DNA from: Brevibacillus laterosporus LMG 15441
GTDB lineage: Bacteria > Bacillota > Bacilli > Brevibacillales > Brevibacillaceae
Direction of reading: 5' to 3'
Assembly: GCF_000219535.2 (NCBI RefSeq)
Contig: NZ_CP007806.1
Coordinates: 3,816,501-3,880,500 of the forward strand
Length of the DNA stretch: 64,000 bases
This document shows positions 1 through 64,000 of the stretch, piece by piece. How positions within the stretch are numbered: position 1 is the first letter of the stretch; every line of letters begins with the position of its first letter. The notes below the pieces were generated by a model. That model did no database searches and was not told the origin of the DNA. It worked only from the letters and a program-made list of their open reading frames with translations. The position numbers and the translations under genes are program-made.

Positions 1-16
1 AGCTACCCCCAGTCGA

Positions 17-1270
17 TTATGACTGTAGGGCTAGCTCCTGTTTTCGTTGAAAGAATTCTTGTTTAATCTCTGTTAGCACAGCCTCGTTCGTCATTAGGGT
101 AAAACCTGTCAAAGCCAATACCTTAGCGCCTACAATCAGTGCCGCGTCACCCTCCGGGGATTTGGCTGCTTCACGAAACGCATCTGTATGACAGACCAAC
201 TCTTCTGAGCCAATTTTAATATAGGGATGAATGGTCGGGACCACGTAGCTGATGTTTCCTGCATCGGTAGAGCCAAGACCCGCCTGATGACGCGTATCTA
301 CCAAATAACCAAACCGTTCCATTTGCGCTTGAAACACTCCATCAAACGTTCGATTAAGCACCATATCATCTACTTCATTTTGAAAAGCAATAATATTGAC
401 AGTCGCACCCGTCATACATGCCGCTCCTTGGGCAATCTCCTTGATTCTTTCCGTCACTTTCAGGCAACTGTGACGCGTTGCCGCACGAATATAGAATCTG
501 GCCTTAGCATATTCAGGTACAATATTCGGTGCGTCTCCCCCATGAGTAATAATTCCATGAATACGGACATCAGCCGTCACATGCTGACGCAGAGCATTGA
601 TCCCATTGAACAAATGAATAACAGCATCCAGTGCGTTGATCCCTTCTTCTGGTGCAGCCGCTGCATGAGCCGCCTTGCCAATAAATTCGAAATCAAGCGG
701 AATGACAGCGAGGGTTGTCCCCGTAATACGATTGTGACTAAATGGGTGCACCATCATACATGCGTCGATTCCTTTCAGCAAATCATGTTTAACAAAGCTG
801 CCTTTTGCACTGCCGTTTGGACCGCCCTCCTCCGCCGGCGTTCCAAGCACTACCACCTCTCCACCGGTCTCTTGGAGCGTTTCACCCAACGCAATAGCTG
901 CAAGCACACTTGTTGTCCCAATAATATTATGGCCACACGCATGGCCTAGACCTGGCAGGGCATCATATTCAGCTAAATACCCTAGCGTAGGTCCTGTTTT
1001 CTCTCCTACCTTTTTACGTGCAAGAAACGCTGTAGGATGACCAGCCACCCCTTTTTCAATCTGAAAGCCCGCCTCTTCTAATAATGCTGTTAATACCCCT
1101 TGTGCATACACTTCCTCATTGCCGATCTCTGGATGCTCATGAATCGCATGACTAACCGAAATAAATTGCTGCTTGTTTTGTTCTACGTAGGTAATGATTC
1201 TATTTTCCAGCTCTGACTCAGTACGATCCGTCCCCATCTGGACGGCCTGTGTTTGATCTACCTTCATCAT
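17..1270 (-). CDS. M20 family metallopeptidase/amidohydrolase
   Basis: A 417-residue M20-family zinc hydrolase of the AbgB/ACY1L2 (PM20D2) type, expected to cleave an amide bond in an N-acylated amino acid or small dipeptide in the cytoplasm. Visible metal-site motifs are GHACGHN near residue 111, EEGG near 147 and an MVHP segment near 173; the GKAAHAAAAPEEG stretch near 195 marks the dimerisation-domain insert. No signal peptide is seen. Two adjacent ATG codons follow an AGGTGA ribosome site, so the start may be one codon later. It lies 21 bp downstream of the amidohydrolase gene and is probably co-transcribed with it. The substrate cannot be told from sequence; aminobenzoyl-glutamate, acyl-amino acids or dipeptides are all possible. 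Confidence 0.85.
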   Translation of the reverse strand: MMKVDQTQAVQMGTDRTESELENRIITYVEQNKQQFISVSHAIHEHPEIGNEEVYAQGVLTALLEEAGFQIEKGVAGHPTAFLARKKVGEKTGPTLGYLAEYDALPGLGHACGHNIIGTTSVLAAIALGETLQETGGEVVVLGTPAEEGGPNGSAKGSFVKHDLLKGIDACMMVHPFSHNRITGTTLAVIPLDFEFIGKAAHAAAAPEEGINALDAVIHLFNGINALRQHVTADVRIHGIITHGGDAPNIVPEYAKARFYIRAATRHSCLKVTERIKEIAQGAACMTGATVNIIAFQNEVDDMVLNRTFDGVFQAQMERFGYLVDTRHQAGLGSTDAGNISYVVPTIHPYIKIGSEELVCHTDAFREAAKSPEGDAALIVGAKVLALTGFTLMTNEAVLTEIKQEFFQRKQELALQS

Positions 1271-1291
1271 AATTCACCTGCTTCATTTTGC

Positions 1292-2485
1292 TTAGTTTTC
1301 TACACGCTTATACACCAGTTCACCATTGATAAATGTCTTTTCTACTTTATTTTGTATATGAAACGGATGTCCGCTCCAGATAACCACATCAGCATCCTTT
1401 CCAACCTCCAAAGAACCAACACGTTCTTCTACCCCTAGATGCTTGGCAGCTTGCAGTGTAATAGCTTGCCAAGCTAACGCTTCATCCAAACCATCGCTTA
1501 CAGCGTGCGCTACACTGGTCACTAAGTATTCGATACCTACAACAGGATGATCTGTAGTTATGCTAAAAGGTACACCTGCTTTTGCCAAGGCAAGATGGGT
1601 ATGGAAGCCTTTATCTGCTAGCTCAATTTTGGAGCGTGAGGAAAGAGTAGGCCCCACGGAAACACTGACCCCTTTATCTATTAAGAAATCCGCGATTTTA
1701 TGCCCCTCTGTGCAATGCTCGATTGTGATTTCAATATGAAATTCCTCTGCTAAGCGAAGTGCTGTTACAATATCATCAGCACGATGAGCATGGGCACGTA
1801 AGGGAATCTCTCGCTTCAACACCTTTACTAGATTTTCTAGGCCTACATCACGTTTCACGGCCTCCCCTTTTTCTCTAGATTCCAAATATTCTTGCGCCTT
1901 TATAAATTCCTGGCGAAACAATGCAGCAGTTCCCATCCGTGTAATAGGTGCCTTGTCCTTAGCGCCAAAGACACGCTTGGGATTTTCACCAAAAGCTGCT
2001 TTCATTCCAGAGGGCTCGCGAACAATCATGTGATCGACAATCGTCCCTGCCGTTTTTAGGACAACCATCTCGCCACCGATCACATTAGCGCTGCCCGGCA
2101 TGGATTGAACAGTTGTTACACCTGCTTTTCGAGCCTCAAGAAAGCCTCGCTCAAAAGGGTTAATTCCATCTAATGCTCTTACATATGGCGTCACTGGTGA
2201 GCTCGTCTCATTATAATCATGCCCTTCTCTTCCGATACCCTCCTCATGAACACCAAGATGTGTGTGTACATCAATGAGTCCCGGTGTAACATATTTTCCT
2301 TCTGCATGGATTGTAACGGACTCCTTGTATTGATTTTTTAGCTGATTGAGTTGCTCTGCAATCTCTTCTGTTTTCCCTACCGCCTTAATTTTTCCTTCTG
2401 CCAATAAAATACTGCCTGATTCAATTTGTTGCCCATTGCCTAGGATGATTGTAGCGTTTGTAATGATTGTTACTGCTTCTGACAT
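1292..2485 (-). CDS. Amidohydrolase (imidazolonepropionase-like)
   Basis: A 397-residue metal-dependent hydrolase of the amidohydrolase superfamily. An N-terminal beta-sandwich (residues 1-60) leads into the TIM barrel, which opens with the metal motif HTH in GLIDVHTHLGVH near residue 75. Further ligands visible are HAHR near 232, EHCTEG near 255 and TTDHP near 310. The C-terminus returns to the beta-sandwich (GKDADVVIWSGHPF). The start has a GGGG ribosome site. The family includes imidazolonepropionases, Xaa-Pro-type prolidases and cytosine/adenosine deaminase relatives, so the exact substrate is unknown. Position between a small membrane protein and an M20 hydrolase suggests both hydrolases work on small amide compounds (inference). 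Confidence 0.82.
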   Translation of the reverse strand: MSEAVTIITNATIILGNGQQIESGSILLAEGKIKAVGKTEEIAEQLNQLKNQYKESVTIHAEGKYVTPGLIDVHTHLGVHEEGIGREGHDYNETSSPVTPYVRALDGINPFERGFLEARKAGVTTVQSMPGSANVIGGEMVVLKTAGTIVDHMIVREPSGMKAAFGENPKRVFGAKDKAPITRMGTAALFRQEFIKAQEYLESREKGEAVKRDVGLENLVKVLKREIPLRAHAHRADDIVTALRLAEEFHIEITIEHCTEGHKIADFLIDKGVSVSVGPTLSSRSKIELADKGFHTHLALAKAGVPFSITTDHPVVGIEYLVTSVAHAVSDGLDEALAWQAITLQAAKHLGVEERVGSLEVGKDADVVIWSGHPFHIQNKVEKTFINGELVYKRVEN

Positions 2486-2539
2486 ATGTATGTTCCCCTT
2501 TTCGTTACGTATTTTGTTCTACTTATTAACTATATGGTG

Positions 2540-2839
2540 TCATGACAACTGGATGCCAGCCCAAATCAGCGATAGGATGATCAAAAGCATCCCTGCCACT
2601 AACAGGAGCACCATCAGTTGCCTTGCTCGTTTTCGTTTCCATTCTTGCAGATTTGTATCCTCAGACATCTGTTCGTCAATTTGCTGAAGTGCCTTTGACT
2701 TTTTAAATAGAGTGCTACCTAATAGATAAAATCCCTTCATAAACGTGGCAAAAAAATTGCTTATCCATACATAAATAATCGCTCCTCCCAGCACTAGGAG
2801 TAAGCCTGTTAGAAACAGCGTATCCATAATTGTATCCAT
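2540..2839 (-). CDS. Small two-span membrane protein (DUF3899-like)
   Basis: A 99-residue protein with a hydrophobic segment at about residues 7-32, a charged middle (KKSKALQQIDEQMSED then a KRKRAR cluster) and a second membrane segment at about 73-95. A longer reading from a GTG at 2854 is possible, but that GTG reads straight through the ribosome site AAGGAG, which sits six bases before the ATG at 2839, so the ATG is chosen. The layout recalls DUF3899 proteins of spore formers; this is a weak family call. It lies downstream of the terminator that ends the opp operon and 54 bp upstream of the amidohydrolase. Function unknown. Confidence 0.6.
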   Translation of the reverse strand: MDTIMDTLFLTGLLLVLGGAIIYVWISNFFATFMKGFYLLGSTLFKKSKALQQIDEQMSEDTNLQEWKRKRARQLMVLLLVAGMLLIILSLIWAGIQLS

Positions 2840-2937
2840 AGTAATCTCCTTCACTGGTGAACCCTTTATCTTGCTGGTATTGGCTGAACCATGTTTGCTC
2901 TTCTATTGTTTTCTAGTCTTTAAGCATGTGTTTTGTA

Positions 2938-2978
2938 TGAAAAAAGAGGGTCTGCTCCTCTTGAGGCAGAAGCAGACC
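2938..2978 (-). terminator. Intrinsic terminator after oppA
   Basis: The arms GGTCTGCT (2949-2956) and AGCAGACC (2971-2978) form an 8-bp stem. On the minus strand the stem is followed by CTC and a T-run (2938-2945). It lies 54 bp after the oppA stop codon and separates the transporter operon from the three genes downstream. Confidence 0.75.
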
Positions 2979-3031
2979 TAAGATGTCAGGTATACGTATA
3001 AAAGCATTTACACTAATGTTAGCCCTACTTG

Positions 3032-4657
3032 CTACTCTGCTCCTTTTTTAGCCCAACGCAAGTCTGGATTCTTATAAACACTGTATGTGACGTCCTTTAA
3101 GGTTTTGGTATTTAAATAGTTCTGTGAATAGAAGAAGAGTGGAAGCACAGGCAAGTCTTGCATGAAAACATCTTCAGCCTCATGTAGGTATTGATTACGC
3201 TTTGCTTCATCTTGTTCTACTTTGGCTTTTTCCATTAACTCGTCAAATTGTGGATTGACCCATTTCGCTTGGTTATTCGGACTCTCGCCTAGATAGTAAT
3301 CAAGCATTGCAACCGGATCAAGGAAAGAACCAACCCAGCCCATGCGAGCCATCTGGAAGTTACTTTGTTTGTAGGTATCAATGTAGGTTTTCCACTCTTG
3401 GTTTTCTAGCTTCACATCGACGCCAAGATTATTTGTAAACATTTGTTGCAGAGCTTCGGCTACCTTTTTATGGTTTTGTGCATTATTGTACTTCAATGTG
3501 ACCGCAGGTAGTTTACTCCAGCCCTCTTCCTTCATCCCTTCAGCCAATAGCTTCTTCGCTTCAGTTGGATCAAACGTGAAATAAGTTGGCTTTTCTTTAC
3601 GGAAATCAGAACCAGCCGTTTTAACACCCTGTGGCACATAAGCGAATGCTGGTGTTTCACCTGCCTTAGTCACATTCTTCGTCAATTGATCACGATCGAC
3701 AGCTAAGGCAAAGGCGCGACGGATTTTAGCATTTGTAAATGGCTCCTGCGTCACATTAAAAGTATACAGATAAGTCCCAAATTTAGGTAGACTTACATAT
3801 TCCGCATTGTTCTTTTCTTGTTCGATAGCATCGATTGGCAACGTATCAATGATATCTAGCTCACCTGTCTTGTACATTTGGTAATAAGTAGTTGCATCTG
3901 GCACCATTTTGAAATGTAGTGTATCCATGCTGATATTCGATTTGTTCCAGTAGGTTTCACTCTTTGTTAGCGTTAATTGACTGTCATGTTCCCAGCTAGC
4001 TAATTGATAAGCTCCATTAGATACGAGGGTATTTGCTTCTGCTACCCAATTTTTATTTCCTTCTACAACCTTTTGATTTACAGGGAAGTAAACATTATTC
4101 ATCATTACTTTTGGGAAATAGGAAGTAGGTGCATTCAGCTCCACTACCAATGTTTTGTCATCTGTTGCCTTTACTTTCACATCTTCTAGCTTACCTTCCC
4201 CTTTATTATAGGCCTCTGCACCTTTTATATAATACAGATAAAATGCATTAGTAGCCCCCGTCTCTTTATGTAAGACACGCTTCCAGGAGTATTCAAAGTC
4301 CTTGGCTGTCACAGCATCACCATTAGACCATTTCGCATCGTCACGAATCGTGAAGGTATAGGTTTTTCCGTCTGGAGAAATCTCTACTTTTTTAGCAGCC
4401 CCCTCTACCACATTTCCTTCCTTATCAAAGGCATATAGCCCCTCATATAGATGATCAATAATCCAAAAGGATTTCGTATCCGTCGCAATGGCAGGATCAA
4501 GTGAATATGGCTCACCTGCCAAATTTGCTGTCAATTCCTGTTTAACACTAGCTCCTGCTTCAGGCGTACCTGCTGTACCTGTTTGATTTCCACAAGCAGT
4601 CAGAGTTGGTACTAGGAATAATAGAATGGCCAACGCTGGCGATAAAAGTTTTTTCAC
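3032..4657 (-). CDS. oppA: Oligopeptide ABC transporter substrate-binding lipoprotein
   Basis: A 541-residue SBP family 5 (OppA/DppA) protein that captures peptides outside the membrane and delivers them to the OppBC channel. It has a lipoprotein signal: charged MKK, hydrophobic core and lipobox LTAC with the lipidated Cys at residue 22. The family signature is visible in the SPDGKTYTFTIRDDAKWSNG segment near residue 95, and the LAVDRDQL helix is near 315. GTG is the start, chosen because GAGGAGG lies eight bases upstream. It is the last gene of the oppBCDFA transcript, 30 bp after oppF, and is followed by a terminator. The S-box leader 4 kb upstream suggests control by S-adenosylmethionine. 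The preferred peptide is not predictable. Confidence 0.9.
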   Translation of the reverse strand: MKKLLSPALAILLFLVPTLTACGNQTGTAGTPEAGASVKQELTANLAGEPYSLDPAIATDTKSFWIIDHLYEGLYAFDKEGNVVEGAAKKVEISPDGKTYTFTIRDDAKWSNGDAVTAKDFEYSWKRVLHKETGATNAFYLYYIKGAEAYNKGEGKLEDVKVKATDDKTLVVELNAPTSYFPKVMMNNVYFPVNQKVVEGNKNWVAEANTLVSNGAYQLASWEHDSQLTLTKSETYWNKSNISMDTLHFKMVPDATTYYQMYKTGELDIIDTLPIDAIEQEKNNAEYVSLPKFGTYLYTFNVTQEPFTNAKIRRAFALAVDRDQLTKNVTKAGETPAFAYVPQGVKTAGSDFRKEKPTYFTFDPTEAKKLLAEGMKEEGWSKLPAVTLKYNNAQNHKKVAEALQQMFTNNLGVDVKLENQEWKTYIDTYKQSNFQMARMGWVGSFLDPVAMLDYYLGESPNNQAKWVNPQFDELMEKAKVEQDEAKRNQYLHEAEDVFMQDLPVLPLFFYSQNYLNTKTLKDVTYSVYKNPDLRWAKKGAE

Positions 4658-4687
4658 TGATGGTTCCTCCTCGTTATCTCTCTTTTC

Positions 4688-5680
4688 TTACTGGTGCAAG
4701 TGGCAAGCCGTCCAATGATCCGGCTTCACCTCCCTCCACTCTGGTTTAGCTTCTCGACAGATCGGCATTGCAACGGGACATCTGGTGGAAAACGGGCATC
4801 CGGCTGGTGGTTGCAATGGACTTGGTAGCTCACCTGTTAACACGATACGTTCTTTCTTAGCCTTTTTCGCTGTAGATGATACTGGGATTGCCGACAACAA
4901 GGCTTGTGTGTATGGATGAAGCGGCTCCTGAAATAATGTCTCACTGTCAGCAACCTCCATCATCTGACCCAAATACATGACGCCGATCCGATCGCTGATA
5001 TGCTTCACCATCGCCAAATCATGTGCGATGAATAAATAGGTTAGTCCTCGTTCCTGCTGTAAATCCTCTAATAAATTGACAATCTGTGCCTGAATCGAGA
5101 CATCTAAAGCGGAAATAGGCTCGTCTGCCACAATAAAGGTAGGCTCTACTGCTAAGGCTCGGGCTATCCCGATTCGCTGTCTCTGTCCTCCGCTAAACTC
5201 ATGAGGATATCGTTTTGCATGTTCTGGTCGCAAACCTACTTTTTCTAAAAGCTCATAGATACGCTCTGTACGTTTAGCCCCTTTCGCAATGCCATAAGCA
5301 TCCAGCCCCTCTCCGATAATGTCACCTACTCGCATACGTGGATTTAAGGAGGAGTATGGGTCTTGGAAAATCATTTGCATATTCCGATTGAATTCACGCT
5401 TTTCCTGCCGACTATAGGTTGTGATGTCTTTCCCTGCAAAGTGAATTTGTCCATCTGTAGGCTGGTACAATCCGACCGCTGTACGTCCCAGCGTTGATTT
5501 CCCGCTTCCGCTTTCGCCCACCAGTCCAAAGGTTTCGCCTGCTTTAATAGACAGCGTAATGTCATCTACCGATTTCACTGTTTGCTCAGAGCCTAAAGAA
5601 AAGTATTTTTTTACATTGCGTAATTCCAACAGAGTTTCAGATTGTTCCTTATCTTCTGTAACTTCTAGGCTTCGCACCAT
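4688..5680 (-). CDS. oppF: Oligopeptide ABC transporter ATP-binding protein (OppF-like)
   Basis: A 330-residue ABC ATPase that pairs with the next gene upstream to power peptide import. Walker A is GESGSGKST near residue 57, the Q-loop sits in IFQDPYSSLNPR, the ABC signature is SGGQRQR near 166, and Walker B with catalytic Glu is FIVADEP near 186; the H-loop is IAHD. The C-terminal oligopeptide-transporter extension (CPFSTRCP near 296) carries Cys residues typical of the OppD/OppF family, some of which hold an Fe-S cluster. It starts 3 bp after the oppD stop, so translation is probably coupled. Confidence 0.92.
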   Translation of the reverse strand: MVRSLEVTEDKEQSETLLELRNVKKYFSLGSEQTVKSVDDITLSIKAGETFGLVGESGSGKSTLGRTAVGLYQPTDGQIHFAGKDITTYSRQEKREFNRNMQMIFQDPYSSLNPRMRVGDIIGEGLDAYGIAKGAKRTERIYELLEKVGLRPEHAKRYPHEFSGGQRQRIGIARALAVEPTFIVADEPISALDVSIQAQIVNLLEDLQQERGLTYLFIAHDLAMVKHISDRIGVMYLGQMMEVADSETLFQEPLHPYTQALLSAIPVSSTAKKAKKERIVLTGELPSPLQPPAGCPFSTRCPVAMPICREAKPEWREVKPDHWTACHLHQ

Positions 5681-5683
5681 TTC

Positions 5684-6697
5684 TCACTCCCTCCCTGCTA
5701 CTCTACATTCTTGTTGGCGTGGAGCCCTTGGGTCATGCAGCCAGCAGTTCGCCTGATGTGTAGCTGAAAATGTGGTCGGCTGCGGGAGATGATCCAGGCA
5801 AATTTCCATCGCATGTGGACAGCGAGGAGCGAATGGACATCCTTTTGGCGGAGCAAATAAATCTGGTGGTGCTCCATCAATCGGGACTAATCGATGCTTC
5901 CCGGCTTGTTCCAGCTTTGGCACCGAGTCTAATAGCCCTTTTGTATATGGGTGTCCCGGCGATTCAAATAATTCATCGACTGTCCCTGTTTCTACGATTT
6001 TGCCAGCATACATCACTACTACCCGCTGAGCCACTTCTGCAACGACTCCTAAATCATGCGTGATCATAATGATCGAGGTACTGGTTGTTTGTTGTAATTC
6101 AAGCAGCAAGTCAAGGATTTGCGCTTGAATGGTCACGTCCAATGCGGTTGTTGGCTCATCAGCGATCAATAGCTGTGGATTACAGGCAATCGCAATCGCA
6201 ATTACGACCCGCTGGCGCATTCCTCCCGAGAATTCATGCGGATATTGATGATAGCGCTTCTCTGCTTCTGGGATGCCTACTTGCCGCAACAGATCAATCG
6301 TTTTTTGCTGTGCCGCCTGTTGGGAGAGCCCTTGGTGTTTTCGTAAGCCCTCCGCAATTTGCTTGCCGATTTTCATCGTAGGATTTAGTGATGTCATTGG
6401 GTCCTGAAACACCATTCCTATTTTAGAACCCCTAATCTCCTGCAATTCCTTTTTAGACAAACCTGTCATTTCCTGCCCAGCAAAGCGAATAGAGCCTTCC
6501 GTCCTAACACCGCTTCCTGCCTTAACCATCCCCATGATTGCCTGCGCTGTAACTGATTTGCCACAGCCACTCTCACCGACGATGGCTACCACCTCTCCTT
6601 TGTCCACATAAAACGAAATCCCACGAACCGCCTTAACCTCACCGCCATATGTCGTAAACCCAACTTCCAGCTCATCTATCTCTAGCAAATGTCCCAT
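5684..6697 (-). CDS. oppD: Oligopeptide ABC transporter ATP-binding protein (OppD-like)
   Basis: A 337-residue ABC ATPase, partner of OppF. Walker A is GESGCGKS near residue 41, the Q-loop region is [12 protein letters not shown], the signature is SGGMRQR near 159 and Walker B is LLIADEP near 179. The C-terminal family motif [11 protein letters not shown] near 290 matches the oligopeptide-transport extension. It sits 15 bp downstream of oppC in the same transcript. The pair of similar but non-identical ATPases is normal for peptide importers and is not a recent duplication. Confidence 0.92.
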
Positions 6698-6712
6698 GAT
6701 TATCCCTCCCTT

Positions 6713-7666
6713 CTACTTTTTACTTTTAGGATCAAGTGCATCCTGTAAGCCATCTCCGAAAGCATTAAAGGCAAACATCGTTAGTGAAATAGATAAGCCC
6801 GGGAAAAACAGCCTCCACCACTGGCCATTTAAAATCACGCCTATACCATCATTAGCCATCGTCCCCCAGCTAGCACTCGGTGCTTGTACCCCTAAACCTA
6901 GAAAGCTTAAAAAGGATTCAGCAAAGATCGCCTGAGGTATCGTAAAAGTCAGATTCACGATGATAATTCCTAAGGCATTTGGCAACAGATGCTTCCAAAT
7001 AATTTTGGCGTGTGAGGTTCCTAGCTTTTCGGCCGCTAGTACAAACTCTTGTTGTTTTAACTGCAAGACCTGACCACGTACCAAACGAGCCATGCCAACC
7101 CAGCCTGTAACAGAAAGGGCGATAATGATAGTGGACAGTCCAGGCTCTAGCACCACCATCAATAAAATCACAACCAGTAAATAAGGAATGCCATATAAAA
7201 CCTCGACAATACGCATCAGGATGCTGTCAATACGATCCCCTACCCTACCGCGTCCTGCCATATAACCCGAGACTCCACCGACAGCTACGCCAATCAATAA
7301 GTCGATGGTTGCTGCGATACAGCCGATAAAAAGAGAAATCTGTCCACCTGCCCAGGTTCGCGCCCACATATCTCGTCCTAAATCATCTGTCCCAAACCAA
7401 TGAGTACCGGAAGGGTTGAGATTTCCAAGCATCAAATCTTGTTTTTCTGGACTGAAGGCTACTAGATGTGGACCGATCAGCGAAAGCATGACCACAAGGA
7501 TTAATAAACTGAAACCAAGCATCGCCAGCTTGTTTTGTATGATTTTTCGCAGCATTTCTTTGCCATAGCTTAGGCTAGGACGATCTATCTGATGCTTCTC
7601 AAAAACTCGTTTATCCACAGGTCGAAAAAGATGATCTTGTTCAGAATGCAGTGAAGATTGCGCCAT
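6713..7666 (-). CDS. oppC: Oligopeptide ABC transporter permease (OppC-like)
   Basis: A 317-residue inner-membrane permease with a 40-residue soluble N-terminus, a first membrane span near residues 50-72, and the periplasmic segment HWFGTDDLGRDMWAR near 90-104 that is characteristic of OppC/DppC. The EAA coupling loop, which contacts the ATPases, is visible as EFVLAAEKLGTS near 205. About six spans are predicted by eye. It is 3 bp downstream of oppB. It forms the translocation channel with OppB. Confidence 0.9.
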   Translation of the reverse strand: MAQSSLHSEQDHLFRPVDKRVFEKHQIDRPSLSYGKEMLRKIIQNKLAMLGFSLLILVVMLSLIGPHLVAFSPEKQDLMLGNLNPSGTHWFGTDDLGRDMWARTWAGGQISLFIGCIAATIDLLIGVAVGGVSGYMAGRGRVGDRIDSILMRIVEVLYGIPYLLVVILLMVVLEPGLSTIIIALSVTGWVGMARLVRGQVLQLKQQEFVLAAEKLGTSHAKIIWKHLLPNALGIIIVNLTFTIPQAIFAESFLSFLGLGVQAPSASWGTMANDGIGVILNGQWWRLFFPGLSISLTMFAFNAFGDGLQDALDPKSKK

Positions 7667-7669
7667 CTG

Positions 7670-8596
7670 TTAGTCCCCCTTGCTCGTTAGCTTAATTCTT
7701 GGGTCCACCAGTCGGTATGACACATCGATCAAAAACAACGACAAGATCAGGACCGTGCTATAAAAAACCGTTGTTCCCATCACAACTGGGTAATCACGAT
7801 TAAAGATGCCATCTACGAAATACTTGCCAATGCCTGGAATGGCAAAGATTTTTTCAACTACAAACGTGCCCGTAATCAGTGCTGCAAACAACGGACCGAT
7901 AAAGGTTAACACTGGTATCAAGGCGTTACGAATGCCATGCTTTACTACGATTGCGAACGTAGGTAAGCCTTTTGCCTCTGCCGTCTTCATGTAATTCTGA
8001 CTAAAAACCTCAAGCATGCTAGCCCGAACAAAGCGGGCGATAATAGCCATAGGACCGACCGCTAATGTAACAGACGGCAGGATTGAATGTTTCCATGATC
8101 CCCAGGAGGCAGCCGGCAAAAGCCTCCACTCAACCGCAACTAATTTGATTAGCAGTGGAGCCAGAATGAAGCTTGGGACAGAAATCCCTATGATCGCAAT
8201 AAACATCGAAACGTAATCCAACCATTTATGATGATAAAGGGCTGCGATAATTCCTAAGGAAATACCAAGAAATAAAGCTAAAAATAGCGCTTGTAGACCT
8301 AGTGTTGCCGATACAGGAAATCCAGAAGCAATCAATGTATTTACATCACGTGATTTTGATTGTATGGAAGGTCCTAAATCCAACTGGACCAAATCCTTTA
8401 GATATAACAAATATTGCTGTGCCATTGGTTTATCCAGATTATATTTTTCCCGCATATTTTGGACGACATCAGCCGGTAGCATTTGCGAATCAGTAGCAAA
8501 TGGATCACCCGGTATAAGATGCATAATGACAAAGGTTAGTGTCACAATAATCCATAGTGTTATGAGCATGGTACATATTCTTTTTAACAGATACAT
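7670..8596 (-). CDS. oppB: Oligopeptide ABC transporter permease (OppB-like)
   Basis: A 308-residue membrane permease and first gene of the operon. The N-terminal span with MHLIPGDPF near residue 25-34 is the OppB/DppB hallmark. The EAA loop is seen as NYMKTAEAKGLP near 200. Five to six membrane spans are visible. It is preceded by a GGGGG ribosome site and by a leader of roughly 320 nt that carries an S-box riboswitch. Order B-C-D-F-A with gaps of 3 to 30 bp supports a single transcript. Confidence 0.9.
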   Translation of the reverse strand: MYLLKRICTMLITLWIIVTLTFVIMHLIPGDPFATDSQMLPADVVQNMREKYNLDKPMAQQYLLYLKDLVQLDLGPSIQSKSRDVNTLIASGFPVSATLGLQALFLALFLGISLGIIAALYHHKWLDYVSMFIAIIGISVPSFILAPLLIKLVAVEWRLLPAASWGSWKHSILPSVTLAVGPMAIIARFVRASMLEVFSQNYMKTAEAKGLPTFAIVVKHGIRNALIPVLTFIGPLFAALITGTFVVEKIFAIPGIGKYFVDGIFNRDYPVVMGTTVFYSTVLILSLFLIDVSYRLVDPRIKLTSKGD

Positions 8597-8729
8597 ACGT
8601 AAGTTCCCCCACTTTTCTCTAATACCTTATTTTTATATCGGAATACTTGGTTATATGCTTGCAAGGATACATTTTTTCCTCTTTGACCGCCCTTTGTGAT
8701 TCATTCATTTGTCTGTAAAAAACTTATGC

Positions 8730-8760
8730 AAAAAAGCCCTTCTCTCTAAGAAGAAGGGCT
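8730..8760 (-). terminator. S-box expression-platform terminator
   Basis: Stem arms AGCCCTTCT (8735-8743) and AGAAGGGCT (8752-8760) pair perfectly, and the minus-strand transcript then runs into a stretch of T. The 5' part of the stem contains TTCTTCTTA, which is complementary to TAAGAAGAA at the 3' side of the aptamer P1 helix. The terminator and an antiterminator are therefore mutually exclusive, as in other S-box leaders. It lies about 130 bp upstream of oppB. Confidence 0.85.
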
Positions 8761-8782
8761 TCATGTCTATGTATCTGCCATT

Positions 8783-8886
8783 CTTCTTATCTCTCAGAAA
8801 TACTTCTGCTGGATTTAGCACCTTTTGAATGAATCAAGGTTGCCGGGTTTCATAGGGCCAGTCCCTCCACCGCTCTTGATAAGAAG
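8783..8886 (-). promoter_or_regulatory. SAM-I (S-box) riboswitch aptamer upstream of oppB
   Basis: On the minus strand the P1 helix is formed by CTTCTTATC (8878-8886) and GATAAGAAG (8783-8791). Between them are the hallmark S-box blocks in order: AAGAGCGGTGGAGGGA, CTGGCCCTATGAAACCC, GGCAACC, then AAGGTGCTAAATCCAGCAGA. These match the established SAM-I core, including the kink-turn and the SAM-binding internal loop. Together with the downstream terminator this predicts transcription of opp only when S-adenosylmethionine is low. Confidence 0.95.
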
Positions 8887-8920
8887 TTGTTATAAAATTA
8901 TCGGATTCAATTTATACATT

Positions 8921-8948
8921 ATCATATCATCGTTACTTGAAATGTCAA
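8921..8948 (-). promoter_or_regulatory. Sigma-A promoter of the S-box/opp leader
   Basis: Minus strand: perfect -35 TTGACA (8943-8948), a 16-bp spacer and -10 TATGAT (8921-8926). The predicted start of transcription near 8914 is about 28 nt before the riboswitch P1 helix. Confidence 0.7.
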
Positions 8949-9018
8949 TAGAACCACCCTTGTTTTTACTTTTGTTTATTTTTGTTAGCAGTCATTTTTT
9001 TATAGAAATAGTAGAATA

Positions 9019-9043
9019 CAAAAAAACCTCCAAAATCTGGAGG
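9019..9043 (-). terminator. Intrinsic terminator after the MFS gene
   Basis: CCTCCA (9027-9032) pairs with TGGAGG (9038-9043). On the minus strand this is followed by a run of seven or more T. It begins nine bases after the transporter stop codon. Confidence 0.8.
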
Positions 9044-9051
9044 CTAAGCAT

Positions 9052-10542
9052 CTATTTCGTTTTATCTTTTTCTTTTTTGGTAAGTAGCTTTTCAAACAAA
9101 TCTCCTAGGTCGAAACCCAGTTCCTTTTTCAATTGCTCCTGTTTTTGCTGATCTTTTGTTTCCTCTCGCATTTCTAATAACAAAGTCATCTCATCCAAAG
9201 CCTTCTGATCCAAAAGATTCTTTTCCTTGGCAGAGGAATCGGCTTCACTTTTAGTACCGGCTGATCTTGACGAATCCATTGAATTCCCGTCTGCTGAAGA
9301 TTCCTTTTTAACAGTTCCCTCCTGCGAAGCTCCTTGAGAATTGCTGCCCTTTTGCGGCGTTATAGTAAAAAATGCAATTATAGCAAATAGTAACGTGACA
9401 GAAGCAATCGAATAAAACATAACTTTCGTCGAAAATCCCAATAACCACGTAAAAATCGGAGGCCCCAACGCTACTCCTATAAACCGGACACCATTATACA
9501 AAGACGTAATCATACCACGCTCTGTCTTTGTAACCGCTCCAATGATCATAGAATTGAGGCAGGGCAGAATCATGCCGGTTCCTACGCTACCAAATACAAG
9601 AATTCCTATTAAGAAGTACACGTTAGAAACAAAGCTTGCCCCAGCATAAGAAATGGTAAGTAAGAGCATTCCTGCAATAATAAAGTAGCGCATTACCGTT
9701 AGTCTCTTTTTAATAATAGCTCCTGTTATAAATGCCATAATGCTCAGAGCCAGCAGGGGAATAGCTAAAAAGGCACCTTTTAGAATCCCATCAATCTGAT
9801 AGGTCTCCTCCAATAAATCCGATAGATAAAAAAGCACACCAAATAGCGTAGACAAGCATATGCTACCAATAAAAAAGGCTGGAATGAGCCATTTTCCATT
9901 TTGTTTAAATATCTGGCCAATCGAGCCAAGGTACTCTTTAACTGATTTGGGTTGCTTGTTTTGCTTCTTTTCCTTTACCAATAGCAAAAAAATAGTTAGA
10001 ACTACTGCACATATGACCGGAAAAGCCAAAAAGACTGCGTACCATGTCCATAAGGCGAACAGAGCGCCTAAAATCGGGCTTAACACTTTACCCAACCCGT
10101 TAGAGGTTTCCAATAGTCCAAGCGCTTTACTTTCGGAGGCACCATCAAATAAGTCTCCTACTAAAGCCATGGCTATGGGGGATGTTCCCGCTGCACCTAT
10201 TCCCTGTAACACCCTTCCACAAATAATTAACCAGTAGGGATTGGTTAACCATAGGGACGCTAAGCCTGCAAGCAATCCGCCCGCGCCATATAACGTTAAA
10301 GCGATCGTTATGACCACTTTGCGATTAAATCGGTCAGATAGATAGCCTGCCAATGGAATAATGATTCCGGCCGCAATAGAAAAAGCAGTAATTAAAAAAC
10401 TGGTTTGAAAAGAAGTTAAGTGCAATTCCGATTTCATTGTTGGCAATATGGGAATTAACATTGAATTTCCAAGTACCATAACCAATGGAACACCTGTTAA
10501 TCCTATGAGGTTTTTCTTGTTATTTTGCGCTTGAGCCATCAT
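9052..10542 (-). CDS. MFS multidrug-type exporter with cytoplasmic C-terminal tail
   Basis: A 496-residue major facilitator superfamily protein. Twelve hydrophobic spans are visible within about residues 12-395. The MFS signature GYLSDRFNRK near residues 65-75 lies in the loop after the second span, and GRVLQGIGAAGTSP near 110 resembles the antiporter motif of drug exporters. The last 100 residues are soluble, first Ser/Gly-rich (390-440) and then strongly charged and probably helical (EMREETKDQQKQEQ...), ending in KKEKDKTK. Such a tail is unusual for the family. Two ATG codons are adjacent; the second is better spaced from AGAGG. It lies 43 bp after the enolase-superfamily gene, so the two may be co-expressed. 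Confidence 0.85.
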   Translation of the reverse strand: MMAQAQNNKKNLIGLTGVPLVMVLGNSMLIPILPTMKSELHLTSFQTSFLITAFSIAAGIIIPLAGYLSDRFNRKVVITIALTLYGAGGLLAGLASLWLTNPYWLIICGRVLQGIGAAGTSPIAMALVGDLFDGASESKALGLLETSNGLGKVLSPILGALFALWTWYAVFLAFPVICAVVLTIFLLLVKEKKQNKQPKSVKEYLGSIGQIFKQNGKWLIPAFFIGSICLSTLFGVLFYLSDLLEETYQIDGILKGAFLAIPLLALSIMAFITGAIIKKRLTVMRYFIIAGMLLLTISYAGASFVSNVYFLIGILVFGSVGTGMILPCLNSMIIGAVTKTERGMITSLYNGVRFIGVALGPPIFTWLLGFSTKVMFYSIASVTLLFAIIAFFTITPQKGSNSQGASQEGTVKKESSADGNSMDSSRSAGTKSEADSSAKEKNLLDQKALDEMTLLLEMREETKDQQKQEQLKKELGFDLGDLFEKLLTKKEKDKTK

Positions 10543-10585
10543 ACGTCCTCTTTTCTTAAACGATCAACGTAATCATGAAATGTAC

Positions 10586-11707
10586 TTAGGCCTGATATAT
10601 ACTACCATCCCAGCTATAGTGTGCTAGGATGTCGGTATCGATCTCTATACCAAGTCCCACTCCTTTTGGCAGCGTAACCATCCCTTGGTGCGGAGAGAGA
10701 GGAATTAGTTTGGCAAAGGGATTTTCCATGATATCCCATTCAACTGGTTCGATTTCATCTCCTGTCATCTTGCTCCATGAAGGCAGACAGGCTTGGGCAA
10801 ACAATGCATACAGCCTTGTTAAAGCACCATCAAATACATGCGGGGACACACGATAGCCAAAACTACGCACAGTTGATAGCGTATGTCGATACCCATCGAT
10901 TCCGTCCTCATGCATCGGGTCAGGCTGGGCAATATCAATCGCTCCAAGCTGGCATAGATTGTGAAAATCCCTTACATGCAAAAGATTTTCTCCACCTGCT
11001 AATGGAATGGAAAGCTTAGATCGCAATAAAACATAATCATGCAAGCGATCCATCGGCATGGGCTCCTCTAGCCACAACAGATTCCTCCATTCTGAAAAAA
11101 GCTGCTGCCATGCTCCTACACTAGCCACATCATAGCTCTGATTTGCATCCAAGGCAAAAGACATTTGAGAGTCAAGCTTAGCCATTAAGAGCTTCACGTG
11201 AGCTTGGTCCTCTTTTATTGTTCTCCCGCCAATTTTAATTTTGGCCATTCGAAAACCATCAAGTAAAGCCTGTTCTACTTGTTTACAAGATTGCTGCTCC
11301 CAGTAAGGTGTATCCCGATACGATTGCAATGAAGCATAGACAGGTATGGTGTCCCGCCACATTCCTCCGTATAAATCGCATATGGGGAGCCCCCCACTTT
11401 TACTCAAAATTTCCATTAAGGCCATGCTAACGGCAGTAGCGGCTCGTTGATGCCACTTTTTCACAACAGTGACCAGCTTGTTTCTCTTTGTTGCCTGCTT
11501 GCCAATTAAATAGGGAATAATTCGTTTGCGAAAGCCCACCTCCAGCGTGGGTAACCAATCAATACATTCCCCCCACCCTTCCAGTCCCGAGCATGTCACG
11601 ATTTTAATCATGTAACAGGAACGATACTTTTTGTAGCCATTTGCATCCCCATAAGGCTCACGTAACCGGTGAAGGCAAGGGTATGTCTCGATCCGTTCGA
11701 TAATCAA
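10586..11707 (-). CDS. Enolase-superfamily enzyme (mandelate racemase/muconate lactonizing type)
   Basis: A 373-residue enzyme of the mandelate racemase/muconate-lactonizing group, which removes a proton alpha to a carboxylate and stabilises the enolate on Mg2+. The capping domain fills residues 1-125. The barrel shows KIKIGG near 177 (KxK base), DANQ near 208, LEEPMP near 234 and GGEN near 258 for the three metal ligands, and SPHVFDGA near 308 with the His that pairs with an Asp. TTG is the start: GGAGG lies seven bases upstream. The gene follows ylyA by 15 bp, where lspA stands in Bacillus subtilis. Possible activities include sugar-acid dehydratase, dipeptide epimerase or racemase; I cannot choose among them. 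Confidence 0.82.
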   Translation of the reverse strand: MIIERIETYPCLHRLREPYGDANGYKKYRSCYMIKIVTCSGLEGWGECIDWLPTLEVGFRKRIIPYLIGKQATKRNKLVTVVKKWHQRAATAVSMALMEILSKSGGLPICDLYGGMWRDTIPVYASLQSYRDTPYWEQQSCKQVEQALLDGFRMAKIKIGGRTIKEDQAHVKLLMAKLDSQMSFALDANQSYDVASVGAWQQLFSEWRNLLWLEEPMPMDRLHDYVLLRSKLSIPLAGGENLLHVRDFHNLCQLGAIDIAQPDPMHEDGIDGYRHTLSTVRSFGYRVSPHVFDGALTRLYALFAQACLPSWSKMTGDEIEPVEWDIMENPFAKLIPLSPHQGMVTLPKGVGLGIEIDTDILAHYSWDGSIYQA

Positions 11708-11722
11708 CTAAATACCTCCATC

Positions 11723-12502
11723 TTACAGGTTGCTAAGATCATCAATATCCTCATCGGCTTCCTGCTTAGCTAAATCATCTAAATACTGGTCATACGATAT
11801 GAATATCCCTTTTCCCTCGTTTTGATCCATGTATCGATCATACGTATGGCTCCGCATAAAATGAACACTGTCTGGCCCATGATAGCCATACATATCGGTG
11901 TAACCAATCTGCTCCACGGCTTCTACATAACCATCAGCTTCATCTGCCTCAATATACATATGGTTATAATCTGTTTTATCCGTGTCTTGGAAAGAAAAGG
12001 GCGTACTGGAGGTTCCCCATGATTCAACAATTTGCCATGCATCTTCGCCATCGAAGGAATTTGCTTCTTTTTCATCCAGCGAAGTTCGTCCAAAGGCTGG
12101 TTTCATAAACTGCTCCTCAACGGGACGCTGATTGTTAACAGCTGGAGACGGGGCATGTTCTTTGCATGTTAGTGCTTGCGGCAGGGCTTCTAATCTTTCG
12201 GCTGGAATTTCTTTTCCGCAGACAGTACAAATGCCATATGTTCCTGCATCCATACGTTCTAATGCTTGATCTATCTCGCCTAATGTTTCCCGATCCAACT
12301 GGTACAAGGCAATATCCTTTTCCCGCTCAAACAATTCAGAAGCAATATCTGCAGGATGATTATCATAAGTGGAAAGCTCGGAGGTAGTTTCACCCATAGT
12401 GCTTTTCATACCATAGTGATCGTTCTCCTCTAAACGTTTTGTTATGCTCTCCCTCTCATCCAGGAGTCTCTGCTTAACATGAGCCAGCGTCTGTTTATCC
12501 AT
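11723..12502 (-). CDS. ylyA: YlyA, DksA/TraR-type zinc-finger regulator
   Basis: A 259-residue protein with an N-terminal helical hairpin (residues 1-85), a TraR/DksA zinc ribbon and an acidic C-terminal region unlike DksA. The ribbon has C92, C95 and C113 with His116 in the fourth position (C-x2-C-x17-C-x2-H). In B. subtilis ylyA is the gene directly after ileS and encodes an RNA-polymerase-associated protein that affects sigma-G-dependent gene expression; the position here is the same, which supports the call over its paralogue YteA. The HPADIASELFEREKD segment near 49 is conserved in this family. A strong terminator separates it from ileS. Confidence 0.85.
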   Translation of the reverse strand: MDKQTLAHVKQRLLDERESITKRLEENDHYGMKSTMGETTSELSTYDNHPADIASELFEREKDIALYQLDRETLGEIDQALERMDAGTYGICTVCGKEIPAERLEALPQALTCKEHAPSPAVNNQRPVEEQFMKPAFGRTSLDEKEANSFDGEDAWQIVESWGTSSTPFSFQDTDKTDYNHMYIEADEADGYVEAVEQIGYTDMYGYHGPDSVHFMRSHTYDRYMDQNEGKGIFISYDQYLDDLAKQEADEDIDDLSNL

Positions 12503-12556
12503 CTGGACACCATCCTTACTTAAAAGTGTAGAGCTCTCGTTTTGGTAGTATGCCCC

Positions 12557-12610
12557 ACAAAAAAACGTTCTTACTAGGGAATTTTTTTCCCTAATAAGAA
12601 CGTTCTTTGT
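12557..12610 (-). terminator. Strong intrinsic terminator after ileS
   Basis: A long two-part stem: ACGTTCTTA (12565-12573) with TAAGAACGT (12595-12603), and TAGGGAA (12575-12581) with TTCCCTA (12587-12593). A-runs on the left give a T-tract to the minus-strand transcript. It lies 50 bp after the ileS stop codon and upstream of ylyA, so ylyA must have its own promoter or depend on read-through. Confidence 0.85.
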
Positions 12611-12653
12611 AAAACCAATGTAATTCGCTTGGAAACGGTGTGACCAAGTAAAT

Positions 12654-15440
12654 TTACTCCGTCACATGTGAAAAGTGTTCGTCAACAATCGTAGCACAAC
12701 GCTCGCATGTAGTTGGGTGCGATTCCACTGTGCCTACATCTTCTTTTACGACACGGCAGCGTTCGCATTTTCCACCTTCAGCTGCAAGGACAACTACGGA
12801 AATGCCTTCAAGCTTAACAGCCTCCGCAGGTGCCTCCGTGCCAGCCTCATGCATTTCAATATCAGCTACAATAAACAGATCTGCTAAATATTCCATATCC
12901 ATCAGCACTTGATATACTTCCTGCGTGTGTGGATAAAGAACTAATCTAGCATCGACGGAATTACCAAATACTTTGTTGCGGCGCGCTTCTTCCATTGCTT
13001 TTAGCACTTCATCGCGCACCTCTAAGAAGGACGTCCATCTTGCCTGCTCTTCTTCGCTGAATAAATGCTGTTCATTTACTTCCGGCATATCGGTAAGCTG
13101 TACACTCGCCTCTGTTACACCTGGGATAAACTGCCACACTTCATCTGCTGTATGCGGGATGATCGGTGATAACAATTTCACTAGGTCAAGCAAGATATCA
13201 TACATAACCGTTTGTGCTGCACGACGCTCTTCGCTATCTGGCGCTTCAACATACAAACGATCCTTAGAGATATCCATATAGAAAGAAGAAAGCTCGATTG
13301 TGCAGAAGTTATGCACAGTTTGATATACAGTATGGAATTGATATTCATCGTATGCTTTGCGTGTACGTTTTACCATTTCTGCCGCTTTTGCCAGCATAAA
13401 GCGATCTAACTCAGGCAGGCGATCATACTCTACTCGATCTTTCATTGGATCAAAGCCAGCCAGGTTACCAAGCAGGAAGCGGAACGTATTGCGGATTTTA
13501 CGATAAACCTCTGCATTCTGAGCAAGAATCGCATCAGAGATACGGTGGTCTGATTGATAGTCCACTGAGGATACCCATAGGCGTAAAATATCAGCACCTA
13601 GCTTGTCTGTTACTTCTTTTGGAACAATCGTATTACCAAGTGATTTGGACATCTTGCGTCCTTCACCATCCAATGTGAAACCATGGCTTAGGATGCTTTT
13701 ATATGGTGCCTTGCCATGAACAGCTACTGAAGTAGATAAAGAAGAGTTAAACCAGCCGCGATATTGGTCAGAACCCTCCAGATATAAATCAGCAGGCCAG
13801 CTTAAATTGTCGCGTTGACGCAATACTGCTTCATGGGAGGAACCTGAATCGAACCAAACATCCATGATATCTGTTTCTTTACGGAATTCTTTGCAACCGC
13901 AATCGCAAGTCAATCCTGCTGGAATTAGATCAGCCGCTTCACGGGCAAACCACACGCCAGAGCCTTCTTTAGCAAACAAGTTAGCGATATGATCAATAGT
14001 TTGTTCATTGATAATTGGTTCGTTGCATGCTTTACAATAGAAGATTGGAATTGGTACACCCCAAACACGCTGACGTGAAATGCACCAGTCATTGCGATCT
14101 GCCACCATATTAGCAAGACGTGTCTCGCCCCAATGCGGAGTCCATTTCACCTCTTTAATAGCTTCAAGCATTTGGCTACGGAAGCCTTCTACCGACGCAA
14201 ACCACTGCTCTGTCGCACGGAAAATGATTGGTTTTTTCGTACGCCAGTCATGTGGATAGGAGTGAGTGATGAAGCTTAATTTTAACAAAGCTCCGTTTTC
14301 TTTCAGTTTTTCAGATACCACTTTATTAGCATCTTCATAGAACAAGCCTTCGAAGCCTGGTGCTTCCTGTGTCATCTTTCCTTCATGATCGACTGGGCAT
14401 AGTACTTCGATATTATATTTCTTAGAAACGTTAAAGTCGTCTTCCCCGTGTCCTGGTGCGGTATGAACACAACCTGTACCAGCGTCTAATGTAACGTGAT
14501 CACCCAAAATGATTGGGGAAATACGGTCGTAGAATGGATGCTGTGTCTCAATTCCTTCTAAATCAGAGCCTTTAAAGGTTTGGACAGTCTCTACTTGCTC
14601 CCAGCCAATTTCTTTTGTTACGGATTCTACTAGACCAGAAGCTACTACATATTTATTTCCATCTGCAATCACTACACTATATTCCAAATCGGGATTTAGT
14701 GAGATAGCCTTGTTAGCTGGGAGTGTCCAAGGAGTAGTTGTCCAGATGATGACACCCGTATCCTGATCTAATTTACCTTTTCCATCCTTCACCATGAAAC
14801 GCACGTAGATTGAAGCAGAACGCTTATCATGGTATTCGATTTCTGCATCTGCTAATGCTGTTTCAGAGGATGGAGACCAGTATACGCAACGCAGACCTTT
14901 GTAGATATAGCCTTTTGTAGCCATGGCACCAAACACTCGAATTTGGGCTGCTTCATATTCAGGTAGTAATGTTACATAAGGGTTTTCCCAATCGCCACGA
15001 ATACCCAAACGTTTAAATTGATCACGTTGTTTATTTACATAGCTCCAAGCGTATTCTTCACAACGTTTACGGAAGTCGTTTACTTCGATGTTTCGGCGAT
15101 CTAATTTTTGTGCGTTTACAATCGCTTGTTCAATTGGCAAGCCATGCGTATCCCAACCTGGAATATATGGAGCATAAAAACCAGCCATGGATTTGTAGCG
15201 TACGATAATATCCTTTAATGTTTTATTTAAAGAATGACCAATATGGATATCTCCGTTCGCGTAAGGAGGACCATCATGTAGGATAAAGCTTGGGCGATCC
15301 TTAGTACGCTCCAAAACCTGTTTATAGATGTCCATTTCTTCCCATCTTGCTTCTACTTCTGGCTCACGAACTGGCAAATTTCCACGCATCGGAAATTCGG
15401 TTTTTGGCAGGTTAAGCGTTTTTCCATAATCGATACTCAT
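12654..15440 (-). CDS. ileS: Isoleucyl-tRNA synthetase
   Basis: A 928-residue class Ia aminoacyl-tRNA synthetase charging tRNA-Ile. HIGH motif [12 protein letters not shown] is near residues 58-69, the CP1 editing domain with [12 protein letters not shown] is near 235, the KMSKS loop [10 protein letters not shown] is near 600, and the C-terminal zinc ribbon has two CERC pairs near residues 895-917. Length is normal for the bacterial type-1 enzyme. It is preceded by a T-box leader with an isoleucine specifier. It lies directly downstream of divIVA as in B. subtilis. Confidence 0.97.
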
Positions 15441-15530
15441 CTGTATTCACTCCTTGATTATAGTTACGATACCAGTTTTATTGCCGGGTGATTACAGGCT
15501 ATTTAGCATATACAGCTATTTTTTTCCAAC

Positions 15531-15832
15531 AAAAAAAGCCTTTCTAATCCCCGTAGGGACGAGAAAAGCTTCCCGTGGTACCACCCTAATAAACATGATA
15601 TGGCAAGTTGCCCCTGCTGTTTCATGTCCACTCATTTCATTCGTAACGTGAATGTAACGCTCACCTACTCACATCATGCTGGACGCTTTCAGGTATGAAC
15701 TCCTGGGTGATTTTCGAGGAGCAGCTCCGTCCAAGCTTTCACCACCGCCTGGCTCTCTGTTACGGATGTTGGCACCTTTACTATCCCGATCATCGTTGTT
15801 TGATATATGGGTAAAAACTGAATAAAAACTTG
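15531..15832 (-). promoter_or_regulatory. T-box riboswitch of ileS
   Basis: A leader of about 300 nt. The conserved T-box bulge GGTGGTACCACGGGA (within 15570-15587, minus strand) pairs with the free 3' end of uncharged tRNA. It is followed by a terminator whose arms AGCTTTTCT and AGAAAGGCT flank a GC-rich core (15534-15570) and lead into a T-run. In stem I, a specifier codon AUC followed by A can be read at 15709-15711 in GAAAATCACCC, which fits tRNA-Ile. Low charging of tRNA-Ile should favour antitermination. The region 15441-15884 holds this leader and its promoter and no gene. Confidence 0.95.
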
Positions 15833-15838
15833 CTATAC

Positions 15839-15868
15839 ATTATAATTCCATCTTTGACAGAACGTCAA
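15839..15868 (-). promoter_or_regulatory. Sigma-A promoter of the ileS T-box leader
   Basis: Minus strand: -35 TTGACG (15863-15868), an 18-bp spacer and a perfect -10 TATAAT (15839-15844). It begins 16 bp after the divIVA stop codon. Confidence 0.75.
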
Positions 15869-15884
15869 TGCTTTATTCCGTTAG

Positions 15885-16367
15885 TTATCCTTCATAGGAA
15901 GAATCCATTTTTTGCAAATCGTCCCAATCGCCATTTTCCAGCATTTCCAATTGTGCTTCGAGCAATGTGCGAAAACGCATGCGATAGACAGAAGCGCGTT
16001 TTTTCAGCTCCTCAATCTCAATTGCTACCTTGCGTGATTTAGCCAAGGCTTCATTGATAATTCGATCGGCATTTTTTTCAGCTTCTTTTAAGATAAGCTG
16101 TGCTTCCTTGCGAGCATTGTTTCTCACTTCTTCTGCTGTTTCTTGAGCAACTAGGATTGATTTGCTCAAATTCTCTTCTAAGTTCTTATAATGGTCCAAA
16201 CGCTCTGTTAATAGAGACATACGCTCTTCGATTTCCCTTTTTTCCTTGATCATAAGCTCGAAGTCTTTTATGATTTGGTCCAAGAACTCATTGACTTCAT
16301 CCACATTATAACCGCGGAAACCGGAACTAAATTCCTTGTTATGTATATCAAGAGGCGTTAATGGCAT
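15885..16367 (-). CDS. divIVA: Cell-division placement protein DivIVA
   Basis: A 160-residue coiled-coil protein that binds negatively curved membrane at poles and septa. The N-terminal lipid-binding domain shows the diagnostic MPLTPLDIHNKEF and GFRGYNVDEVNEFLD segments (residues 1-31). A long coiled coil with heptads covers about 35-135. The length is close to B. subtilis DivIVA. It ends the ylm/sepF run and stands directly before the ileS leader. No terminator was seen between it and the ileS promoter. Confidence 0.95.
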   Translation of the reverse strand: MPLTPLDIHNKEFSSGFRGYNVDEVNEFLDQIIKDFELMIKEKREIEERMSLLTERLDHYKNLEENLSKSILVAQETAEEVRNNARKEAQLILKEAEKNADRIINEALAKSRKVAIEIEELKKRASVYRMRFRTLLEAQLEMLENGDWDDLQKMDSSYEG

Positions 16368-16471
16368 AGACAGTTCCTCACTTTCCCCGTTTTCTTATGT
16401 TGGCAAGTTACCCCATGTTTTCGACAGTTTCTATAAAAATTCCTGCCTTGGCTCGGGAAAAATGCACGTAA

Positions 16472-17245
16472 TCATGAAAAAATAAAAGCTGTCAGACGTA
16501 AACGACCACTCTTAGTTGGCCCGGTTACCTCTGTAATTTCAAATCGACCAAAGCCACCAAGCGAAATCATATCACCTTGAGCAATACTATGCGAGGGGTC
16601 TTCGACGATTTTATGATTGACTTTGCATTTTCCAGCACGAATGGGGAGCAACGCCTTCGCTCTCGAAAGCTTACATACCTCTCCAATGATAGCATCAAGT
16701 CTAGCGGACATTACGGTAAAGGTTTTATTTGTTCCTTTTTTCTCAGGTACGGTAAGTTCAGCAAAAGATATCTCTTGCAAGCTAACGGGAATCCTATGGA
16801 TAGAAGCAACCTGCATTCGCACAAAATCTGCTATTTCTTCGGCTACCACTGTTTGACACGAATGTTCGCTAACCAAGATATCACCGAACTTTTCACGTTT
16901 TATGCCTACATGCAGCAATGCTCCCATGACATCCCGATGCTCCCATGCAATAAAACGTTGGTTACCCTTAATTTCGAACAAGCGCAAGCCAAAATCGACA
17001 TCCTCAGGTACGATATAGGAAGGATGCAACAGGGCACGTACCCTCTCTGCACCATCGTATCCCCCGGATGCCGATACTCTGACGTCCTGTACTTGTGAAG
17101 TAAGACTTTGTAGAATAAAAAGCTGGCGTGGATCAAGGAAATCCGTCAAGCGTATGATTTGCCGCTCATCCACTAGCCTTAGCATTTCCAGCGCCCGTTC
17201 TACGAATGGATATTCTTCTTTTTTAAAGTGATGGTAAATACTCAT
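16472..17245 (-). CDS. ylmH: S4-domain RNA-binding protein YlmH
   Basis: A 257-residue protein with an N-terminal alpha/beta region (1-175) and a C-terminal S4 RNA-binding domain (about 180-245, LSRAKALLPIRAGKCKVNH... GDMISLGGFGRF). YlmH family proteins have been linked to rescue of stalled ribosomes and ribosome quality control in Firmicutes (family knowledge). The gene order sepF-ylmG-ylmH-divIVA is conserved. It follows ylmG by 16 bp. Confidence 0.9.
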   Translation of the reverse strand: MSIYHHFKKEEYPFVERALEMLRLVDERQIIRLTDFLDPRQLFILQSLTSQVQDVRVSASGGYDGAERVRALLHPSYIVPEDVDFGLRLFEIKGNQRFIAWEHRDVMGALLHVGIKREKFGDILVSEHSCQTVVAEEIADFVRMQVASIHRIPVSLQEISFAELTVPEKKGTNKTFTVMSARLDAIIGEVCKLSRAKALLPIRAGKCKVNHKIVEDPSHSIAQGDMISLGGFGRFEITEVTGPTKSGRLRLTAFIFS

Positions 17246-17261
17246 CTACAAATCGCTCTCT

Positions 17262-17525
17262 TTACAAGAACCTACTCAATAAAGAAAAAAGGCCCTCTCT
17301 AGCAAAATACAATGCAATCATGGCAACCATTGGGGATAGGTCAATAAAGCCAAGCGGCGGAATGAAACGGCGGAAAATAGATAGATAAGGCTCTACCAAT
17401 CGTTCCAGCAATTGACCAATAGACGTTTCCCTCATTTGTGGCACCCATGACATAAAGACATAGGCAATTACCATGTAAAAGTAGATTTGAAACGCAAAAT
17501 TAATAATTGCAACCAATGTATACAT
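17262..17525 (-). CDS. ylmG: YggT-family membrane protein YlmG
   Basis: An 87-residue integral membrane protein with two hydrophobic segments (about 4-25 and 62-80) joined by the conserved YggT loop SWVPQMRETSIGQLLERLVEPYLSIFRRFIPP, read here in parts around residues 25-57. The GGTGAACAG ribosome site precedes the ATG. YggT proteins are linked to division or membrane organisation by gene context; the biochemical role is unknown. It lies 25 bp after sepF. Confidence 0.9.
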   Translation of the reverse strand: MYTLVAIINFAFQIYFYMVIAYVFMSWVPQMRETSIGQLLERLVEPYLSIFRRFIPPLGFIDLSPMVAMIALYFAREGLFSLLSRFL

Positions 17526-17550
17526 CTGTTCACCTCAGTAACTTGATGTC

Positions 17551-17979
17551 TTACTCTTCTACTATTACGCTTGAAATGGTTCCCTGGATATCTACATGAT
17601 CAGGCGTGCAAACAAAAATTTGTTCTCCTACCTTTTGGATATCCCCATTCAAGGCATAGACCGTGCCACTGAGGAAATCAATAATGCGTTTTGCCTGATC
17701 GTTCTCCACACGTTGTAAATTAACTACAACAGGTCTTCTATTTCGCAAGCTATCTGCGATATCCTGGGCATCGCTATAATGACGCGGTTCAAATAGCATG
17801 AGCCTAATACCTTCCCGGTCTCTGGCTGCATGCAGGCTCACCACATTGCTTCCCGCTGATGATTTCTGGCCATTTTTCTTAGGAGGAGCTTCCTGTTCAC
17901 GATCTTCTTCCACATATTCTTCTACGTACTCTTCATTTTCCAGACCAAAAAAATTCATAAGTTTATTCATGACACCCAA
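17551..17979 (-). CDS. sepF: Cell-division protein SepF
   Basis: A 142-residue protein that bundles FtsZ filaments and anchors them to the membrane. The N-terminal amphipathic segment MGVMNKLMNFFGLE is the membrane anchor; an acidic linker follows (residues 15-45); the globular SepF domain spans about 55-135 with RPVVVNLQRVEND near 80. TTG is the likely start because AGGAGG lies seven bases upstream and because the resulting N-terminus aligns without gaps with B. subtilis SepF as I remember it. It is a Z-ring partner of the ftsA/ftsZ genes in this window. Confidence 0.92.
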   Translation of the reverse strand: MGVMNKLMNFFGLENEEYVEEYVEEDREQEAPPKKNGQKSSAGSNVVSLHAARDREGIRLMLFEPRHYSDAQDIADSLRNRRPVVVNLQRVENDQAKRIIDFLSGTVYALNGDIQKVGEQIFVCTPDHVDIQGTISSVIVEE

Positions 17980-18018
17980 ATTCCTTCCTCCTCTCCGGAC
18001 AAAGCCGCGCTTATTCTG

Positions 18019-18723
18019 CTATTCCGGTTGCACGAGTACGGAGCCCAGCCGCACAAACGTGGCTCCTTCTTCAATTGCGATCTCAAAATCTCCTGACATG
18101 CCCATGGATAATTCTTGGACAGTCACTCGAGGTAAATTGCATTCTTTGAGTCGTTGTTGCCATTCGCGCAAGCCCCGAAACACGTACCGAATCTCTTCGG
18201 GGTCTTCTGTTTGCGGTGCCATGGTCATTAATCCATCAACGCTTATGTGTTCCATATTACTAATTTCTTTGACAAAAGCCAAGACATCATCTGGATGTAA
18301 ACCAAATTTTGTTTCCTCTTGGGAAATATTTATTTGTAAAAAGCAAGAAACAACGATTCCTAGCTTACTAGCACGTTTTTCTATTTCTTGAGCCAACGAT
18401 AATCTGTCTAGGGAATGTATGTAAGTAAAACGCCCCACTACATCTTTGATCTTGTTTGTTTGTAAATGACCGATATAGTGCCAAACCGCCTTGTCTTTAT
18501 ACGCTTCGTACTTTGGAAGGGCATCTTGAATCCGATTTTCCCCGATGTGGGTTAGCCCAGCGGCGATAATTTCCCCGATTGCGGGTGTATCTACATATTT
18601 CGTCACAGCTACGACTTTTACCTCTTCACGCTGACGATTTGACCGTTTACAAGCTGCCGATATTTTCTGTTCGATATCGACCAAACGCTGTTCAACTGTA
18701 GCTTTTGCTACCATTCTAGTCAT
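18019..18723 (-). CDS. ylmE: YggS-family PLP-binding protein YlmE
   Basis: A 234-residue alanine-racemase-fold protein of the YggS/PLPBP family, which binds pyridoxal phosphate and helps keep PLP and amino-acid pools balanced. The PLP lysine lies in VVAVTKYVD near residue 42; HYIGHLQTNK near 78 and SMGMSGDFEIAI near 202 are family motifs. A longer reading from 18741 exists, but that ATG is part of the GGAGGGAG ribosome site. The ATG at 18723 overlaps the ylmD stop codon as ATGA, so translation is probably coupled. Confidence 0.9.
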   Translation of the reverse strand: MTRMVAKATVEQRLVDIEQKISAACKRSNRQREEVKVVAVTKYVDTPAIGEIIAAGLTHIGENRIQDALPKYEAYKDKAVWHYIGHLQTNKIKDVVGRFTYIHSLDRLSLAQEIEKRASKLGIVVSCFLQINISQEETKFGLHPDDVLAFVKEISNMEHISVDGLMTMAPQTEDPEEIRYVFRGLREWQQRLKECNLPRVTVQELSMGMSGDFEIAIEEGATFVRLGSVLVQPE

Positions 18724-19550
18724 GTTGTTTGCTCCCTCCATCCAATAAATGAAGCCATTCTACCTGTGTTCCCTCGATCCTTTCGATGCGAAAAAAACAA
18801 ATCGTTGCGACAACTTGTGCAATAATGTGTCGTACTAATATGATCGGCAGGAACTCCCGCCTCTTCCACTATTACTTGATTTAACCGGCGTAAATCTAGC
18901 ATGTAATGACTGGTTTTGTGACTAGGCTGTACAGCTTGCTCCCAGCTAGAAGCCGCTGTACGAGCCTGCTGCATCACGCGCTCGTCCACTTCATAGCAGC
19001 AGGCCCCGATACTAGGTCCAATTGCTACATAGATATCCTCTGGGTTCGATTGATACTCCCGACGAAAAGCCTCTATCATTTCCCGTCCAATTAAGGAAAC
19101 CGTACCCTTCCATCCTGCATGAGCCAGTCCTATCGCATTGCGGATTGGGTCAAGAAAAAAGAGAGGGACACAATCCGCATAAAAGGAGGTTAAGAAAACC
19201 CCTTGCTCAGTGGTATATAAGCCATCTGTATTTGTAATGACACTCTCTAAACTATCTCTGCCGGCTCCCATCTGGCCGGCAGAAATTTTGGTTACTTTAT
19301 TACCGTGAATCTGATCAGCGCAGGTCCATGTTTCAAACGAAAATCCCTGCTGATCAGCTAGTTGTTGGCGATTTTTAATGACATGGTTAGGATCATCTCC
19401 CACATGTAATCCCATATTACACACTTGTGGACTATCCGTATTCTGTATCCCCCACCTTGTCGTAAATCCTGCTGTTAGTCCAGGATAAGCAGACTCCCAT
19501 TTCTTTAGATGCAGAGTGTGAGTCGTATTGTTTAACTGAAATGGCTCCAT
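18720..19550 (-). CDS. ylmD: Peptidoglycan editing factor / multicopper-oxidase-like YlmD
   Basis: A 276-residue protein of the PgeF/YfiH (Cu-oxidase_4) family. Metal-site residues are visible: QIHGNKV near residue 83, SFYADCVPL near 130 and GLAHAGWKG near 148, plus IGPSIGACCYEV near 180. E. coli YfiH removes wrongly incorporated L-Ser peptides from muropeptide precursors, and other members show purine-nucleoside or polyphenol activity; which applies here is unknown. It starts the overlapping ylmD-ylmE pair. Confidence 0.9.
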   Translation of the reverse strand: MEPFQLNNTTHTLHLKKWESAYPGLTAGFTTRWGIQNTDSPQVCNMGLHVGDDPNHVIKNRQQLADQQGFSFETWTCADQIHGNKVTKISAGQMGAGRDSLESVITNTDGLYTTEQGVFLTSFYADCVPLFFLDPIRNAIGLAHAGWKGTVSLIGREMIEAFRREYQSNPEDIYVAIGPSIGACCYEVDERVMQQARTAASSWEQAVQPSHKTSHYMLDLRRLNQVIVEEAGVPADHISTTHYCTSCRNDLFFSHRKDRGNTGRMASFIGWREQTT

Positions 19551-19663
19551 GTATCTGCTCTCCTCTCATATTACCCTATCTAATATCTTACTGGTTTTGT
19601 ATCGGTCAGGGCAAGTAAATCACTCTGATTTTTGTGATATCTGTTTTGCTTTTCGTCAATCTT

Positions 19664-19942
19664 TTAGGAAAGCTCCTCATCAGCATGCTTGGACTCCAGT
19701 TTAAGGGGTTCCTCTACTCGAACCAGTACAACATCCTTCCCAATCTTAACAATATTTCGCCAAGGAATAACATACTCATTTGAGCCTGAAAACAATCCGA
19801 AGAAACGGCCTTCACCCGGAACGACAATCGCCTCGACGCGCCCTGCCTTTAAATCGATTTCTAAATCAGAAATTTGCCCTAACCGCTTCCCATCTATAAT
19901 GTTAACGACTTCCTTGATTTGAAATTCTGAAATTTTCACCAT
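19664..19942 (-). CDS. ylmC: PRC-barrel protein YlmC/YmxH
   Basis: A 92-residue PRC-barrel domain protein of the YlmC/YmxH sporulation group. The family pattern is seen in SEFQIKEVVNIIDGKRLGQISDLEIDL (residues 5-31, read in two parts) and NEYVIPWRNIVKIGKDVVLV near 55-75. B. subtilis has ylmC between sigG and ylmD, as here. No membrane segment. The role is unknown; PRC barrels often mediate protein-protein contact. Confidence 0.88.
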   Translation of the reverse strand: MVKISEFQIKEVVNIIDGKRLGQISDLEIDLKAGRVEAIVVPGEGRFFGLFSGSNEYVIPWRNIVKIGKDVVLVRVEEPLKLESKHADEELS

Positions 19943-20031
19943 AGGAATTCACCACTCTTTCTTTTCAACTACTCGCCTTCAAGCCCTCGCTATTATGTAT
20001 ATGTGCCTTTCGTTTTAAAAAGTAGTTCCAT

Positions 20032-20075
20032 TAAAAATAGCCCTGTTCAAGCAATATGTTATCACTTGAACAAGG
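20032..20075 (-). terminator. Intrinsic terminator after sigG
   Basis: CCCTGTTCAAG (20041-20051) pairs with CTTGAACAAGG (20065-20075) with one wobble, and the minus-strand transcript continues into CTATTTTTAAT. It lies about 75 bp after the sigG stop codon. Confidence 0.6.
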
Positions 20076-20148
20076 CATGGGTATAAAGCCTGCTATAATT
20101 CTGCCAATGGGAACTGGCCTTTCGTTCATTCTTTTGGTGCTATATCAG

Positions 20149-20928
20149 CTAGGATTGAACATGCTTTTGCATATGGGAAATCGCCGCTTTTTCCAATCTT
20201 GAGACCTGTGCTTGCGATATCCCAATTTCCTCTGCTACCTCCATCTGGGTTTTTCCTTCATAGAAGCGCATGGACAAAATCATTTTTTCTCGATCCCCTA
20301 AACGTTGCATACCTTCCCGAAGAGCAATCTCTTCAACCCAGAAGATATCCTTGTTTTTTTCATCGCTGATCTGATCCATTACAAAGATAGGATCTCCTCC
20401 GTCCTGATAGATCGGTTCAAATAAAGAAACGGGGTCCTGAATGGCATCGAGAGCAAACACGACATCCTCTTTCGATACATTTAAGGCATTAGAAATTTCC
20501 ACGATGGTGGGTTCGCGAGAGTGCTTATTCGTCAAACTGTCGCGTACTTGCAACGCTTTATAAGCAATATCTCGCAGGGAACGCGATACGCGAATTGGAT
20601 TGTTATCGCGCAGGTATCGTCTGATTTCTCCTATAATCATTGGAACAGCATATGTCGAAAATTTAACGTTCTGCCCAAGATCAAAGTTGTCAATCGCCTT
20701 CATCAAACCGATACATCCCACCTGAAACAGATCGTCTACATATTCTCCCCGATTATTAAACCGTTGAATAACACTTAACACCAGACGTAGGTTCCCATTC
20801 ACCAACTTTTCTCTGGCAGAGTGCTCACCGCTCTGTAATCGTTCAAAGAGCTCCCGCATTTCTTTGTTGTTTAGTACCGGAAGCTTTGAAGTGTCTACTC
20901 CACAAATCTCAACCTTGTTGCGCGACAC
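20149..20928 (-). CDS. sigG: Sporulation sigma factor sigma-G
   Basis: A 259-residue late forespore sigma factor. Region 2 is GNLRLVLSVIQRFNNRGEY and the following DDLFQVGCIGLMKAIDNFD (about 45-85); region 4 with its helix-turn-helix is KTQMEVAEEIGISQAQVSRLEKAA near 225-248. The N-terminus MSRNKVEICGVDTSKLPVL matches sigma-G as known from B. subtilis. The start codon is GTG with GGAGG about nine bases upstream. A 192-bp gap separates it from sigE, so it may be transcribed both by read-through and from its own forespore promoter; I could not place that promoter. Confidence 0.97.
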   Translation of the reverse strand: MSRNKVEICGVDTSKLPVLNNKEMRELFERLQSGEHSAREKLVNGNLRLVLSVIQRFNNRGEYVDDLFQVGCIGLMKAIDNFDLGQNVKFSTYAVPMIIGEIRRYLRDNNPIRVSRSLRDIAYKALQVRDSLTNKHSREPTIVEISNALNVSKEDVVFALDAIQDPVSLFEPIYQDGGDPIFVMDQISDEKNKDIFWVEEIALREGMQRLGDREKMILSMRFYEGKTQMEVAEEIGISQAQVSRLEKAAISHMQKHVQS

Positions 20929-21120
20929 ACCATTCCCTCCTCAGAGAAAAAAAGTCCCTATCCGTATGTACTCCGCCTTATTGCCCTCTCACTTTTGCAT
21001 GCAAGAAAAAGGAGCAAATGATCCCTTATTAAAAAACAGGGCGGCAGGGAAAATGGTTTTGTGAAAACCACTTTCTGGTATGGATAGGAACAGTATTTCC
21101 AGAGGTTCATAAATTATGCG

Positions 21121-21843
21121 TCACACCATTTTGTTAAATTCTTTTCGTAGTCGTTTGATTATTCGCTTTTCTAAACGCGAAATATACGATTGTGAGATAC
21201 CTAAGAGATCAGCTACATCCTTTTGCGTCTTCTCCTCTTCCCCAGCTAATCCAAAACGTAATTCCATAATCACCCGCTCTCGGTCAGAGAGCTTGTCGAG
21301 CGCTTTATGCAATAATTTTCTGTCCACCTGATCCTCAATATTTTTGTAGATCGTATCATTTTCTGTGCCCAGAACGTCCGAGAGCAATAGCTCATTTCCA
21401 TCCCAATCAATATTTAAAGGTTCATCAAATGATACTTCTGAACGTATCTTATTATTACGACGCAAATACATAAGAATCTCGTTTTCAATACACCGAGAAG
21501 CATAGGTAGCCAGTTTGATGTTTTTTTCAGGATCAAAAGTATTCACTGCTTTAATTAGACCAATCGTCCCAATACTAACCAAATCCTCAATGTTAATACC
21601 CGTATTTTCAAATTTTCGGGCAATATAAACAACTAGGCGTAGATTGCGTTCAATCAACATACTTCGAACGGCTCCATCACCGGATGGAAGGCGAGCGAGC
21701 AAGACTTCTTCTTCTTCGCGCGTTAGGGGCGGGGGAAGCGCTTCACTGCCACCTATGTAATAGATTTCTTCTGCTTTCACTCCAATTTTGAGCAAAATGC
21801 GATACCACATTAATTGGACATATAGACGAATTTTTACGTACAT
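21121..21843 (-). CDS. sigE: Sporulation sigma factor sigma-E (pro-form)
   Basis: A 240-residue early mother-cell sigma factor made as an inactive precursor. The amphipathic pro-sequence is residues 1 to about 28 ([19 protein letters not shown] then KAEEIYY), and the processing region precedes [11 protein letters not shown]. Core regions [26 protein letters not shown] (about 82-107, read in parts) and the C-terminal [21 protein letters not shown] are almost invariant in the family. It starts one base after the spoIIGA stop, with its ribosome site inside spoIIGA, so protease and substrate are co-translated from one message. Confidence 0.97.
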
Positions 21844-21844
21844 G

Positions 21845-22861
21845 CTAGCCCTCCTGTTCTAATGATGATGTATGAATTCCTTTTATCTTGTTAGCTGGTT
21901 GAACTGGTTCAATATCATGGGTGACTTCATTTATTTCTTGGCGTTGAATTAATGCGGGATGCACAATCGATTCATATCTGCCGTCTGCTGATAATGCAAT
22001 GGGGTTTAATCCAATTAATACACGTTCTGAAGCGAGGCGCAGCCCATTGTGTATTACTGTCACCTGCTCCGGCCGAATGGCTACCATGAAATCCATTCCC
22101 CTAGACACACTCCGAAACGGTACGAGGCGTAGTTTCCCTTGCCACTGTAGCGGAAGTTCATCCAGTGTTTTCTCCAGTCTCGGAAGTTTATCCCCCTCCT
22201 CTCTTGCTACTTCTAAAATAGGTAATGGCAAAACTTGTTCAAATAATCGAGACTCCATAACCATGACTGGGATACGCGTTATGGGTTCATGTAATTGGTT
22301 GCCCGTATCAACCAATCCCCGGCATATAATTACTTGACTGGAGATTTTCACCTCTACCTCCACTAAAAATGCTTCTATTTTTCGTGGCTCCTGAATTGAC
22401 TGATAGCTTTTCCTGCTTAGCAGAAATACCAGTACAATCCCTAGACACACGATCAGTAATGTTGGCTTAGTTCCTACTCCAAAACTATCGTTATGAGTCA
22501 CTAAGATGCCTTGGATGATTTCATGTTGACTCGTAGTCAATAGAGTAAGGGCATATACGCCTCCTCCAAAAACAAAGGAAACAAAATAAAAAATAGCCAG
22601 ATGATGTAGAAAGTGTGTAAGTCGCTTAAAACCAAATGCAATCCATAAAATAAATAGAGAGAAAAGTAGCTTTGTAAACCACGCATATATTCCTGAAAAG
22701 GCTGGAAAAAAGTAAAAGGCCACATAACAGCTTCCTACTGCTGATGCAAGCAACAATCTCCACCAAATAATCCGTTCTTTTCGAAAAAAAGCGGTAAACC
22801 ATAATAATAAGGCATCAATTACAAAATTCAGGAGTAGAATGATATCCAGATAGACGACCAT
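21845..22861 (-). CDS. spoIIGA: Sigma-E processing protease SpoIIGA
   Basis: A 338-residue membrane aspartic protease that cleaves pro-sigma-E when signalled by SpoIIR from the forespore. Five hydrophobic spans lie in residues 1-150. The catalytic Asp is D185 in [13 protein letters not shown], the single D(S/T)G that pairs in a dimer. The C-terminal soluble protease half runs to about 310. GGAGGTGAA precedes the ATG. Upstream is a promoter with an unusually long spacer, described separately. Confidence 0.93.
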
Positions 22862-22891
22862 GTACTGTCTTCACCTCCGTCTGGCAAAAAC

Positions 22892-22958
22892 AGTATATCT
22901 CAATGTATATGTAAAGTCTGTCAAAACTTGACCGCATTTTTTCCCTTTTTTTGTTGAA
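22892..22958 (-). promoter_or_regulatory. spoIIGA promoter with 21-bp spacer and Spo0A-box-like sites
   Basis: Minus strand: -35 TTGACA at 22919-22924 and -10 TATACT at 22892-22897 are 21 bp apart, too far for ordinary sigma-A recognition. In B. subtilis the spoIIG promoter has a similarly long spacer and needs Spo0A~P. Sequences one mismatch from the 0A box TGTCGAA (or its complement TTCGACA) lie over the -35 (TTTGACA, 22919-22925) and upstream (TTCAACA, 22952-22958). A further weaker match, TGTCAAG, is at 22986-22992. Confidence 0.65.
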
Positions 22959-22992
22959 AAAACAAGGCGAGGTAATCCTGTTTTCCTTGACA

Positions 22993-23232
22993 ATAGGCTG
23001 GGTTACTGATCAATAGAATTCTGACCTAAAATCAATCGCCCTTGCTTATAAAAAAGAAAAGAAAGCCTTCAGCAGATTCTAGTAAACTCATTTCTTAAAG
23101 TAGAGTTGGAAAGGATGAAAAGGAAATGACAATTCAACTACATATAAAGGCTGCTCCCTTTTCTGCAGCAGCCTTTATTAACATTTTTCAAAAATAAAGT
23201 TTTTTAATTTAATATGCTATAAATAAAATAAC
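22993..23232. other. Intergenic stretch between spoIIGA and ftsZ
   Basis: The 469-bp gap between spoIIGA and ftsZ holds the spoIIGA promoter on one side and the ftsZ terminator on the other. In between I see an A-rich stretch, a 10-bp perfect hairpin at 23146-23155/23167-23176 (AAAGGCTGCT with AGCAGCCTTT) without a clear T-run, and a possible 23-codon reading frame on the plus strand (23126-23197) that overlaps this hairpin. Nothing else is supported. B. subtilis carries the bpr/bpf protease genes at this point; they are absent here. Confidence 0.5.
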
Positions 23233-23271
23233 AAAAAAACCTTGCTCTCTTTACAGAAAACAAGGTTTTTC
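23233..23271 (-). terminator. Intrinsic terminator after ftsZ
   Basis: AAAACCTTG (23236-23244) pairs with CAAGGTTTT (23261-23269). A-runs at the left give a T-tract on the minus strand. It is about 60 bp after the ftsZ stop codon and closes the division and cell-wall cluster. Confidence 0.8.
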
Positions 23272-23330
23272 TATGTTTGTTAGTTGTAGATGAAGCTTTC
23301 TTCTTCCTCTACACTATTTTATCTGATTGA

Positions 23331-24479
23331 TTATTTCTTACGACGACGATTACGCAAGAATGCCGGGATGTCTAGATTATCCAAGTTGCTTAGATTAATA
23401 GACTTGTCTTCTTCCATTTCACGAGAACGTGAAGGAACAGATGGTTGTTGCGGTGCTGCGCTACGAGTAGCTTGTTGTTGTAGCTCAGCCTGCGGGCGGC
23501 GGGTTGCCGCTGCAACATGGCGTTGGTTATCAGCAAAACCAGTTGCGATTACTGTTACTAGGATTTCATTTTTTAGATCTTCGTTAATAACCGCACCGAA
23601 AATCATGTTTACTTCTGGGTCCGCTGCAGAGGAAACAATATCGGCTGCTTCATTTACCTCATACAAGCTCAAGCTAGTACCACCCGTAATGTTCATAAGT
23701 ACACCACGAGCTCCATCAATAGATGTTTCTAGTAATGGACTGGAGATTGCTTTACGTGCGGCCTCTGCTGCACGATTTTCTCCACTAGCGACACCAATAC
23801 CCATAAGAGCCGATCCACGCTCGGTCATGATGGTTTTGACATCAGCAAAGTCAAGGTTAATCAAACCAGGGGTTGCAATCAAATCAGAGATACCCTGTAC
23901 ACCTTGACTTAGTACATTATCAGCTGTTCGGAAAGCTTCTAGCATAGGCGTATTTTTATCAACGATTTCAAGTAGACGATCATTTGGAATAACAATGAGT
24001 GTATCTACTTTTTCTTTTAAAGCAGCAATACCCGCTTCAGCTTGCAAAGAGCGTTTGCGTCCTTCAAAGGAGAACGGTCTTGTTACTACCCCAACTGTTA
24101 AAGCACCTAATTCTTTAGCAATTTCAGCAATCACAGGGGCTGCACCAGTACCGGTACCTCCACCCATTCCTGCAGTAACAAATACCATATCAGACCCGCG
24201 CAGTGCATTCTCAACCAATTCGCGGCTTTCCTCTGCTGCCTTCTTACCTACATCAGGGTTCGCACCTGCACCAAGACCACGTGTCAGCTTCTCCCCGATT
24301 TGTAGCTTGATATCAGCGTTAGACAGGTGTAGCGCCTGGGCATCAGTATTCACCGTAATGAATTCAACACCTTTTACTCCGCCTGCAATCATTCGGTTTA
24401 CAGCATTGCTGCCACCGCCGCCACAACCAATAACCTTGATTTGCGCTAATTGTTCCATATCCAAGTCAAATTCGAGCAT
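23331..24479 (-). CDS. ftsZ: Cell-division tubulin homologue FtsZ
   Basis: A 382-residue GTPase that forms the Z-ring. The nucleotide-binding N-terminal domain shows [13 protein letters not shown] near residue 18 and the tubulin signature [10 protein letters not shown] near 105-114; [11 protein letters not shown] near 208 holds the T7-loop residues. A variable Gln/Pro-rich linker (about 318-360) joins the body to the C-terminal peptide [13 protein letters not shown], which binds FtsA and SepF. GGAGG lies ahead of the ATG. It is the last gene of the cluster, 117 bp after ftsA. Confidence 0.98.
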
Positions 24480-24596
24480 CTTGAAAGTTCCTCCTCATTC
24501 ATTCATACACGCTTTTCTCAATTTTGTTAAAAACCCGTTGTTGTAGGACGACGGGGCGAATTTTATTGAACTTCTTTATCTGTTCGGTTGGTTTGT

Positions 24597-25856
24597 TTAA
24601 ATGAATTCGCTAAACCAATTCTTCATCTTTTCAATGAAATTCCCTTGAGAATCCCGTTTCGGTGCTGAAGGTGCCGGACGGCTTGCCGCTTTTGCAGGGG
24701 CAGGCTTCTTGGCCGTATAATTCGTCAGCATCGAGGCATATTGAATGAGGCCCACACCGATGGTATATCCCGGGTCACGCACACCAATATAATCCGGTAT
24801 AGCAATCCGGACAGGTGCTGCCAGCTCTTCATTGGCAAGCTCCAACATCCCCGGCATGCAAACCGTTCCACCGGTTAAAACATATCCACCAGCGATTTCA
24901 TCATGGAACCCAAGACGATACACTTCGTCTTCAATCAAATTGAAAATCTCTGCGGCACGTGGTTCGATAATATTGGCAAGATCGACTTGAGTGAATTGTT
25001 TTTCCACTTCGCTGCCGATACGCGTTACCTTGAATTTTTCTTCATCGGATGCTTCATCAATCAGAGCACATCCATGTTTTCGTTTCATTTTTTCTGCCAC
25101 TTCTGTATGTGTGCGTAAACCGAGAGCAATATCATTGGTGATATGGTCTCCACCGATTGCGAGGGTGGAAGTAGCTACTAATTGACCCTGTTCAAAGATT
25201 GCGATGGTGGTCGAGCCCGCGCCAATATCAACTAGAACAACACCTAGATTCTTATCGTCCTTAGTCAATGCGACCGAGCTTGCAGCCAATGGTTGCAAAA
25301 AGATACCCGCAACTTGCAAATCAGCTCGTTGTGCACATCGTACAACATTGTGGATCACTGTTTTGGATCCGGTGACAATAGTCCCCTCCATCTCAAGACG
25401 AACGCCGATCATTCCCCGAGGATCTTTTATCTTTCCTAACCCATCAACAACAAATTCCGTCGGTACGACATCGATAATTTCACGATCTGGCGGAAGTGCG
25501 ACAACCTTTGCAGCTTGAACGACACGATCAATATCCTCTTCACGAATCTCGCGGTCTTCACTGGAAACGGCTACCACGCCCTGCGTTTCGAATAGCTCTA
25601 TATGGGTGCCAGAGATTCCGACATAAACGTCTTCAATTGTTACCCCTACCATACGTTCAGCATGATCGACTGCTTCTCGGATTGCATGCACGGTTTGGTC
25701 GATATCTACAATAGTTCCTCTGCTAATGCCTTCTGAATGGGATTGGCCTACACCAATAATATTGATATTACCGTTATTTACTTCCCCAATCATAACGCGT
25801 ACTTTAGAGGTACCAATATCGATGCTGACAATAAGATCATTTTGACTGTTTACCAA
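24597..25856 (-). CDS. ftsA: Cell-division actin homologue FtsA
   Basis: A 419-residue actin-like ATPase that tethers FtsZ to the membrane. Phosphate-1 SIDIGTSKVRVMIGE is near residue 11, phosphate-2 VLVDIGAGSTTIAIFE is near 207, and the adenosine loop GGYVLTGGTVCMPG is near 333. The C-terminal membrane-targeting amphipathic helix is FIEKMKNWFSEFI, after an Ala/Pro-rich linker. The start is TTG with GGAGGTG ten bases upstream. A 169-bp gap before it carries a sigma-H-type promoter. Confidence 0.97.
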   Translation of the reverse strand: MVNSQNDLIVSIDIGTSKVRVMIGEVNNGNINIIGVGQSHSEGISRGTIVDIDQTVHAIREAVDHAERMVGVTIEDVYVGISGTHIELFETQGVVAVSSEDREIREEDIDRVVQAAKVVALPPDREIIDVVPTEFVVDGLGKIKDPRGMIGVRLEMEGTIVTGSKTVIHNVVRCAQRADLQVAGIFLQPLAASSVALTKDDKNLGVVLVDIGAGSTTIAIFEQGQLVATSTLAIGGDHITNDIALGLRTHTEVAEKMKRKHGCALIDEASDEEKFKVTRIGSEVEKQFTQVDLANIIEPRAAEIFNLIEDEVYRLGFHDEIAGGYVLTGGTVCMPGMLELANEELAAPVRIAIPDYIGVRDPGYTIGVGLIQYASMLTNYTAKKPAPAKAASRPAPSAPKRDSQGNFIEKMKNWFSEFI

Positions 25857-25916
25857 ACCAGTGACACCTCCCCTAGTTCAACTTGTACTTTAAATAAGTG
25901 ATGACATCTGCATATT

Positions 25917-25945
25917 TTATTCCACACAGGATACCCATTCCCTTT
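25917..25945 (-). promoter_or_regulatory. Probable sigma-H promoter of ftsAZ
   Basis: Minus strand: -35 AAAGGGAAT (25937-25945), 11-bp spacer, -10 GTGGAATAA (25917-25925). Against the sigma-H consensus RNAGGAWWW / RNNGAATWW this has one mismatch in the -35 and none in the -10. B. subtilis ftsAZ also has a sigma-H promoter at this place, used to raise FtsZ for the polar septum of sporulation. Confidence 0.6.
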
Positions 25946-26025
25946 TTTTTCTTACAATCTTTTTTAAAAATCACAATGGTAATTGTAACCAAGTTATAAT
26001 TTGGTTGAACCCGATGCTTAATTAT

Positions 26026-26376
26026 TTACACATCACGCTTATTTAACCATTTCGCCAGCAGAATGCGACGAATGATAGCCAGATTATTAAATAAACGTAC
26101 CCCAAATGCAACAATCGCTGCCATGTATAGATCAATACCAAGAAAAGCTCCTAAAAAGGCTAGTCCAGCGGCAAACAGCGTATTGAAAAAGAACCCAGAT
26201 AAAAAGACCCGAACATTAAACACTCGCTCCAAATAAGACCGAATGCCACCAAAAATCGTATCCAAACCAGCTAACAATGCAATTGATACATAGCTGCTAT
26301 ATTCTTGAGGTACATTGATGTTTAGATAAAATCCCGCTATTACTCCTGCAATCAAACCTACAATCGGCAACCACAT
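26026..26376 (-). CDS. sbp: Small basic membrane protein Sbp
   Basis: A 116-residue DUF1290 (small basic protein) membrane protein with three to four hydrophobic segments and the family phrase ALLAGLDTIFGGIRSYLE near residues 35-52. It starts two bases after the ylxX stop codon and GGAGA lies at the end of ylxX. In B. subtilis sbp lies between ylxX and ftsA, as here. The function is unknown. Confidence 0.9.
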   Translation of the reverse strand: MWLPIVGLIAGVIAGFYLNINVPQEYSSYVSIALLAGLDTIFGGIRSYLERVFNVRVFLSGFFFNTLFAAGLAFLGAFLGIDLYMAAIVAFGVRLFNNLAIIRRILLAKWLNKRDV

Positions 26377-26378
26377 TA

Positions 26379-27119
26379 TTATGAATCTCCTTTTGACTTC
26401 ACCGGTTTCATGAACCGCATCTGCTTGTTCCCTGTGAACGGCGGGATAATTAGATGATCCTGTGCTTCCATTTTTACAATTTTATTCATCGATTGAAACG
26501 TGCTTTCAACACCTTCAAGCTTCATGCTGCTCAGTAAGGTTTCTGGGTCTCCAAGTGCCTTAATTTCATAAGGCAAGCGGATCGTTTTTGTATCCACTTG
26601 GATTTCTTCGCTTACATTTCGGATTGAACTATTAGAAATAAGTCGATTATTATTAATAGCAATCACAGTAGCTCCATTTGCTAAAAGCTCATTGGTCAGC
26701 CAGCGTAAGTCAACATCAAGCATCAAATTCGATGCTGATTCGTGTGGAGCGTCTCCTTCCCACTGATTGCCAGGTGGCAGCTCCATGTTTTCAATACGAA
26801 TGATAATACCTTTTCCTTCTACAACATCAAGACCTGCTAATTTTTTTGTTCGGTTTAATTCTTCTTTCATAACACCGATTGTCTCTACAGAACTTAGGGA
26901 TGCTTCATATTGGGCTAAAAGTTCTCCCTGTTTAGATATATCGGCTAAAAGGTTCTTACTTTTTTCTTGTTCTTTCAGTAGAGCTTTACGAAGTTCAATC
27001 ACACTTCTCGCATCCGCTTGTTTAGGATGTTTTGTGCTCTGAATTTGGGTTGCTAGCATAATTCCTATGATAGCACTAATAATGGTTAATATAAACGTAA
27101 TTTTACGGTTTTCCAGCAT
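26379..27119 (-). CDS. ylxX: DUF881 protein YlxX
   Basis: A 246-residue membrane-anchored protein. One N-terminal span (about residues 6-24) is followed by a coiled coil (40-90) and a DUF881 domain (about 100-235) with GKGIIIRIEN, NELLANGATVIAINNNRLIS and a late ALGDPE segment. It is probably bitopic with the domain outside the membrane. It is second of a tandem pair of related but diverged DUF881 genes. The pair is conserved between divIB and sbp in Bacilli; the role is unknown. Confidence 0.88.
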   Translation of the reverse strand: MLENRKITFILTIISAIIGIMLATQIQSTKHPKQADARSVIELRKALLKEQEKSKNLLADISKQGELLAQYEASLSSVETIGVMKEELNRTKKLAGLDVVEGKGIIIRIENMELPPGNQWEGDAPHESASNLMLDVDLRWLTNELLANGATVIAINNNRLISNSSIRNVSEEIQVDTKTIRLPYEIKALGDPETLLSSMKLEGVESTFQSMNKIVKMEAQDHLIIPPFTGNKQMRFMKPVKSKGDS

Positions 27120-27130
27120 GGTATCACCTG

Positions 27131-27844
27131 TTAGGAGGAAGAGCTTGTTCCCATTTTCACATCACCTACAAAAGCAGGTAGTTCAATGGAATCTTTCTTC
27201 GCTGTTTCAATTTTTATAAACCCTTCAAAAGAATCAATCACCCCGCCTGGTAAATGAAGCGCTCCTTCTAAAGTAACAGGGTCTCCCACTGCTTTAATCA
27301 CAAAGGGCGCTGCTGATTTTACCCCGTTTACAATCACAGTAGGTCCAACGCAACGAATCGAGGAGCTGGTGACCAGGCGTTGGTCATTCACACTGATCCC
27401 CTCTGCTCCAGCAACAAATAGCTCATTAACCACTCTCCAAATGTCTTGTTCATGTACGATATTTTGTACAACATTCGTGCTAATTGGACTAGGGTTATCT
27501 CGAAGGGTAACCATTACACCAGCTCCTGTCGCTGGTACCGTTCCGGCTAGCATACGCGCGCGGTCTAGTGCTGTTAAAAGAGCTGCCGCTTCTGATTGAT
27601 GATTGGCCATTGCTGTCTCTACCTGAGATATTTTACGCTGCGTATCTGCATATTGCTGCTCAAGTGCCCGATTCTTTTCCCGTTCTGCAATAATGCGTTC
27701 ATTCAACTTGGTTTCCTGTTGAAATTCTTTTTCTGTTTGCACCACTTTTTTATGTAGCTGGGTCAGCTCGATGGAGTTAGCCATCAGAAATCCGGTACTA
27801 AACATGACCAGCGTAAGATAAACATGAAATTTCCTAACTCGCAT
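27131..27844 (-). CDS. ylxW: DUF881 protein YlxW
   Basis: A 237-residue protein built like its neighbour: signal-anchor (about 5-22), coiled coil (25-85) and DUF881 domain (about 90-225) with GAGVMVTLRDNPSP, NELFVAGAEGISVNDQRLV and KAVGDPVTLEGAL. A start at a GTG four codons earlier (27856) is possible, but AAGGTGA lies over that GTG and eight bases before the ATG used here. It lies 82 bp after divIB. Confidence 0.87.
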   Translation of the reverse strand: MRVRKFHVYLTLVMFSTGFLMANSIELTQLHKKVVQTEKEFQQETKLNERIIAEREKNRALEQQYADTQRKISQVETAMANHQSEAAALLTALDRARMLAGTVPATGAGVMVTLRDNPSPISTNVVQNIVHEQDIWRVVNELFVAGAEGISVNDQRLVTSSSIRCVGPTVIVNGVKSAAPFVIKAVGDPVTLEGALHLPGGVIDSFEGFIKIETAKKDSIELPAFVGDVKMGTSSSS

Positions 27845-27926
27845 GCCTTTTGTCACCTTTCATTTTCCTTCTAGACACTTACTAGACACTTAGCTGGCTT
27901 TATTAGTTGCTTGAACTCCTCGATTT

Positions 27927-29084
27927 TTATTCAAAAGATGTGGTCGGTTGTTCTGTTGAATCGGTATTTTGGTTCCGATTAGCCGCGTTGGTACTTTGGC
28001 TATTGTTTTGGTTCTGGTTTGGGTTTGGGTTTTGGTTCTGGTTTTGATTCTCATTCTGGCTATTGCCTGTGCCCTGATTATTTAGGCCCGCGTTATTCGA
28101 GCTTCCTTCATTTTGGTTACCATTTCCATTATTCTGAATGTCATTTTGTCGATTGTTTGTATTTTGTCCATTCTGCTGGTTCCGATTATTTGGATCGTTG
28201 TTGTCCGTTGTTTGCGAAGATTGATCCTGCGTTCGATTTTGTGTATCTCCATTAGCAGACGTGTCTGTCCCTGACTCATTTATTAAGCTACCATCAGGAT
28301 TTGTTAGCTGCTGTAATTGTTGTTGGTTCGTCACATGATAACTGTATTCCTCAAACCACGTCACATCTAAAAGGTTAACAATTCCTTTTTGCCCCTTGGG
28401 AATCTCCTGCACAATAGAGGGGTACCAGGGCAGTTTTTTCTTTAGCTGCGAGAGAGTGCTACGAATTTCATTTCCATCGCGCATATTTAGCACCACTTGC
28501 TGACTATCATATTTAGTAGGTATTAGCGATAGATCAGAGATTTGGTGGAGAACCCCGCCTTGTAATGAAATAAGAGCTTCGGCTAACTGCTTTAACATTT
28601 TTGGATCTTTACTAGACCAAGATTGAATGATAGGTCTGTCCATCATAAGAGTTTGGGTTGGGGGAGTTAAAATCGTCCCATCCTCTAATAAATAGCCCGG
28701 CTGCTTTTGTCCATTTACATACAAAGCTGTTCGGCGGTATTCTTGAATATTTAACCGAATAACACCGGGGAAATCACGGGAGATCGAGATATCTTTAATG
28801 CCCTTTAATGTGGAAATACCTGCTTCCACATCACTATCCCACACATTTAAAAACTGCATGCCGTTAGTAAGAGTAGACGCCTGAATAATCTGCTCCTTCG
28901 TGTATAAGATGTTACCATAAACTTGAATATCAGTTACCTTACTGTAAGGAGAGCGGAAGAATACTATACTTAAGACTAGTACGAAAAAGATAGCCAGGAT
29001 AATAATTAAACGGCGGTTTCCTTTTTTCTTACGTGGTGTAGCATTTTTAACGAGCGGTATTCTGTCGTCTTTATACCTATTCAA
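27927..29084 (-). CDS. divIB: Division protein DivIB/FtsQ with long Asn/Gln-rich tail
   Basis: A 385-residue bitopic protein of the divisome, partner of FtsL and the septal synthase. Cytoplasmic residues 1-24 are basic; one span lies at 25-43; the POTRA domain follows (about 45-115, VTDIQVYGNILYTKEQI), then the FtsQ beta domain to about 250. Residues 272-385 are a low-complexity tail made almost wholly of N, Q, S, T, G and D, with NQNQNQNPNPNQNQN near 346-360. B. subtilis DivIB has a much shorter tail. TTG is the start, with GGGGGGAG seven bases upstream. Confidence 0.92.
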   Translation of the reverse strand: MNRYKDDRIPLVKNATPRKKKGNRRLIIILAIFFVLVLSIVFFRSPYSKVTDIQVYGNILYTKEQIIQASTLTNGMQFLNVWDSDVEAGISTLKGIKDISISRDFPGVIRLNIQEYRRTALYVNGQKQPGYLLEDGTILTPPTQTLMMDRPIIQSWSSKDPKMLKQLAEALISLQGGVLHQISDLSLIPTKYDSQQVVLNMRDGNEIRSTLSQLKKKLPWYPSIVQEIPKGQKGIVNLLDVTWFEEYSYHVTNQQQLQQLTNPDGSLINESGTDTSANGDTQNRTQDQSSQTTDNNDPNNRNQQNGQNTNNRQNDIQNNGNGNQNEGSSNNAGLNNQGTGNSQNENQNQNQNPNPNQNQNNSQSTNAANRNQNTDSTEQPTTSFE

Positions 29085-29134
29085 ATATTCTCCCCCCTAC
29101 AGTTCGCCATTCCCTATCCATTTACAGCGTGAAA

Positions 29135-29157
29135 AGCGGCATAACATCCATGCCGCT
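29135..29157 (-). terminator. Hairpin between murA and divIB (weak terminator or attenuator)
   Basis: AGCGGCAT (29135-29142) pairs perfectly with ATGCCGCT (29150-29157). On the minus strand only TTTT follows, so it would stop RNA polymerase only in part. It could set the ratio of murA to the division genes downstream. Confidence 0.35.
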
Positions 29158-29174
29158 CCCCCACTTTTGTATGC

Positions 29175-30431
29175 TTATATGGTTATACGAGAGATAGAAG
29201 CACCCAACTGTTGCAGTTGTTTTTCGATACGTTCGTACCCTCGATCTATATGCTGCGTTTGTTCAACAATAGTAGTGCCTTGGGCAGCTAAACCAGCCAA
29301 TACGAGTGCAGCTCCTGCACGCAGGTCTGTAGCTTCCACTGTAGCCCCATAAAATCTATCCACACCACGGATAAAAGCTGTTCCTAGGTCAACAAAGATG
29401 GAAGCACCCATTCTCTCTAATTCAGTCACATGCTTAAATCTGCCTTCGAACACTGTCTCCTTCATCAGACTGGTTCCATCTGCTAAAGACAGAAAAACCA
29501 TCATCTGCGCTTGCAAATCAGTTGGAAAACCAGGATAGGGAGACGTCATAATGCGATTAATCGCCCGTGGACGAGAAGTGTTTTTTATCTCCATTATATC
29601 ATGGTATGTTTTGATTTCAACACCGCTCCCACGTACCAATTCAACCAAAGCTGTCAAATGCTCTGGAATTGTATTACTCAGTTCTATATGCCCTTTTGAC
29701 AATCCTAAAGCTAACAGATGCGTGCCCGTCACGATCCGGTCCGGAATAACACGATAACTGATGGCTCTCAGCCTTGGAACACCGTCAATCTCTATGGTAT
29801 CCGTTCCTGCTCCGCGGACTTTTGCTCCCATTGAATTTAGGAAATTTTGCAGATCAATGATTTCGGGCTCGCGTGCGGCATTATAAATCCGGGTCGTACC
29901 TTTTGCCAAAACAGCAGCCATCATAATATTCTCCGTTGCACCTACACTTGGAAACGTTAAGAATATTTTAGTACCTTCGAGCGCTGGTGAACGGAAAGTA
30001 ATATAGCCCTCAGCATCAGTGTATTGGGCACCTAAAGCAGCTAGCCCTGAGAGATGAAGGTCAATTCTTCTCTCCCCGATGGCACAGCCTCCTGGGCGTG
30101 AAATGGTTACCTCCCCTAGCCGGGCTAACAGTGGCCCCATAAGAAAAATGGAAGAACGCATTTGTCCCATTAAATCTTCAGGCACTTGAGTCTGATTGAC
30201 ACCCGTCGTATCAACCGTGACCATATGATCCTCGTGGCTTACCTTCGCTCCAATTTCGCTCAAAATTTTGAGCATTACTTCTATGTCCTTCAAATGCGGT
30301 ACATCGTAGATATGAAACTGCCCTTCAGCGAGTACAGTCGCAGCTAGAATTGGCAGAGCAGCATTTTTGGCTCCATGAATCCGTAGCGTTCCGGACAGAG
30401 GTTTTCCACCTTCGATAGCAAAAGCTTCCAA
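29175..30431 (-). CDS. murA: UDP-N-acetylglucosamine 1-carboxyvinyltransferase MurA
   Basis: A 418-residue enolpyruvyl transferase that starts peptidoglycan synthesis by adding phosphoenolpyruvate to UDP-GlcNAc. The active-site Cys lies in RPGGCAIGERRID near residue 117, which predicts fosfomycin sensitivity; KNAALPILAA near 22 holds the conserved Lys-Asn pair. TTG is the start, with GGAGGTGAAAG just upstream. It is 15 bp after murB. In B. subtilis murAA is not located here, so the presence of murA between murB and divIB is a difference in gene order. Confidence 0.95.
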   Translation of the reverse strand: MEAFAIEGGKPLSGTLRIHGAKNAALPILAATVLAEGQFHIYDVPHLKDIEVMLKILSEIGAKVSHEDHMVTVDTTGVNQTQVPEDLMGQMRSSIFLMGPLLARLGEVTISRPGGCAIGERRIDLHLSGLAALGAQYTDAEGYITFRSPALEGTKIFLTFPSVGATENIMMAAVLAKGTTRIYNAAREPEIIDLQNFLNSMGAKVRGAGTDTIEIDGVPRLRAISYRVIPDRIVTGTHLLALGLSKGHIELSNTIPEHLTALVELVRGSGVEIKTYHDIMEIKNTSRPRAINRIMTSPYPGFPTDLQAQMMVFLSLADGTSLMKETVFEGRFKHVTELERMGASIFVDLGTAFIRGVDRFYGATVEATDLRAGAALVLAGLAAQGTTIVEQTQHIDRGYERIEKQLQQLGASISRITI

Positions 30432-30446
30432 ACTTTCACCTCCGTG

Positions 30447-31352
30447 TTACCCCTCGCCGATCACCAAAACCTCCGTATGCAAATCTACGTTAAAGTTTTT
30501 CTGTACCGTAGCACGAGCATACTCAATTAAGGTGAGGACGTCGGTCGCCGTGGCCCCTCCTCGATTTACGATGAAGTTAGCATGCATCTCTGATATCTGA
30601 GCCCCCCCAATGGTAAAGCCTTTTAGCCCTGACGCTTCAATCAGACGTCCTGCATGATCTCCAGGCGGATTACGGAACACGCTCCCCGCACAAGGCGAGT
30701 TGAAAGGTTGCGTACTGAGCCGACGATCTTTAAACTTTGCTAGCGACTTAGCAATCTCTCTGCGGTCACCTGTCTGTAATTGAAGAGTAGCTTCGATAAC
30801 TATACCCTTGCGTTTCTGCAATAGGGATGTGCGATAGCTAAACTGCATCTCTTCCTTGCTCACTATCTTCGTCTCTCCATCGTTGAAAAGGATTTCGGCA
30901 CTTGTTAGAATACGTGAAAGATCAGATCCATGCGCCCCGGCATTCATGTAGACAGCTCCTCCAACAGATCCAGGAATCCCGCCTGCAAATTCTAATCCAG
31001 TCAAGCCCTGCTTTCCCGCCTCTACTGCTAAGCGTACCATAGAGTACCCTGCACCAACACACACCGTCTCTCCCTGAAACTCGCAGTGACTTAAACCCTG
31101 AGCCACCTTAAACACGGCTCCACGTATCCCTCCATCCCTCACTAGAAGGTTGGAACCGCGTCCAATAACAGTCCAGGGAATTTCATGTTGATGGATAATT
31201 TGAACCGCTCGAATGAGCGCTTCTTTATCTGTAGGCTGGATCATCAGGTCTGCCGGTCCCCCTATTCGCCATGTCGTATGCTTGGCGAGAGGTTCTTCAA
31301 CCCATACCTTTCCAACATTTGCTTGTTCTAATGCTTCTGCTACATGCTTCAT
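30447..31352 (-). CDS. murB: UDP-N-acetylenolpyruvoylglucosamine reductase MurB
   Basis: A 301-residue FAD enzyme that reduces the MurA product to UDP-MurNAc with NADPH. FAD-binding features include TTWRIGGPADL near residue 22, GRGSNLLVRDGG near 58 and AGIPGSVGGAVYMNAGAHG near 114. The catalytic Ser is in AGSVFRNP near 223. It is the short type-II MurB of Gram-positives. ATG at 31352 follows AGGAGGTTCTT directly; an upstream TTG reads through this site and is rejected. Confidence 0.95.
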   Translation of the reverse strand: MKHVAEALEQANVGKVWVEEPLAKHTTWRIGGPADLMIQPTDKEALIRAVQIIHQHEIPWTVIGRGSNLLVRDGGIRGAVFKVAQGLSHCEFQGETVCVGAGYSMVRLAVEAGKQGLTGLEFAGGIPGSVGGAVYMNAGAHGSDLSRILTSAEILFNDGETKIVSKEEMQFSYRTSLLQKRKGIVIEATLQLQTGDRREIAKSLAKFKDRRLSTQPFNSPCAGSVFRNPPGDHAGRLIEASGLKGFTIGGAQISEMHANFIVNRGGATATDVLTLIEYARATVQKNFNVDLHTEVLVIGEG

Positions 31353-31372
31353 AAGAACCTCCTGACACAAAT

Positions 31373-31434
31373 GCTAGGTCGGAACTTTTTCAATCACGCG
31401 TTTGCTCTCATACTATGCGCATTTCCGATCTAGC
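31373..31434. repeat. Inverted repeat in the murG-murB gap
   Basis: GCTAGGTCGGAA (31373-31384) and TTCCGATCTAGC (31423-31434) are inverted copies with one mismatch, separated by 38 bp. There is no T-run after it. The repeat fills the only sizeable gap in this part of the cluster. It may be an mRNA structure or a protein site; no function is assigned. Confidence 0.45.
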
Positions 31435-31451
31435 GTGACAAACGCCTATTA

Positions 31452-32552
31452 TTAGCGATTTACTACTTTTACTATCTGTTGATAAAGATTACTTGCAGCT
31501 TCCGGCATCCCTAATGAGAGTGATGCTTTTTGCATATTGCTCCACTTTTGTTCATCTGTCAACATGCTGTGAAGCGTGGACATCAATTTCTCCGAGGTTA
31601 GCTCTTTTTCGACGATAACAGCTGTTGCACCAGCTCTTTCTAGGCCTCGTGCATTTTTCTCCTGATGGTTATTTGTTACATACGGAGATGGAATGAGAAT
31701 GGACGGAATACCAAGCGCCGTAATCTCTGCTAAAAAAGAAGCCCCAGCTCGATTGATGATGACATGTGTTGCTGCAAGCAGATCTGGCATATGATCGACG
31801 TATGGAACCAGCGTAAAGTTGCTTGGTTGGTTTGTCATTTTATCAATCCGTTCCTTTATCGATTCATAATGCACAGCGCCTGTTACATAGACAAAGTGAC
31901 AGTCAGAATACGTATGAAACTGAGCTAGTGATGCAAGTGTCACCTCATTGATCGCTTTAGCACCGCGACTTCCTCCCACAACAAGCACGATCTTTTTATC
32001 GCTTGGTAGCCCTAGCATGCTTCTCCCTTTACTAGGATCGCTATGTATGACTTCCGTAGCTCGCGGATTACCAATATAGCTTGTTTTTTTCTGTGGAAAA
32101 AACGGCAGCGACTCCTCAAAAGAGACGGCTATCTGCTTCACATAACGCGATAAAAATTTATTTGTAATCCCAGGTACAATATTTTGTTCGTGAATAATTG
32201 TCGGAATACCAAGCTTAGCTGCGGCATACACAACAGGGCCACAGACATAACCTCCTGTACCGATCACCACATCCGGTTTAAATTCTTTGAGCATCCGTTT
32301 TGAATCAGATACCGCACGTATAAACTTGAGGATTGTGCGCACATTATCAAAAGAGAGTTTTCGCTTAAAGCCTGCTATCTCTACTGCTTGAAAGGGAATG
32401 TTAAACTTAGGAACAATTGTAGATTCCAACCCTTTATGGGTACCAATATACAAAAAGGCAGCTTGCGGTTCATGACGCAAAATTTCTTTTGCAACCGCAA
32501 GCGCCGGATAGATGTGCCCTCCAGTTCCTCCCCCTGTTAACACGACTCTCAT
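31452..32552 (-). CDS. murG: Lipid II synthase MurG
   Basis: A 366-residue GT28 glycosyltransferase that adds GlcNAc to lipid I at the inner face of the membrane. The G-loop GGGTGGHIYPALA is near residue 8, GTGGYVCGP near 100, VVGGSRGA near 185, and INRAGASFLAEI and TNNHQEKNA of the UDP-GlcNAc site are near 260-295. The ATG at 32552 follows GGTGAT and gives the usual MRVVLTGGG start. Confidence 0.95.
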   Translation of the reverse strand: MRVVLTGGGTGGHIYPALAVAKEILRHEPQAAFLYIGTHKGLESTIVPKFNIPFQAVEIAGFKRKLSFDNVRTILKFIRAVSDSKRMLKEFKPDVVIGTGGYVCGPVVYAAAKLGIPTIIHEQNIVPGITNKFLSRYVKQIAVSFEESLPFFPQKKTSYIGNPRATEVIHSDPSKGRSMLGLPSDKKIVLVVGGSRGAKAINEVTLASLAQFHTYSDCHFVYVTGAVHYESIKERIDKMTNQPSNFTLVPYVDHMPDLLAATHVIINRAGASFLAEITALGIPSILIPSPYVTNNHQEKNARGLERAGATAVIVEKELTSEKLMSTLHSMLTDEQKWSNMQKASLSLGMPEAASNLYQQIVKVVNR

Positions 32553-32582
32553 AATATCACCCATCTCTCTTTATGTTATCTG

Positions 32583-33674
32583 TCATCTGGAAAAGCGGGA
32601 GATGTTTAGCAGGATGCCTACTTGTGTTAGCATGAGCGTCAACGAGGAGCCACCGTAGCTTAAAAATGGCAAGGTAATACCCGTTACAGGAAACATCCCC
32701 GTTACAACGCCTACATTAATCGTTACTTGGATGCCGATCATGCCGATAATAGCTAGAGCAAGCAAATTCCCAAACAGATCAGGAGCAGTAATCGCGATTC
32801 GCATGCCTCGCCATAACAGCAACAAAAATAATAGGAGTACCAGCGTCCCACCAACAAAGCCTAATTCCTCAGAAATAATGGAGAAAATAAAGTCATTATA
32901 CGGCTCCGGTAAGTAGGAAAACTTTTGCCTGCTCTCTCCCAATCCAAGCCCTAACAGACCTCCTGGCCCAATTGCATATAATGACTGAATGATTTGATAG
33001 CCCGAACCTAAAGGGTCCGACCATGGATCAAGAAAGGAAGTGATCCGGGCCATTCGATATGGTGCTGACAGAATTAGTCCGACAAAACCAACAACGCCAA
33101 TCATCCCTAACCCGACAAAATGGCTTATTCTTGCTCCAGAGGCAAAAATCATTAGAATTGCCATCCCCATCAACACACTTCCGGTCCCTAAATCAGGTTG
33201 TAACATAATCAACCCGAAACATGCAACTGGGATTATCAACGCAGGAAATAATCCTTTTTTAAAGTAAATAATATTCTTTTGGTTATCCGATAGCCATCTA
33301 GCTAAAAAAGCCGCAACCCCAAATTTAGCAAATTCCCCGGGCTGAATGCCAAAGGACCCAAAGCCAAGCCAACTTTTTGAACCATTAACCTCTCGACCAA
33401 TAACCAAAACCACCACGAGCAACGCCAGACTTATAAAAAATCCAACCTTGGCCCATTTCTTCCATACCCAATAGTCAATGTTCATCATCACATACATGGA
33501 AACAATCCCCAATATTGCGAAGATGATCTGCCGCTTGGTAAAAAAGTACGGGTCTTGGAATTTGTGCTGGGCAAATACTGCACTGGCACTATAAACCATC
33601 ACAATCCCGATTCCTAGTAGGAAAAGGGTGACAAAAATAATAACAAAATCAGGGGCAGAACGTACTTTACTCAT
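32583..33674 (-). CDS. spoVE: SEDS-family glycan polymerase SpoVE (FtsW/RodA type)
   Basis: A 363-residue polytopic membrane protein with about ten spans, partner of a class B PBP in septal or spore-cortex glycan synthesis. SEDS signatures are YSASAVFA near residue 27, GFGSFGIQPGEFAKFG near 105, RITSFLDPW near 205 and GPGGLLGLGLGESRQKFSYLPEPYNDFIF (about 235-264, read in parts) including the catalytic Glu/Asp region. Position between murD and murG is that of B. subtilis spoVE; without another ftsW in view it might also serve vegetative division. The chosen ATG gives the family's usual N-terminus; 13 codons of open frame upstream lack a ribosome site. Confidence 0.9.
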   Translation of the reverse strand: MSKVRSAPDFVIIFVTLFLLGIGIVMVYSASAVFAQHKFQDPYFFTKRQIIFAILGIVSMYVMMNIDYWVWKKWAKVGFFISLALLVVVLVIGREVNGSKSWLGFGSFGIQPGEFAKFGVAAFLARWLSDNQKNIIYFKKGLFPALIIPVACFGLIMLQPDLGTGSVLMGMAILMIFASGARISHFVGLGMIGVVGFVGLILSAPYRMARITSFLDPWSDPLGSGYQIIQSLYAIGPGGLLGLGLGESRQKFSYLPEPYNDFIFSIISEELGFVGGTLVLLLFLLLLWRGMRIAITAPDLFGNLLALAIIGMIGIQVTINVGVVTGMFPVTGITLPFLSYGGSSLTLMLTQVGILLNISRFSR

Positions 33675-33741
33675 CGCAAGCCATCCTTTCGTACGTCGTC
33701 CCTTTGCTATCATTTTTGTCTGAGCTTACAAAGGGACAGGT

Positions 33742-35115
33742 TTATATAGGCTTGTTTTTAAGTTTATGCACGCTATCCTTAAACATGCTCCCTCTTACTT
33801 CATAGGAAGGAAACATATCCCAACTAGCACAAGCCGGGCTTAACAAGACCACGTCGTTCGCTTCCGCGATAGCCGCTGCTTGTTTAACAGCACTATCAAC
33901 AGTATCGACGGCAAAACGAAGTTCAATTCCTGCTTCTTCGGCTCTTTTCTGTAAAATGGGAGATGTTTGCCCATAAGTGATAATTGCTTTTACTTTGTTT
34001 TTTAGTGGTGGAACTAACTCAGCAAAATCTACACCCCGGTCAAGTCCACCAGCAATAAGAACAACCGGCTCCTTAAATGCCTCAATCCCACGAATTGCAG
34101 CTTCGGAGTTAGTAGCTTTTGAATTGTTGTAATATTTTACACCAGCAATCGTATCGACATATTCTAAACGATGTTCAACACCGCTAAAACTGCGTAATAC
34201 ATGCTTCATTGCATCGTAGTCTGCTCCGGCTAATTTACTCATCACGATAGCCGCTAGAGCATTTTCCTGATTAAATTCCCCGGGCAATGAGATTTCTGTA
34301 GCTTTCATAATCTCGTCTAGCTTGCCATCCTCATTTTTAAAGTAGACAATGCCATCCTTGATAAATGCGCCACAAGGAACCTCTTGCTTAATACTTACAT
34401 AGAAGACTTTTGCTCGAATGTTTTGGCAAACCTTCATCACGGGTTCATGATCATATGGCAGAACTGCATAATCCTCTTCCGTCTGATTGGCAAAAATTTT
34501 ACACTTTGCTTTGGTATACTCCTCAAACGAATGATGATAATCCAGATGGGCTGGATACAGATTTAAGATCGTAGCAATATGAGGACGGAATGTATCGGTT
34601 CCCATCAATTGAAAGCTACTTAATTCAGCCACTAAATACTGATCCGGCTTCATCTCTTCCGCCAAACTACATAACACCGTGCCAATATTTCCACCAACGA
34701 TAGCATCCACAGAAGCAGCATGCAAAATAAGTCCTACTAATGTAGTCGTCGTCGTTTTCCCATTTGATCCAGTAATACCGATTAATGGTGCTTTGGACAA
34801 ACGATAGGCCAGCTCTACTTCTGTAATTACTGGTATCGACATGGCTAATGCCTGCTGAACTGGTTTTGATTCATAAGGAATCCCAGGATTTTTCACCACT
34901 AAAGCTACATCCTTGGAGATGAGATCATCCGGATGTCCGCCCGTAATCACTTGTACCCCCAACTCTTCTAGCTCTTCATATCCAGTAGCTTCCTCACGCG
35001 TTTTTTGATCATTTACGATGACAATAGCACCAAAACGGTGTAACAGTTTTGCAACCGCCACACCGCTTTTCGCCAGACCTAATACAACAACGAGCTTCCC
35101 TTTATACATATCCAT
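33742..35115 (-). CDS. murD: UDP-MurNAc-L-Ala:D-glutamate ligase MurD
   Basis: A 457-residue Mur ligase that adds D-Glu. The N-terminal nucleotide-binding domain opens with VVVLGLAKSGVAVA; the ATP loop is GITGSNGKTTTT near residue 114; LNLYPAHLDYHHSFEEY near 185 and YNNSKATNSEAA near 316 are family motifs; AGGLDRGVDF near 345 lies in the C-terminal domain. It begins one base after the mraY stop, with its ribosome site inside mraY. Confidence 0.96.
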   Translation of the reverse strand: MDMYKGKLVVVLGLAKSGVAVAKLLHRFGAIVIVNDQKTREEATGYEELEELGVQVITGGHPDDLISKDVALVVKNPGIPYESKPVQQALAMSIPVITEVELAYRLSKAPLIGITGSNGKTTTTTLVGLILHAASVDAIVGGNIGTVLCSLAEEMKPDQYLVAELSSFQLMGTDTFRPHIATILNLYPAHLDYHHSFEEYTKAKCKIFANQTEEDYAVLPYDHEPVMKVCQNIRAKVFYVSIKQEVPCGAFIKDGIVYFKNEDGKLDEIMKATEISLPGEFNQENALAAIVMSKLAGADYDAMKHVLRSFSGVEHRLEYVDTIAGVKYYNNSKATNSEAAIRGIEAFKEPVVLIAGGLDRGVDFAELVPPLKNKVKAIITYGQTSPILQKRAEEAGIELRFAVDTVDSAVKQAAAIAEANDVVLLSPACASWDMFPSYEVRGSMFKDSVHKLKNKPI

Positions 35116-35116
35116 G

Positions 35117-36082
35117 TTAACGTATCACCTCTAAATAAACACCTAATCCGGCAAATAGAATGCCTACAAGCCAAAATGTTACCACCACACGCCATTCAGA
35201 CCAGCCAGTTAGCTCAAAATGATGGTGTAAGGGACTCATACGGAAAACGCGTTTTCCGCGAGTTTTAAAAGATATAACTTGAATAATAACGGATAGTGTT
35301 TCAATGACAAAAACAATTCCGATAATCGCCAGCAGCAACTCTGTTTTGGTCATGATCGCTATCCCGGCCAGCGCCCCCCCTAGGGCAAGCGAGCCAGTGT
35401 CACCCATAAATACCCGTGCCGGATGAGCATTAAACACGAGAAAGCCTAGAACAGAGCCAACAACCGCTGCACTGAAGATAGCCGTATCCATATTCGATGC
35501 ATTCCAAGCAATAATCGCATATGCTCCAAAAGCAATGGCACTTGTTCCTGCCAACAAGCCATCCAAGCCATCTGTAAGATTAACGGCGTTTGTACTTCCC
35601 ACCAGTAAAAAAACAAGGAAAGGGAAATAGAACAGCCCTAGATCAATTCCTAACGATGTTCCTGGAATGGTCAGCGTTGTTGGATGGTTCATCTGCAATA
35701 GCAAATAGTAAGCACCAATCGCTAACAGGATTTGGCCTAAGAACTTTTGCTTCGCAGTTAAACCCAAATTATGTTTTCTTTTAATTTTAATAAAGTCATC
35801 AAGAAAACCAATAAGTCCGTATCCAAAGGTAACAATAATCAAAAACAACAACTCCGTGTTCCACTTCGAAAATTTTAACACGGTTAATAGGAGAGCCATA
35901 GCAATGATGGTTCCCCCCATAGTAGGTGTTCCCGCTTTTTTCTGGTGAGATTGGGGGCCTTCTTCACGAATGCTTTGACCAAACTTTAATCGGCGAAGCA
36001 TAGGAATAAACAGCGGACCAATTAAAACAGCAATGAGAAAGGCTGCAATGATTGTTATAAATAAGACATTATCAAATGGCAT
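35117..36082 (-). CDS. mraY: Phospho-MurNAc-pentapeptide translocase MraY
   Basis: A 321-residue polytopic membrane transferase making lipid I on undecaprenyl phosphate. Motifs: GTPTMGG near residue 51, GFLDDFIKI near 92 (aspartates), [15 protein letters not shown] near 165, [18 protein letters not shown] near 220 and [12 protein letters not shown] near 282, which includes the His triad. A strong AGGAGGT precedes the ATG. It follows murE by 47 bp. Confidence 0.97.
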
Positions 36083-36129
36083 GCCCCTACCTCCTTTCTT
36101 GCATAGTAGCTAATGAGTAGTCATGGTTG

Positions 36130-37608
36130 TTACTTTCTTTTCTGTTCATGGATAGCTTCCTTTGCTACTTCCCGATCATCAAACGGAAAGATCTCACCTT
36201 TACTTTCTTGATAGGTTTCATGCCCTTTTCCTGCTATGAGGACACAGTCCCCCGGTTTTGCCTGCGAAATAGCGTGGAAAATGGCTTCACGTCGATTCAC
36301 AATTGTCGTGAAGCGTTTCTGATCGACGTTCTGGATACCACCTACCATATCAGCCAAGATGGCTTCTGGCTCCTCAAAACGAGGGTTATCTGAGGTTAAG
36401 ACGCTATAATCAGCGTACTTCGTTGCGATCTGAGCCATAATTGGACGTTTCGTACGATCTCGATTTCCACCACAGCCCGCCACACAGATGAGTTGCCCTG
36501 TTACGAATTCCTTAGCTGTTACCAGTGCATTTTCTAAGCTGTCCGGCGTATGGGAATAGTCAACGATTACAGCATAATCCTGTCCAAGCGACACAGGTTC
36601 AAAACGCCCGTCTACCCCTGGAATCCCCTCTAAGCTTTTAATAATAGCCGCCAGCGGAACTCCTTCAACAAGGGTAGCTGCAATGGCTGCTAATGCATTA
36701 TATACATTAAACTTGCCCATTAATTTCATATTTACTGTTGCCACTCCAGCAAAACTTTGCACGGTAAAGCTAGTTCCAGCAGATGTAACACGGATAGATA
36801 CAGCTCTCACATCCGCTGGCTGATCGATTCCATATGTAAGCACACGAGCTGGTGTTACATGAGCAAAATACTTCGATACCTCATCATCTGCATTTAAAAT
36901 CGCTGTTTTGAGCGATTGTTGATCATAGCTATTTCCTAATTGAGCAAATAACAGTGATTTTGCCTGACGATAGTTGTCAAATGTCTTATGATAATCTAAA
37001 TGATCCTGCGTCATGTTCGTAAAAATCGCTGTATGATAATCACAGCCATGTACACGTCCCATATCAAGAGCGTGTGAGGAAACCTCCATAATGGCATAAT
37101 CCGTATGAATATCCAACATTCGGCGGAAACTAGACTGTAGATCAATCATATCTGGTGTCGTATTTTTCACCTTTTCAATTTGATCTCCAATACGCATGTG
37201 GATCGTTCCAATCAAGCCCGTCTTTTTCTGTTGGTCGGTTAAAATTCTATCAATCAAATGTGTCGTCGTCGTCTTTCCATTGGTTCCTGTAACGCCGATC
37301 AGTTTTAGCTTCTGTGACGGAGAGCCAAAAAACCGATCCGCTAAGAATGCCATTGCCCGCCTTGAATCTGGTACGATGACAACTGTTTTGTCCACCTCGA
37401 TTTCATGCTCAGCTATAATGGCGATTGCTCCCTTTTCCACCGCTTGGGCTGCAAATTCATGACCGTCTACAGTAAAACCAGACAGACAGATGAATAAGTC
37501 CCCGGGCTTAACATTACGCGAGTCAGCCGTTATGCCTGTGATAACAACCTGGTCATCACCCTTAATGTGACTGACTAGCAAAGGAGCAAGTAACTCCCTT
37601 AACAACAT
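36130..37608 (-). CDS. murE: UDP-MurNAc-tripeptide ligase MurE (meso-DAP-adding)
   Basis: A 492-residue Mur ligase adding the third peptide residue. ATP loop GVTGTNGKTTTTHL is near residue 105, TPDMIDLQSSFR near 150, VDYSHTPDSLENAL near 348, and the acceptor motif SDNPRFEEP near 406 carries DNPR, which in this family marks meso-diaminopimelate as substrate rather than lysine. The ATG at 37608 follows GGGGTG; a TTG five codons earlier reads through that site. Confidence 0.95.
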   Translation of the reverse strand: MLLRELLAPLLVSHIKGDDQVVITGITADSRNVKPGDLFICLSGFTVDGHEFAAQAVEKGAIAIIAEHEIEVDKTVVIVPDSRRAMAFLADRFFGSPSQKLKLIGVTGTNGKTTTTHLIDRILTDQQKKTGLIGTIHMRIGDQIEKVKNTTPDMIDLQSSFRRMLDIHTDYAIMEVSSHALDMGRVHGCDYHTAIFTNMTQDHLDYHKTFDNYRQAKSLLFAQLGNSYDQQSLKTAILNADDEVSKYFAHVTPARVLTYGIDQPADVRAVSIRVTSAGTSFTVQSFAGVATVNMKLMGKFNVYNALAAIAATLVEGVPLAAIIKSLEGIPGVDGRFEPVSLGQDYAVIVDYSHTPDSLENALVTAKEFVTGQLICVAGCGGNRDRTKRPIMAQIATKYADYSVLTSDNPRFEEPEAILADMVGGIQNVDQKRFTTIVNRREAIFHAISQAKPGDCVLIAGKGHETYQESKGEIFPFDDREVAKEAIHEQKRK

Positions 37609-37725
37609 ACAATGGCACCCCAATCTCCAACTAGTATAGACAAAAGATGTTTCTTTTCAAAAGTAGAAATGCGATAAGAAGGGGAGATAAAAAGCTATCT
37701 CCCTCTACGAACATCTATTGTATAG

Positions 37726-39648
37726 CTAATTGGCCGTTTTGTCACCAAGGTAGACGCGAATTTTTGAGCCTTCCTCCACCTTTATTCCTGGTTTCGGAGA
37801 CTGTTTAATCACATGAGTTCCCTTTCCAGAAACTTCTAATGGCATTGTATAGTATGAATTTGCAATTTCATTGATGGCCATTCCGATTAAATTAGGCACC
37901 TCTACATACTTTTTATCTCCGTAAGCAATTTCTCGCTCAATATCGCTAGGGCGTTTTTCTATATTAAGGTAAGGCAGACTGGATTCTAACACATTTTTGA
38001 CAACAGGGGCTGCGATCGTACCTCCAAATGCTTGTGCTTTTGGATTATCAACAGCTACGTATACGATAATCTGCGGGTCATCTGCAGGAGCAAATCCAAT
38101 AAATGATACAATATATTCATTCGCTGCATAACGTCCATTGACGGATTTTTGGGCAGTACCCGTTTTTCCACCAACCCGATAGCCTTCAATATAGGCATTA
38201 TGCCCGGTTCCGCGAGAAACAACGCTTTCTAATGCGCTACGCACCTGTTTAGATGTTTCCTCGGAAATAACCTGACGTACCTGAGAGGGTACTGTACGAG
38301 CGACAATATCGTGCGTTACACTGTCCCTCCACTCTTTGGCAATGTAGGGCTTCATTAGCTTACCGCCGTTGATTGCCGCTGAGACGGCTGCCATCTGCTG
38401 AATCGGTGTTACTGATACCCCCTGCCCAAACGATGTCGTGCCTAATTCAACCGGCCCAACACGGCTTAATTTAAACAAGATTCCATTTGACTCTCCAATT
38501 AAATCAACGCCGGTTTTCTTTCCGAAACCAAAATTTTTGATATATTCAAACAACCTTTCTTTACCAAGACGTTGCCCCATTGCCACAAACCCGGGGTTAC
38601 AGGAGTTCTCTACTACTTCTAGCATCGTTTCTGAACCATGCCCTTGCCTCTTCCAGCAACGCAAGAATGTCCCAGCTACATTTATATGACCTGGATCAAA
38701 AAAGCTTTCTTTCAAATCAACAACTTTTTCATTTAAGGATGCTGCTAATGTAACGATTTTAAATGTAGAACCTGGTTCGTATGTTTTCCAGATCGGTAAA
38801 TTACGATTATAAATATCTGGTGCAAACTCTAAATAACGATCTGGATTATAGGTAGGTCTGCTAGCCATTCCGAGAATCTCTCCAGTTTTTGGATTCATCG
38901 CTATCGACAGAATATCATCTGGCTGATAAGCAACCATCGCCTGATCTAGTTCACGCTCAATAAAGGTCTGAATTTGTTTATCAATGGTTAGGTACATATC
39001 CATGCCATTAACTGGTGACACATACTTCTCCGCGTGTCCCGGCATAGCCCGCCCACCCGCATCTGCAGGAAAGGATACATGCCCTGGCGTACCCGTTAAT
39101 ATTTTATCATACATCTTTTCCAATCCAGTTAGACCTTGATTATCAATTCCAGTAAAACCAAGCACCTGCGCTAAGAACGAGCCATTTGGGTAGAAACGCT
39201 TTGAATCGTCTGCTACTTTTACTCCTGGCAGGGCAAGAGCTTGTATTTCCTTCGCTTTTTCCTGTGTTATTTTTCGTCCACCTGGAACTCGTACAATCAT
39301 TTGGGAACGTTTGCTTATTTCCGTAAGTATCTTTTGTTCTGACTGCCCTAAAATAATCGCGAGCTTCTTAGCTGTCTCTTCAGGATTTTTTATTTGTGCC
39401 GGTATGGCCATCACGGAGGGAACCGTTGTATTTTTCACCAAATCCTCACCATGTCGGTCTTTGATGTTACCGCGTTTTGCTTCAAATTTGACATTGCGGC
39501 TCCATAGGTCATTAGCTTCATCCTGCAACCATTGACCCTGCACTAATTGGATGTAGCCAAGCCGAGAAACCATCGCCATAAACAAGAATATTCCCACCAC
39601 GAGTGCGATGAATATGCGCCGACGCACGGTAACATTGGAAACCCGCAT
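37726..39648 (-). CDS. spoVD: Sporulation class B penicillin-binding protein SpoVD
   Basis: A 640-residue transpeptidase with a short cytoplasmic N-terminus, one span (about residues 11-30), a PBP dimerisation domain (40-190), a transpeptidase domain (about 235-555) and one C-terminal PASTA domain (YVEVPNLIGMAI..., about 575-638). Active-site motifs are GSTFK (SxxK), ENSCN (SxN) and GGKTGTAQK. It cross-links spore cortex, probably with SpoVE encoded nearby. The MRVSNVTVR start matches B. subtilis SpoVD and follows AGGAG; an upstream TTG is less likely. A small inverted repeat lies between it and murE (37682-37706). Confidence 0.94.
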   Translation of the reverse strand: MRVSNVTVRRRIFIALVVGIFLFMAMVSRLGYIQLVQGQWLQDEANDLWSRNVKFEAKRGNIKDRHGEDLVKNTTVPSVMAIPAQIKNPEETAKKLAIILGQSEQKILTEISKRSQMIVRVPGGRKITQEKAKEIQALALPGVKVADDSKRFYPNGSFLAQVLGFTGIDNQGLTGLEKMYDKILTGTPGHVSFPADAGGRAMPGHAEKYVSPVNGMDMYLTIDKQIQTFIERELDQAMVAYQPDDILSIAMNPKTGEILGMASRPTYNPDRYLEFAPDIYNRNLPIWKTYEPGSTFKIVTLAASLNEKVVDLKESFFDPGHINVAGTFLRCWKRQGHGSETMLEVVENSCNPGFVAMGQRLGKERLFEYIKNFGFGKKTGVDLIGESNGILFKLSRVGPVELGTTSFGQGVSVTPIQQMAAVSAAINGGKLMKPYIAKEWRDSVTHDIVARTVPSQVRQVISEETSKQVRSALESVVSRGTGHNAYIEGYRVGGKTGTAQKSVNGRYAANEYIVSFIGFAPADDPQIIVYVAVDNPKAQAFGGTIAAPVVKNVLESSLPYLNIEKRPSDIEREIAYGDKKYVEVPNLIGMAINEIANSYYTMPLEVSGKGTHVIKQSPKPGIKVEEGSKIRVYLGDKTAN

Positions 39649-39719
39649 ACAGCAAACACTCCTCCCTGCCAATAAGGTTTGTCTTTTCCTACCCTATTCG
39701 CCAAAGAGGAGTGTTAGAA

Positions 39720-41963
39720 CTACTTGTCTACAGACACATATGTAGGAGACAGCTTCACTTGAATCGTCTCTTTTCCTGTCAGGATTGTACCCGCTTCTAC
39801 GTTTTGTTCCACTACATATCCGCTACCAGTAGCGCTTACTGCAATATTTAGCAAATTGCCATACTCTAGTACTTCCCGCAACGATTTCCCCTTAAAATCA
39901 GGCATTTTCATTGAGGCTTTGCCATCGGAGGCAAGCAGTATGGTCGTGGTACTGCCTACTTTTTCATACGGAGCCGGAATTTGATTAATCACATTGGTTC
40001 CCTCGCCAACCACTTCTACCTTAAAACCAGCCTGCTTCGCCCGTTCCTTCGCTTCTTTTAACGGGATGCCTGTAAGTTGAGGTACAGTGGATTCTTGTAG
40101 CCGTTTTTCCTCTACCACAGTAGCTTGAGCAGCCAAGGCACTTCGATCTGGCTTCTCCTGCAAGTATTGCAAGCTTTTCTCCATAATCGCTTGGAACATC
40201 GGCGCAACTACATCCCTACTAGCCGTTGAATAGGATGCCCCGCCCCCTGGATCATCGACTACAATATAAACAACCAGTCTTGGATTCTCCACGGGAGCGA
40301 ATCCAATAAAGGAGAAGATATATTTATTATCAATGATTTTTCCTCGTTCGTTATACTTCTGTGCTGTACCGGTTTTCCCAGCCACGCTAAAATTCTGCAA
40401 TTTAAAGTTACGCCCAGTCGCTCCTGATTTTATATCGCCATCAACGACCGTTTGCAAAATCTTACGCGTTTCACGTGCCGTTGCCTCTGAGATCGGACGT
40501 CCAACCTCTTTAGGCTGATACCGCTCGATTACCTGACCCGTCCGTGGATCGATACGCTCTTTTACAATGAGTGGCTGCATTAATTTACCACCATTTGCAA
40601 TAGCGGCCACAGACATGACCTGCTGGATCGGTGTTACCGTTACCCCTTGTCCAATCGGAGTAACAGCCAAGTCACGCGGTGAAAATTTATTAAACTTTTC
40701 AACGTTAGTTAAGTTCCCTACTTCTTCCGCAGGTAACTGAATGTTTGTCTTTTTCCCAAAACCAAAGGCTTTAAAATAATGCTCAAGCTTAGCTTGTCCC
40801 AGCTTTTCGTTACCTAGCATAGCAAATAATACGTTACTGGAACGTTGCACACCATTTAAATAGGTAATCGTGCCCCATCCAATTCGATTATGATCATAGA
40901 TAGCCGCTCCAGTCTTCCATGCCTTATAATGTCCTGATGTAAAGGACCAATTAGAATTAAACACACCCTCTTGAATAGAAGCTGCGAGCGTAATAATCTT
41001 AAAGGTTGAACCTGGCTCAAACGTATAGCTCACACCGAAATTCATATAATTGACGATAGAACGGTAATTGTTAGGGTCATGCTGCGGACGATTGGCCATC
41101 GCAAGGATTTCGCCCGTATTCGGATCAGATACAATTACTGACATCCCTTTTGGGTGAAATGCCGCATCTGTTTTATCTAATGCCTCTTCTACGTATGTTT
41201 GTATCTGATCATCAAGGGTAAGCTTGATATTTTGACCATCTTTTGCAGCTTTAAATTCTGTTTGCCCATCTGGCAGTGGATAGCCTAGCGCATCCTTCAC
41301 CATCTTTAGAGTGCCTTCTTCACCCTTTAATTCATTCTTAAATTGTCGTTCAATCCCCATTACAGGTATTCCTTCAGCATTGAGAAACCCTAAGACATGA
41401 GCGGCGAATTTCCCCTTTGGGTAGAAGCGCTTGGTGGTTTCTGAGATTTTGATCCCGGGTAATTGATTTTGCTTGGATTTAACCCCCTTTTCATCAAGAG
41501 GGTATTGCATAGCTAAGATTTTGTCCTTTTGTTCCAAGCTTATTTTGGAGGCTTCAGGCCCTAAATTAACCCATATTGCATTCGGATTCTTAGTGAGACG
41601 TTCCAAAATTTTGGACTGCGGTTCATTTATCACGGTAGCTAATTTCATCGCCGTCATCATGGGGTCCTTTACATAATCATCCGTGTCGTTTTGACCATTT
41701 GCCAATTTCTTAGGACGCACCTGGGCTTCCACTAGATAGGCCCGTCCTTCAAAAGCAAGAACTTCCCCATTTCGATCTAGAATGCTCCCGCGTTTCGGAT
41801 TTAAGGTCATGTCACGATTCCACTGCCCCTTACCTTGATCCATAATCCAGCTAGCGTTTACCACCTGTACCCACCACAGGCGTAGTGTCAAAAGCATAAA
41901 ACCAAGAAAAACTCCCATTCCCACAAGTAAAATTCGCTTGTTCATTCGCTTTTTTGTTGTCAC
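39720..41963 (-). CDS. pbpB: Septal class B penicillin-binding protein PBP2B
   Basis: A 747-residue transpeptidase essential for division in related species. One membrane span (about 8-28), dimerisation domain, transpeptidase domain with GSTFK, SSNV and AGKTGTAQ motifs, then two PASTA domains (VPQLTGIPLKEA and MPDFKGKSLREV as their openings). Two PASTA repeats distinguish it from SpoVD next to it. Start: GTG at 41963, preceded by AGGGAGAGG; a TTG nine codons upstream is in frame but would read through this site. Confidence 0.93.
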   Translation of the reverse strand: MTTKKRMNKRILLVGMGVFLGFMLLTLRLWWVQVVNASWIMDQGKGQWNRDMTLNPKRGSILDRNGEVLAFEGRAYLVEAQVRPKKLANGQNDTDDYVKDPMMTAMKLATVINEPQSKILERLTKNPNAIWVNLGPEASKISLEQKDKILAMQYPLDEKGVKSKQNQLPGIKISETTKRFYPKGKFAAHVLGFLNAEGIPVMGIERQFKNELKGEEGTLKMVKDALGYPLPDGQTEFKAAKDGQNIKLTLDDQIQTYVEEALDKTDAAFHPKGMSVIVSDPNTGEILAMANRPQHDPNNYRSIVNYMNFGVSYTFEPGSTFKIITLAASIQEGVFNSNWSFTSGHYKAWKTGAAIYDHNRIGWGTITYLNGVQRSSNVLFAMLGNEKLGQAKLEHYFKAFGFGKKTNIQLPAEEVGNLTNVEKFNKFSPRDLAVTPIGQGVTVTPIQQVMSVAAIANGGKLMQPLIVKERIDPRTGQVIERYQPKEVGRPISEATARETRKILQTVVDGDIKSGATGRNFKLQNFSVAGKTGTAQKYNERGKIIDNKYIFSFIGFAPVENPRLVVYIVVDDPGGGASYSTASRDVVAPMFQAIMEKSLQYLQEKPDRSALAAQATVVEEKRLQESTVPQLTGIPLKEAKERAKQAGFKVEVVGEGTNVINQIPAPYEKVGSTTTILLASDGKASMKMPDFKGKSLREVLEYGNLLNIAVSATGSGYVVEQNVEAGTILTGKETIQVKLSPTYVSVDK

Positions 41964-42025
41964 GAGCCTCTCCCTCTTCCTCTCTGACAAAAAAGAAAAT
42001 GCTACTCCTTATTGCGCGAGTAACA

Positions 42026-42454
42026 TTATTGGACTTTTTCGGTTTGTTTGGTTTTTTCGTCTTTTTTGTTATCCTTACTTTCTTCCATAGAAATGCCACC
42101 CATATTGCGGACTGATTTCATATCAAGGACCATTCCCATTTTTTCCGCCTCAATACTAATACGCTTGGGATTGCTCATTTCATCCACTTTTAACTGCATC
42201 GATTCATTCTCGCCCTTGATTTTGGCGATCTCTCTTGTCAATACCTGAATCTGATAGTTATTTTGCGAAATCTGATTATAACGGAAGCCTATAATGCTTG
42301 TAGCAATGACTAAAGCAAAGATGAGCAACAAATACATCAACTTTTCACTTGTGGGTACCCCGGGTCTGATTTTAACAGTACGCTTCATCTTTTTCGGAGA
42401 TGGAGAACGTCTATTTACTTCATATGCCAAATTCCCACGGGAATAATAACTCAA
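42026..42454 (-). CDS. ftsL: Divisome protein FtsL
   Basis: A 142-residue bitopic protein with a basic cytoplasmic N-terminus (about 1-37), one span (38-58) and an extracytoplasmic coiled coil (62-100) that pairs with DivIC and DivIB. The tail is a Lys/Glu/Asp-rich stretch (EESKDNKKDEKTKQTEK) beyond the coiled coil. TTG start, with GGGGGGAC upstream. Placed between rsmH and pbpB as in other Bacilli. Sequence identity in this family is low, so position and topology carry the call. Confidence 0.88.
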   Translation of the reverse strand: MSYYSRGNLAYEVNRRSPSPKKMKRTVKIRPGVPTSEKLMYLLLIFALVIATSIIGFRYNQISQNNYQIQVLTREIAKIKGENESMQLKVDEMSNPKRISIEAEKMGMVLDMKSVRNMGGISMEESKDNKKDEKTKQTEKVQ

Positions 42455-42516
42455 CTTAGTCCCCCCCTACTAAGTATAACTGGCTTCCTTCTTCGGTGTT
42501 CATTTATACTAATGTG

Positions 42517-43449
42517 TTATTTCTTCTCAGCAATACGCAATTTAGCCGATCTGGCACGTGGGTTATCCGCAAGCTCCTCTTCAGACGGTAGCAATGGCTT
42601 TCTGGTGATAATCTTAACAATCGGTTCATTACCGCATACACATTGCGGGAACCCAGGCGGGCATGTACAGCCTTGCGCTTTTTCTAAATAAGCATGCTTA
42701 CAAATCCGATCCTCTAAGGAATGGAAAGTAATAACACTCACTCTGCCACCCGGACGCAAAATGTCAATAGCATCTGAAACCGCCGTCTTAAACACATGTA
42801 ATTCATCGTTTACGGCAATGCGAATGGCTTGAAAGGTTCTCTTCGCCGGATGAGGTCCTGTACGCCGAGCTGGAGCTGGAATAGCTTCCTTAATAATCTC
42901 TACCAGCTGTCCTGTTGTTTCAATCGGCGCTTTTTCACGATGCAGGATGATTTGCCGGGCAATCTTCCGGGCAAACTTCTCTTCGCCATACTCAAAAATG
43001 ATTTTGGATAGCGCAGCTTCCTCCCACTCATTTACGATGTCATAAGCAGATAGGTCGGCTTGCTGATCCATGCGCATATCCAGCGGGGCGTCACCATTGT
43101 AGCTAAACCCACGTTCTTCTACATCTAACTGAGGAGAAGATACACCTAGATCAAACAAAACGCCATCTACGCCATCAAGACCTAAATCTTGCACAACATC
43201 CTTGAGATAGCGGAAGTTACTTTTCACCAAAGTCACTTTATCTTGATACGCCTGTAGTTTTTCCTTGGCGTTTGCAAGTGCTACATCATCTTGATCAATG
43301 GCAATTAATCTACCCTGATCACCTAGCTTTGAAGCAATTAAAGTACTGTGTCCTGCTCCACCTAAGGTGCAATCCACATATATTCCATCAGGACGAATAT
43401 GTAATCCTTCTACGGCTTCCTGTAATAGTACGGTTACATGGTGAAACAA
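42517..43449 (-). CDS. rsmH: 16S rRNA (cytosine-1402 N4) methyltransferase RsmH
   Basis: A 310-residue SAM-dependent methyltransferase that modifies C1402 of 16S r[18 protein letters not shown] opens the protein; the SAM loop is [10 protein letters not shown] near residue 30; [11 protein letters not shown] near 102 and ISFHSLEDR-type [10 protein letters not shown] near 240 are family motifs. The frame stays open for 48 codons upstream, but only the TTG at 43449 has a ribosome site (GGAG) at suitable distance and gives the standard length. Older name mraW. Confidence 0.94.
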
Positions 43450-43468
43450 AATAACGTCACTCCCGAGT

Positions 43469-43900
43469 CTACAAATTAAAATCAACGAGCTTTTCAGCAA
43501 TCTCGCCAAAAGATTGCTCTTGTTCCAAAGAATACGCATCCCATTCTGTCTTGCCCCAAATTTCCATGCGATTCTGCACGCCAATAATAACACATTCTTT
43601 CTGTAAACGGCCGTGTTCTCGCAAATGAGGTGGTATGTTTACCCTTCCCTGCTTGTCCCACTCACATTCAGTAGCACCAGAAAAGAAAAAACGGGTAAAC
43701 GCCCGAGCGTCAGCTTTGGTAAATGGCAGAGATTTAAGTTTTTCTGTTAACGCCTTCCACTCTTCCATCGGGTAGACGAATAAACAACGATCAAGGCCGC
43801 GGGTTACAACAAAGGACGAGCCCAGCATATCACGGAATTTAACCGGGATTGTCAGACGGTTCTTGTCATCGATGTTATGCTGATACTCACCCATGAACAT
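43469..43900 (-). CDS. mraZ: Transcriptional regulator MraZ
   Basis: A 143-residue protein with two AbrB-like MraZ half-domains; each carries the DxxxR pattern ([15 protein letters not shown] near residue 10 and [16 protein letters not shown] near 84). MraZ forms a ring-shaped oligomer that binds tandem TGGGN-type repeats upstream of its own gene and represses the cluster. The ATG at 43900 gives the standard [13 protein letters not shown] start; 15 more in-frame codons upstream would cover the operator and are rejected. It is the first gene of the division and cell-wall cluster. Confidence 0.95.
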
Positions 43901-43929
43901 TCCAACTTCCCCACTTTCCTTCCGAGAGA

Positions 43930-43954
43930 TACCACTCTCCCCCACTTTTCCCCA
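43930..43954 (-). promoter_or_regulatory. mraZ: Probable MraZ operator: TGGGN-type repeats with 10-bp period
   Basis: On the minus strand TGGGG (43950-43954), TGGGG (43940-43944) and TGGTA (43930-43934) follow one another at exactly 10-bp steps with 5-bp spacers; a fourth TGGGG (43909-43913) overlaps the mraZ ribosome site. Tandem TGGGN repeats with 5-nt spacers are the known MraZ target in Escherichia coli. The repeats lie between the predicted transcription start and the start codon, as expected for autorepression. Confidence 0.75.
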
Positions 43955-43970
43955 CTTCTTGCCTCTCCTT

Positions 43971-44000
43971 ATTATAGAAAAAAAACCTGCCGTTTGTCAG
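43971..44000 (-). promoter_or_regulatory. mraZ promoter overlapping the ahcY terminator
   Basis: Minus strand: -35 CTGACA (43995-44000), 18-bp spacer, perfect -10 TATAAT (43971-43976). The -35 is in the loop and arm of the ahcY terminator hairpin. Transcription would start near 43964, just before the MraZ repeats. Confidence 0.65.
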
Positions 44001-44008
44001 CAGGTTTT
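43980..44008 (-). terminator. Intrinsic terminator after ahcY
   Basis: Arms AAACCTGC (43983-43990) and GCAGGTTT (44000-44007) with T-tracts on both sides, so it can act in either direction. It lies about 42 bp after the ahcY stop and separates it from the division cluster. Confidence 0.85.
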
Positions 44009-44049
44009 TTTCTTCATTTTTTGATGCCATATCCCAGCGAATTTCTTAC

Positions 44050-45309
44050 CTATTCGACCCAGCTTTCTAAGTATTCTTTTTGCTCTGGCGTCAATTTGTC
44101 GATATTCTTTCCAAGCGCTTCCAATTTATAGCGAGCCACTGTTTCATCTAGCTCATATGGTACGTTTAATACCTTTTTACCGATTGCCTCATAGTTCTTG
44201 CTAACATACTCAAGTCCTACTGCCTGCAAAGCAAAGGTCATATCCATAATTTCAGCAGGATGTCCATCACCTGCAGCTAGGTTCACAAGACGACCTTCCG
44301 CTAACAGATAGATTTTACGACCATCTTGCAGGACAAATTCTTCGATATCTTTACGAACAACACGTTTGCTTGTCGATATATCGTTCAGCTCTACTTTATT
44401 TACTTCGACATCAAAGTGGCCAGCATTAGATAAAATAGCTCCATCCTTCATGCTTTCAAAGTGAGCTTTGCGGATAATGTCGCGATTACCCGTTACTGTA
44501 ACGAAGTAATCACCAAGCTTAGCTGCCTCATCCATGGACATTACTTCAAAGCCGTCCATGTATGCTTCTACAGCTTTAATTGCGTCAATTTCTGTCACGA
44601 TAACCTTTGCACCCAAACCTTTTGCGCGCATAGCTACGCCCTTACCGCACCAGCCATAGCCCGCAACCACTACAGTTTTACCAGCAACAACTAGGTTTGT
44701 TGTACGGTTGATTCCGTCAAATACGGATTGACCTGTACCATAACGATTGTCAAACAGATACTTGCAATAGGCATCGTTAACAGCTACCATCGGGAATTCA
44801 AGCTTCTCTTCTTTTTCAAGAGCACGCAAGCGTAGAATACCAGTAGTGGTTTCTTCCGCTCCACCTTTTACATTCTCTAATAGATCACGGCGCTCTCCAT
44901 GTAAAAGTGTTACAAGGTCCCCACCGTCGTCAATTAGAAAATCAGGACGAGTTTCCAGCGTTTTAATGAGAAGTTCTTTATACTCTTCTTCGGATGGATT
45001 GTATTTAGCAAATACGCGAATACCATCTTCCACCAAAGCGGCACATACATCATCTTGTGTTGACAAAGGATTAGATCCGGTAATCGTAACTTCAGCACCA
45101 CCTGCTTGAATCACTTTTGCCAGATAAGCTGTTTTTGCTTCCAAATGAAGGGAGATTGCTACTTTTTTACCAGCGAATGGTTTTTCCTGTTCGAAGCGTT
45201 CTCTAATTCGGTTTAACACCGGCATATGTTCCTTTACCCAATCAATCTTTAAATGGCCGTTAGGTGCTAGGGCGATGTCTTTTACGATGCTTTCTTGAAC
45301 CATTGTCAT
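44050..45309 (-). CDS. ahcY: S-adenosylhomocysteine hydrolase
   Basis: A 419-residue NAD-dependent enzyme that splits S-adenosylhomocysteine into adenosine and homocysteine. Visible motifs: HLEAKTAYL near residue 54, DDGGDLV near 126, VNDAYCKYLFDNRYGTGQS near 181 (substrate Lys/Asp region), and the NAD loop GYGWCGKGVA near 217. It is of the shorter type, lacking the plant-like insertion, and its C-terminus is shortened relative to eukaryotic forms. AGGAGG precedes the first ATG. Many Bacilli use the Pfs/LuxS route instead, so this is a variant of the methyl cycle. No S-box was seen upstream of it. Confidence 0.93.
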   Translation of the reverse strand: MTMVQESIVKDIALAPNGHLKIDWVKEHMPVLNRIRERFEQEKPFAGKKVAISLHLEAKTAYLAKVIQAGGAEVTITGSNPLSTQDDVCAALVEDGIRVFAKYNPSEEEYKELLIKTLETRPDFLIDDGGDLVTLLHGERRDLLENVKGGAEETTTGILRLRALEKEEKLEFPMVAVNDAYCKYLFDNRYGTGQSVFDGINRTTNLVVAGKTVVVAGYGWCGKGVAMRAKGLGAKVIVTEIDAIKAVEAYMDGFEVMSMDEAAKLGDYFVTVTGNRDIIRKAHFESMKDGAILSNAGHFDVEVNKVELNDISTSKRVVRKDIEEFVLQDGRKIYLLAEGRLVNLAAGDGHPAEIMDMTFALQAVGLEYVSKNYEAIGKKVLNVPYELDETVARYKLEALGKNIDKLTPEQKEYLESWVE

Positions 45310-45442
45310 TTGCTAAAAACCCTCCTTCTGTAAATGTGAACCCGTCTTCTTTTATATCATACCACATAGGTAGGAATTACATCACCCTTTTATGCTGAAT
45401 TTTTGTGCAGTTCACCATACTGTATGATCCAGGCTCGGAAAT

Positions 45443-46528
45443 TTATTGTTGTTTTAGTAAATACAGTGCATATTGAATAGGACGCATGACTGCCTTTTGA
45501 TAGACCTTGTTACGTTTCAATTTTCGAAAAATGTCGCGTCCAGGCTTCGGATTAATTTCGATTAAATAAGGTCGACCTGATACGTCAATTCCTACATCTA
45601 ATCCCAATTCAATCATGCGTCCATAGTAGGATTCCACCGCTTTTGCTGTTTGATGAGCGAGCGAGTAACAATTACGTATAATTTTGGTTGCCGCAGATTC
45701 ACCAAAACAGTCTGTAAGCACTTTTCGCGCATCTTTTGCTAGCCCTCCTCCATGTAGATTTGAGGTAGAGCTCTTGACTCCGCCTATGCGCATACCAAGA
45801 CCTGTTACTTCCCACTCTCCCGATCCCGTCTTTTGAATAAGAATGCGTGTGTCAACGGTTCGATCTGGTATCAAGTCAAGCTGCAGGCCTTGTTGAATAA
45901 GAAAAATCTCTTCGCCCAGTCTCTCCGTTTTTACCCATTCCTTTACATACTGATGAAGTTCAGCCCGAGTCTTTACCTTGTGACTCACCTTATTTAAATG
46001 TAGCCCTCTTCCCAATAGATCATAACCCGAAGAGGTCTTTTTGATACGCAGGATACTGCGACCCGCCGTTCCCTGAGCTGGCTTTACATAAAGCAGCGGG
46101 TACTTTTGCAGCATATTGCTCAATACTTCCCTATCATAGGCAAACGTCTCCGGTAACCATGGCTGCATAGATGGCTGTTGATTTAACACCTGATATACAT
46201 TCCATTTGGAACTAAACCGACTATTGGCATAGGTAAACAACGGACGCTTGCGGAAAGCAAGGTAGTCCTTATGCTGAGGTTTCGGATAATATCGATAGCG
46301 ATCGATTACGATATCAGGCCAATCAAACATTTTACTTTTCCATGTCTTATCAGGCCCAGGAATGAATCCTCTAATTTGGCGTTTTGATTCAAATACATCA
46401 TTTGGGGAAAACAAAAACACAGTCGCCCCAAGCTTTTCTCCCTCTGTTAGCAAATGACGAAAAAATAACGGTTCGCCAAAGCGTTTACCATTTCTATACG
46501 TTAAAATTCCGATTCGTTTCTTCTGCAC
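45443..46528 (-). CDS. YheC/YheD-family spore coat-associated ATP-grasp protein
   Basis: A 361-residue protein of the YheC/YheD family (endospore coat-associated, ATP-grasp fold). The N-terminal domain (1-115) begins RIGILTYRNGKRFGEPLFF; the ATP-grasp part shows LLYVKPAQGTAGRSILRI near residue 145 and GLDVGIDVSGRPYLIEINPKPGRD (about 308-331, read in parts) with the metal-binding Glu and Asn. Start GTG after AGAGGTG. The reaction of the family is not known. It may be expressed in the mother cell; no sigma-E or sigma-K promoter could be placed. Confidence 0.85.
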   Translation of the reverse strand: MQKKRIGILTYRNGKRFGEPLFFRHLLTEGEKLGATVFLFSPNDVFESKRQIRGFIPGPDKTWKSKMFDWPDIVIDRYRYYPKPQHKDYLAFRKRPLFTYANSRFSSKWNVYQVLNQQPSMQPWLPETFAYDREVLSNMLQKYPLLYVKPAQGTAGRSILRIKKTSSGYDLLGRGLHLNKVSHKVKTRAELHQYVKEWVKTERLGEEIFLIQQGLQLDLIPDRTVDTRILIQKTGSGEWEVTGLGMRIGGVKSSTSNLHGGGLAKDARKVLTDCFGESAATKIIRNCYSLAHQTAKAVESYYGRMIELGLDVGIDVSGRPYLIEINPKPGRDIFRKLKRNKVYQKAVMRPIQYALYLLKQQ

Positions 46529-46617
46529 TGTCAGTTACACCTCTTTTGCAGGTTATATTGGCAGTGTATGATGTAATATACGATAGGTTCGCACAGCCTA
46601 TCCATTTCGTTTGGAGG

Positions 46618-46869
46618 TCACTTTAATAGCTTCTGCTTCATTCGTTCAATATGACGAACGCCTTTTAAAAATTTCTGCTCCGTTATCTTATCTTGCTCGT
46701 ATAACCACTCCATATAATTCTGTAACGATAACAGATCAACCCAGGCTAGTTTTGAATATGGGTTTTGTTCAGGGACTTCACCTGTGACATCTCCATTATG
46801 AATCGCCTCTGCTAATTGGGTTTCACGCAATCCTACTTTATTTGAAATTTGATGCAATACTATTTTCAT
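46618..46869 (-). CDS. Small protein of unknown function
   Basis: An 83-residue soluble protein that I do not recognise. It has a strong GGGAGGT ribosome site seven bases before ATG, coding-like composition and its own gap on both sides (89 bp to the YheC/D gene, 150 bp to bshC). The N-terminal 25 residues (HQISNKVGLRETQLAEAI) read like a short helix-turn-helix, and residues 45-80 form a likely helix pair rich in Lys/Arg (FLKGVRHIERMKQKLLK). A DNA- or protein-binding adaptor is conceivable but not supported further. Confidence 0.65.
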   Translation of the reverse strand: MKIVLHQISNKVGLRETQLAEAIHNGDVTGEVPEQNPYSKLAWVDLLSLQNYMEWLYEQDKITEQKFLKGVRHIERMKQKLLK

Positions 46870-46964
46870 ACTTACCTCCCGGACAAGCGATAGATTTGGG
46901 GTGATTCTACAACACAGCCTACCTTGTTTGCAAGCGCAGAATCTAGGATATCCTTTTTTATAAC

Positions 46965-46999
46965 AAAAACAGCGCTCTATTTGCTAGAACGCTGTTTTT
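46965..46999 (-). terminator. Intrinsic terminator after bshC
   Basis: AAAACAGCG (46966-46974) pairs with CGCTGTTTT (46990-46998), extended by TCT/AGA inside. The minus-strand T-run is short; it ends 21 bp after the bshC stop codon. Confidence 0.65.
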
Positions 47000-47019
47000 T
47001 TCTATTTCATAGATCATAT

Positions 47020-48645
47020 TTATATATAGACAACTTGATGGGAGCCATCACGCTCGAAGTCCGTATTCAGCAATCGATCCACTAAATCTGGGCCAAAACG
47101 ATTCAGGTACGTAAAAATAGGATATACCCGCTCCTGCCAGCTATCCAGCGGTACGATAGATTGCTCCAGACGCACAACCCGCTCCACTTCCACTTGATGT
47201 TTTCGAAGAACGGCTTCTTCCGTGCGGTTTTGCATAAAAGTAACATCCTGCACCAGTCGTTCTACATTTTTTTGTGCCAATTGAGCTAAACCCTTATCAT
47301 ATGCGATTACATCTTGTAGCAGCTCACGATAGCGCATTTCAAGTTCTTGTTTCTTCTGCTCAAAGCGCTGAGCAAACCCGTGATCATCCAGTGATTGTAG
47401 CCACTTCTCTTTCCAATCCGCAAATCCACTCAGTAGCGTCTCATAGCTAATCTGCTTTTGTTCTCTGATTTTCTCTAGAGCCCCCTCCATCAACGTGATC
47501 GAAGTTCGTCTCAAGACAATCGGTAGCTCATAGCCAAAAGCAGCAAAGTATTTTTTAAAGTATGCCCAGTAGGCCACTTCCCCAGGTCCCCCGACAAAAG
47601 CCAAGGTCGGCAGTAAATGCTCCTGCATCAAGGGACGTGTCACTACATTGGCGCTAAAGCGTTCTGGGGAGACGTGTAAAATAGCCAGCAATTCTGCTTG
47701 TGTATAAACCTTGCCTCCATCCTTGCTCTGAAAACCTCCTTCGACCCGCTCCATTAACAAGCGCTCCTTTTGTTCATAGAAAAAGAAATTCGCCTGCTGT
47801 GGTGAAATGTCCAGCTGTTCAGGATATCCGTACTCTTTCAGGTCTGCCTGCGCTTGTAGCAATGTCTCATTCAATTCCTTATTCTCTCGAATGATTTGTT
47901 CAAAAACAGGCTGCTCAAGCTGACGGACAGTAGGTAAGGAGGATTCGATGAATACCAATCCATGTGCACCAAACAGCCTCGCCATCAATTGCACAAACCA
48001 GTCCACTAAGGTATGCGAGCGTTGCGCGGTCTCTTCTAACCAACATCGGATTGTCTCGCTATAGTCTGTCTCAGCCTCTTCTGCAAAGAAATCCTCAATG
48101 ACTCGCAGCATATCTGCTTGTTCCACTCTCATATCTGTAGCGGAGTGCTTCTTGATATGTTTTGCCTTTACTTTTACTTTGCGAAGCTCCTTCTTCTGCG
48201 TCAGTTGGTAAAAATGATTGATTTCTTCCCAATCATGGTCTTCTCCAGCAATCCAGAACACCGGGATCACTGATACCCCTAATTGCGCTGACGTCTGCTT
48301 CGCTAATTGAATCACATCAATTGCTTTATAAATGGTATAAAGAGGCCCAGTAAGCAGCCCCGCTTGTTGTCCTGCTACCACGACTAAGGAATTGGGTTCA
48401 CGAAGCTTCTCTATCATTTGCAAAGCTACCTCATGATTTCCAATTTCCTTGTTATAGGCATAAAGAGCATCTGCCAAGAGATTGCGATGCGGATAGCGTT
48501 TTTTAGACACATACTGCATACGAGTAACATACGATTGAGGATCATAGGGAGCATATGTAAAAAAGGAGAGAGCTTTGGGGCTTTCCTTTAGAAAATCGTT
48601 TTGAAATGAATTTGTTGTTGGTACATAACATTTTGTAGTTTTCAT
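47020..48645 (-). CDS. bshC: Bacillithiol biosynthesis cysteine-adding enzyme BshC
   Basis: A 541-residue enzyme proposed to join cysteine to GlcN-malate in the last step of bacillithiol synthesis. Family features are SLVVVAGQQAGLLTGPLYTIYKAI (about residues 90-113, read in parts), VIPVFWIAGEDHDWEEINH near 130-148, and a C-terminal coiled coil (about 400-490). An AGGAGA site precedes ATG. In B. subtilis bshC (yllA) stands directly upstream of mraZ; here ahcY, a YheC/D gene and a small gene lie between. It indicates that this organism uses bacillithiol as its low-molecular-weight thiol. Confidence 0.93.
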   Translation of the reverse strand: MKTTKCYVPTTNSFQNDFLKESPKALSFFTYAPYDPQSYVTRMQYVSKKRYPHRNLLADALYAYNKEIGNHEVALQMIEKLREPNSLVVVAGQQAGLLTGPLYTIYKAIDVIQLAKQTSAQLGVSVIPVFWIAGEDHDWEEINHFYQLTQKKELRKVKVKAKHIKKHSATDMRVEQADMLRVIEDFFAEEAETDYSETIRCWLEETAQRSHTLVDWFVQLMARLFGAHGLVFIESSLPTVRQLEQPVFEQIIRENKELNETLLQAQADLKEYGYPEQLDISPQQANFFFYEQKERLLMERVEGGFQSKDGGKVYTQAELLAILHVSPERFSANVVTRPLMQEHLLPTLAFVGGPGEVAYWAYFKKYFAAFGYELPIVLRRTSITLMEGALEKIREQKQISYETLLSGFADWKEKWLQSLDDHGFAQRFEQKKQELEMRYRELLQDVIAYDKGLAQLAQKNVERLVQDVTFMQNRTEEAVLRKHQVEVERVVRLEQSIVPLDSWQERVYPIFTYLNRFGPDLVDRLLNTDFERDGSHQVVYI

Positions 48646-48706
48646 TCGTCTCCTACTTTCGCCCTTTCAAATTGTTATTATAAATTATAACACGGCGAGC
48701 AAGCAC

Positions 48707-48738
48707 GAAAAACAGGACCCCTCCCGTGAAGTGTCCTG
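48707..48738 (-). terminator. Intrinsic terminator after the cupin/XRE gene
   Basis: CAGGAC (48713-48718) pairs with GTCCTG (48733-48738), and TTTTTCG follows on the minus strand. It is 26 bp after the regulator's stop codon and closes the panE-DUF3397-regulator run. Confidence 0.7.
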
Positions 48739-48763
48739 CAAGTTTATTTTTTATCATCCATTT

Positions 48764-49321
48764 TTAAAACCGAGGCGAAGAGACAGACCAAATAGCAACG
48801 GTAAGCGCATCACTCACGTTTGCAACCGTATGCAATTGTGCCTTGTCAAAATAGATGCTGTCACCTGTTTCTAATTGATACTCATCCTCTGTCAATTTGA
48901 CCTGCAACTGACCTTCGATTACGACTAGACACTCTTCTCCCTCATGAGAGACAAAGACATCCTTCGCCTGCTCTCCAGGCTGTAGCCGCACCTCCATGAC
49001 AGCGAGCTTAGAAGCACCGCCTCCTGATAACAACGAATACGTACCAGTGGAATCAGGAAACACCATAAGTCTGCGCTTATCCTTACGTACCACGTGAATA
49101 TGACTTTGCTCCACATCCTCAAAAAAGTGAATGAGCGGCGCTTCAAGCGCTTTCGTAATACGCCATAAAGATTCCAAAGATGGTTGAGAGATTCCTCTTT
49201 CTACTTGACTTAATAAGCCTTTGCTTAAACCAGTTTTTGAGGCCATAACTTCCAAGGTATATCCTTTTTCCTTACGAACAGCCCTAATTTTGTTTCCAAT
49301 TAGCTCTATGGGTAACGTCAT
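48764..49321 (-). CDS. XRE-family regulator with C-terminal cupin domain
   Basis: A 185-residue transcriptional regulator. The helix-turn-helix is at residues 8-65 (KIRAVRKEKGYTLEVMASKTGLSKGLLSQVERG, read in parts), and a small cupin barrel at about 105-180 (SHEGEECLVVIEGQLQV, GDSIYFDKAQLHTVAN) probably senses a small ligand. This layout is that of SutR/PuuR-type regulators of amino-acid, polyamine or sulfur metabolism. The ATG at 49321 is chosen over a TTG four codons earlier that overlaps the ribosome site. It lies 18 bp downstream of the DUF3397 gene. Its targets are unknown. Confidence 0.85.
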   Translation of the reverse strand: MTLPIELIGNKIRAVRKEKGYTLEVMASKTGLSKGLLSQVERGISQPSLESLWRITKALEAPLIHFFEDVEQSHIHVVRKDKRRLMVFPDSTGTYSLLSGGGASKLAVMEVRLQPGEQAKDVFVSHEGEECLVVIEGQLQVKLTEDEYQLETGDSIYFDKAQLHTVANVSDALTVAIWSVSSPRF

Positions 49322-49339
49322 CCTATGCACCAACCTTCG

Positions 49340-49750
49340 TTACATGATAGACAAACCAACATGCGCGGCCTGCATCGTTTTATAGATGCCGGTTGAAAAA
49401 AGACAGAAATAGGTAAACATGAACAAAATAAAGGAGATTCGCCAGGTAGCAGAACCTATTTTCTTCCACGACACCCTTCCGCGCACCTTCATTTGTAGAT
49501 AGAACAGCATTCCTGCCAAGCCAAGAAGAAACAATAGAATTAGTATCCAAGCAGAAACCGCTTCAGGCCATAACCCTTTATAGATCTGAGCGACCGAAAC
49601 AACTAAAAAAATATTCGTAATATTCACAGACCAAGCAAAAGCTTTTTTTTGCTGTTTTTTCCAAAAAAATACTGTGAAGAACGTGATTATGAAAGCTACG
49701 AAAGGAAAAATTGTTAATACGCCCCAAAAATTTTTAAAGAGAAAGAGCAA
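49340..49750 (-). CDS. DUF3397 membrane protein
   Basis: A 136-residue polytopic membrane protein with four hydrophobic spans (about 8-28, 40-60, 66-86, 103-125) and a WKKIGSATWRISF segment, matching the DUF3397 family found in Bacilli beside bshC/panE genes. TTG start after AAGGGG, located five bases after the panE stop, so translation is probably coupled. The role is unknown. Confidence 0.78.
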   Translation of the reverse strand: MLFLFKNFWGVLTIFPFVAFIITFFTVFFWKKQQKKAFAWSVNITNIFLVVSVAQIYKGLWPEAVSAWILILLFLLGLAGMLFYLQMKVRGRVSWKKIGSATWRISFILFMFTYFCLFSTGIYKTMQAAHVGLSIM

Positions 49751-49755
49751 TGGAC

Positions 49756-50697
49756 TTATCCCCTTTGGGCCATCAAGCCTGCTTTGAGGAGAGTAGCTTT
49801 GTATACTGCCTCCTGGTGTGGTGTTGCTATTTGAAGCTCTCTTCCTTGCTTTACAATATAGCCATTGATTGCTTCAATCTCCAATGGACGACAGTTCAGC
49901 AGGTCCTGTAGCATCGAAGAATAATTTCTGGATGTATTTCGGCAAATTTGTACAATTTCCTGCCAACTTGATTCGTCAATTTTTTGCCCGTGTAAGGATG
50001 CGACTTCTTTTGCCTCTACGAATAGCCTTTTCATAAGAACCATCGTCTCTGTAGATTCGAGCAACGCACCGTTCGGAATTTCAAATAGAGTTGTGAGTGG
50101 ATTAATAACAGCATTCGCCATTAATTTTCGCCACATCACCCCATAAATGTCAGAAACATACTTGATGGCAAGCCCAGCTATCTCTCCCACAGACAGGAAT
50201 GCTTCGATTACTGGATCTAAGGGAAGAGCCTTTTGTTCTTGTCCAATTATTGAACCTACCTGCCACGTCCCCTTACCCGTATGCTCTACCTCCGTGTAAG
50301 AGTGTCGTCGAGCCCCTTCCGTATGAACACCAAAATAAATCTGGTTAAGAGCTAGCACCTCCTTCAGATGATCGTCGTGACCCATACCGTTTTGCACAGC
50401 AAGGACGCGTGCACTTGGATCAATTTTACGTAAAACAGGCAATACTTCAGTAAGACTTGTCTGTTTGACCGCTAACACATAGAGATCAGCTTTCGGAAGG
50501 TCACCCTCCATCGAGACGGCTTGTATGTGAATTCGTTTCTGTTCGCCTTGTAAAGAGTGCAATAGTAGACCGTGCTTTGTTAGTTCATCCGCTTGCTGTC
50601 GCGTACGTGTGATTACCTGCACCTGTGAACCTGCTAGACACAATCTGGCAGCCAACAATAATCCTACAGACCCGCCACCAATGATTGCGATATTCAT
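49756..50697 (-). CDS. panE: 2-dehydropantoate 2-reductase family protein
   Basis: A 313-residue NADPH-dependent reductase of the ketopantoate reductase family, which makes pantoate for coenzyme A. The Rossmann motif MNIAIIGGGSVGLLLA opens the protein; KQTSLTEVLPVL near residue 85 carries the conserved Lys region, NAVINPLTTLFEIPNGAL near 195 the active-site Lys/Asn helix surroundings, and SSMLQDLLNCRPLEIEAINGYI (about 255-276, read in parts) the C-terminal signature. B. subtilis has ylbQ/panE next to ylbP and near bshC. ATG at 50697 after GGGAG is preferred over a TTG seven codons earlier. A paralogue with another substrate cannot be excluded. Confidence 0.85.
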   Translation of the reverse strand: MNIAIIGGGSVGLLLAARLCLAGSQVQVITRTRQQADELTKHGLLLHSLQGEQKRIHIQAVSMEGDLPKADLYVLAVKQTSLTEVLPVLRKIDPSARVLAVQNGMGHDDHLKEVLALNQIYFGVHTEGARRHSYTEVEHTGKGTWQVGSIIGQEQKALPLDPVIEAFLSVGEIAGLAIKYVSDIYGVMWRKLMANAVINPLTTLFEIPNGALLESTETMVLMKRLFVEAKEVASLHGQKIDESSWQEIVQICRNTSRNYSSMLQDLLNCRPLEIEAINGYIVKQGRELQIATPHQEAVYKATLLKAGLMAQRG

Positions 50698-50784
50698 AAT
50701 ACTCCCAACCTTTATCAAAGAAGTTAGACATCATCAGCATAACAAATATTCGCGGGACGGAAAATGCCTTCCATAAAATTTTTG

Positions 50785-50813
50785 TGGAATGTTTCTGAAA
50801 ACTACCTTATAAT
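50785..50813 (+). promoter_or_regulatory. Candidate promoter of the AIM24 gene
   Basis: Plus strand: -10 TATAAT (50808-50813) and -35 TGGAAT (50785-50790) with 17-bp spacing. The -10 is perfect, the -35 weak. Confidence 0.45.
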
Positions 50814-50844
50814 CCCGTTGAAATCAACTAAAGGTGGGTAACGT

Positions 50845-51567
50845 ATGGAATATCATATTATGGGTTCTACCATGCAGGCTCTCCAATTCAACCTGCAACC
50901 CGGTGAGCGATTGTTTACTGAATCGGGTTCTATGATTTGGATGAGCGAAAATATAAAAATGGACACCAGCTTTAAGGGTGGCATGCTCAAATCTCTTGGA
51001 CGCGCCTTCTCTGGAGAATCATTAACATTCACATTTTTTGAAGCCTTACATACGCCAGGAATGATTGCCTTTGCACCTGCAGCTCCCGGCAAAATAATTC
51101 CCGTAACCATTCATCCTGGAAACGAGATTATCGCCCAAAAGCATGCCTTTTTGGTAGGAACAGAAAACATTGATGTCTCCATTCATTTTCAAAAGAAATT
51201 AGGCACAGGCTTTTTTGGTGGCGAAGGCTTCATCATGCAGCGTCTAAGCGGTCGCGGAATGGTCTTTTTAGAGATAGACGGTGAAGTAGCTGAGATGAAT
51301 CTACAGCATGGGGAAGTCATAAAGGTGGACACAGCCCATGTTGCAGCCTACGAATCCTCTGTAGATATGAGTATCGAACGTGTAAAAGGCATTAAAAATA
51401 TCATTTTTGGCGGAGAAGGTTTATTTTTAACAACCTTGCGTGGCCCAGGTAAAATTTGGCTACAAACTATGACTATCGCCGGATTGGCAGGTAAAATTGC
51501 AGCTAACATGGGAAAGTCCGGTAACGGCGGGATGATTAACGGAATTGGAGATTTATTTAAGGATTAA
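50845..51567 (+). CDS. AIM24-family beta-sandwich protein (TIGR00266)
   Basis: A 240-residue protein of the AIM24 family: two repeats of a beta-rich fold with Gly-rich turns. Family phrases include LQFNLQPGERLFTESGSMIWMSENIKM (about 12-38, read in parts), GFFGGEGFIMQRLSGRGMVFLE near 120 and GGEGLFLTTLRGPGKIWLQTM near 190. No signal peptide or membrane span. Yeast AIM24 works in mitochondrial inner-membrane organisation; bacterial members have no settled role. It is a lone plus-strand gene, divergent from panE and closed by a terminator. Confidence 0.88.
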   Translation: MEYHIMGSTMQALQFNLQPGERLFTESGSMIWMSENIKMDTSFKGGMLKSLGRAFSGESLTFTFFEALHTPGMIAFAPAAPGKIIPVTIHPGNEIIAQKHAFLVGTENIDVSIHFQKKLGTGFFGGEGFIMQRLSGRGMVFLEIDGEVAEMNLQHGEVIKVDTAHVAAYESSVDMSIERVKGIKNIIFGGEGLFLTTLRGPGKIWLQTMTIAGLAGKIAANMGKSGNGGMINGIGDLFKD

Positions 51568-51594
51568 CTCCCGTCGTTATATAACCAACGCTAG

Positions 51595-51627
51595 AAAGGG
51601 ACTCCTTACCACGGAGTCCCTTTTTTT
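51595..51627 (+). terminator. Intrinsic terminator of the AIM24 gene
   Basis: AAAGGGACTCC (51595-51605) pairs perfectly with GGAGTCCCTTT (51613-51623), followed by T on the plus strand. It also reaches the end of the convergent carboxylase gene and may serve both. Confidence 0.85.
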
Positions 51628-53167
51628 ACACTGGATAAACCGGATGTTTACGATTGGTAAAGGTTTGCTGTTTACTTTGGTAAGCATCAAACCGCCAGAT
51701 TAACTCATTTCTTAGCTGAGATGGTTCAATAATGGCATCCACAATCAATTCTGAAGCAAGCAAGTAAATGTCAATATCTTCTTGATATTCTTGACGCTTT
51801 TCCATAATAAACGCCTGTCGCTCCTGTGGATCATCCATTGCTTGAATCTTATTGCTATATACGGCATTCACAGCCGCCTCTGGCCCCATCACCGCAATTT
51901 GAGCATGAGGTAATGCGAGGGTCGCATCCGGTTCAAATGCAGAGCTAGCCATTGCATATAGACCTGCCCCGTATGCTTTTCTTACAATTACGGATATCTT
52001 AGGTACAGTAGCTTCTGCCATTGCCGAAATCATTTTAGCTCCATGACGAATAATGCCAGCCCGCTCAACCGCTGTTCCGATCATAAAGCCTGGCACATCT
52101 GCAAGGAACAGAAGAGGTATATGGAATGCATCGCACAGGGTCACAAAGCGAGCCGCTTTATCTGCTGAATCGACAAATAAAACGCCACCTTTGACACGCG
52201 GTTGATTGGCAATAATGCCTACTGGTTTGCCATTAAGATGGGCTAAACCGGTGATCAGCTCTTGTGCAAATAACTTCTTTATTTCAAAAAACGATCCATC
52301 ATCTACTAAGGTATCAATTAAATCATACATGTTAAAGGGTGCATTCTGATTTTCCGGTATGAGTGCATTGATATCCTTTGCCGTCTCCACTGGAGATTTT
52401 GCTTGTACCGCCGGTGGTAGCTCTTGATAATGGGACGGGAAAAAGCTCAGGTAACGGCGGGCTGATGCAATGGCTTCTTGTTCGTTAGCAGCCAGAACAT
52501 CACCACAGCCACTTACGCTACAATGCATTCGTGCCCCACCTAATTCTTCTAGCGAAACTTTTTGACCAATAACCATCTCTGCCATCCGCGGAGACCCTAA
52601 GTACATACTTGCATTGTTTTCCACCATAATCACAATATCACAAAAGGCTGGGATATAGGCCCCGCCTGCGGCAGAGGGACCAAATAAAATGCATACTTGC
52701 GGGATTTTTCCAGATAATTTTACCTGATTATAAAAAATTCGCCCTGCTCCACGACGACCTGGGAACATTTCCAGCTGGTCTGTAATTCGTGCTCCCGCGG
52801 AATCCACCAAATATAGCAATGGCACACACAGCTTTTCTGCTGTCTCTTGAATACGAATAATCTTTTCTACTGTTCTAAAGCCCCATGATCCTGCTTTCAC
52901 TGTGGAATCGTTAGCCATAACGCATACGGTTTGTCCGTTTACTTTACCAATGGCGGTAACGACTCCATCCGCAGGTAGATTGCCTGCCTTATAGTTCGCA
53001 AACAAGCCATCCTCCAGCGTATATTCCCCTTCATCAAACAATAAATTCAGACGATCACGCACAAACAGCTTACCCTGTTCCTTTTGCTTGTCATGATATT
53101 TTTGATCCCCGCCTTGTTTTATTTGCTCCATCCGTTGCCGCAATAGCTCTTCGATTGATTGGCTCAT
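51626..53167 (-). CDS. yngE: Acyl-CoA carboxylase, carboxyltransferase subunit (YngE-like)
   Basis: A 513-residue biotin-dependent carboxyltransferase of the PccB/MccB type. The N-terminal crotonase-like half has LLYLVDSAGARI near residue 117 and CGPSAAGGAYIPAF-like FGPSAAGGAYIPAFCD near 160; the C-terminal half has FLADVPGFMIGTAVERAGIIRHGAK near 355-380 (read in parts). Together with the neighbouring hydratase, lyase, biotin carrier and biotin carboxylase it forms a set matching the B. subtilis yng operon, so 3-methylcrotonyl-CoA carboxylase of leucine breakdown is the best fit; propionyl-CoA is a possible alternative substrate. Last gene of the operon. Confidence 0.88.
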   Translation of the reverse strand: MSQSIEELLRQRMEQIKQGGDQKYHDKQKEQGKLFVRDRLNLLFDEGEYTLEDGLFANYKAGNLPADGVVTAIGKVNGQTVCVMANDSTVKAGSWGFRTVEKIIRIQETAEKLCVPLLYLVDSAGARITDQLEMFPGRRGAGRIFYNQVKLSGKIPQVCILFGPSAAGGAYIPAFCDIVIMVENNASMYLGSPRMAEMVIGQKVSLEELGGARMHCSVSGCGDVLAANEQEAIASARRYLSFFPSHYQELPPAVQAKSPVETAKDINALIPENQNAPFNMYDLIDTLVDDGSFFEIKKLFAQELITGLAHLNGKPVGIIANQPRVKGGVLFVDSADKAARFVTLCDAFHIPLLFLADVPGFMIGTAVERAGIIRHGAKMISAMAEATVPKISVIVRKAYGAGLYAMASSAFEPDATLALPHAQIAVMGPEAAVNAVYSNKIQAMDDPQERQAFIMEKRQEYQEDIDIYLLASELIVDAIIEPSQLRNELIWRFDAYQSKQQTFTNRKHPVYPV

Positions 53168-53182
53168 TCTTTATTCCCCTCC

Positions 53183-53956
53183 TTATTCCCCTCGATATAC
53201 GGGTTTGCGTTTTTCTGCAAAAGCTGCAAGTCCTTCAAGGCGGTCCTTCGTTGGCACAAGGATTTGGTAAGCATTGCTCTCTAGAGCTAATCCTGTGGCC
53301 ATATCCACCTCCATGCCATAATCAATCGCCCATTTAGCCTGAGCGAGGGCGAGTGGCGCGTTTAACGCGATTTGTTGAGCTAAAGAAAGGGAAGCCTCAA
53401 GCACCTGATTTGCTGGAACAATTTGATTAACCAAGCCAATTTCTAGTGCTTCCTTGGCCCCGATGCGTCGTGCTGTCAAAATTAATTCCTTCGCCCTTCC
53501 TTTTCCAATCAGCCTTGGTAGTCTCTGTGTCCCCCCGGCTCCTGGAATAATGCCTAAAGATGTTTCCGTTAAGCCTGTTTGCGCTGTCTCGCTCATAACC
53601 CGCAGATCGCAAGCAAGAGCAAGCTCTAAGCCGCCCCCAAACGCAATTCCATTAATGGCCGCAATTACAGGTACGGATAAACGTTCAACTTGGGTAAATA
53701 CGTCACGAATCGTACGAATATACTGCTGAACCTGGGATTGCTGCATCGTTTTGCGCTCTTTCAGATCAGCTCCTGAGCAAAATGCTTTATCCCCAGCACC
53801 CGTGATGATTACAACGCGTATATCCGTATCCGTCGATACTTCCAGCAGTAGACGCTGCAATCGTTCTAACGTCACCAGATTTAAGCAATTGTACACCTCT
53901 GGACGTTGAATGGTAAGGATCCCCACCTGACCTTGTTTTTCAAGCTGAATAGTCAT
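53183..53956 (-). CDS. yngF: Enoyl-CoA hydratase family (probable methylglutaconyl-CoA hydratase)
   Basis: A 257-residue crotonase-fold enzyme. The first oxyanion-hole stretch is AFCSGADLKERK near residue 58, and INGIAFGGGLELALACD near 100 and GIIPGAGGTQRLPRLIG near 130 carry the second oxyanion Gly and catalytic Glu positions. By operon position it should hydrate 3-methylglutaconyl-CoA to HMG-CoA between the carboxylase and the lyase. It lies 13 bp after yngG. Other short-chain enoyl-CoA substrates are possible. Confidence 0.87.
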   Translation of the reverse strand: MTIQLEKQGQVGILTIQRPEVYNCLNLVTLERLQRLLLEVSTDTDIRVVIITGAGDKAFCSGADLKERKTMQQSQVQQYIRTIRDVFTQVERLSVPVIAAINGIAFGGGLELALACDLRVMSETAQTGLTETSLGIIPGAGGTQRLPRLIGKGRAKELILTARRIGAKEALEIGLVNQIVPANQVLEASLSLAQQIALNAPLALAQAKWAIDYGMEVDMATGLALESNAYQILVPTKDRLEGLAAFAEKRKPVYRGE

Positions 53957-53969
53957 ACGCCCCTCCTCA

Positions 53970-54854
53970 TCATCCTGCTGCCGTCTTTAAGACTTTGGAT
54001 GGTAATTCTCTACCTACTATTCTTTGAATAAATTGACCGGCTTCTACCAGCTTATCTAATTGAATCCCCGTCTCATAACCCATTCCATGCAATAAGTACA
54101 CAACATCTTCTGTGGAAATATTGCCTGCGGCTCCGGGAGCATAGGGACATCCCCCTAAGCCACCTATTGAGCTATCAAATGTACTAATTCCATGGTGCAG
54201 GGCCGCTACTACATTAGCCAGACCCGTTCCCCGTGTATCGTGAAAGTGACCAGCAAACCAAGTAGCTCCCCACTCTTTTTCAAAAGCTGCAAATACCTCC
54301 TGCACCTGACGCGGTGTTGCAACACCAATCGTATCTCCGATGGATAGCTGATACACTCCCATAGCAAGAAGCCTTTCCACGACTCGCATACTTTCTGTCA
54401 AAGAAACCTCCCCGTCATAAGGACATCCAAACACTGTTGAAATATAGCCGCGGACGCGTAGTCCCATCCGCTGTGCCTCTTGCGCCACCTCCGCTAAGAC
54501 AGGATAGGTATCCGCTCGTGTTTTATTAATATTCTTGAGATTGTGGGCTTCACTTGCGGACATGAAGATTGCTACTTCATCCACCTGATTCGCAGCGATT
54601 CGCTGTAGCCCCTTGAGATTGGGAGTCAGCACACTATAGTGAACATCATCGAATCGGGGGACACCAGCAATCACCTCGGTAGCATCAGACAATTGCGGAA
54701 TCCATTTTGGATGCACAAGCGAGGTAGCTTCGATATGGCGAATTCCCGCTTGAGTCAGCTTTGTAATCAGCTCGATTTTATGTGCAGTACTGATGAGCGC
54801 TTCTTCATTTTGTAATCCGTCTCTCGGTCCTACTTCATACACCGTAATCTGCAT
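53970..54854 (-). CDS. yngG: Hydroxymethylglutaryl-CoA lyase
   Basis: A 294-residue HMGL-like TIM-barrel enzyme that splits HMG-CoA into acetyl-CoA and acetoacetate. The N-terminal EVGPRDGLQNE near residue 6 carries the catalytic Arg/Asp; HFHDTRGTGLANV near 202 has the metal-binding His pair; GLGGCPYAPGAAGN near 232 has the active-site Cys loop diagnostic of HMG-CoA lyase rather than isopropylmalate synthase. It lies 50 bp downstream of the biotin-carrier gene. Confidence 0.93.
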   Translation of the reverse strand: MQITVYEVGPRDGLQNEEALISTAHKIELITKLTQAGIRHIEATSLVHPKWIPQLSDATEVIAGVPRFDDVHYSVLTPNLKGLQRIAANQVDEVAIFMSASEAHNLKNINKTRADTYPVLAEVAQEAQRMGLRVRGYISTVFGCPYDGEVSLTESMRVVERLLAMGVYQLSIGDTIGVATPRQVQEVFAAFEKEWGATWFAGHFHDTRGTGLANVVAALHHGISTFDSSIGGLGGCPYAPGAAGNISTEDVVYLLHGMGYETGIQLDKLVEAGQFIQRIVGRELPSKVLKTAAG

Positions 54855-54904
54855 ATGAACTCAACTCCTCAACCGAACGATCGCTCAGTTTGTTTGCAAA
54901 AAAA

Positions 54905-55117
54905 TTATTCTAGCTCCAAAAGGACGTCTCCCTCATTAACAAAGTCTCCTACATTGACCTTAACCGACGCTACTTTCCCGGCAGACTCCGTTTGGATAGG
55001 CACTTCCATTTTCATGGATTCGAGCATAACAACATCTGCTCCCGCACTTACCTCTGCTCCTGCTTGGGCCAATAATTGAATAACAGTCCCCGCCATACTT
55101 GCAGTTACTTGTTTCAT
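54905..55117 (-). CDS. yngHB: Biotin carboxyl carrier protein (short, free-standing)
   Basis: A 70-residue biotinyl domain. The biotin-accepting Lys lies in LESMKMEVPI near residue 35 (MKM core). The whole protein is just this domain with no Ala/Pro linker, as in B. subtilis YngHB. It is five bases after the biotin-carboxylase gene. It carries carboxybiotin between the carboxylase and the carboxyltransferase. Confidence 0.92.
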   Translation of the reverse strand: MKQVTASMAGTVIQLLAQAGAEVSAGADVVMLESMKMEVPIQTESAGKVASVKVNVGDFVNEGDVLLELE

Positions 55118-55122
55118 CGTAG

Positions 55123-56469
55123 TTACACTCCTTTAGGTTCTCTCATTTGTTGGATAAATTGGGTGTCGTAGCACCCCTTTTGGAAAGCTGGTTGTGCTAA
55201 AACATCCTGTAAAAAAGGCAGGTTGCTCTTTACCCCTTCAATTTTATAGCTCTCAACCGCCTTCTGCGCTAGTAAAACTGCTTGTTCTCGTGTCTCCCCT
55301 GATACAATCAGCTTAGCGATCATCGGATCATAAAACGGCGTCACGATCGTACCAGCCTGCACTGCATCATCAATGCGAACGCTTTCCATCTGCGGTATTT
55401 CATAAGCCGTTATCGTACCTGGTGATGGAAAAAAGGTAGCAGGATCTTCAGCATAAACTCGCAATTCTATGGCATGTCGTTTTGCCTTGACCTCATCCTG
55501 AGTAAAGGATAACGCTTCACCCCGTGCAATGCGGATTTGCCATTCAACTAAGTCAATCCCGATCATTTCTTCTGTTACGGGATGCTCCACTTGCAAACGA
55601 GTGTTCATTTCTAGAAAGTAAAAATTGCGCTCCCCATCCATAATAAACTCAACAGTCCCCGCACCAGTATATCCAACCGCCTCGGCTGCTGTTATGGCCA
55701 TAGCACACACGCTAGCTCGCGTTTTTTCATCTAAAAATGGGGACGGACTTTCTTCCACAACCTTCTGATGCCGTCGTTGAATAGAGCATTCACGCTCCAG
55801 CAAATGTAATGTTGTTCCCTGCTGATCTGCTAGGATTTGTACTTCAATGTGATGCGGTTGCTCGATATAACGTTCCAAAAACATCGTATCATTTCCAAAG
55901 TAAGCTTTTGCTCTTCCTTTAGCGGAAAGGAATGCCTGACGCATTTCATCATCGCTGTGGCACACCTGCATGCCTATACCTCCGCCTCCAGCGCTTGCTT
56001 TGAGCATAAGCGGATATCCAATGGATGCCGCTAATCGCACAGCATCCTCTGCGGTTTCCAGATGATCTTCAATCCCGGGAACAACAGGCACCCCCGCTCT
56101 ACGCATGAGCTGCCTGGCGTTTACCTTATCTCCCATTTGCTCGATAACAGACGGAGATGGCCCAATAAAGAGCAAGCCCTCCTGTTCACATCGCTTTGCA
56201 AACTCACTATTTTCAGAGAGTAATCCATAGCCAGGATGGATAGCATCCGCACCTGCTTCCTTAGCGGCCTTGATTACAGCCTCCATATTCAAATAGCTCT
56301 GTGGTACTGGCGGTGGTCCAATCCGAATGGCTTCATCCGCTTCTTTGACGAATAAAGCATCTTGATCAGCATCTGAATATACAGCTACGGTTGCTATTCC
56401 CATCTGTTTGAGGGTACGAATGATTCGCCTTGCAATTTCCCCCCGATTGGCAATACAAATTTTGTTCAC
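55123..56469 (-). CDS. yngHA: Biotin carboxylase subunit (AccC-like)
   Basis: A 448-residue ATP-grasp biotin carboxylase. The N-terminal IANRGEIARRII near residue 5, HPGYGLLSENSEFA near 77, the glycine loop KASAGGGGIGM near 157, ERECSIQRRHQKVVEE near 227, and EMNTRLQVEHPVTEE near 287 are all present. The start is GTG with GGGGGAGGT upstream. It is the first gene of the yng-type operon. A separate AccC for fatty-acid synthesis is expected elsewhere in the genome, so this one is assigned to catabolism by its neighbours. Confidence 0.93.
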   Translation of the reverse strand: MNKICIANRGEIARRIIRTLKQMGIATVAVYSDADQDALFVKEADEAIRIGPPPVPQSYLNMEAVIKAAKEAGADAIHPGYGLLSENSEFAKRCEQEGLLFIGPSPSVIEQMGDKVNARQLMRRAGVPVVPGIEDHLETAEDAVRLAASIGYPLMLKASAGGGGIGMQVCHSDDEMRQAFLSAKGRAKAYFGNDTMFLERYIEQPHHIEVQILADQQGTTLHLLERECSIQRRHQKVVEESPSPFLDEKTRASVCAMAITAAEAVGYTGAGTVEFIMDGERNFYFLEMNTRLQVEHPVTEEMIGIDLVEWQIRIARGEALSFTQDEVKAKRHAIELRVYAEDPATFFPSPGTITAYEIPQMESVRIDDAVQAGTIVTPFYDPMIAKLIVSGETREQAVLLAQKAVESYKIEGVKSNLPFLQDVLAQPAFQKGCYDTQFIQQMREPKGV

Positions 56470-56604
56470 GACCTCCCCCTCCTTTTCACTAAAAAGTTAG
56501 CCTCTTCTTTATATTGCCACTAATTTGTCAATTGTTCTAGATGTCAGCTAAAATTTTTTCATAAAACCAAATATTTCACCAAAGCACACTTATCAGTATT
56601 CAAA

Positions 56605-56635
56605 TTGAGCATTTCTGGGAAATCAAGTGTATAAT
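56605..56635 (+). promoter_or_regulatory. Candidate promoter of ylbP
   Basis: Plus strand: TTGAGC (56605-56610), perfect TATAAT (56630-56635), 19-bp spacer, longer than ideal. About 38 bp before the start codon. Confidence 0.45.
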
Positions 56636-56673
56636 AAAAAAGCAGACGTAATTTTTGAAAGGGGGCCATATCA

Positions 56674-57141
56674 ATGTATGAAGTAGTACGCTTGCACATT
56701 AATTACAAAACATTGGAAGAGTTCCAAAAATTCCGTGAGTTTGGACTTGAAGAGCTATCCATGAAAGAAGATTTGCAAGCCAATATTATCGAAAACGACT
56801 CTGAATCTCCCTTCTACGGGATTTATCATGAAGATCGTTTAGTTGCCCGGATGAGTCTATACAAAATTGATGCCAAGTATGATCGTTATTTTCAACCAAA
56901 ACAAGATTATTATGAACTATGGAAGCTAGAGGTATTACCTGAATATCGCAACAAAAATTATGGGACTGCATTAGTTAACCATGCCAAGAGCTTTTGTTTG
57001 CCGATAAAAACAAATTCCCGCTGTAGAGCAGATCAATTCTGGACAAAAATGGGGTTCTTCCCTGTGAAATATAATCCGGTTCGAGATAGAGGAGAGAATC
57101 CCTACGTTTGGTTACCAACTACGGTAGGTTTGCAAGACTAA
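56674..57141 (+). CDS. ylbP: GNAT-family N-acetyltransferase YlbP
   Basis: A 155-residue acetyltransferase of the GNAT fold. The acetyl-CoA region is visible as LWKLEVLPEYRNKNYGTALVNHAKSF (about residues 88-113, read in parts), in a somewhat divergent R/Q-x-x-G-x-G/A form (RNKNYG). YHEDRLVARMSLYKI near 50 is the central beta strand pair. In B. subtilis ylbP lies between rsfA (ylbO) and panE (ylbQ), and the same three genes are close here. The acceptor is unknown. A GGGGG ribosome site precedes ATG. Confidence 0.85.
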   Translation: MYEVVRLHINYKTLEEFQKFREFGLEELSMKEDLQANIIENDSESPFYGIYHEDRLVARMSLYKIDAKYDRYFQPKQDYYELWKLEVLPEYRNKNYGTALVNHAKSFCLPIKTNSRCRADQFWTKMGFFPVKYNPVRDRGENPYVWLPTTVGLQD

Positions 57142-57169
57142 CTTTTTTATTGATAAACTACCTGGAAGC

Positions 57170-57199
57170 AAGCTGACGCATTTTGGTGTCAGCTTTTTT
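57170..57199 (+). terminator. Intrinsic terminator of ylbP
   Basis: AAGCTGAC (57170-57177) pairs with GTCAGCTT (57188-57195), followed by six T on the plus strand, 30 bp after the ylbP stop codon. Confidence 0.8.
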
Positions 57200-57208
57200 G
57201 TATTGTAC

Positions 57209-57237
57209 GAAAAGAGCGATCCACGTAAGGACCGCTC
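57209..57237 (-). terminator. Probable terminator of rsfA
   Basis: GAGCGATCC (57214-57222) pairs with GGACCGCTC (57229-57237) with one internal mismatch; the minus-strand RNA then reads TTTTCG. The T-run is short, so efficiency may be moderate. Confidence 0.5.
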
Positions 57238-57256
57238 ATCTACTACCTTTTCGCGA

Positions 57257-58018
57257 TTATTCAATCCGTTCTAGATTGCCATTTGAATCCATTTTAAAGA
57301 CTGGCTTAGAGCTTTCCTCTTCTTTTAAAAAGGCCAATCGTCTTGCACGATCCATAATTTGCAGCAACGCTTTATAATCGTTGTTTACCCCAATATGATC
57401 CTCTAAATTTTTTCTTAGCTGCACATTTTGCTCTTTTAAATCTTTTATTTCTCGCTCACGCTGTTCTAATTCTCGTTCGAATTGCTTACATCTGCGTACA
57501 ACATCTTTATACCCCTGCAACAGCCTAATAGCTGATTCCACCTGCTGTTCCTCGCCTATTACTCTGGACGTTTCTATAGCATGGGTGAATGTAGGTATAG
57601 GCATTGCCACAGATGGCTTGCTTTCCTGAGCTTGTGCAATGCTTTCATGATGATGCAACTGTTGAGAAATAATTGAATCCATCACCGGCTCACTTTTTTG
57701 CTTTTCACGAGACTCAGGTACACTACTTTCTATGGGTTCACTTGAAATCTTGTTATCCAAACGAATTTCAGGCTGGATTCGTCCCAGCTTTTTCATTTGC
57801 TGACGCTGCGCCTTCGCAATAGAGATCGCAGCATCATACTGCTTGCGTACAGTGCTATTCCAACGAAACCCGCAGGCGGCGGAGGTCCGCCCTAGCCGCT
57901 GACCTACCTCTTCAAAAGCTGCCAACTGGGTACCACCCTCGCGTATATGGCGAAGCGTTACCTCTGCGAGTACCAGATCATCATCTTCCGTCCAAGCATC
58001 TTGTCTTGAAGCTACCAT
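57257..58018 (-). CDS. rsfA: RsfA-family prespore regulator
   Basis: A 253-residue protein of the RsfA/YlbO family. The N-terminal Myb/SANT-like domain (about residues 5-60: RQDAWTEDDDLVLAEVTLRHIREG then VGQRLGRTSAACGFRWNS, read in parts) probably binds DNA; a C-terminal coiled coil lies at about 160-215 (CKQFERELEQREREIKDLKEQ in heptads). In B. subtilis RsfA adjusts sigma-F-dependent gene expression in the forespore. It is convergent with ylbP, whereas gene order is otherwise as in Bacillus. Confidence 0.88.
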   Translation of the reverse strand: MVASRQDAWTEDDDLVLAEVTLRHIREGGTQLAAFEEVGQRLGRTSAACGFRWNSTVRKQYDAAISIAKAQRQQMKKLGRIQPEIRLDNKISSEPIESSVPESREKQKSEPVMDSIISQQLHHHESIAQAQESKPSVAMPIPTFTHAIETSRVIGEEQQVESAIRLLQGYKDVVRRCKQFERELEQREREIKDLKEQNVQLRKNLEDHIGVNNDYKALLQIMDRARRLAFLKEEESSKPVFKMDSNGNLERIE

Positions 58019-58159
58019 ATATAAAGTCCCTCCCGTTAACTGATAAGAACGATGTAGTTCATTCTATGCTTTTCCCTACTCTTGTAGAATAACAATTACT
58101 AGAAAAAAGTATCCCCAAGCTGACCGTTCTTTAAACGGGAGTAAATCTACTTAACCTAG

Positions 58160-58921
58160 CTATTCGCCTTTACGAAAGAATGAACTTATATACTGAAGAT
58201 GTTTTTCGTTGCCCCATAACGTCGCACATTGTTCAAGCTCCATTTGAATCGATTCTTGTAATGACGCGCCTTTCTTCTTCCAAGTTAGCATGTTCATATA
58301 AGCTGAAATACTCTTCAAGGGCTGCTTAGCAATCGCCGCGGCGAATTCCAATGTCTTCTCTCTTAGTTCGTCCGCCTGATATACGCCTTCCACTAATCCT
58401 ATTTGCAAAGCTTCCTCAGGCCCCAGCTTCTCTCCTGTTAGCAGCAAACGCAACGCAATAGATTCTGGCATTTTCGCAAAAAGACGACTACCACCCCCAA
58501 AGCCCGTAGAAATATGCATCGTAATTTGCACAAAGCGAAAAACAGCCAGCTCACTCATGAAACGAAAATGGCAAGCGCAGGCAAATTCAGCTCCGCCACC
58601 GATAGCTGGACCATTTACCATCGCAATGGTTGGCTTTCGAAATAAATCTATTCTGGTCAATAATTGTTCCGCTTTCTGTAATAAAGGCAGGGAATCTTCT
58701 CCCTTAACAGCTCCAAACTGACGTAAATCACCGCCAGATACAAATGCACTGCCTTCTCCAGTAAACAGAATCACTTTTATAGAATCATCTGTTTCACAAC
58801 TCGTAAGAGCATCCTGCAATTCCTCCATCATCTCTAGGCTTAAAGCATTACGTACATGTGGGCGATTGCAGATAATCTCAGCGATACCATTCTGTTTATG
58901 TACTAAGATGTTTTGGTACAT
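58160..58921 (-). CDS. Enoyl-CoA hydratase/isomerase family protein
   Basis: A 253-residue crotonase-fold protein. FVSGGDLRQFG near residue 64 and VNGPAIGGGAEFACACHFRF near 102 are the two oxyanion-hole segments. At the usual catalytic Glu positions the sequence reads ISTGFGGGSRLFAKM, which lacks the standard acidic residue, so it may be an isomerase, hydrolase or a degenerate member rather than a true hydratase. The ATG at 58921 after GGGAG is chosen; 37 further codons are open upstream but lack a ribosome site. It stands alone, outside the yng operon. Confidence 0.8.
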   Translation of the reverse strand: MYQNILVHKQNGIAEIICNRPHVRNALSLEMMEELQDALTSCETDDSIKVILFTGEGSAFVSGGDLRQFGAVKGEDSLPLLQKAEQLLTRIDLFRKPTIAMVNGPAIGGGAEFACACHFRFMSELAVFRFVQITMHISTGFGGGSRLFAKMPESIALRLLLTGEKLGPEEALQIGLVEGVYQADELREKTLEFAAAIAKQPLKSISAYMNMLTWKKKGASLQESIQMELEQCATLWGNEKHLQYISSFFRKGE

Positions 58922-59093
58922 GACAAACACTCCCTTCGCAACTGCTTCCATTGTAGTATGGACAAGCTTGTTGCGAAAACCCGTTTCCCCTTCATATTTA
59001 GGTAGAATCAATGATTTTTTTAACAAATTCATATGTTGTTACCCGCTAGCAAGGATAAGAAGCAACGTCTAAGCAATTTATTTTCATATACAA

Positions 59094-59171
59094 CAAAAAA
59101 ATGTCCACTCGTAAAGGCTTGCTTGCAAATGTGCTGGAAAGCAGTTCAAGGCCTGTTACAATGTGGACATT
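59094..59171 (-). terminator. Long structured terminator after mgsR
   Basis: Outer arms AATGTCCAC (59100-59108) and GTGGACATT (59163-59171) are perfectly complementary and enclose 54 nt that can fold further (AGGC..TTG with CAA..GCCT). The minus strand ends in seven T. The loop is unusually large for a plain terminator. Confidence 0.6.
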
Positions 59172-59223
59172 CTTTTGATAAATGATAAAATAGCGGTAAA
59201 TCCAATTCGTTACTCAATTCCTT

Positions 59224-59604
59224 TTATAGAAAAAATTCTTTCATAGCTGATTGATTGTAGCCAACAATTAGATGTTCACCATCTGTTAAAATAGGACGCT
59301 TCAATAAGGCAGGATCTTCACTCAACATTTCTAATAGTTCAGATACGGTCATATCGTTAATATCCATGTCTAAATCTTTGAATTTCTGACTGCGAGTTGA
59401 TAACAATTCATCCAGACCGCTTGACGTCATCTTAGCTATTTCCAAAAGCTCGCGCACGCTTGGTGGGTTTTTGAACAGGTGACGTTCTTCGTAATTCACT
59501 CCGTTTTCAGCCAACCACGCTTTCGCTTTACGACAGGATGTGCAGCTCGGATATGTAAAAAAAGTCAACGTACCGAGATTTGCATCTTTCATAGCTGTTG
59601 CCAT
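59224..59604 (-). CDS. mgsR: Spx/ArsC-family stress regulator MgsR
   Basis: A 126-residue thioredoxin-fold protein of the Spx family. The redox pair is C21-T-S-C24 in YPSCTSCRK; ERHLFKNPP near 42, STRSQKFKDL near 70 and LLKRPILTDGEHLIVGYN near 99 are family blocks. Wording of these blocks is closer to MgsR (YqgZ) than to Spx, and the nearby yqgY-like gene supports this because the two are neighbours in B. subtilis. MgsR binds RNA polymerase and directs part of the general stress response. Start ATG after GGAGG; an in-frame ATG five codons earlier contains that site. Promoter TTGACA-18-TAGAAT is present. Confidence 0.85.
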   Translation of the reverse strand: MATAMKDANLGTLTFFTYPSCTSCRKAKAWLAENGVNYEERHLFKNPPSVRELLEIAKMTSSGLDELLSTRSQKFKDLDMDINDMTVSELLEMLSEDPALLKRPILTDGEHLIVGYNQSAMKEFFL

Positions 59605-59680
59605 ATTGCATTCCTCCATATAATAAAGGTCTAATGGTAATCTACATGTATTGATAAAGTCACTTTACTTTCTATAGTAG

Positions 59681-59710
59681 ATTCTAGTCCTTCATTAAAC
59701 ACTATGTCAA
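59681..59710 (-). promoter_or_regulatory. Sigma-A promoter of mgsR
   Basis: Minus strand: perfect -35 TTGACA (59705-59710), 18-bp spacer, -10 TAGAAT (59681-59686). Transcription would start near 59674, leaving a leader of about 70 nt. No sigma-B-type promoter was noticed, although B. subtilis mgsR is under sigma-B. Confidence 0.65.
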
Positions 59711-59771
59711 TAGTATTTAATATAAAATCTTAATAAAAATTATTTACAAATCAAAGATATATAACAGAAGC

Positions 59772-59800
59772 TTAACAATTCACTAGAAATGGGCTACACT
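59772..59800 (+). promoter_or_regulatory. Candidate promoter of the SufR-like regulator
   Basis: Plus strand: -35 TTAACA (59772-59777), 17-bp spacer, -10 TACACT (59795-59800). About 35 bp before the start codon. Confidence 0.45.
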
Positions 59801-59834
59801 ATAAGACGAATGTTTTTGAAAGGGGGGATTTTTA

Positions 59835-60542
59835 ATGGAAAAGGCGCAAAAATTAACCAGCGCCCTCGCAGACCCCACACGTTTTTCTATCTATCAATAT
59901 GTAACCGATGCAAGCAAACCTGTAACAGTTCATGAAGTGGCGGAACAGTTTTCCATTCACCCTAACGTAGCCCGTCTGCATTTGACTAAATTGGAAGACG
60001 TTCAATTACTCCAATCTCAACTGGACAAAAGCGGAAAGGGCGGGAGACCTAGTCGACTTTACTCTATTTCAGATGAGGTTGTTAGCCTGCAATTTCCTCC
60101 AAGAGACTATCAGCTTTTGGCAGACATTGCTATTGAATCGCTCCTTTCCTTGGGAGTAGCAGGACAGGAAGCTTTAGTTACGATGGGAAAACGCTTGGGT
60201 CTAGAAGCGGCTAAACGCGCGCAGGACAAAAACAAACTGACTCCTTCACGTACGCTAGAAGACAAATTGGATTGTATTTACCGAATTGCTTTGGCACAGG
60301 GTTTGCGTCCTCAGTTTGAGGTAACTGATGATCATCAAGTACGTTTCCGCGTATTCAACTGTACCTTTTCAGAAATTGCAAAAAAACATCCGGCAAACAT
60401 CTGCAAAATGCATCACGCTATGCTAGAGGGTATTTTCCAAGCTTACTTTGGCAATATTGAGCTAATACCTGAAACATCAATGATTGGCGGATGCGAGTCA
60501 TGCAATTATGTCATCGCTAATCTACAAGAGCACCTGACATAA
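59835..60542 (+). CDS. ArsR/SufR-like regulator with a possible Fe-S site
   Basis: A 235-residue transcriptional regulator. The winged helix-turn-helix is at residues 5-80 (LADPTRFSIYQYV, VAEQFSIHPNVARLHLTKLE, wing GKGGRPSRLYSIS). The C-terminal half has a Cys/His set C176-x13-C190-x29-C220-x2-C223 with His193 and His194, in the order NCTFSEIAKKHP, NICKMHH, GGCESCNYVI. Such a set is known from SufR-type repressors that hold an Fe-S cluster and control Fe-S assembly genes. It is divergent from mgsR by 230 bp, and yqgY follows. Target genes are not evident. Alternative: a metal- or fatty-acyl-sensing relative with the same fold. Confidence 0.78.
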   Translation: MEKAQKLTSALADPTRFSIYQYVTDASKPVTVHEVAEQFSIHPNVARLHLTKLEDVQLLQSQLDKSGKGGRPSRLYSISDEVVSLQFPPRDYQLLADIAIESLLSLGVAGQEALVTMGKRLGLEAAKRAQDKNKLTPSRTLEDKLDCIYRIALAQGLRPQFEVTDDHQVRFRVFNCTFSEIAKKHPANICKMHHAMLEGIFQAYFGNIELIPETSMIGGCESCNYVIANLQEHLT

Positions 60543-60561
60543 TTCTGTCAAACCTAAACCG

Positions 60562-60590
60562 TTTACACTGCTTGACATGTCCTATATAAT
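60562..60590 (+). promoter_or_regulatory. Sigma-A promoter of yqgY
   Basis: Plus strand: -35 TTTACA (60562-60567), exactly 17-bp spacer, perfect -10 TATAAT (60585-60590). Confidence 0.7.
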
Positions 60591-60636
60591 GAAAACGACA
60601 ATCTTTTCAAAAAGTTCTGCCAAAGGAGGGATACAT

Positions 60637-60909
60637 ATGGATCGTATGTTTCGCGTACTTAGCTTCTGGACACTAATGATTGCTATTATGGCCTTCTGGG
60701 CTAATTTATTCCCAATGTCATTGTTGTTCTTCGGATTGACTGCCATTTTCCTGGCCCTTGGTTATATGCGTCTCACAGAAAGAACCTATTTGAATCTTTT
60801 CTTCTGTTTTATGTTTGTTTCATTTGTAGGCTTTACGTATTACACGTTCTACGGAATGCCACCAGCAACAGCAGGAGGAGAACATTCATTCCTGCACTTA
60901 TTAATGTAA
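60637..60909 (+). CDS. yqgY: DUF2626 membrane protein YqgY
   Basis: A 90-residue membrane protein of the DUF2626 family with three hydrophobic segments (about 8-26, 28-45, 53-72). The start MDRMFRVLSFWT is typical of the family and follows AAAGGAGG at ideal distance; 20 more in-frame codons upstream overlap the promoter and are rejected. In B. subtilis yqgY is next to mgsR (yqgZ); here the SufR-like gene lies between them. Function unknown. Confidence 0.85.
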   Translation: MDRMFRVLSFWTLMIAIMAFWANLFPMSLLFFGLTAIFLALGYMRLTERTYLNLFFCFMFVSFVGFTYYTFYGMPPATAGGEHSFLHLLM

Positions 60910-60931
60910 AAGTAGTTATGGTAAACACGAC

Positions 60932-60965
60932 AAAGAGCGAACTCCATTTAGGTATTCGCTCTTTT
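60932..60965. terminator. Bidirectional terminator between yqgY and the MidA-like gene
   Basis: AAAGAGCGAA (60932-60941) pairs perfectly with TTCGCTCTTT (60955-60964). T follows on the plus strand and a shorter T-run on the minus strand, so it can end both convergent genes. Confidence 0.75.
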
Positions 60966-60989
60966 GTTTGTTTCCAGTCTTACCTGCAT

Positions 60990-62189
60990 TTATTCTCTTT
61001 CTCCATCCATCAGCTTCTCTTGTACCAGCACTCGGAATAATCCACCCAATCCACTGGGTAAAATCAACTGCTGGATGGCTCGATTACGCTTCATTGCTAC
61101 ACTGGTAAACGGATCAGTGTCCTGATGTGCCTGAGCCTTGTCTAAAATACCATTTGCAAGTAAAAACTGATCTTGGCGTGTAAACGATTTAGTCAAAAGC
61201 CCTACCTCAGCCCCACACTCGATTAATCTGCTAAAATTAACATGTGCGGTTATATCCTGTTCTCCTAGCCGCTCTAAATAATCTTCATTCATCTGATGCT
61301 GATAATAGCAAGCAAGAGTTCCATTTTTTCGACTAGGATGATACAAATCCTCTGTTAAATCCCCATAGTCAATACTGATTACTCGTCCGCGTTCTAGCAT
61401 GCTACTCAAGGCGATCATCACCTCTTTTACTCCTGCCTGTACCTCTATGCGCATCCCATCTGGTAATCCTGTTGGAAGCTTATTGATGATAGCCGTTATT
61501 TCCGGAGATATTTCAGACATATATCCTTCATGAAAAATAACAGCTTGAGCTTCATCTGAATCTGCTAGTTGCTTCCTTTCTGATGCTGTGGAAAAGCTAG
61601 CTTGCTGGGTGATTGTTTCCCGTTTTTGATCGAAGCCAATGCCGATCTCACGCCATTTCCCACATACCCTTTCCAATAAGTGGACAGGAAAGGCATCAAA
61701 ATATTCGTTAGAGAAAATGACACCCTGAAATCGCTCGTTTCTGGCCGCTTCCTCTACTGTTTTGTACCAGATTTTTGGAAGTGAAAAATCCTGTAACCTT
61801 TCTTTTTGTAAGTCAGCATGATACGGACTTATTTCCACCATAATTACTCGTAGTCTCGCATATAATTTGGCATCTACCTCTCTGATTCTGGTCAAAATCT
61901 GTTCCATCAGGCCTCCTGTTCCTCCCCCTACTTCCATTAACACAGGGTTCATCATTTCATTATCCTTAAAAAACAGGAGAATAGAATCAGATAATGTCTC
62001 GCCAAAAATGTTACTCACTTGAGAACTAGTATAAAAGTCCCCTTTTTTCCCCACCTTATTTCCCTGTTTCATGTAATAGCCAAAATCTTGATGATATAAA
62101 CAAATAGCCATGAATTCAACAAATCGAATCATTTTATTCTTCTGATTTTTCATTTCTTTGCATAGATATCTTCTTAGTTCTGATGTCAT
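60990..62189 (-). CDS. MidA-like SAM-dependent methyltransferase (DUF185)
   Basis: A 399-residue class I methyltransferase of the DUF185/COG1565 group, related to mitochondrial NDUFAF7 (MidA), which methylates an arginine of a complex I subunit. Family markers: FMAICLYHQDFGYYMKQG near residue 27, KGDFYTSSQVSNIFGE near 49, the SAM loop EVGGGTGGLMEQIL near 86, FSNEYFDAFPVHL near 160 and ISIDYGDLTEDLY near 270. A GGAGATG ribosome site precedes ATG. The bacterial substrate is unknown. Confidence 0.88.
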   Translation of the reverse strand: MTSELRRYLCKEMKNQKNKMIRFVEFMAICLYHQDFGYYMKQGNKVGKKGDFYTSSQVSNIFGETLSDSILLFFKDNEMMNPVLMEVGGGTGGLMEQILTRIREVDAKLYARLRVIMVEISPYHADLQKERLQDFSLPKIWYKTVEEAARNERFQGVIFSNEYFDAFPVHLLERVCGKWREIGIGFDQKRETITQQASFSTASERKQLADSDEAQAVIFHEGYMSEISPEITAIINKLPTGLPDGMRIEVQAGVKEVMIALSSMLERGRVISIDYGDLTEDLYHPSRKNGTLACYYQHQMNEDYLERLGEQDITAHVNFSRLIECGAEVGLLTKSFTRQDQFLLANGILDKAQAHQDTDPFTSVAMKRNRAIQQLILPSGLGGLFRVLVQEKLMDGERE

Positions 62190-62315
62190 GCTTTTACATC
62201 TCCTTCAACGACAAATAAATTTGTTAAAAATATGACAACGTTTTTTTTTACATACAAATGAAGAAAGAACGTCTATAATGGTATAGGTATTATGCAAAAA
62301 TTTAGGAGGTTTATC

Positions 62316-63419
62316 ATGAAAACGTTTAAGTCCAAGCTACCAATCTTCCTTGCCATCTTTGCTATGTTTGCCCTTCTTCTCGCTGGCTGTGGGGCTAAAC
62401 AGCAGTCTGGAAAAGATGTAGCACAAGAAGCTTACAAGAAACAACTTTCTTTGAACTCTTACAGCTTTAGTGGCTCCTTGAAATTCAAAGTAGATGCAAC
62501 AGAAGAGCAGCTACAAAAAGATCCACAGGCGAAAATGGTTCTAGATGTATTAAAAAATTCTGAGCTTTCCTATCGTGGAAACCAATCTGTAGAGCCTTTC
62601 CAAACAGAACTTATCCTTGATGCAAAAGTAAATATGCAAGGTGTTAACACCACTTTCTCAGTACCAATGATTATGAATCAAGATAAAATGTGGATTAAGG
62701 TTCCTGCTCTTGGATTTATTCCTGGTATGGAAAAATTAGAAGGCAAATACATTGAACTTGATTATAAAGAAATGAAACAAATGGCTGAAGCTCAAGGCCA
62801 ACCAGCAAGCGTACCTGATTTCTCACCTGAAGCAATGAAAAAACAAAAAGAAGCAACTGTTAAAATCGTTGATTCTATGTTTAAACACTATGGTCCTGAT
62901 TATTTTGTAGAGGCTAAAAAAGAAGAAATTGCGAATCTACCTGCTGATGTAAAAGCTGATCGTATTATCAACATGAAATTGACTAATGATAATTTGATTC
63001 CTTTCTTAAAAACAACAGTAGATAATGTGATTCCTGAAGTGGTTAAAGTGATGTCTGAAACACCTGCTTATAAAGATATCTTAGCACAAGATTCCACTCA
63101 ACTTGAGGAAATGAAAAAAGGCTTGAAAGAAGTTTCTGCCGAAATCGACAAAAACAAAGATTTGATCAAATCAAACTTTAACATCCAAAAAGCAAATACT
63201 TATGTAGTAGTTGATAAAGACAATAATATTCCATATCAATTAGTAGATTGGGATGTAAAGGTTTCTGATAAAGAAAAACCTGAATCTGGCACAATTGGTA
63301 TTTCGCTTAGCTTTGAACAAAAGACTTCTAACTACAATGTAGCTCCTAAATGGGAACTTACACTTCCTAAGTCTGATGAAGTTATTACACTATCTCAATT
63401 ACAACAAGGCTCCTTTTAA
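62316..63419 (+). CDS. Secreted lipoprotein, unknown function
   Basis: A 367-residue lipoprotein. Signal peptide MKTFKSKLPIF with hydrophobic core and lipobox LLAGC (lipidated Cys near residue 25). The mature part alternates beta-rich stretches (YSFSGSLKFKVDA, FQTELILDAKVNMQG) and Lys-rich helices, resembling the two-layer hydrophobic-pocket folds of LolA/LppX-like lipoproteins; this is a shape comparison, not a family assignment. The ATG at 62316 follows AGGAGG closely; an ATG eight codons earlier overlaps that site. Lys codons are mostly AAA, giving a lower GC than neighbours. It is 16 bp upstream of the truncated secreted gene. Confidence 0.75.
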   Translation: MKTFKSKLPIFLAIFAMFALLLAGCGAKQQSGKDVAQEAYKKQLSLNSYSFSGSLKFKVDATEEQLQKDPQAKMVLDVLKNSELSYRGNQSVEPFQTELILDAKVNMQGVNTTFSVPMIMNQDKMWIKVPALGFIPGMEKLEGKYIELDYKEMKQMAEAQGQPASVPDFSPEAMKKQKEATVKIVDSMFKHYGPDYFVEAKKEEIANLPADVKADRIINMKLTNDNLIPFLKTTVDNVIPEVVKVMSETPAYKDILAQDSTQLEEMKKGLKEVSAEIDKNKDLIKSNFNIQKANTYVVVDKDNNIPYQLVDWDVKVSDKEKPESGTIGISLSFEQKTSNYNVAPKWELTLPKSDEVITLSQLQQGSF

Positions 63420-63435
63420 TTATTGACAAAAGCCT

Positions 63436-64000
63436 ATGTCTAAAAGAATCCTATTTTTCCTTTGTTTCTTATTGGCTCTTCCTCCGTCTTTAGCTACAGC
63501 GGAGGAAGCCCTCCCTTTGGAGAAAACGATTTTGCAGCAGCATCTAACCCAACTGGAGTTAGAACGTAATCTTCAGCTTTTAAAGCTGGATGAGAGCAAA
63601 CTCAATCGGGATTTGGCAGAGCTTGAACTAGAAGCAAAGAAGCAAGAACTTACGATCTCATCCAAACGCAAACATGCTGGAAAAGTGGCTAGAGCCTATT
63701 ACATGGGGAAACGGAATGATTTGTTAACCCTGCTGTTTAGTGCAGACGATTTTAATCAGGTGCTGACAAGCGCACGGCTTTTGGAAATCATTTTTACCAG
63801 TGACATGAAAAAACTGGAGAGTTTTCAACTAGAGCTAGCTCGCGCCAATGACTTGTCTTTACAAAAGCAAAGTCAACTAAAAAAGATTAGAGAATTACGG
63901 CAGATGTACGAAAAACGTCTCGCTGATATGATTGCCATTAAACTGTTGAAGGAAGAGAATCTGCAAAAATTGCCTGATTCCTCTTCTGTAGAAGCATTAA
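63436..64000 (+). CDS. Secreted coiled-coil protein, N-terminal part (cut by window end)
   Basis: An open reading frame from ATG at 63436 to the end of the window, 188 complete codons without a stop. Signal peptide SKRILFFLCFLLALPPSLATA with likely cleavage before EEALP. The rest is nearly continuous coiled coil (residues 25-185) with a conserved-looking break KVARAYYMGKRNDLLTLLFSADDFNQ near 90-115 (read in parts). That break resembles the RA-x-Y ... LL-x-A-x-(S/D)F-x segment of PcsB/CwlO/EnvC-type coiled coils that control cell-wall hydrolases. A C-terminal hydrolase or LytM domain may follow outside the window. No strong ribosome site; translation may depend on the lipoprotein gene 16 bp upstream. 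Confidence 0.7.
   Translation, partial: MSKRILFFLCFLLALPPSLATAEEALPLEKTILQQHLTQLELERNLQLLKLDESKLNRDLAELELEAKKQELTISSKRKHAGKVARAYYMGKRNDLLTLLFSADDFNQVLTSARLLEIIFTSDMKKLESFQLELARANDLSLQKQSQLKKIRELRQMYEKRLADMIAIKLLKEENLQKLPDSSSVEAL

Follow-up and report, generated by a model that had tools for sequence, protein, structure and literature searches.

A probable MraZ operator of AGTGG boxes behind a terminator-nested promoter in Brevibacillus laterosporus and its conservation across Bacilli

The window analyzed here is a stretch of 64,000 nucleotides (64 kb) of Brevibacillus laterosporus LMG 15441 (contig NZ_CP007806.1). On its minus strand, the path from ahcY to mraZ presents, in this order, a hairpin with a T tract, a promoter, three AGTGG boxes and a further AGTGG (table 1). 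In a profile search, the mraZ product scores well above the curated cut-off of the MraZ family, and its predicted model (pLDDT 87.7) matches the solved MraZ structures 9qlg, 1n0e, 9r4j, and 9sz7 (TM 0.85); the start codon is an ATG at 43900. The next gene of the operon, rsmH, is given by the coordinates of its open frame, but its true start probably lies inside that frame, as the TIGR00006 match begins at frame residue 50. The TGG cores of the three boxes are at 43954, 43944, and 43934, that is, at 10-bp steps, and another core is at 43913. The initial annotation had listed TGGGG, TGGGG, and TGGTA at 43950, 43940, and 43930; these figures are the low ends of the three repeat units, which occupy 43954–43950, 43944–43940, and 43934–43930, and the 10-bp spacing stands. 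So does the fourth TGGGG that it placed over the ribosome site (43913–43909), which shares bases with the probable ribosome-binding site of mraZ.

Table 1. Features of the predicted mraZ control region and flanking genes (window coordinates)
Feature	Coordinates	Strand	Evidence or remark
rsmH (mraW), next operon gene	42517..43593	-	TIGR00006, 400.8 bits; open frame coordinates
mraZ, transcriptional repressor of division/cell wall cluster	43469..43900	-	NCBIfam TIGR00242, 178.2 bits, cut-off 98.35; predicted fold
Further box (AGTGG)	43911..43915	-	41 bp past box 1; overlaps likely ribosome-binding site
MraZ box 3 (AGTGG)	43932..43936	-	Conservation, 113 relatives
MraZ box 2 (AGTGG)	43942..43946	-	Conservation, 113 relatives
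MraZ box 1 (AGTGG)	43952..43956	-	GTGG nearly invariant, 113 relatives
Positions of AGGA-N17-GAAT (SigH type) of many other Bacilli	43964..43988	-	AGGT and GAGA here
-10 element TATAAT, sigma-A type	43971..43976	-	TATAAT in 33/34 family loci
Intrinsic terminator hairpin (predicted), 3' of ahcY	43978..44012	-	Fold -18.9 kcal/mol, z -6.7
-35 element CTGACA	43995..44000	-	Within terminator hairpin
ahcY, adenosylhomocysteinase, upstream gene	44050..45309	-	NCBIfam, 691 bits

We assembled 178 regions upstream of mraZ: 80 named loci, mainly of Brevibacillus and Paenibacillus, 34 loci of the window's family, and 64 of the class. A genome search at the level of the order yielded the 39 genomes of the family search and no others. 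Because the collections overlap, a non-redundant set was also used (less than 80% identity, n=114); the mraZ loci of relatives are, at any rate, not independent samples. TGG-core direct repeats at 10-bp steps upstream of mraZ, the arrangement looked for in an MraZ operator, are present in the window, and 176 of the 178 loci across Bacilli have three TGG ahead of mraZ with steps of exactly 10 bp. This corresponds to 176 of the 177 scored loci and to 113 of the 114 non-redundant ones, for shuffle means of 0.5 and 0.3, respectively. No triple was found at steps of 8, 9, or 12 among the 177 loci, and one at a step of 11. The two exceptions to the 10-bp triple, L180 and L163, have two exact boxes each; L163, which lies outside the 177 scored loci, reads AGG in the third place. 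In the 113 relatives, the TGG of boxes 1, 2, and 3 is preceded by a G in 112, 113, and 113 cases, and AAA is strong ahead of boxes 2 and 3 and weaker ahead of box 1. These flanking bases define the consensus box unit AAAGTGGNGN. Loss of the repeats in relatives that keep mraZ, which had been named beforehand as the observation that would speak against the MraZ reading, is thus not what we found. Longer arrays were seen in L072, L177, and L167, where extra boxes at about +30 and +41 make five boxes nearly in register.

The repeats are also rare in sequence terms. TGGG-N6-TGGG-N6-TGG occurs once in the window for 0.05 expected, and AGTGG-N5-AGTGG-N5-AGTGG exactly once in the 5.15-Mb genome, at the predicted mraZ operator. 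The looser TGG-N7-TGG-N7-TGG is common, with 35 occurrences in the whole genome, indicating that the AG preceding TGG matters. Although this abundance of loose triples could suggest that the TGG repeats near mraZ arose by chance, such an explanation is hardly credible and is already refuted by the conservation described above. Allowing up to two mismatches in the AGTGG triple adds four places in the genome, one of which overlaps the mraZ array; the three others are no more than the number obtained with the backward control pattern (3), and we rejected a wider MraZ regulon in this genome. As to the surroundings of these mismatch-tolerant places, L209 falls within a long open frame and L211 opposite one that resembles an ABC transporter; L210, near position 1500, is a box-like AGTGG pair adjoining a stretch of N.

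The fate of the boxes in genomes devoid of mraZ bears on the same question. No mraZ match was found in 52 of 299 class genomes, and the region before rsmH was examined in 20 of them: three boxes are present in one (G169) and two in its relative G073, the other 18 having neither. When G002, a congener of the window's species, is included, three boxes are kept in 1 of 21 mraZ-less genomes, versus nearly all loci with mraZ. This pattern, in which the boxes are conserved with mraZ and lost without it, lends support to the initial annotation, which had identified the repeats as being of the MraZ type. G169 and G073 belong to one genus, and the boxes left before rsmH in these genomes (L127 and L126, respectively) apparently represent stages of operator decay; the three boxes without an mraZ match in G169 possibly reflect a recent loss of the gene. 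In two further mraZ-less genomes, G087 and G127, the AGGA-N17-GAAT promoter of the mraZ-bearing relative G049 (see below) is kept and the boxes are gone. In G002, the loss (L114, contig C20, near 165890–166100) has reduced the interval from ahcY to rsmH to some 200 bases, in which a short remnant persists. The terminator, the -35, TATAAT, and boxes 1 and 2 are kept there, and box 3 reads CGG, a pattern expected of an operator without its protein, with the promoter still serving rsmH and later genes.

Whether the array extends to the ribosome site depends on how the further box is read. Counted from box 1, a TGG occurs at +41 in 56 of the 113 relatives, at +40 in four, and at +42 in two. It might be a ribosome-binding sequence only, the array then comprising three boxes, as it precedes the start codon by 9–16 bases in 50 of the 56 loci (12–14 in 36), which is where a Shine-Dalgarno sequence belongs. 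However, the position that is sharp when counted from box 1 spreads when counted from the start codon, with at most 16 of 113 relatives having a TGG at any given place from 3 to 20; moreover, the T within AGTGGGG spoils GGAGG. We therefore consider the ribosome-binding explanation somewhat unlikely, and the +41 box seems to be in register with the array, four turns from box 1, even though it overlaps the ribosome site.

Another reading of the G-rich stretch is that it folds into a G-quadruplex controlling mraZ, in which case the G runs would matter and not the MraZ boxes. In Staphylococcus aureus, an intramolecular quadruplex with reporter effects is reported downstream of the mraZ promoter, and such motifs are stated to be conserved upstream of mraZ in other bacteria (PMC11796246); the terms "TGGG", "direct repeat", "repressor", and "MraZ binding" do not appear in the main text of that article. 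In agreement with this reading, the window has three G runs of at least three at this place, and a loose two-G motif is present in 89 of the 113 relatives. On the other hand, four runs of at least three G with short loops are not found in this part of the window, which has three such runs, and the G3+ motif with loops of 1–7 occurs in only 11 of the 113 relatives (14 if loops of up to 12 are allowed). Box 1 reads TGGT in 80 of 113, and the G runs vary, whereas GTGG at 10-bp steps is constant. On the basis of these 113 relatives, we rejected the quadruplex as a conserved feature; a quadruplex may form in one species, but quadruplex control as the explanation of this stretch appears very improbable.

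Upstream of the boxes, CTGACA and TATAAT (44000 to 43971) match the sigma-A consensus TTGACA/TATAAT at 11 of 12 positions with a spacer of 18, within the usual range of 16–18. The overlapping hairpin is G+C-rich and is followed by a T tract, as in intrinsic terminators. The -35 does lie inside the ahcY terminator hairpin, as previously proposed: its six bases comprise three at the top of the 5' arm and three in the loop, the spacer consists of the 3' arm and the T tract, and a single base separates the stem from TATAAT. A simple terminator scan listed no terminator at the mraZ promoter; pairing with an A tract probably caused the T tract to be counted as stem. This nested arrangement is common to the window's family, where TATAAT closely follows the T tract in 33 of 34 loci and hairpin and TATAAT are both present in 32, the -35 being weak in several: at least four of its six bases match in 26 of the 33 TATAAT loci and only three in the other 7.

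Beyond the family, a free hairpin search over the 176 three-box loci located the final G/C of the 3' arm 30–38 bases before box 1 in 95, found a hairpin elsewhere in 24, and found none in 57 (52, 20, and 41, respectively, in the non-redundant 113). A search limited to 25–50 bases before box 1 detected hairpins in 106 of 176 and 62 of 113 loci; in 55 of these 62, the 3' arm begins 34–39 bases ahead of box 1. We then considered the upstream genes, called by tblastn match within the locus in any orientation, some loci being short. By the limited search, hairpins accompany ahcY in 37 of 70 named, 33 of 33 family, and 3 of 7 class loci; they are present in 4 of 8 class loci with bshC but no ahcY detected, and, where neither gene was detected, in 7 of 10 named, 3 of 9 class, and 0 of 1 family loci. 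As the hairpin precedes the operator whether ahcY, bshC, or neither is detected upstream, it is a part of the mraZ promoter no less than of ahcY, and it keeps its spacing from the operator even though the upstream genes differ. A test for compensatory changes is weak here, since the search imposes the inner pairs and the outer ones are rich in A-T (AT 54, GC 4, and TA 4 at the first outer pair past AGGA; 65 of 76 paired, 58 slid by one). In G003 (L084), the 5' arm of the terminator has been replaced while the 3' arm, the T tract, TATAAT, and the boxes are kept, indicating that the hairpin is not indispensable. Directly upstream of mraZ, this locus carries frames that, by eye, resemble an IS3-type transposase pair.

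Promoters recognized by SigH have the form RnAGGAwWW-N11/12-RnnGAATww. At a fixed place before the boxes, AGGA-N17/18-GAAT is present in 61 of the 113 non-redundant regions (spacing 17 in 55 and 18 in 6) and absent in its strict form from 52; other spacings from 5 to 40 occur at most twice each, and the shuffle means are 0.45 and 0.15. Outside the Brevibacillus group (L002–L012, set apart by hand), the strict form is found in 55 of 69 named loci and the relaxed AGG-N18/19-GAA in all 69 (shuffle mean 14.1, maximum 21). Among genomes whose spore sigH exceeds a cut-off of 294.8 bits, 28 of 56 have the strict mraZ motif, versus 0 of 9 below it (Fisher 0.008, a test that ignores relatedness); with scores of 246.8 and 286.5 bits, two of these nine genomes may encode a divergent SigH. 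The strict motif appears at least once in 19 of 35 families with sigH; of the 56 sigH genomes, only 7 match the full SigH consensus with its weaker positions. As a control, we examined the region upstream of spoIIAA, which is listed in the SigH regulon in PMC3416734: AGGA-N18-GAA is present in 25 of 30 loci (shuffle mean 1.1), and strict GAAT at 17 or 18 in only 8.

The window itself departs from this form. No SigH promoter was found at its mraZ, AGGT and GAGA occupying the AGGA and GAAT positions, and the full SigH consensus does not occur within the 64 kb; a looser form occurs 9 times for 6.0 expected, which is near chance. At the GAAT positions, 45 rows from the window's family (some species being represented twice, and 2 rows having no recognizable arm) include GAAT in 2 and AAAT in 12, the others reading otherwise. 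L003 and L091 have AGGA-N17-GAAT together with TATCAT. Nearly all window-family loci lack the SigH form; there, the same bases apparently changed from a SigH promoter into one of the sigma-A type.

It could be argued that AGGA-N17-GAAT is a by-product of terminator arms and of a sigma-A -10, without any recognition by SigH. Indeed, in 39 of the 61 regions (e.g., L020 and L178), AGGA is part of the 3' arm of a hairpin, although some of these hairpins are weak; some of the GAAT are part of TAGAAT, which is near TATAAT; and the other 28 of the 56 genomes with sigH over the cut-off do not have the strict motif. But in 22 of the 61 (e.g., L014, which has no terminator arm), AGGA retains this spacing and the search rule detects no hairpin (long-loop hairpins exist in two of the 22), which indicates that the element outlives the hairpin. 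The exactness of the spacing, the spoIIAA control, and the absence of the motif from genomes below the sigH cut-off point in the same direction, so that we regard the by-product explanation as unlikely. An ECF sigma factor for the GAAT motif was considered and set aside, the spacing of 17/18 fitting the SigH form and the spoIIAA control. In the literature searched, which omits most subscription papers, we found no report of SigH control of mraZ among the papers listed, no confirmation of the SigH consensus in those consulted for it, and no hit for a narrow query on promoters that overlap a terminator; PMC12421865 names ftsZ as a member of the SigH regulon of B. subtilis. In many related spore-formers, the mraZ promoter looks like one used when growth stops. 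With chances that we put slightly above even, a SigH-type promoter drives the whole division operon in much of Bacilli and takes its -35 from the 3' arm of the upstream terminator. The same 25 bp or so would then end one transcript and start the next as growth slows or sporulation begins, with the MraZ array at the start site, and the Brevibacillus family would have rewritten these bases to sigma-A while keeping terminator and operator. If this is true, terminator and promoter form one evolving element, and the septum genes are tied to sporulation entry at the head of the division cluster.

For the window itself, we propose, with a probability of roughly 0.87, that the stretch is an autoregulatory operator of the dcw operon, located behind a terminator-nested sigma-A promoter, at which an MraZ ring on the AGTGG boxes damps the operon. 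This proposal is based on the sequence, its conservation, the spacing of the boxes, their co-loss with mraZ, and the membership of the encoded protein in the MraZ family. The repeats are very probably a switch by which MraZ acts on its own gene cluster and, judged from sequence, the operator is a well-supported member of the known MraZ operator kind. The ring would set neighboring subunits on boxes one helical turn apart, on the same face of the helix. From a predicted start at about 43964, the boxes would span approximately +9 to +33, and the further box, next to the ribosome site, would lie near +50. In the simplest mechanism, MraZ held on successive boxes would block early transcription, at open-complex formation or promoter escape, and would thereby damp mraZ, rsmH, ftsL, and the penicillin-binding-protein genes that follow. 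Initiation by sigma-A would use the -35 in the head of the ahcY terminator, with the 3' arm and T tract serving as spacer. A polymerase leaving ahcY would stop just before the -10 and would have to clear the same bases before a new start. It should be noted that we infer MraZ binding, repression, the start site 43964, and termination at the hairpin.

Less expected than the operator is the SigH-type form that the terminator-nested promoter takes across Bacilli. A scan for sigma-A promoters would miss a SigH-type promoter half hidden in a terminator, and the data suggest that the sporulation-entry factor SigH takes part in controlling the division genes of spore-formers. For the MraZ operator, the analysis provides a precise geometry for an entire bacterial class, which can be compared with the recent MraZ–promoter structures, and another reading becomes available for a G-rich stretch previously called a quadruplex. 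Finally, losses of mraZ in which the promoter is retained provide natural tests.

In E. coli, the MraZ boxes upstream of dcw are reportedly TGGGN repeats. The predicted operator resembles that system in having TGG-centered direct repeats one turn apart, between the mraZ promoter and the start codon; MraZ binding is known in E. coli and predicted here. It differs in its unit, in the further box at +41 by the ribosome site, and in the terminator-nested promoter. In Mollicutes, the MraZ sites are given as AAAGTG[T/G] direct repeats (PMC8475190, where the term "MraZ boxes" is used). Core and array logic are the same as here, and, by their titles, PDB entries 9r4j and 9sz7 are cryo-EM structures of Mycoplasma genitalium MraZ in complex with its promoter and with a 4-box promoter, respectively; unlike the Mollicutes motif, the Bacilli consensus unites that motif and the one reported for E. 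coli in one unit. The S. aureus mraZ promoter, as presented in PMC11796246, has a stem-loop, a promoter, and a G-rich stretch in the same order as in the window; this stretch is read there as a quadruplex, but the conservation across Bacilli fits MraZ boxes better. Lastly, the mraZ regions of many relatives resemble SigH promoters such as that of spoIIA in their AGGA-N17/18-GAA(T) form. This form is absent from the window and, in contrast to SigH promoters, its -35 in other Bacilli often lies in a terminator arm.
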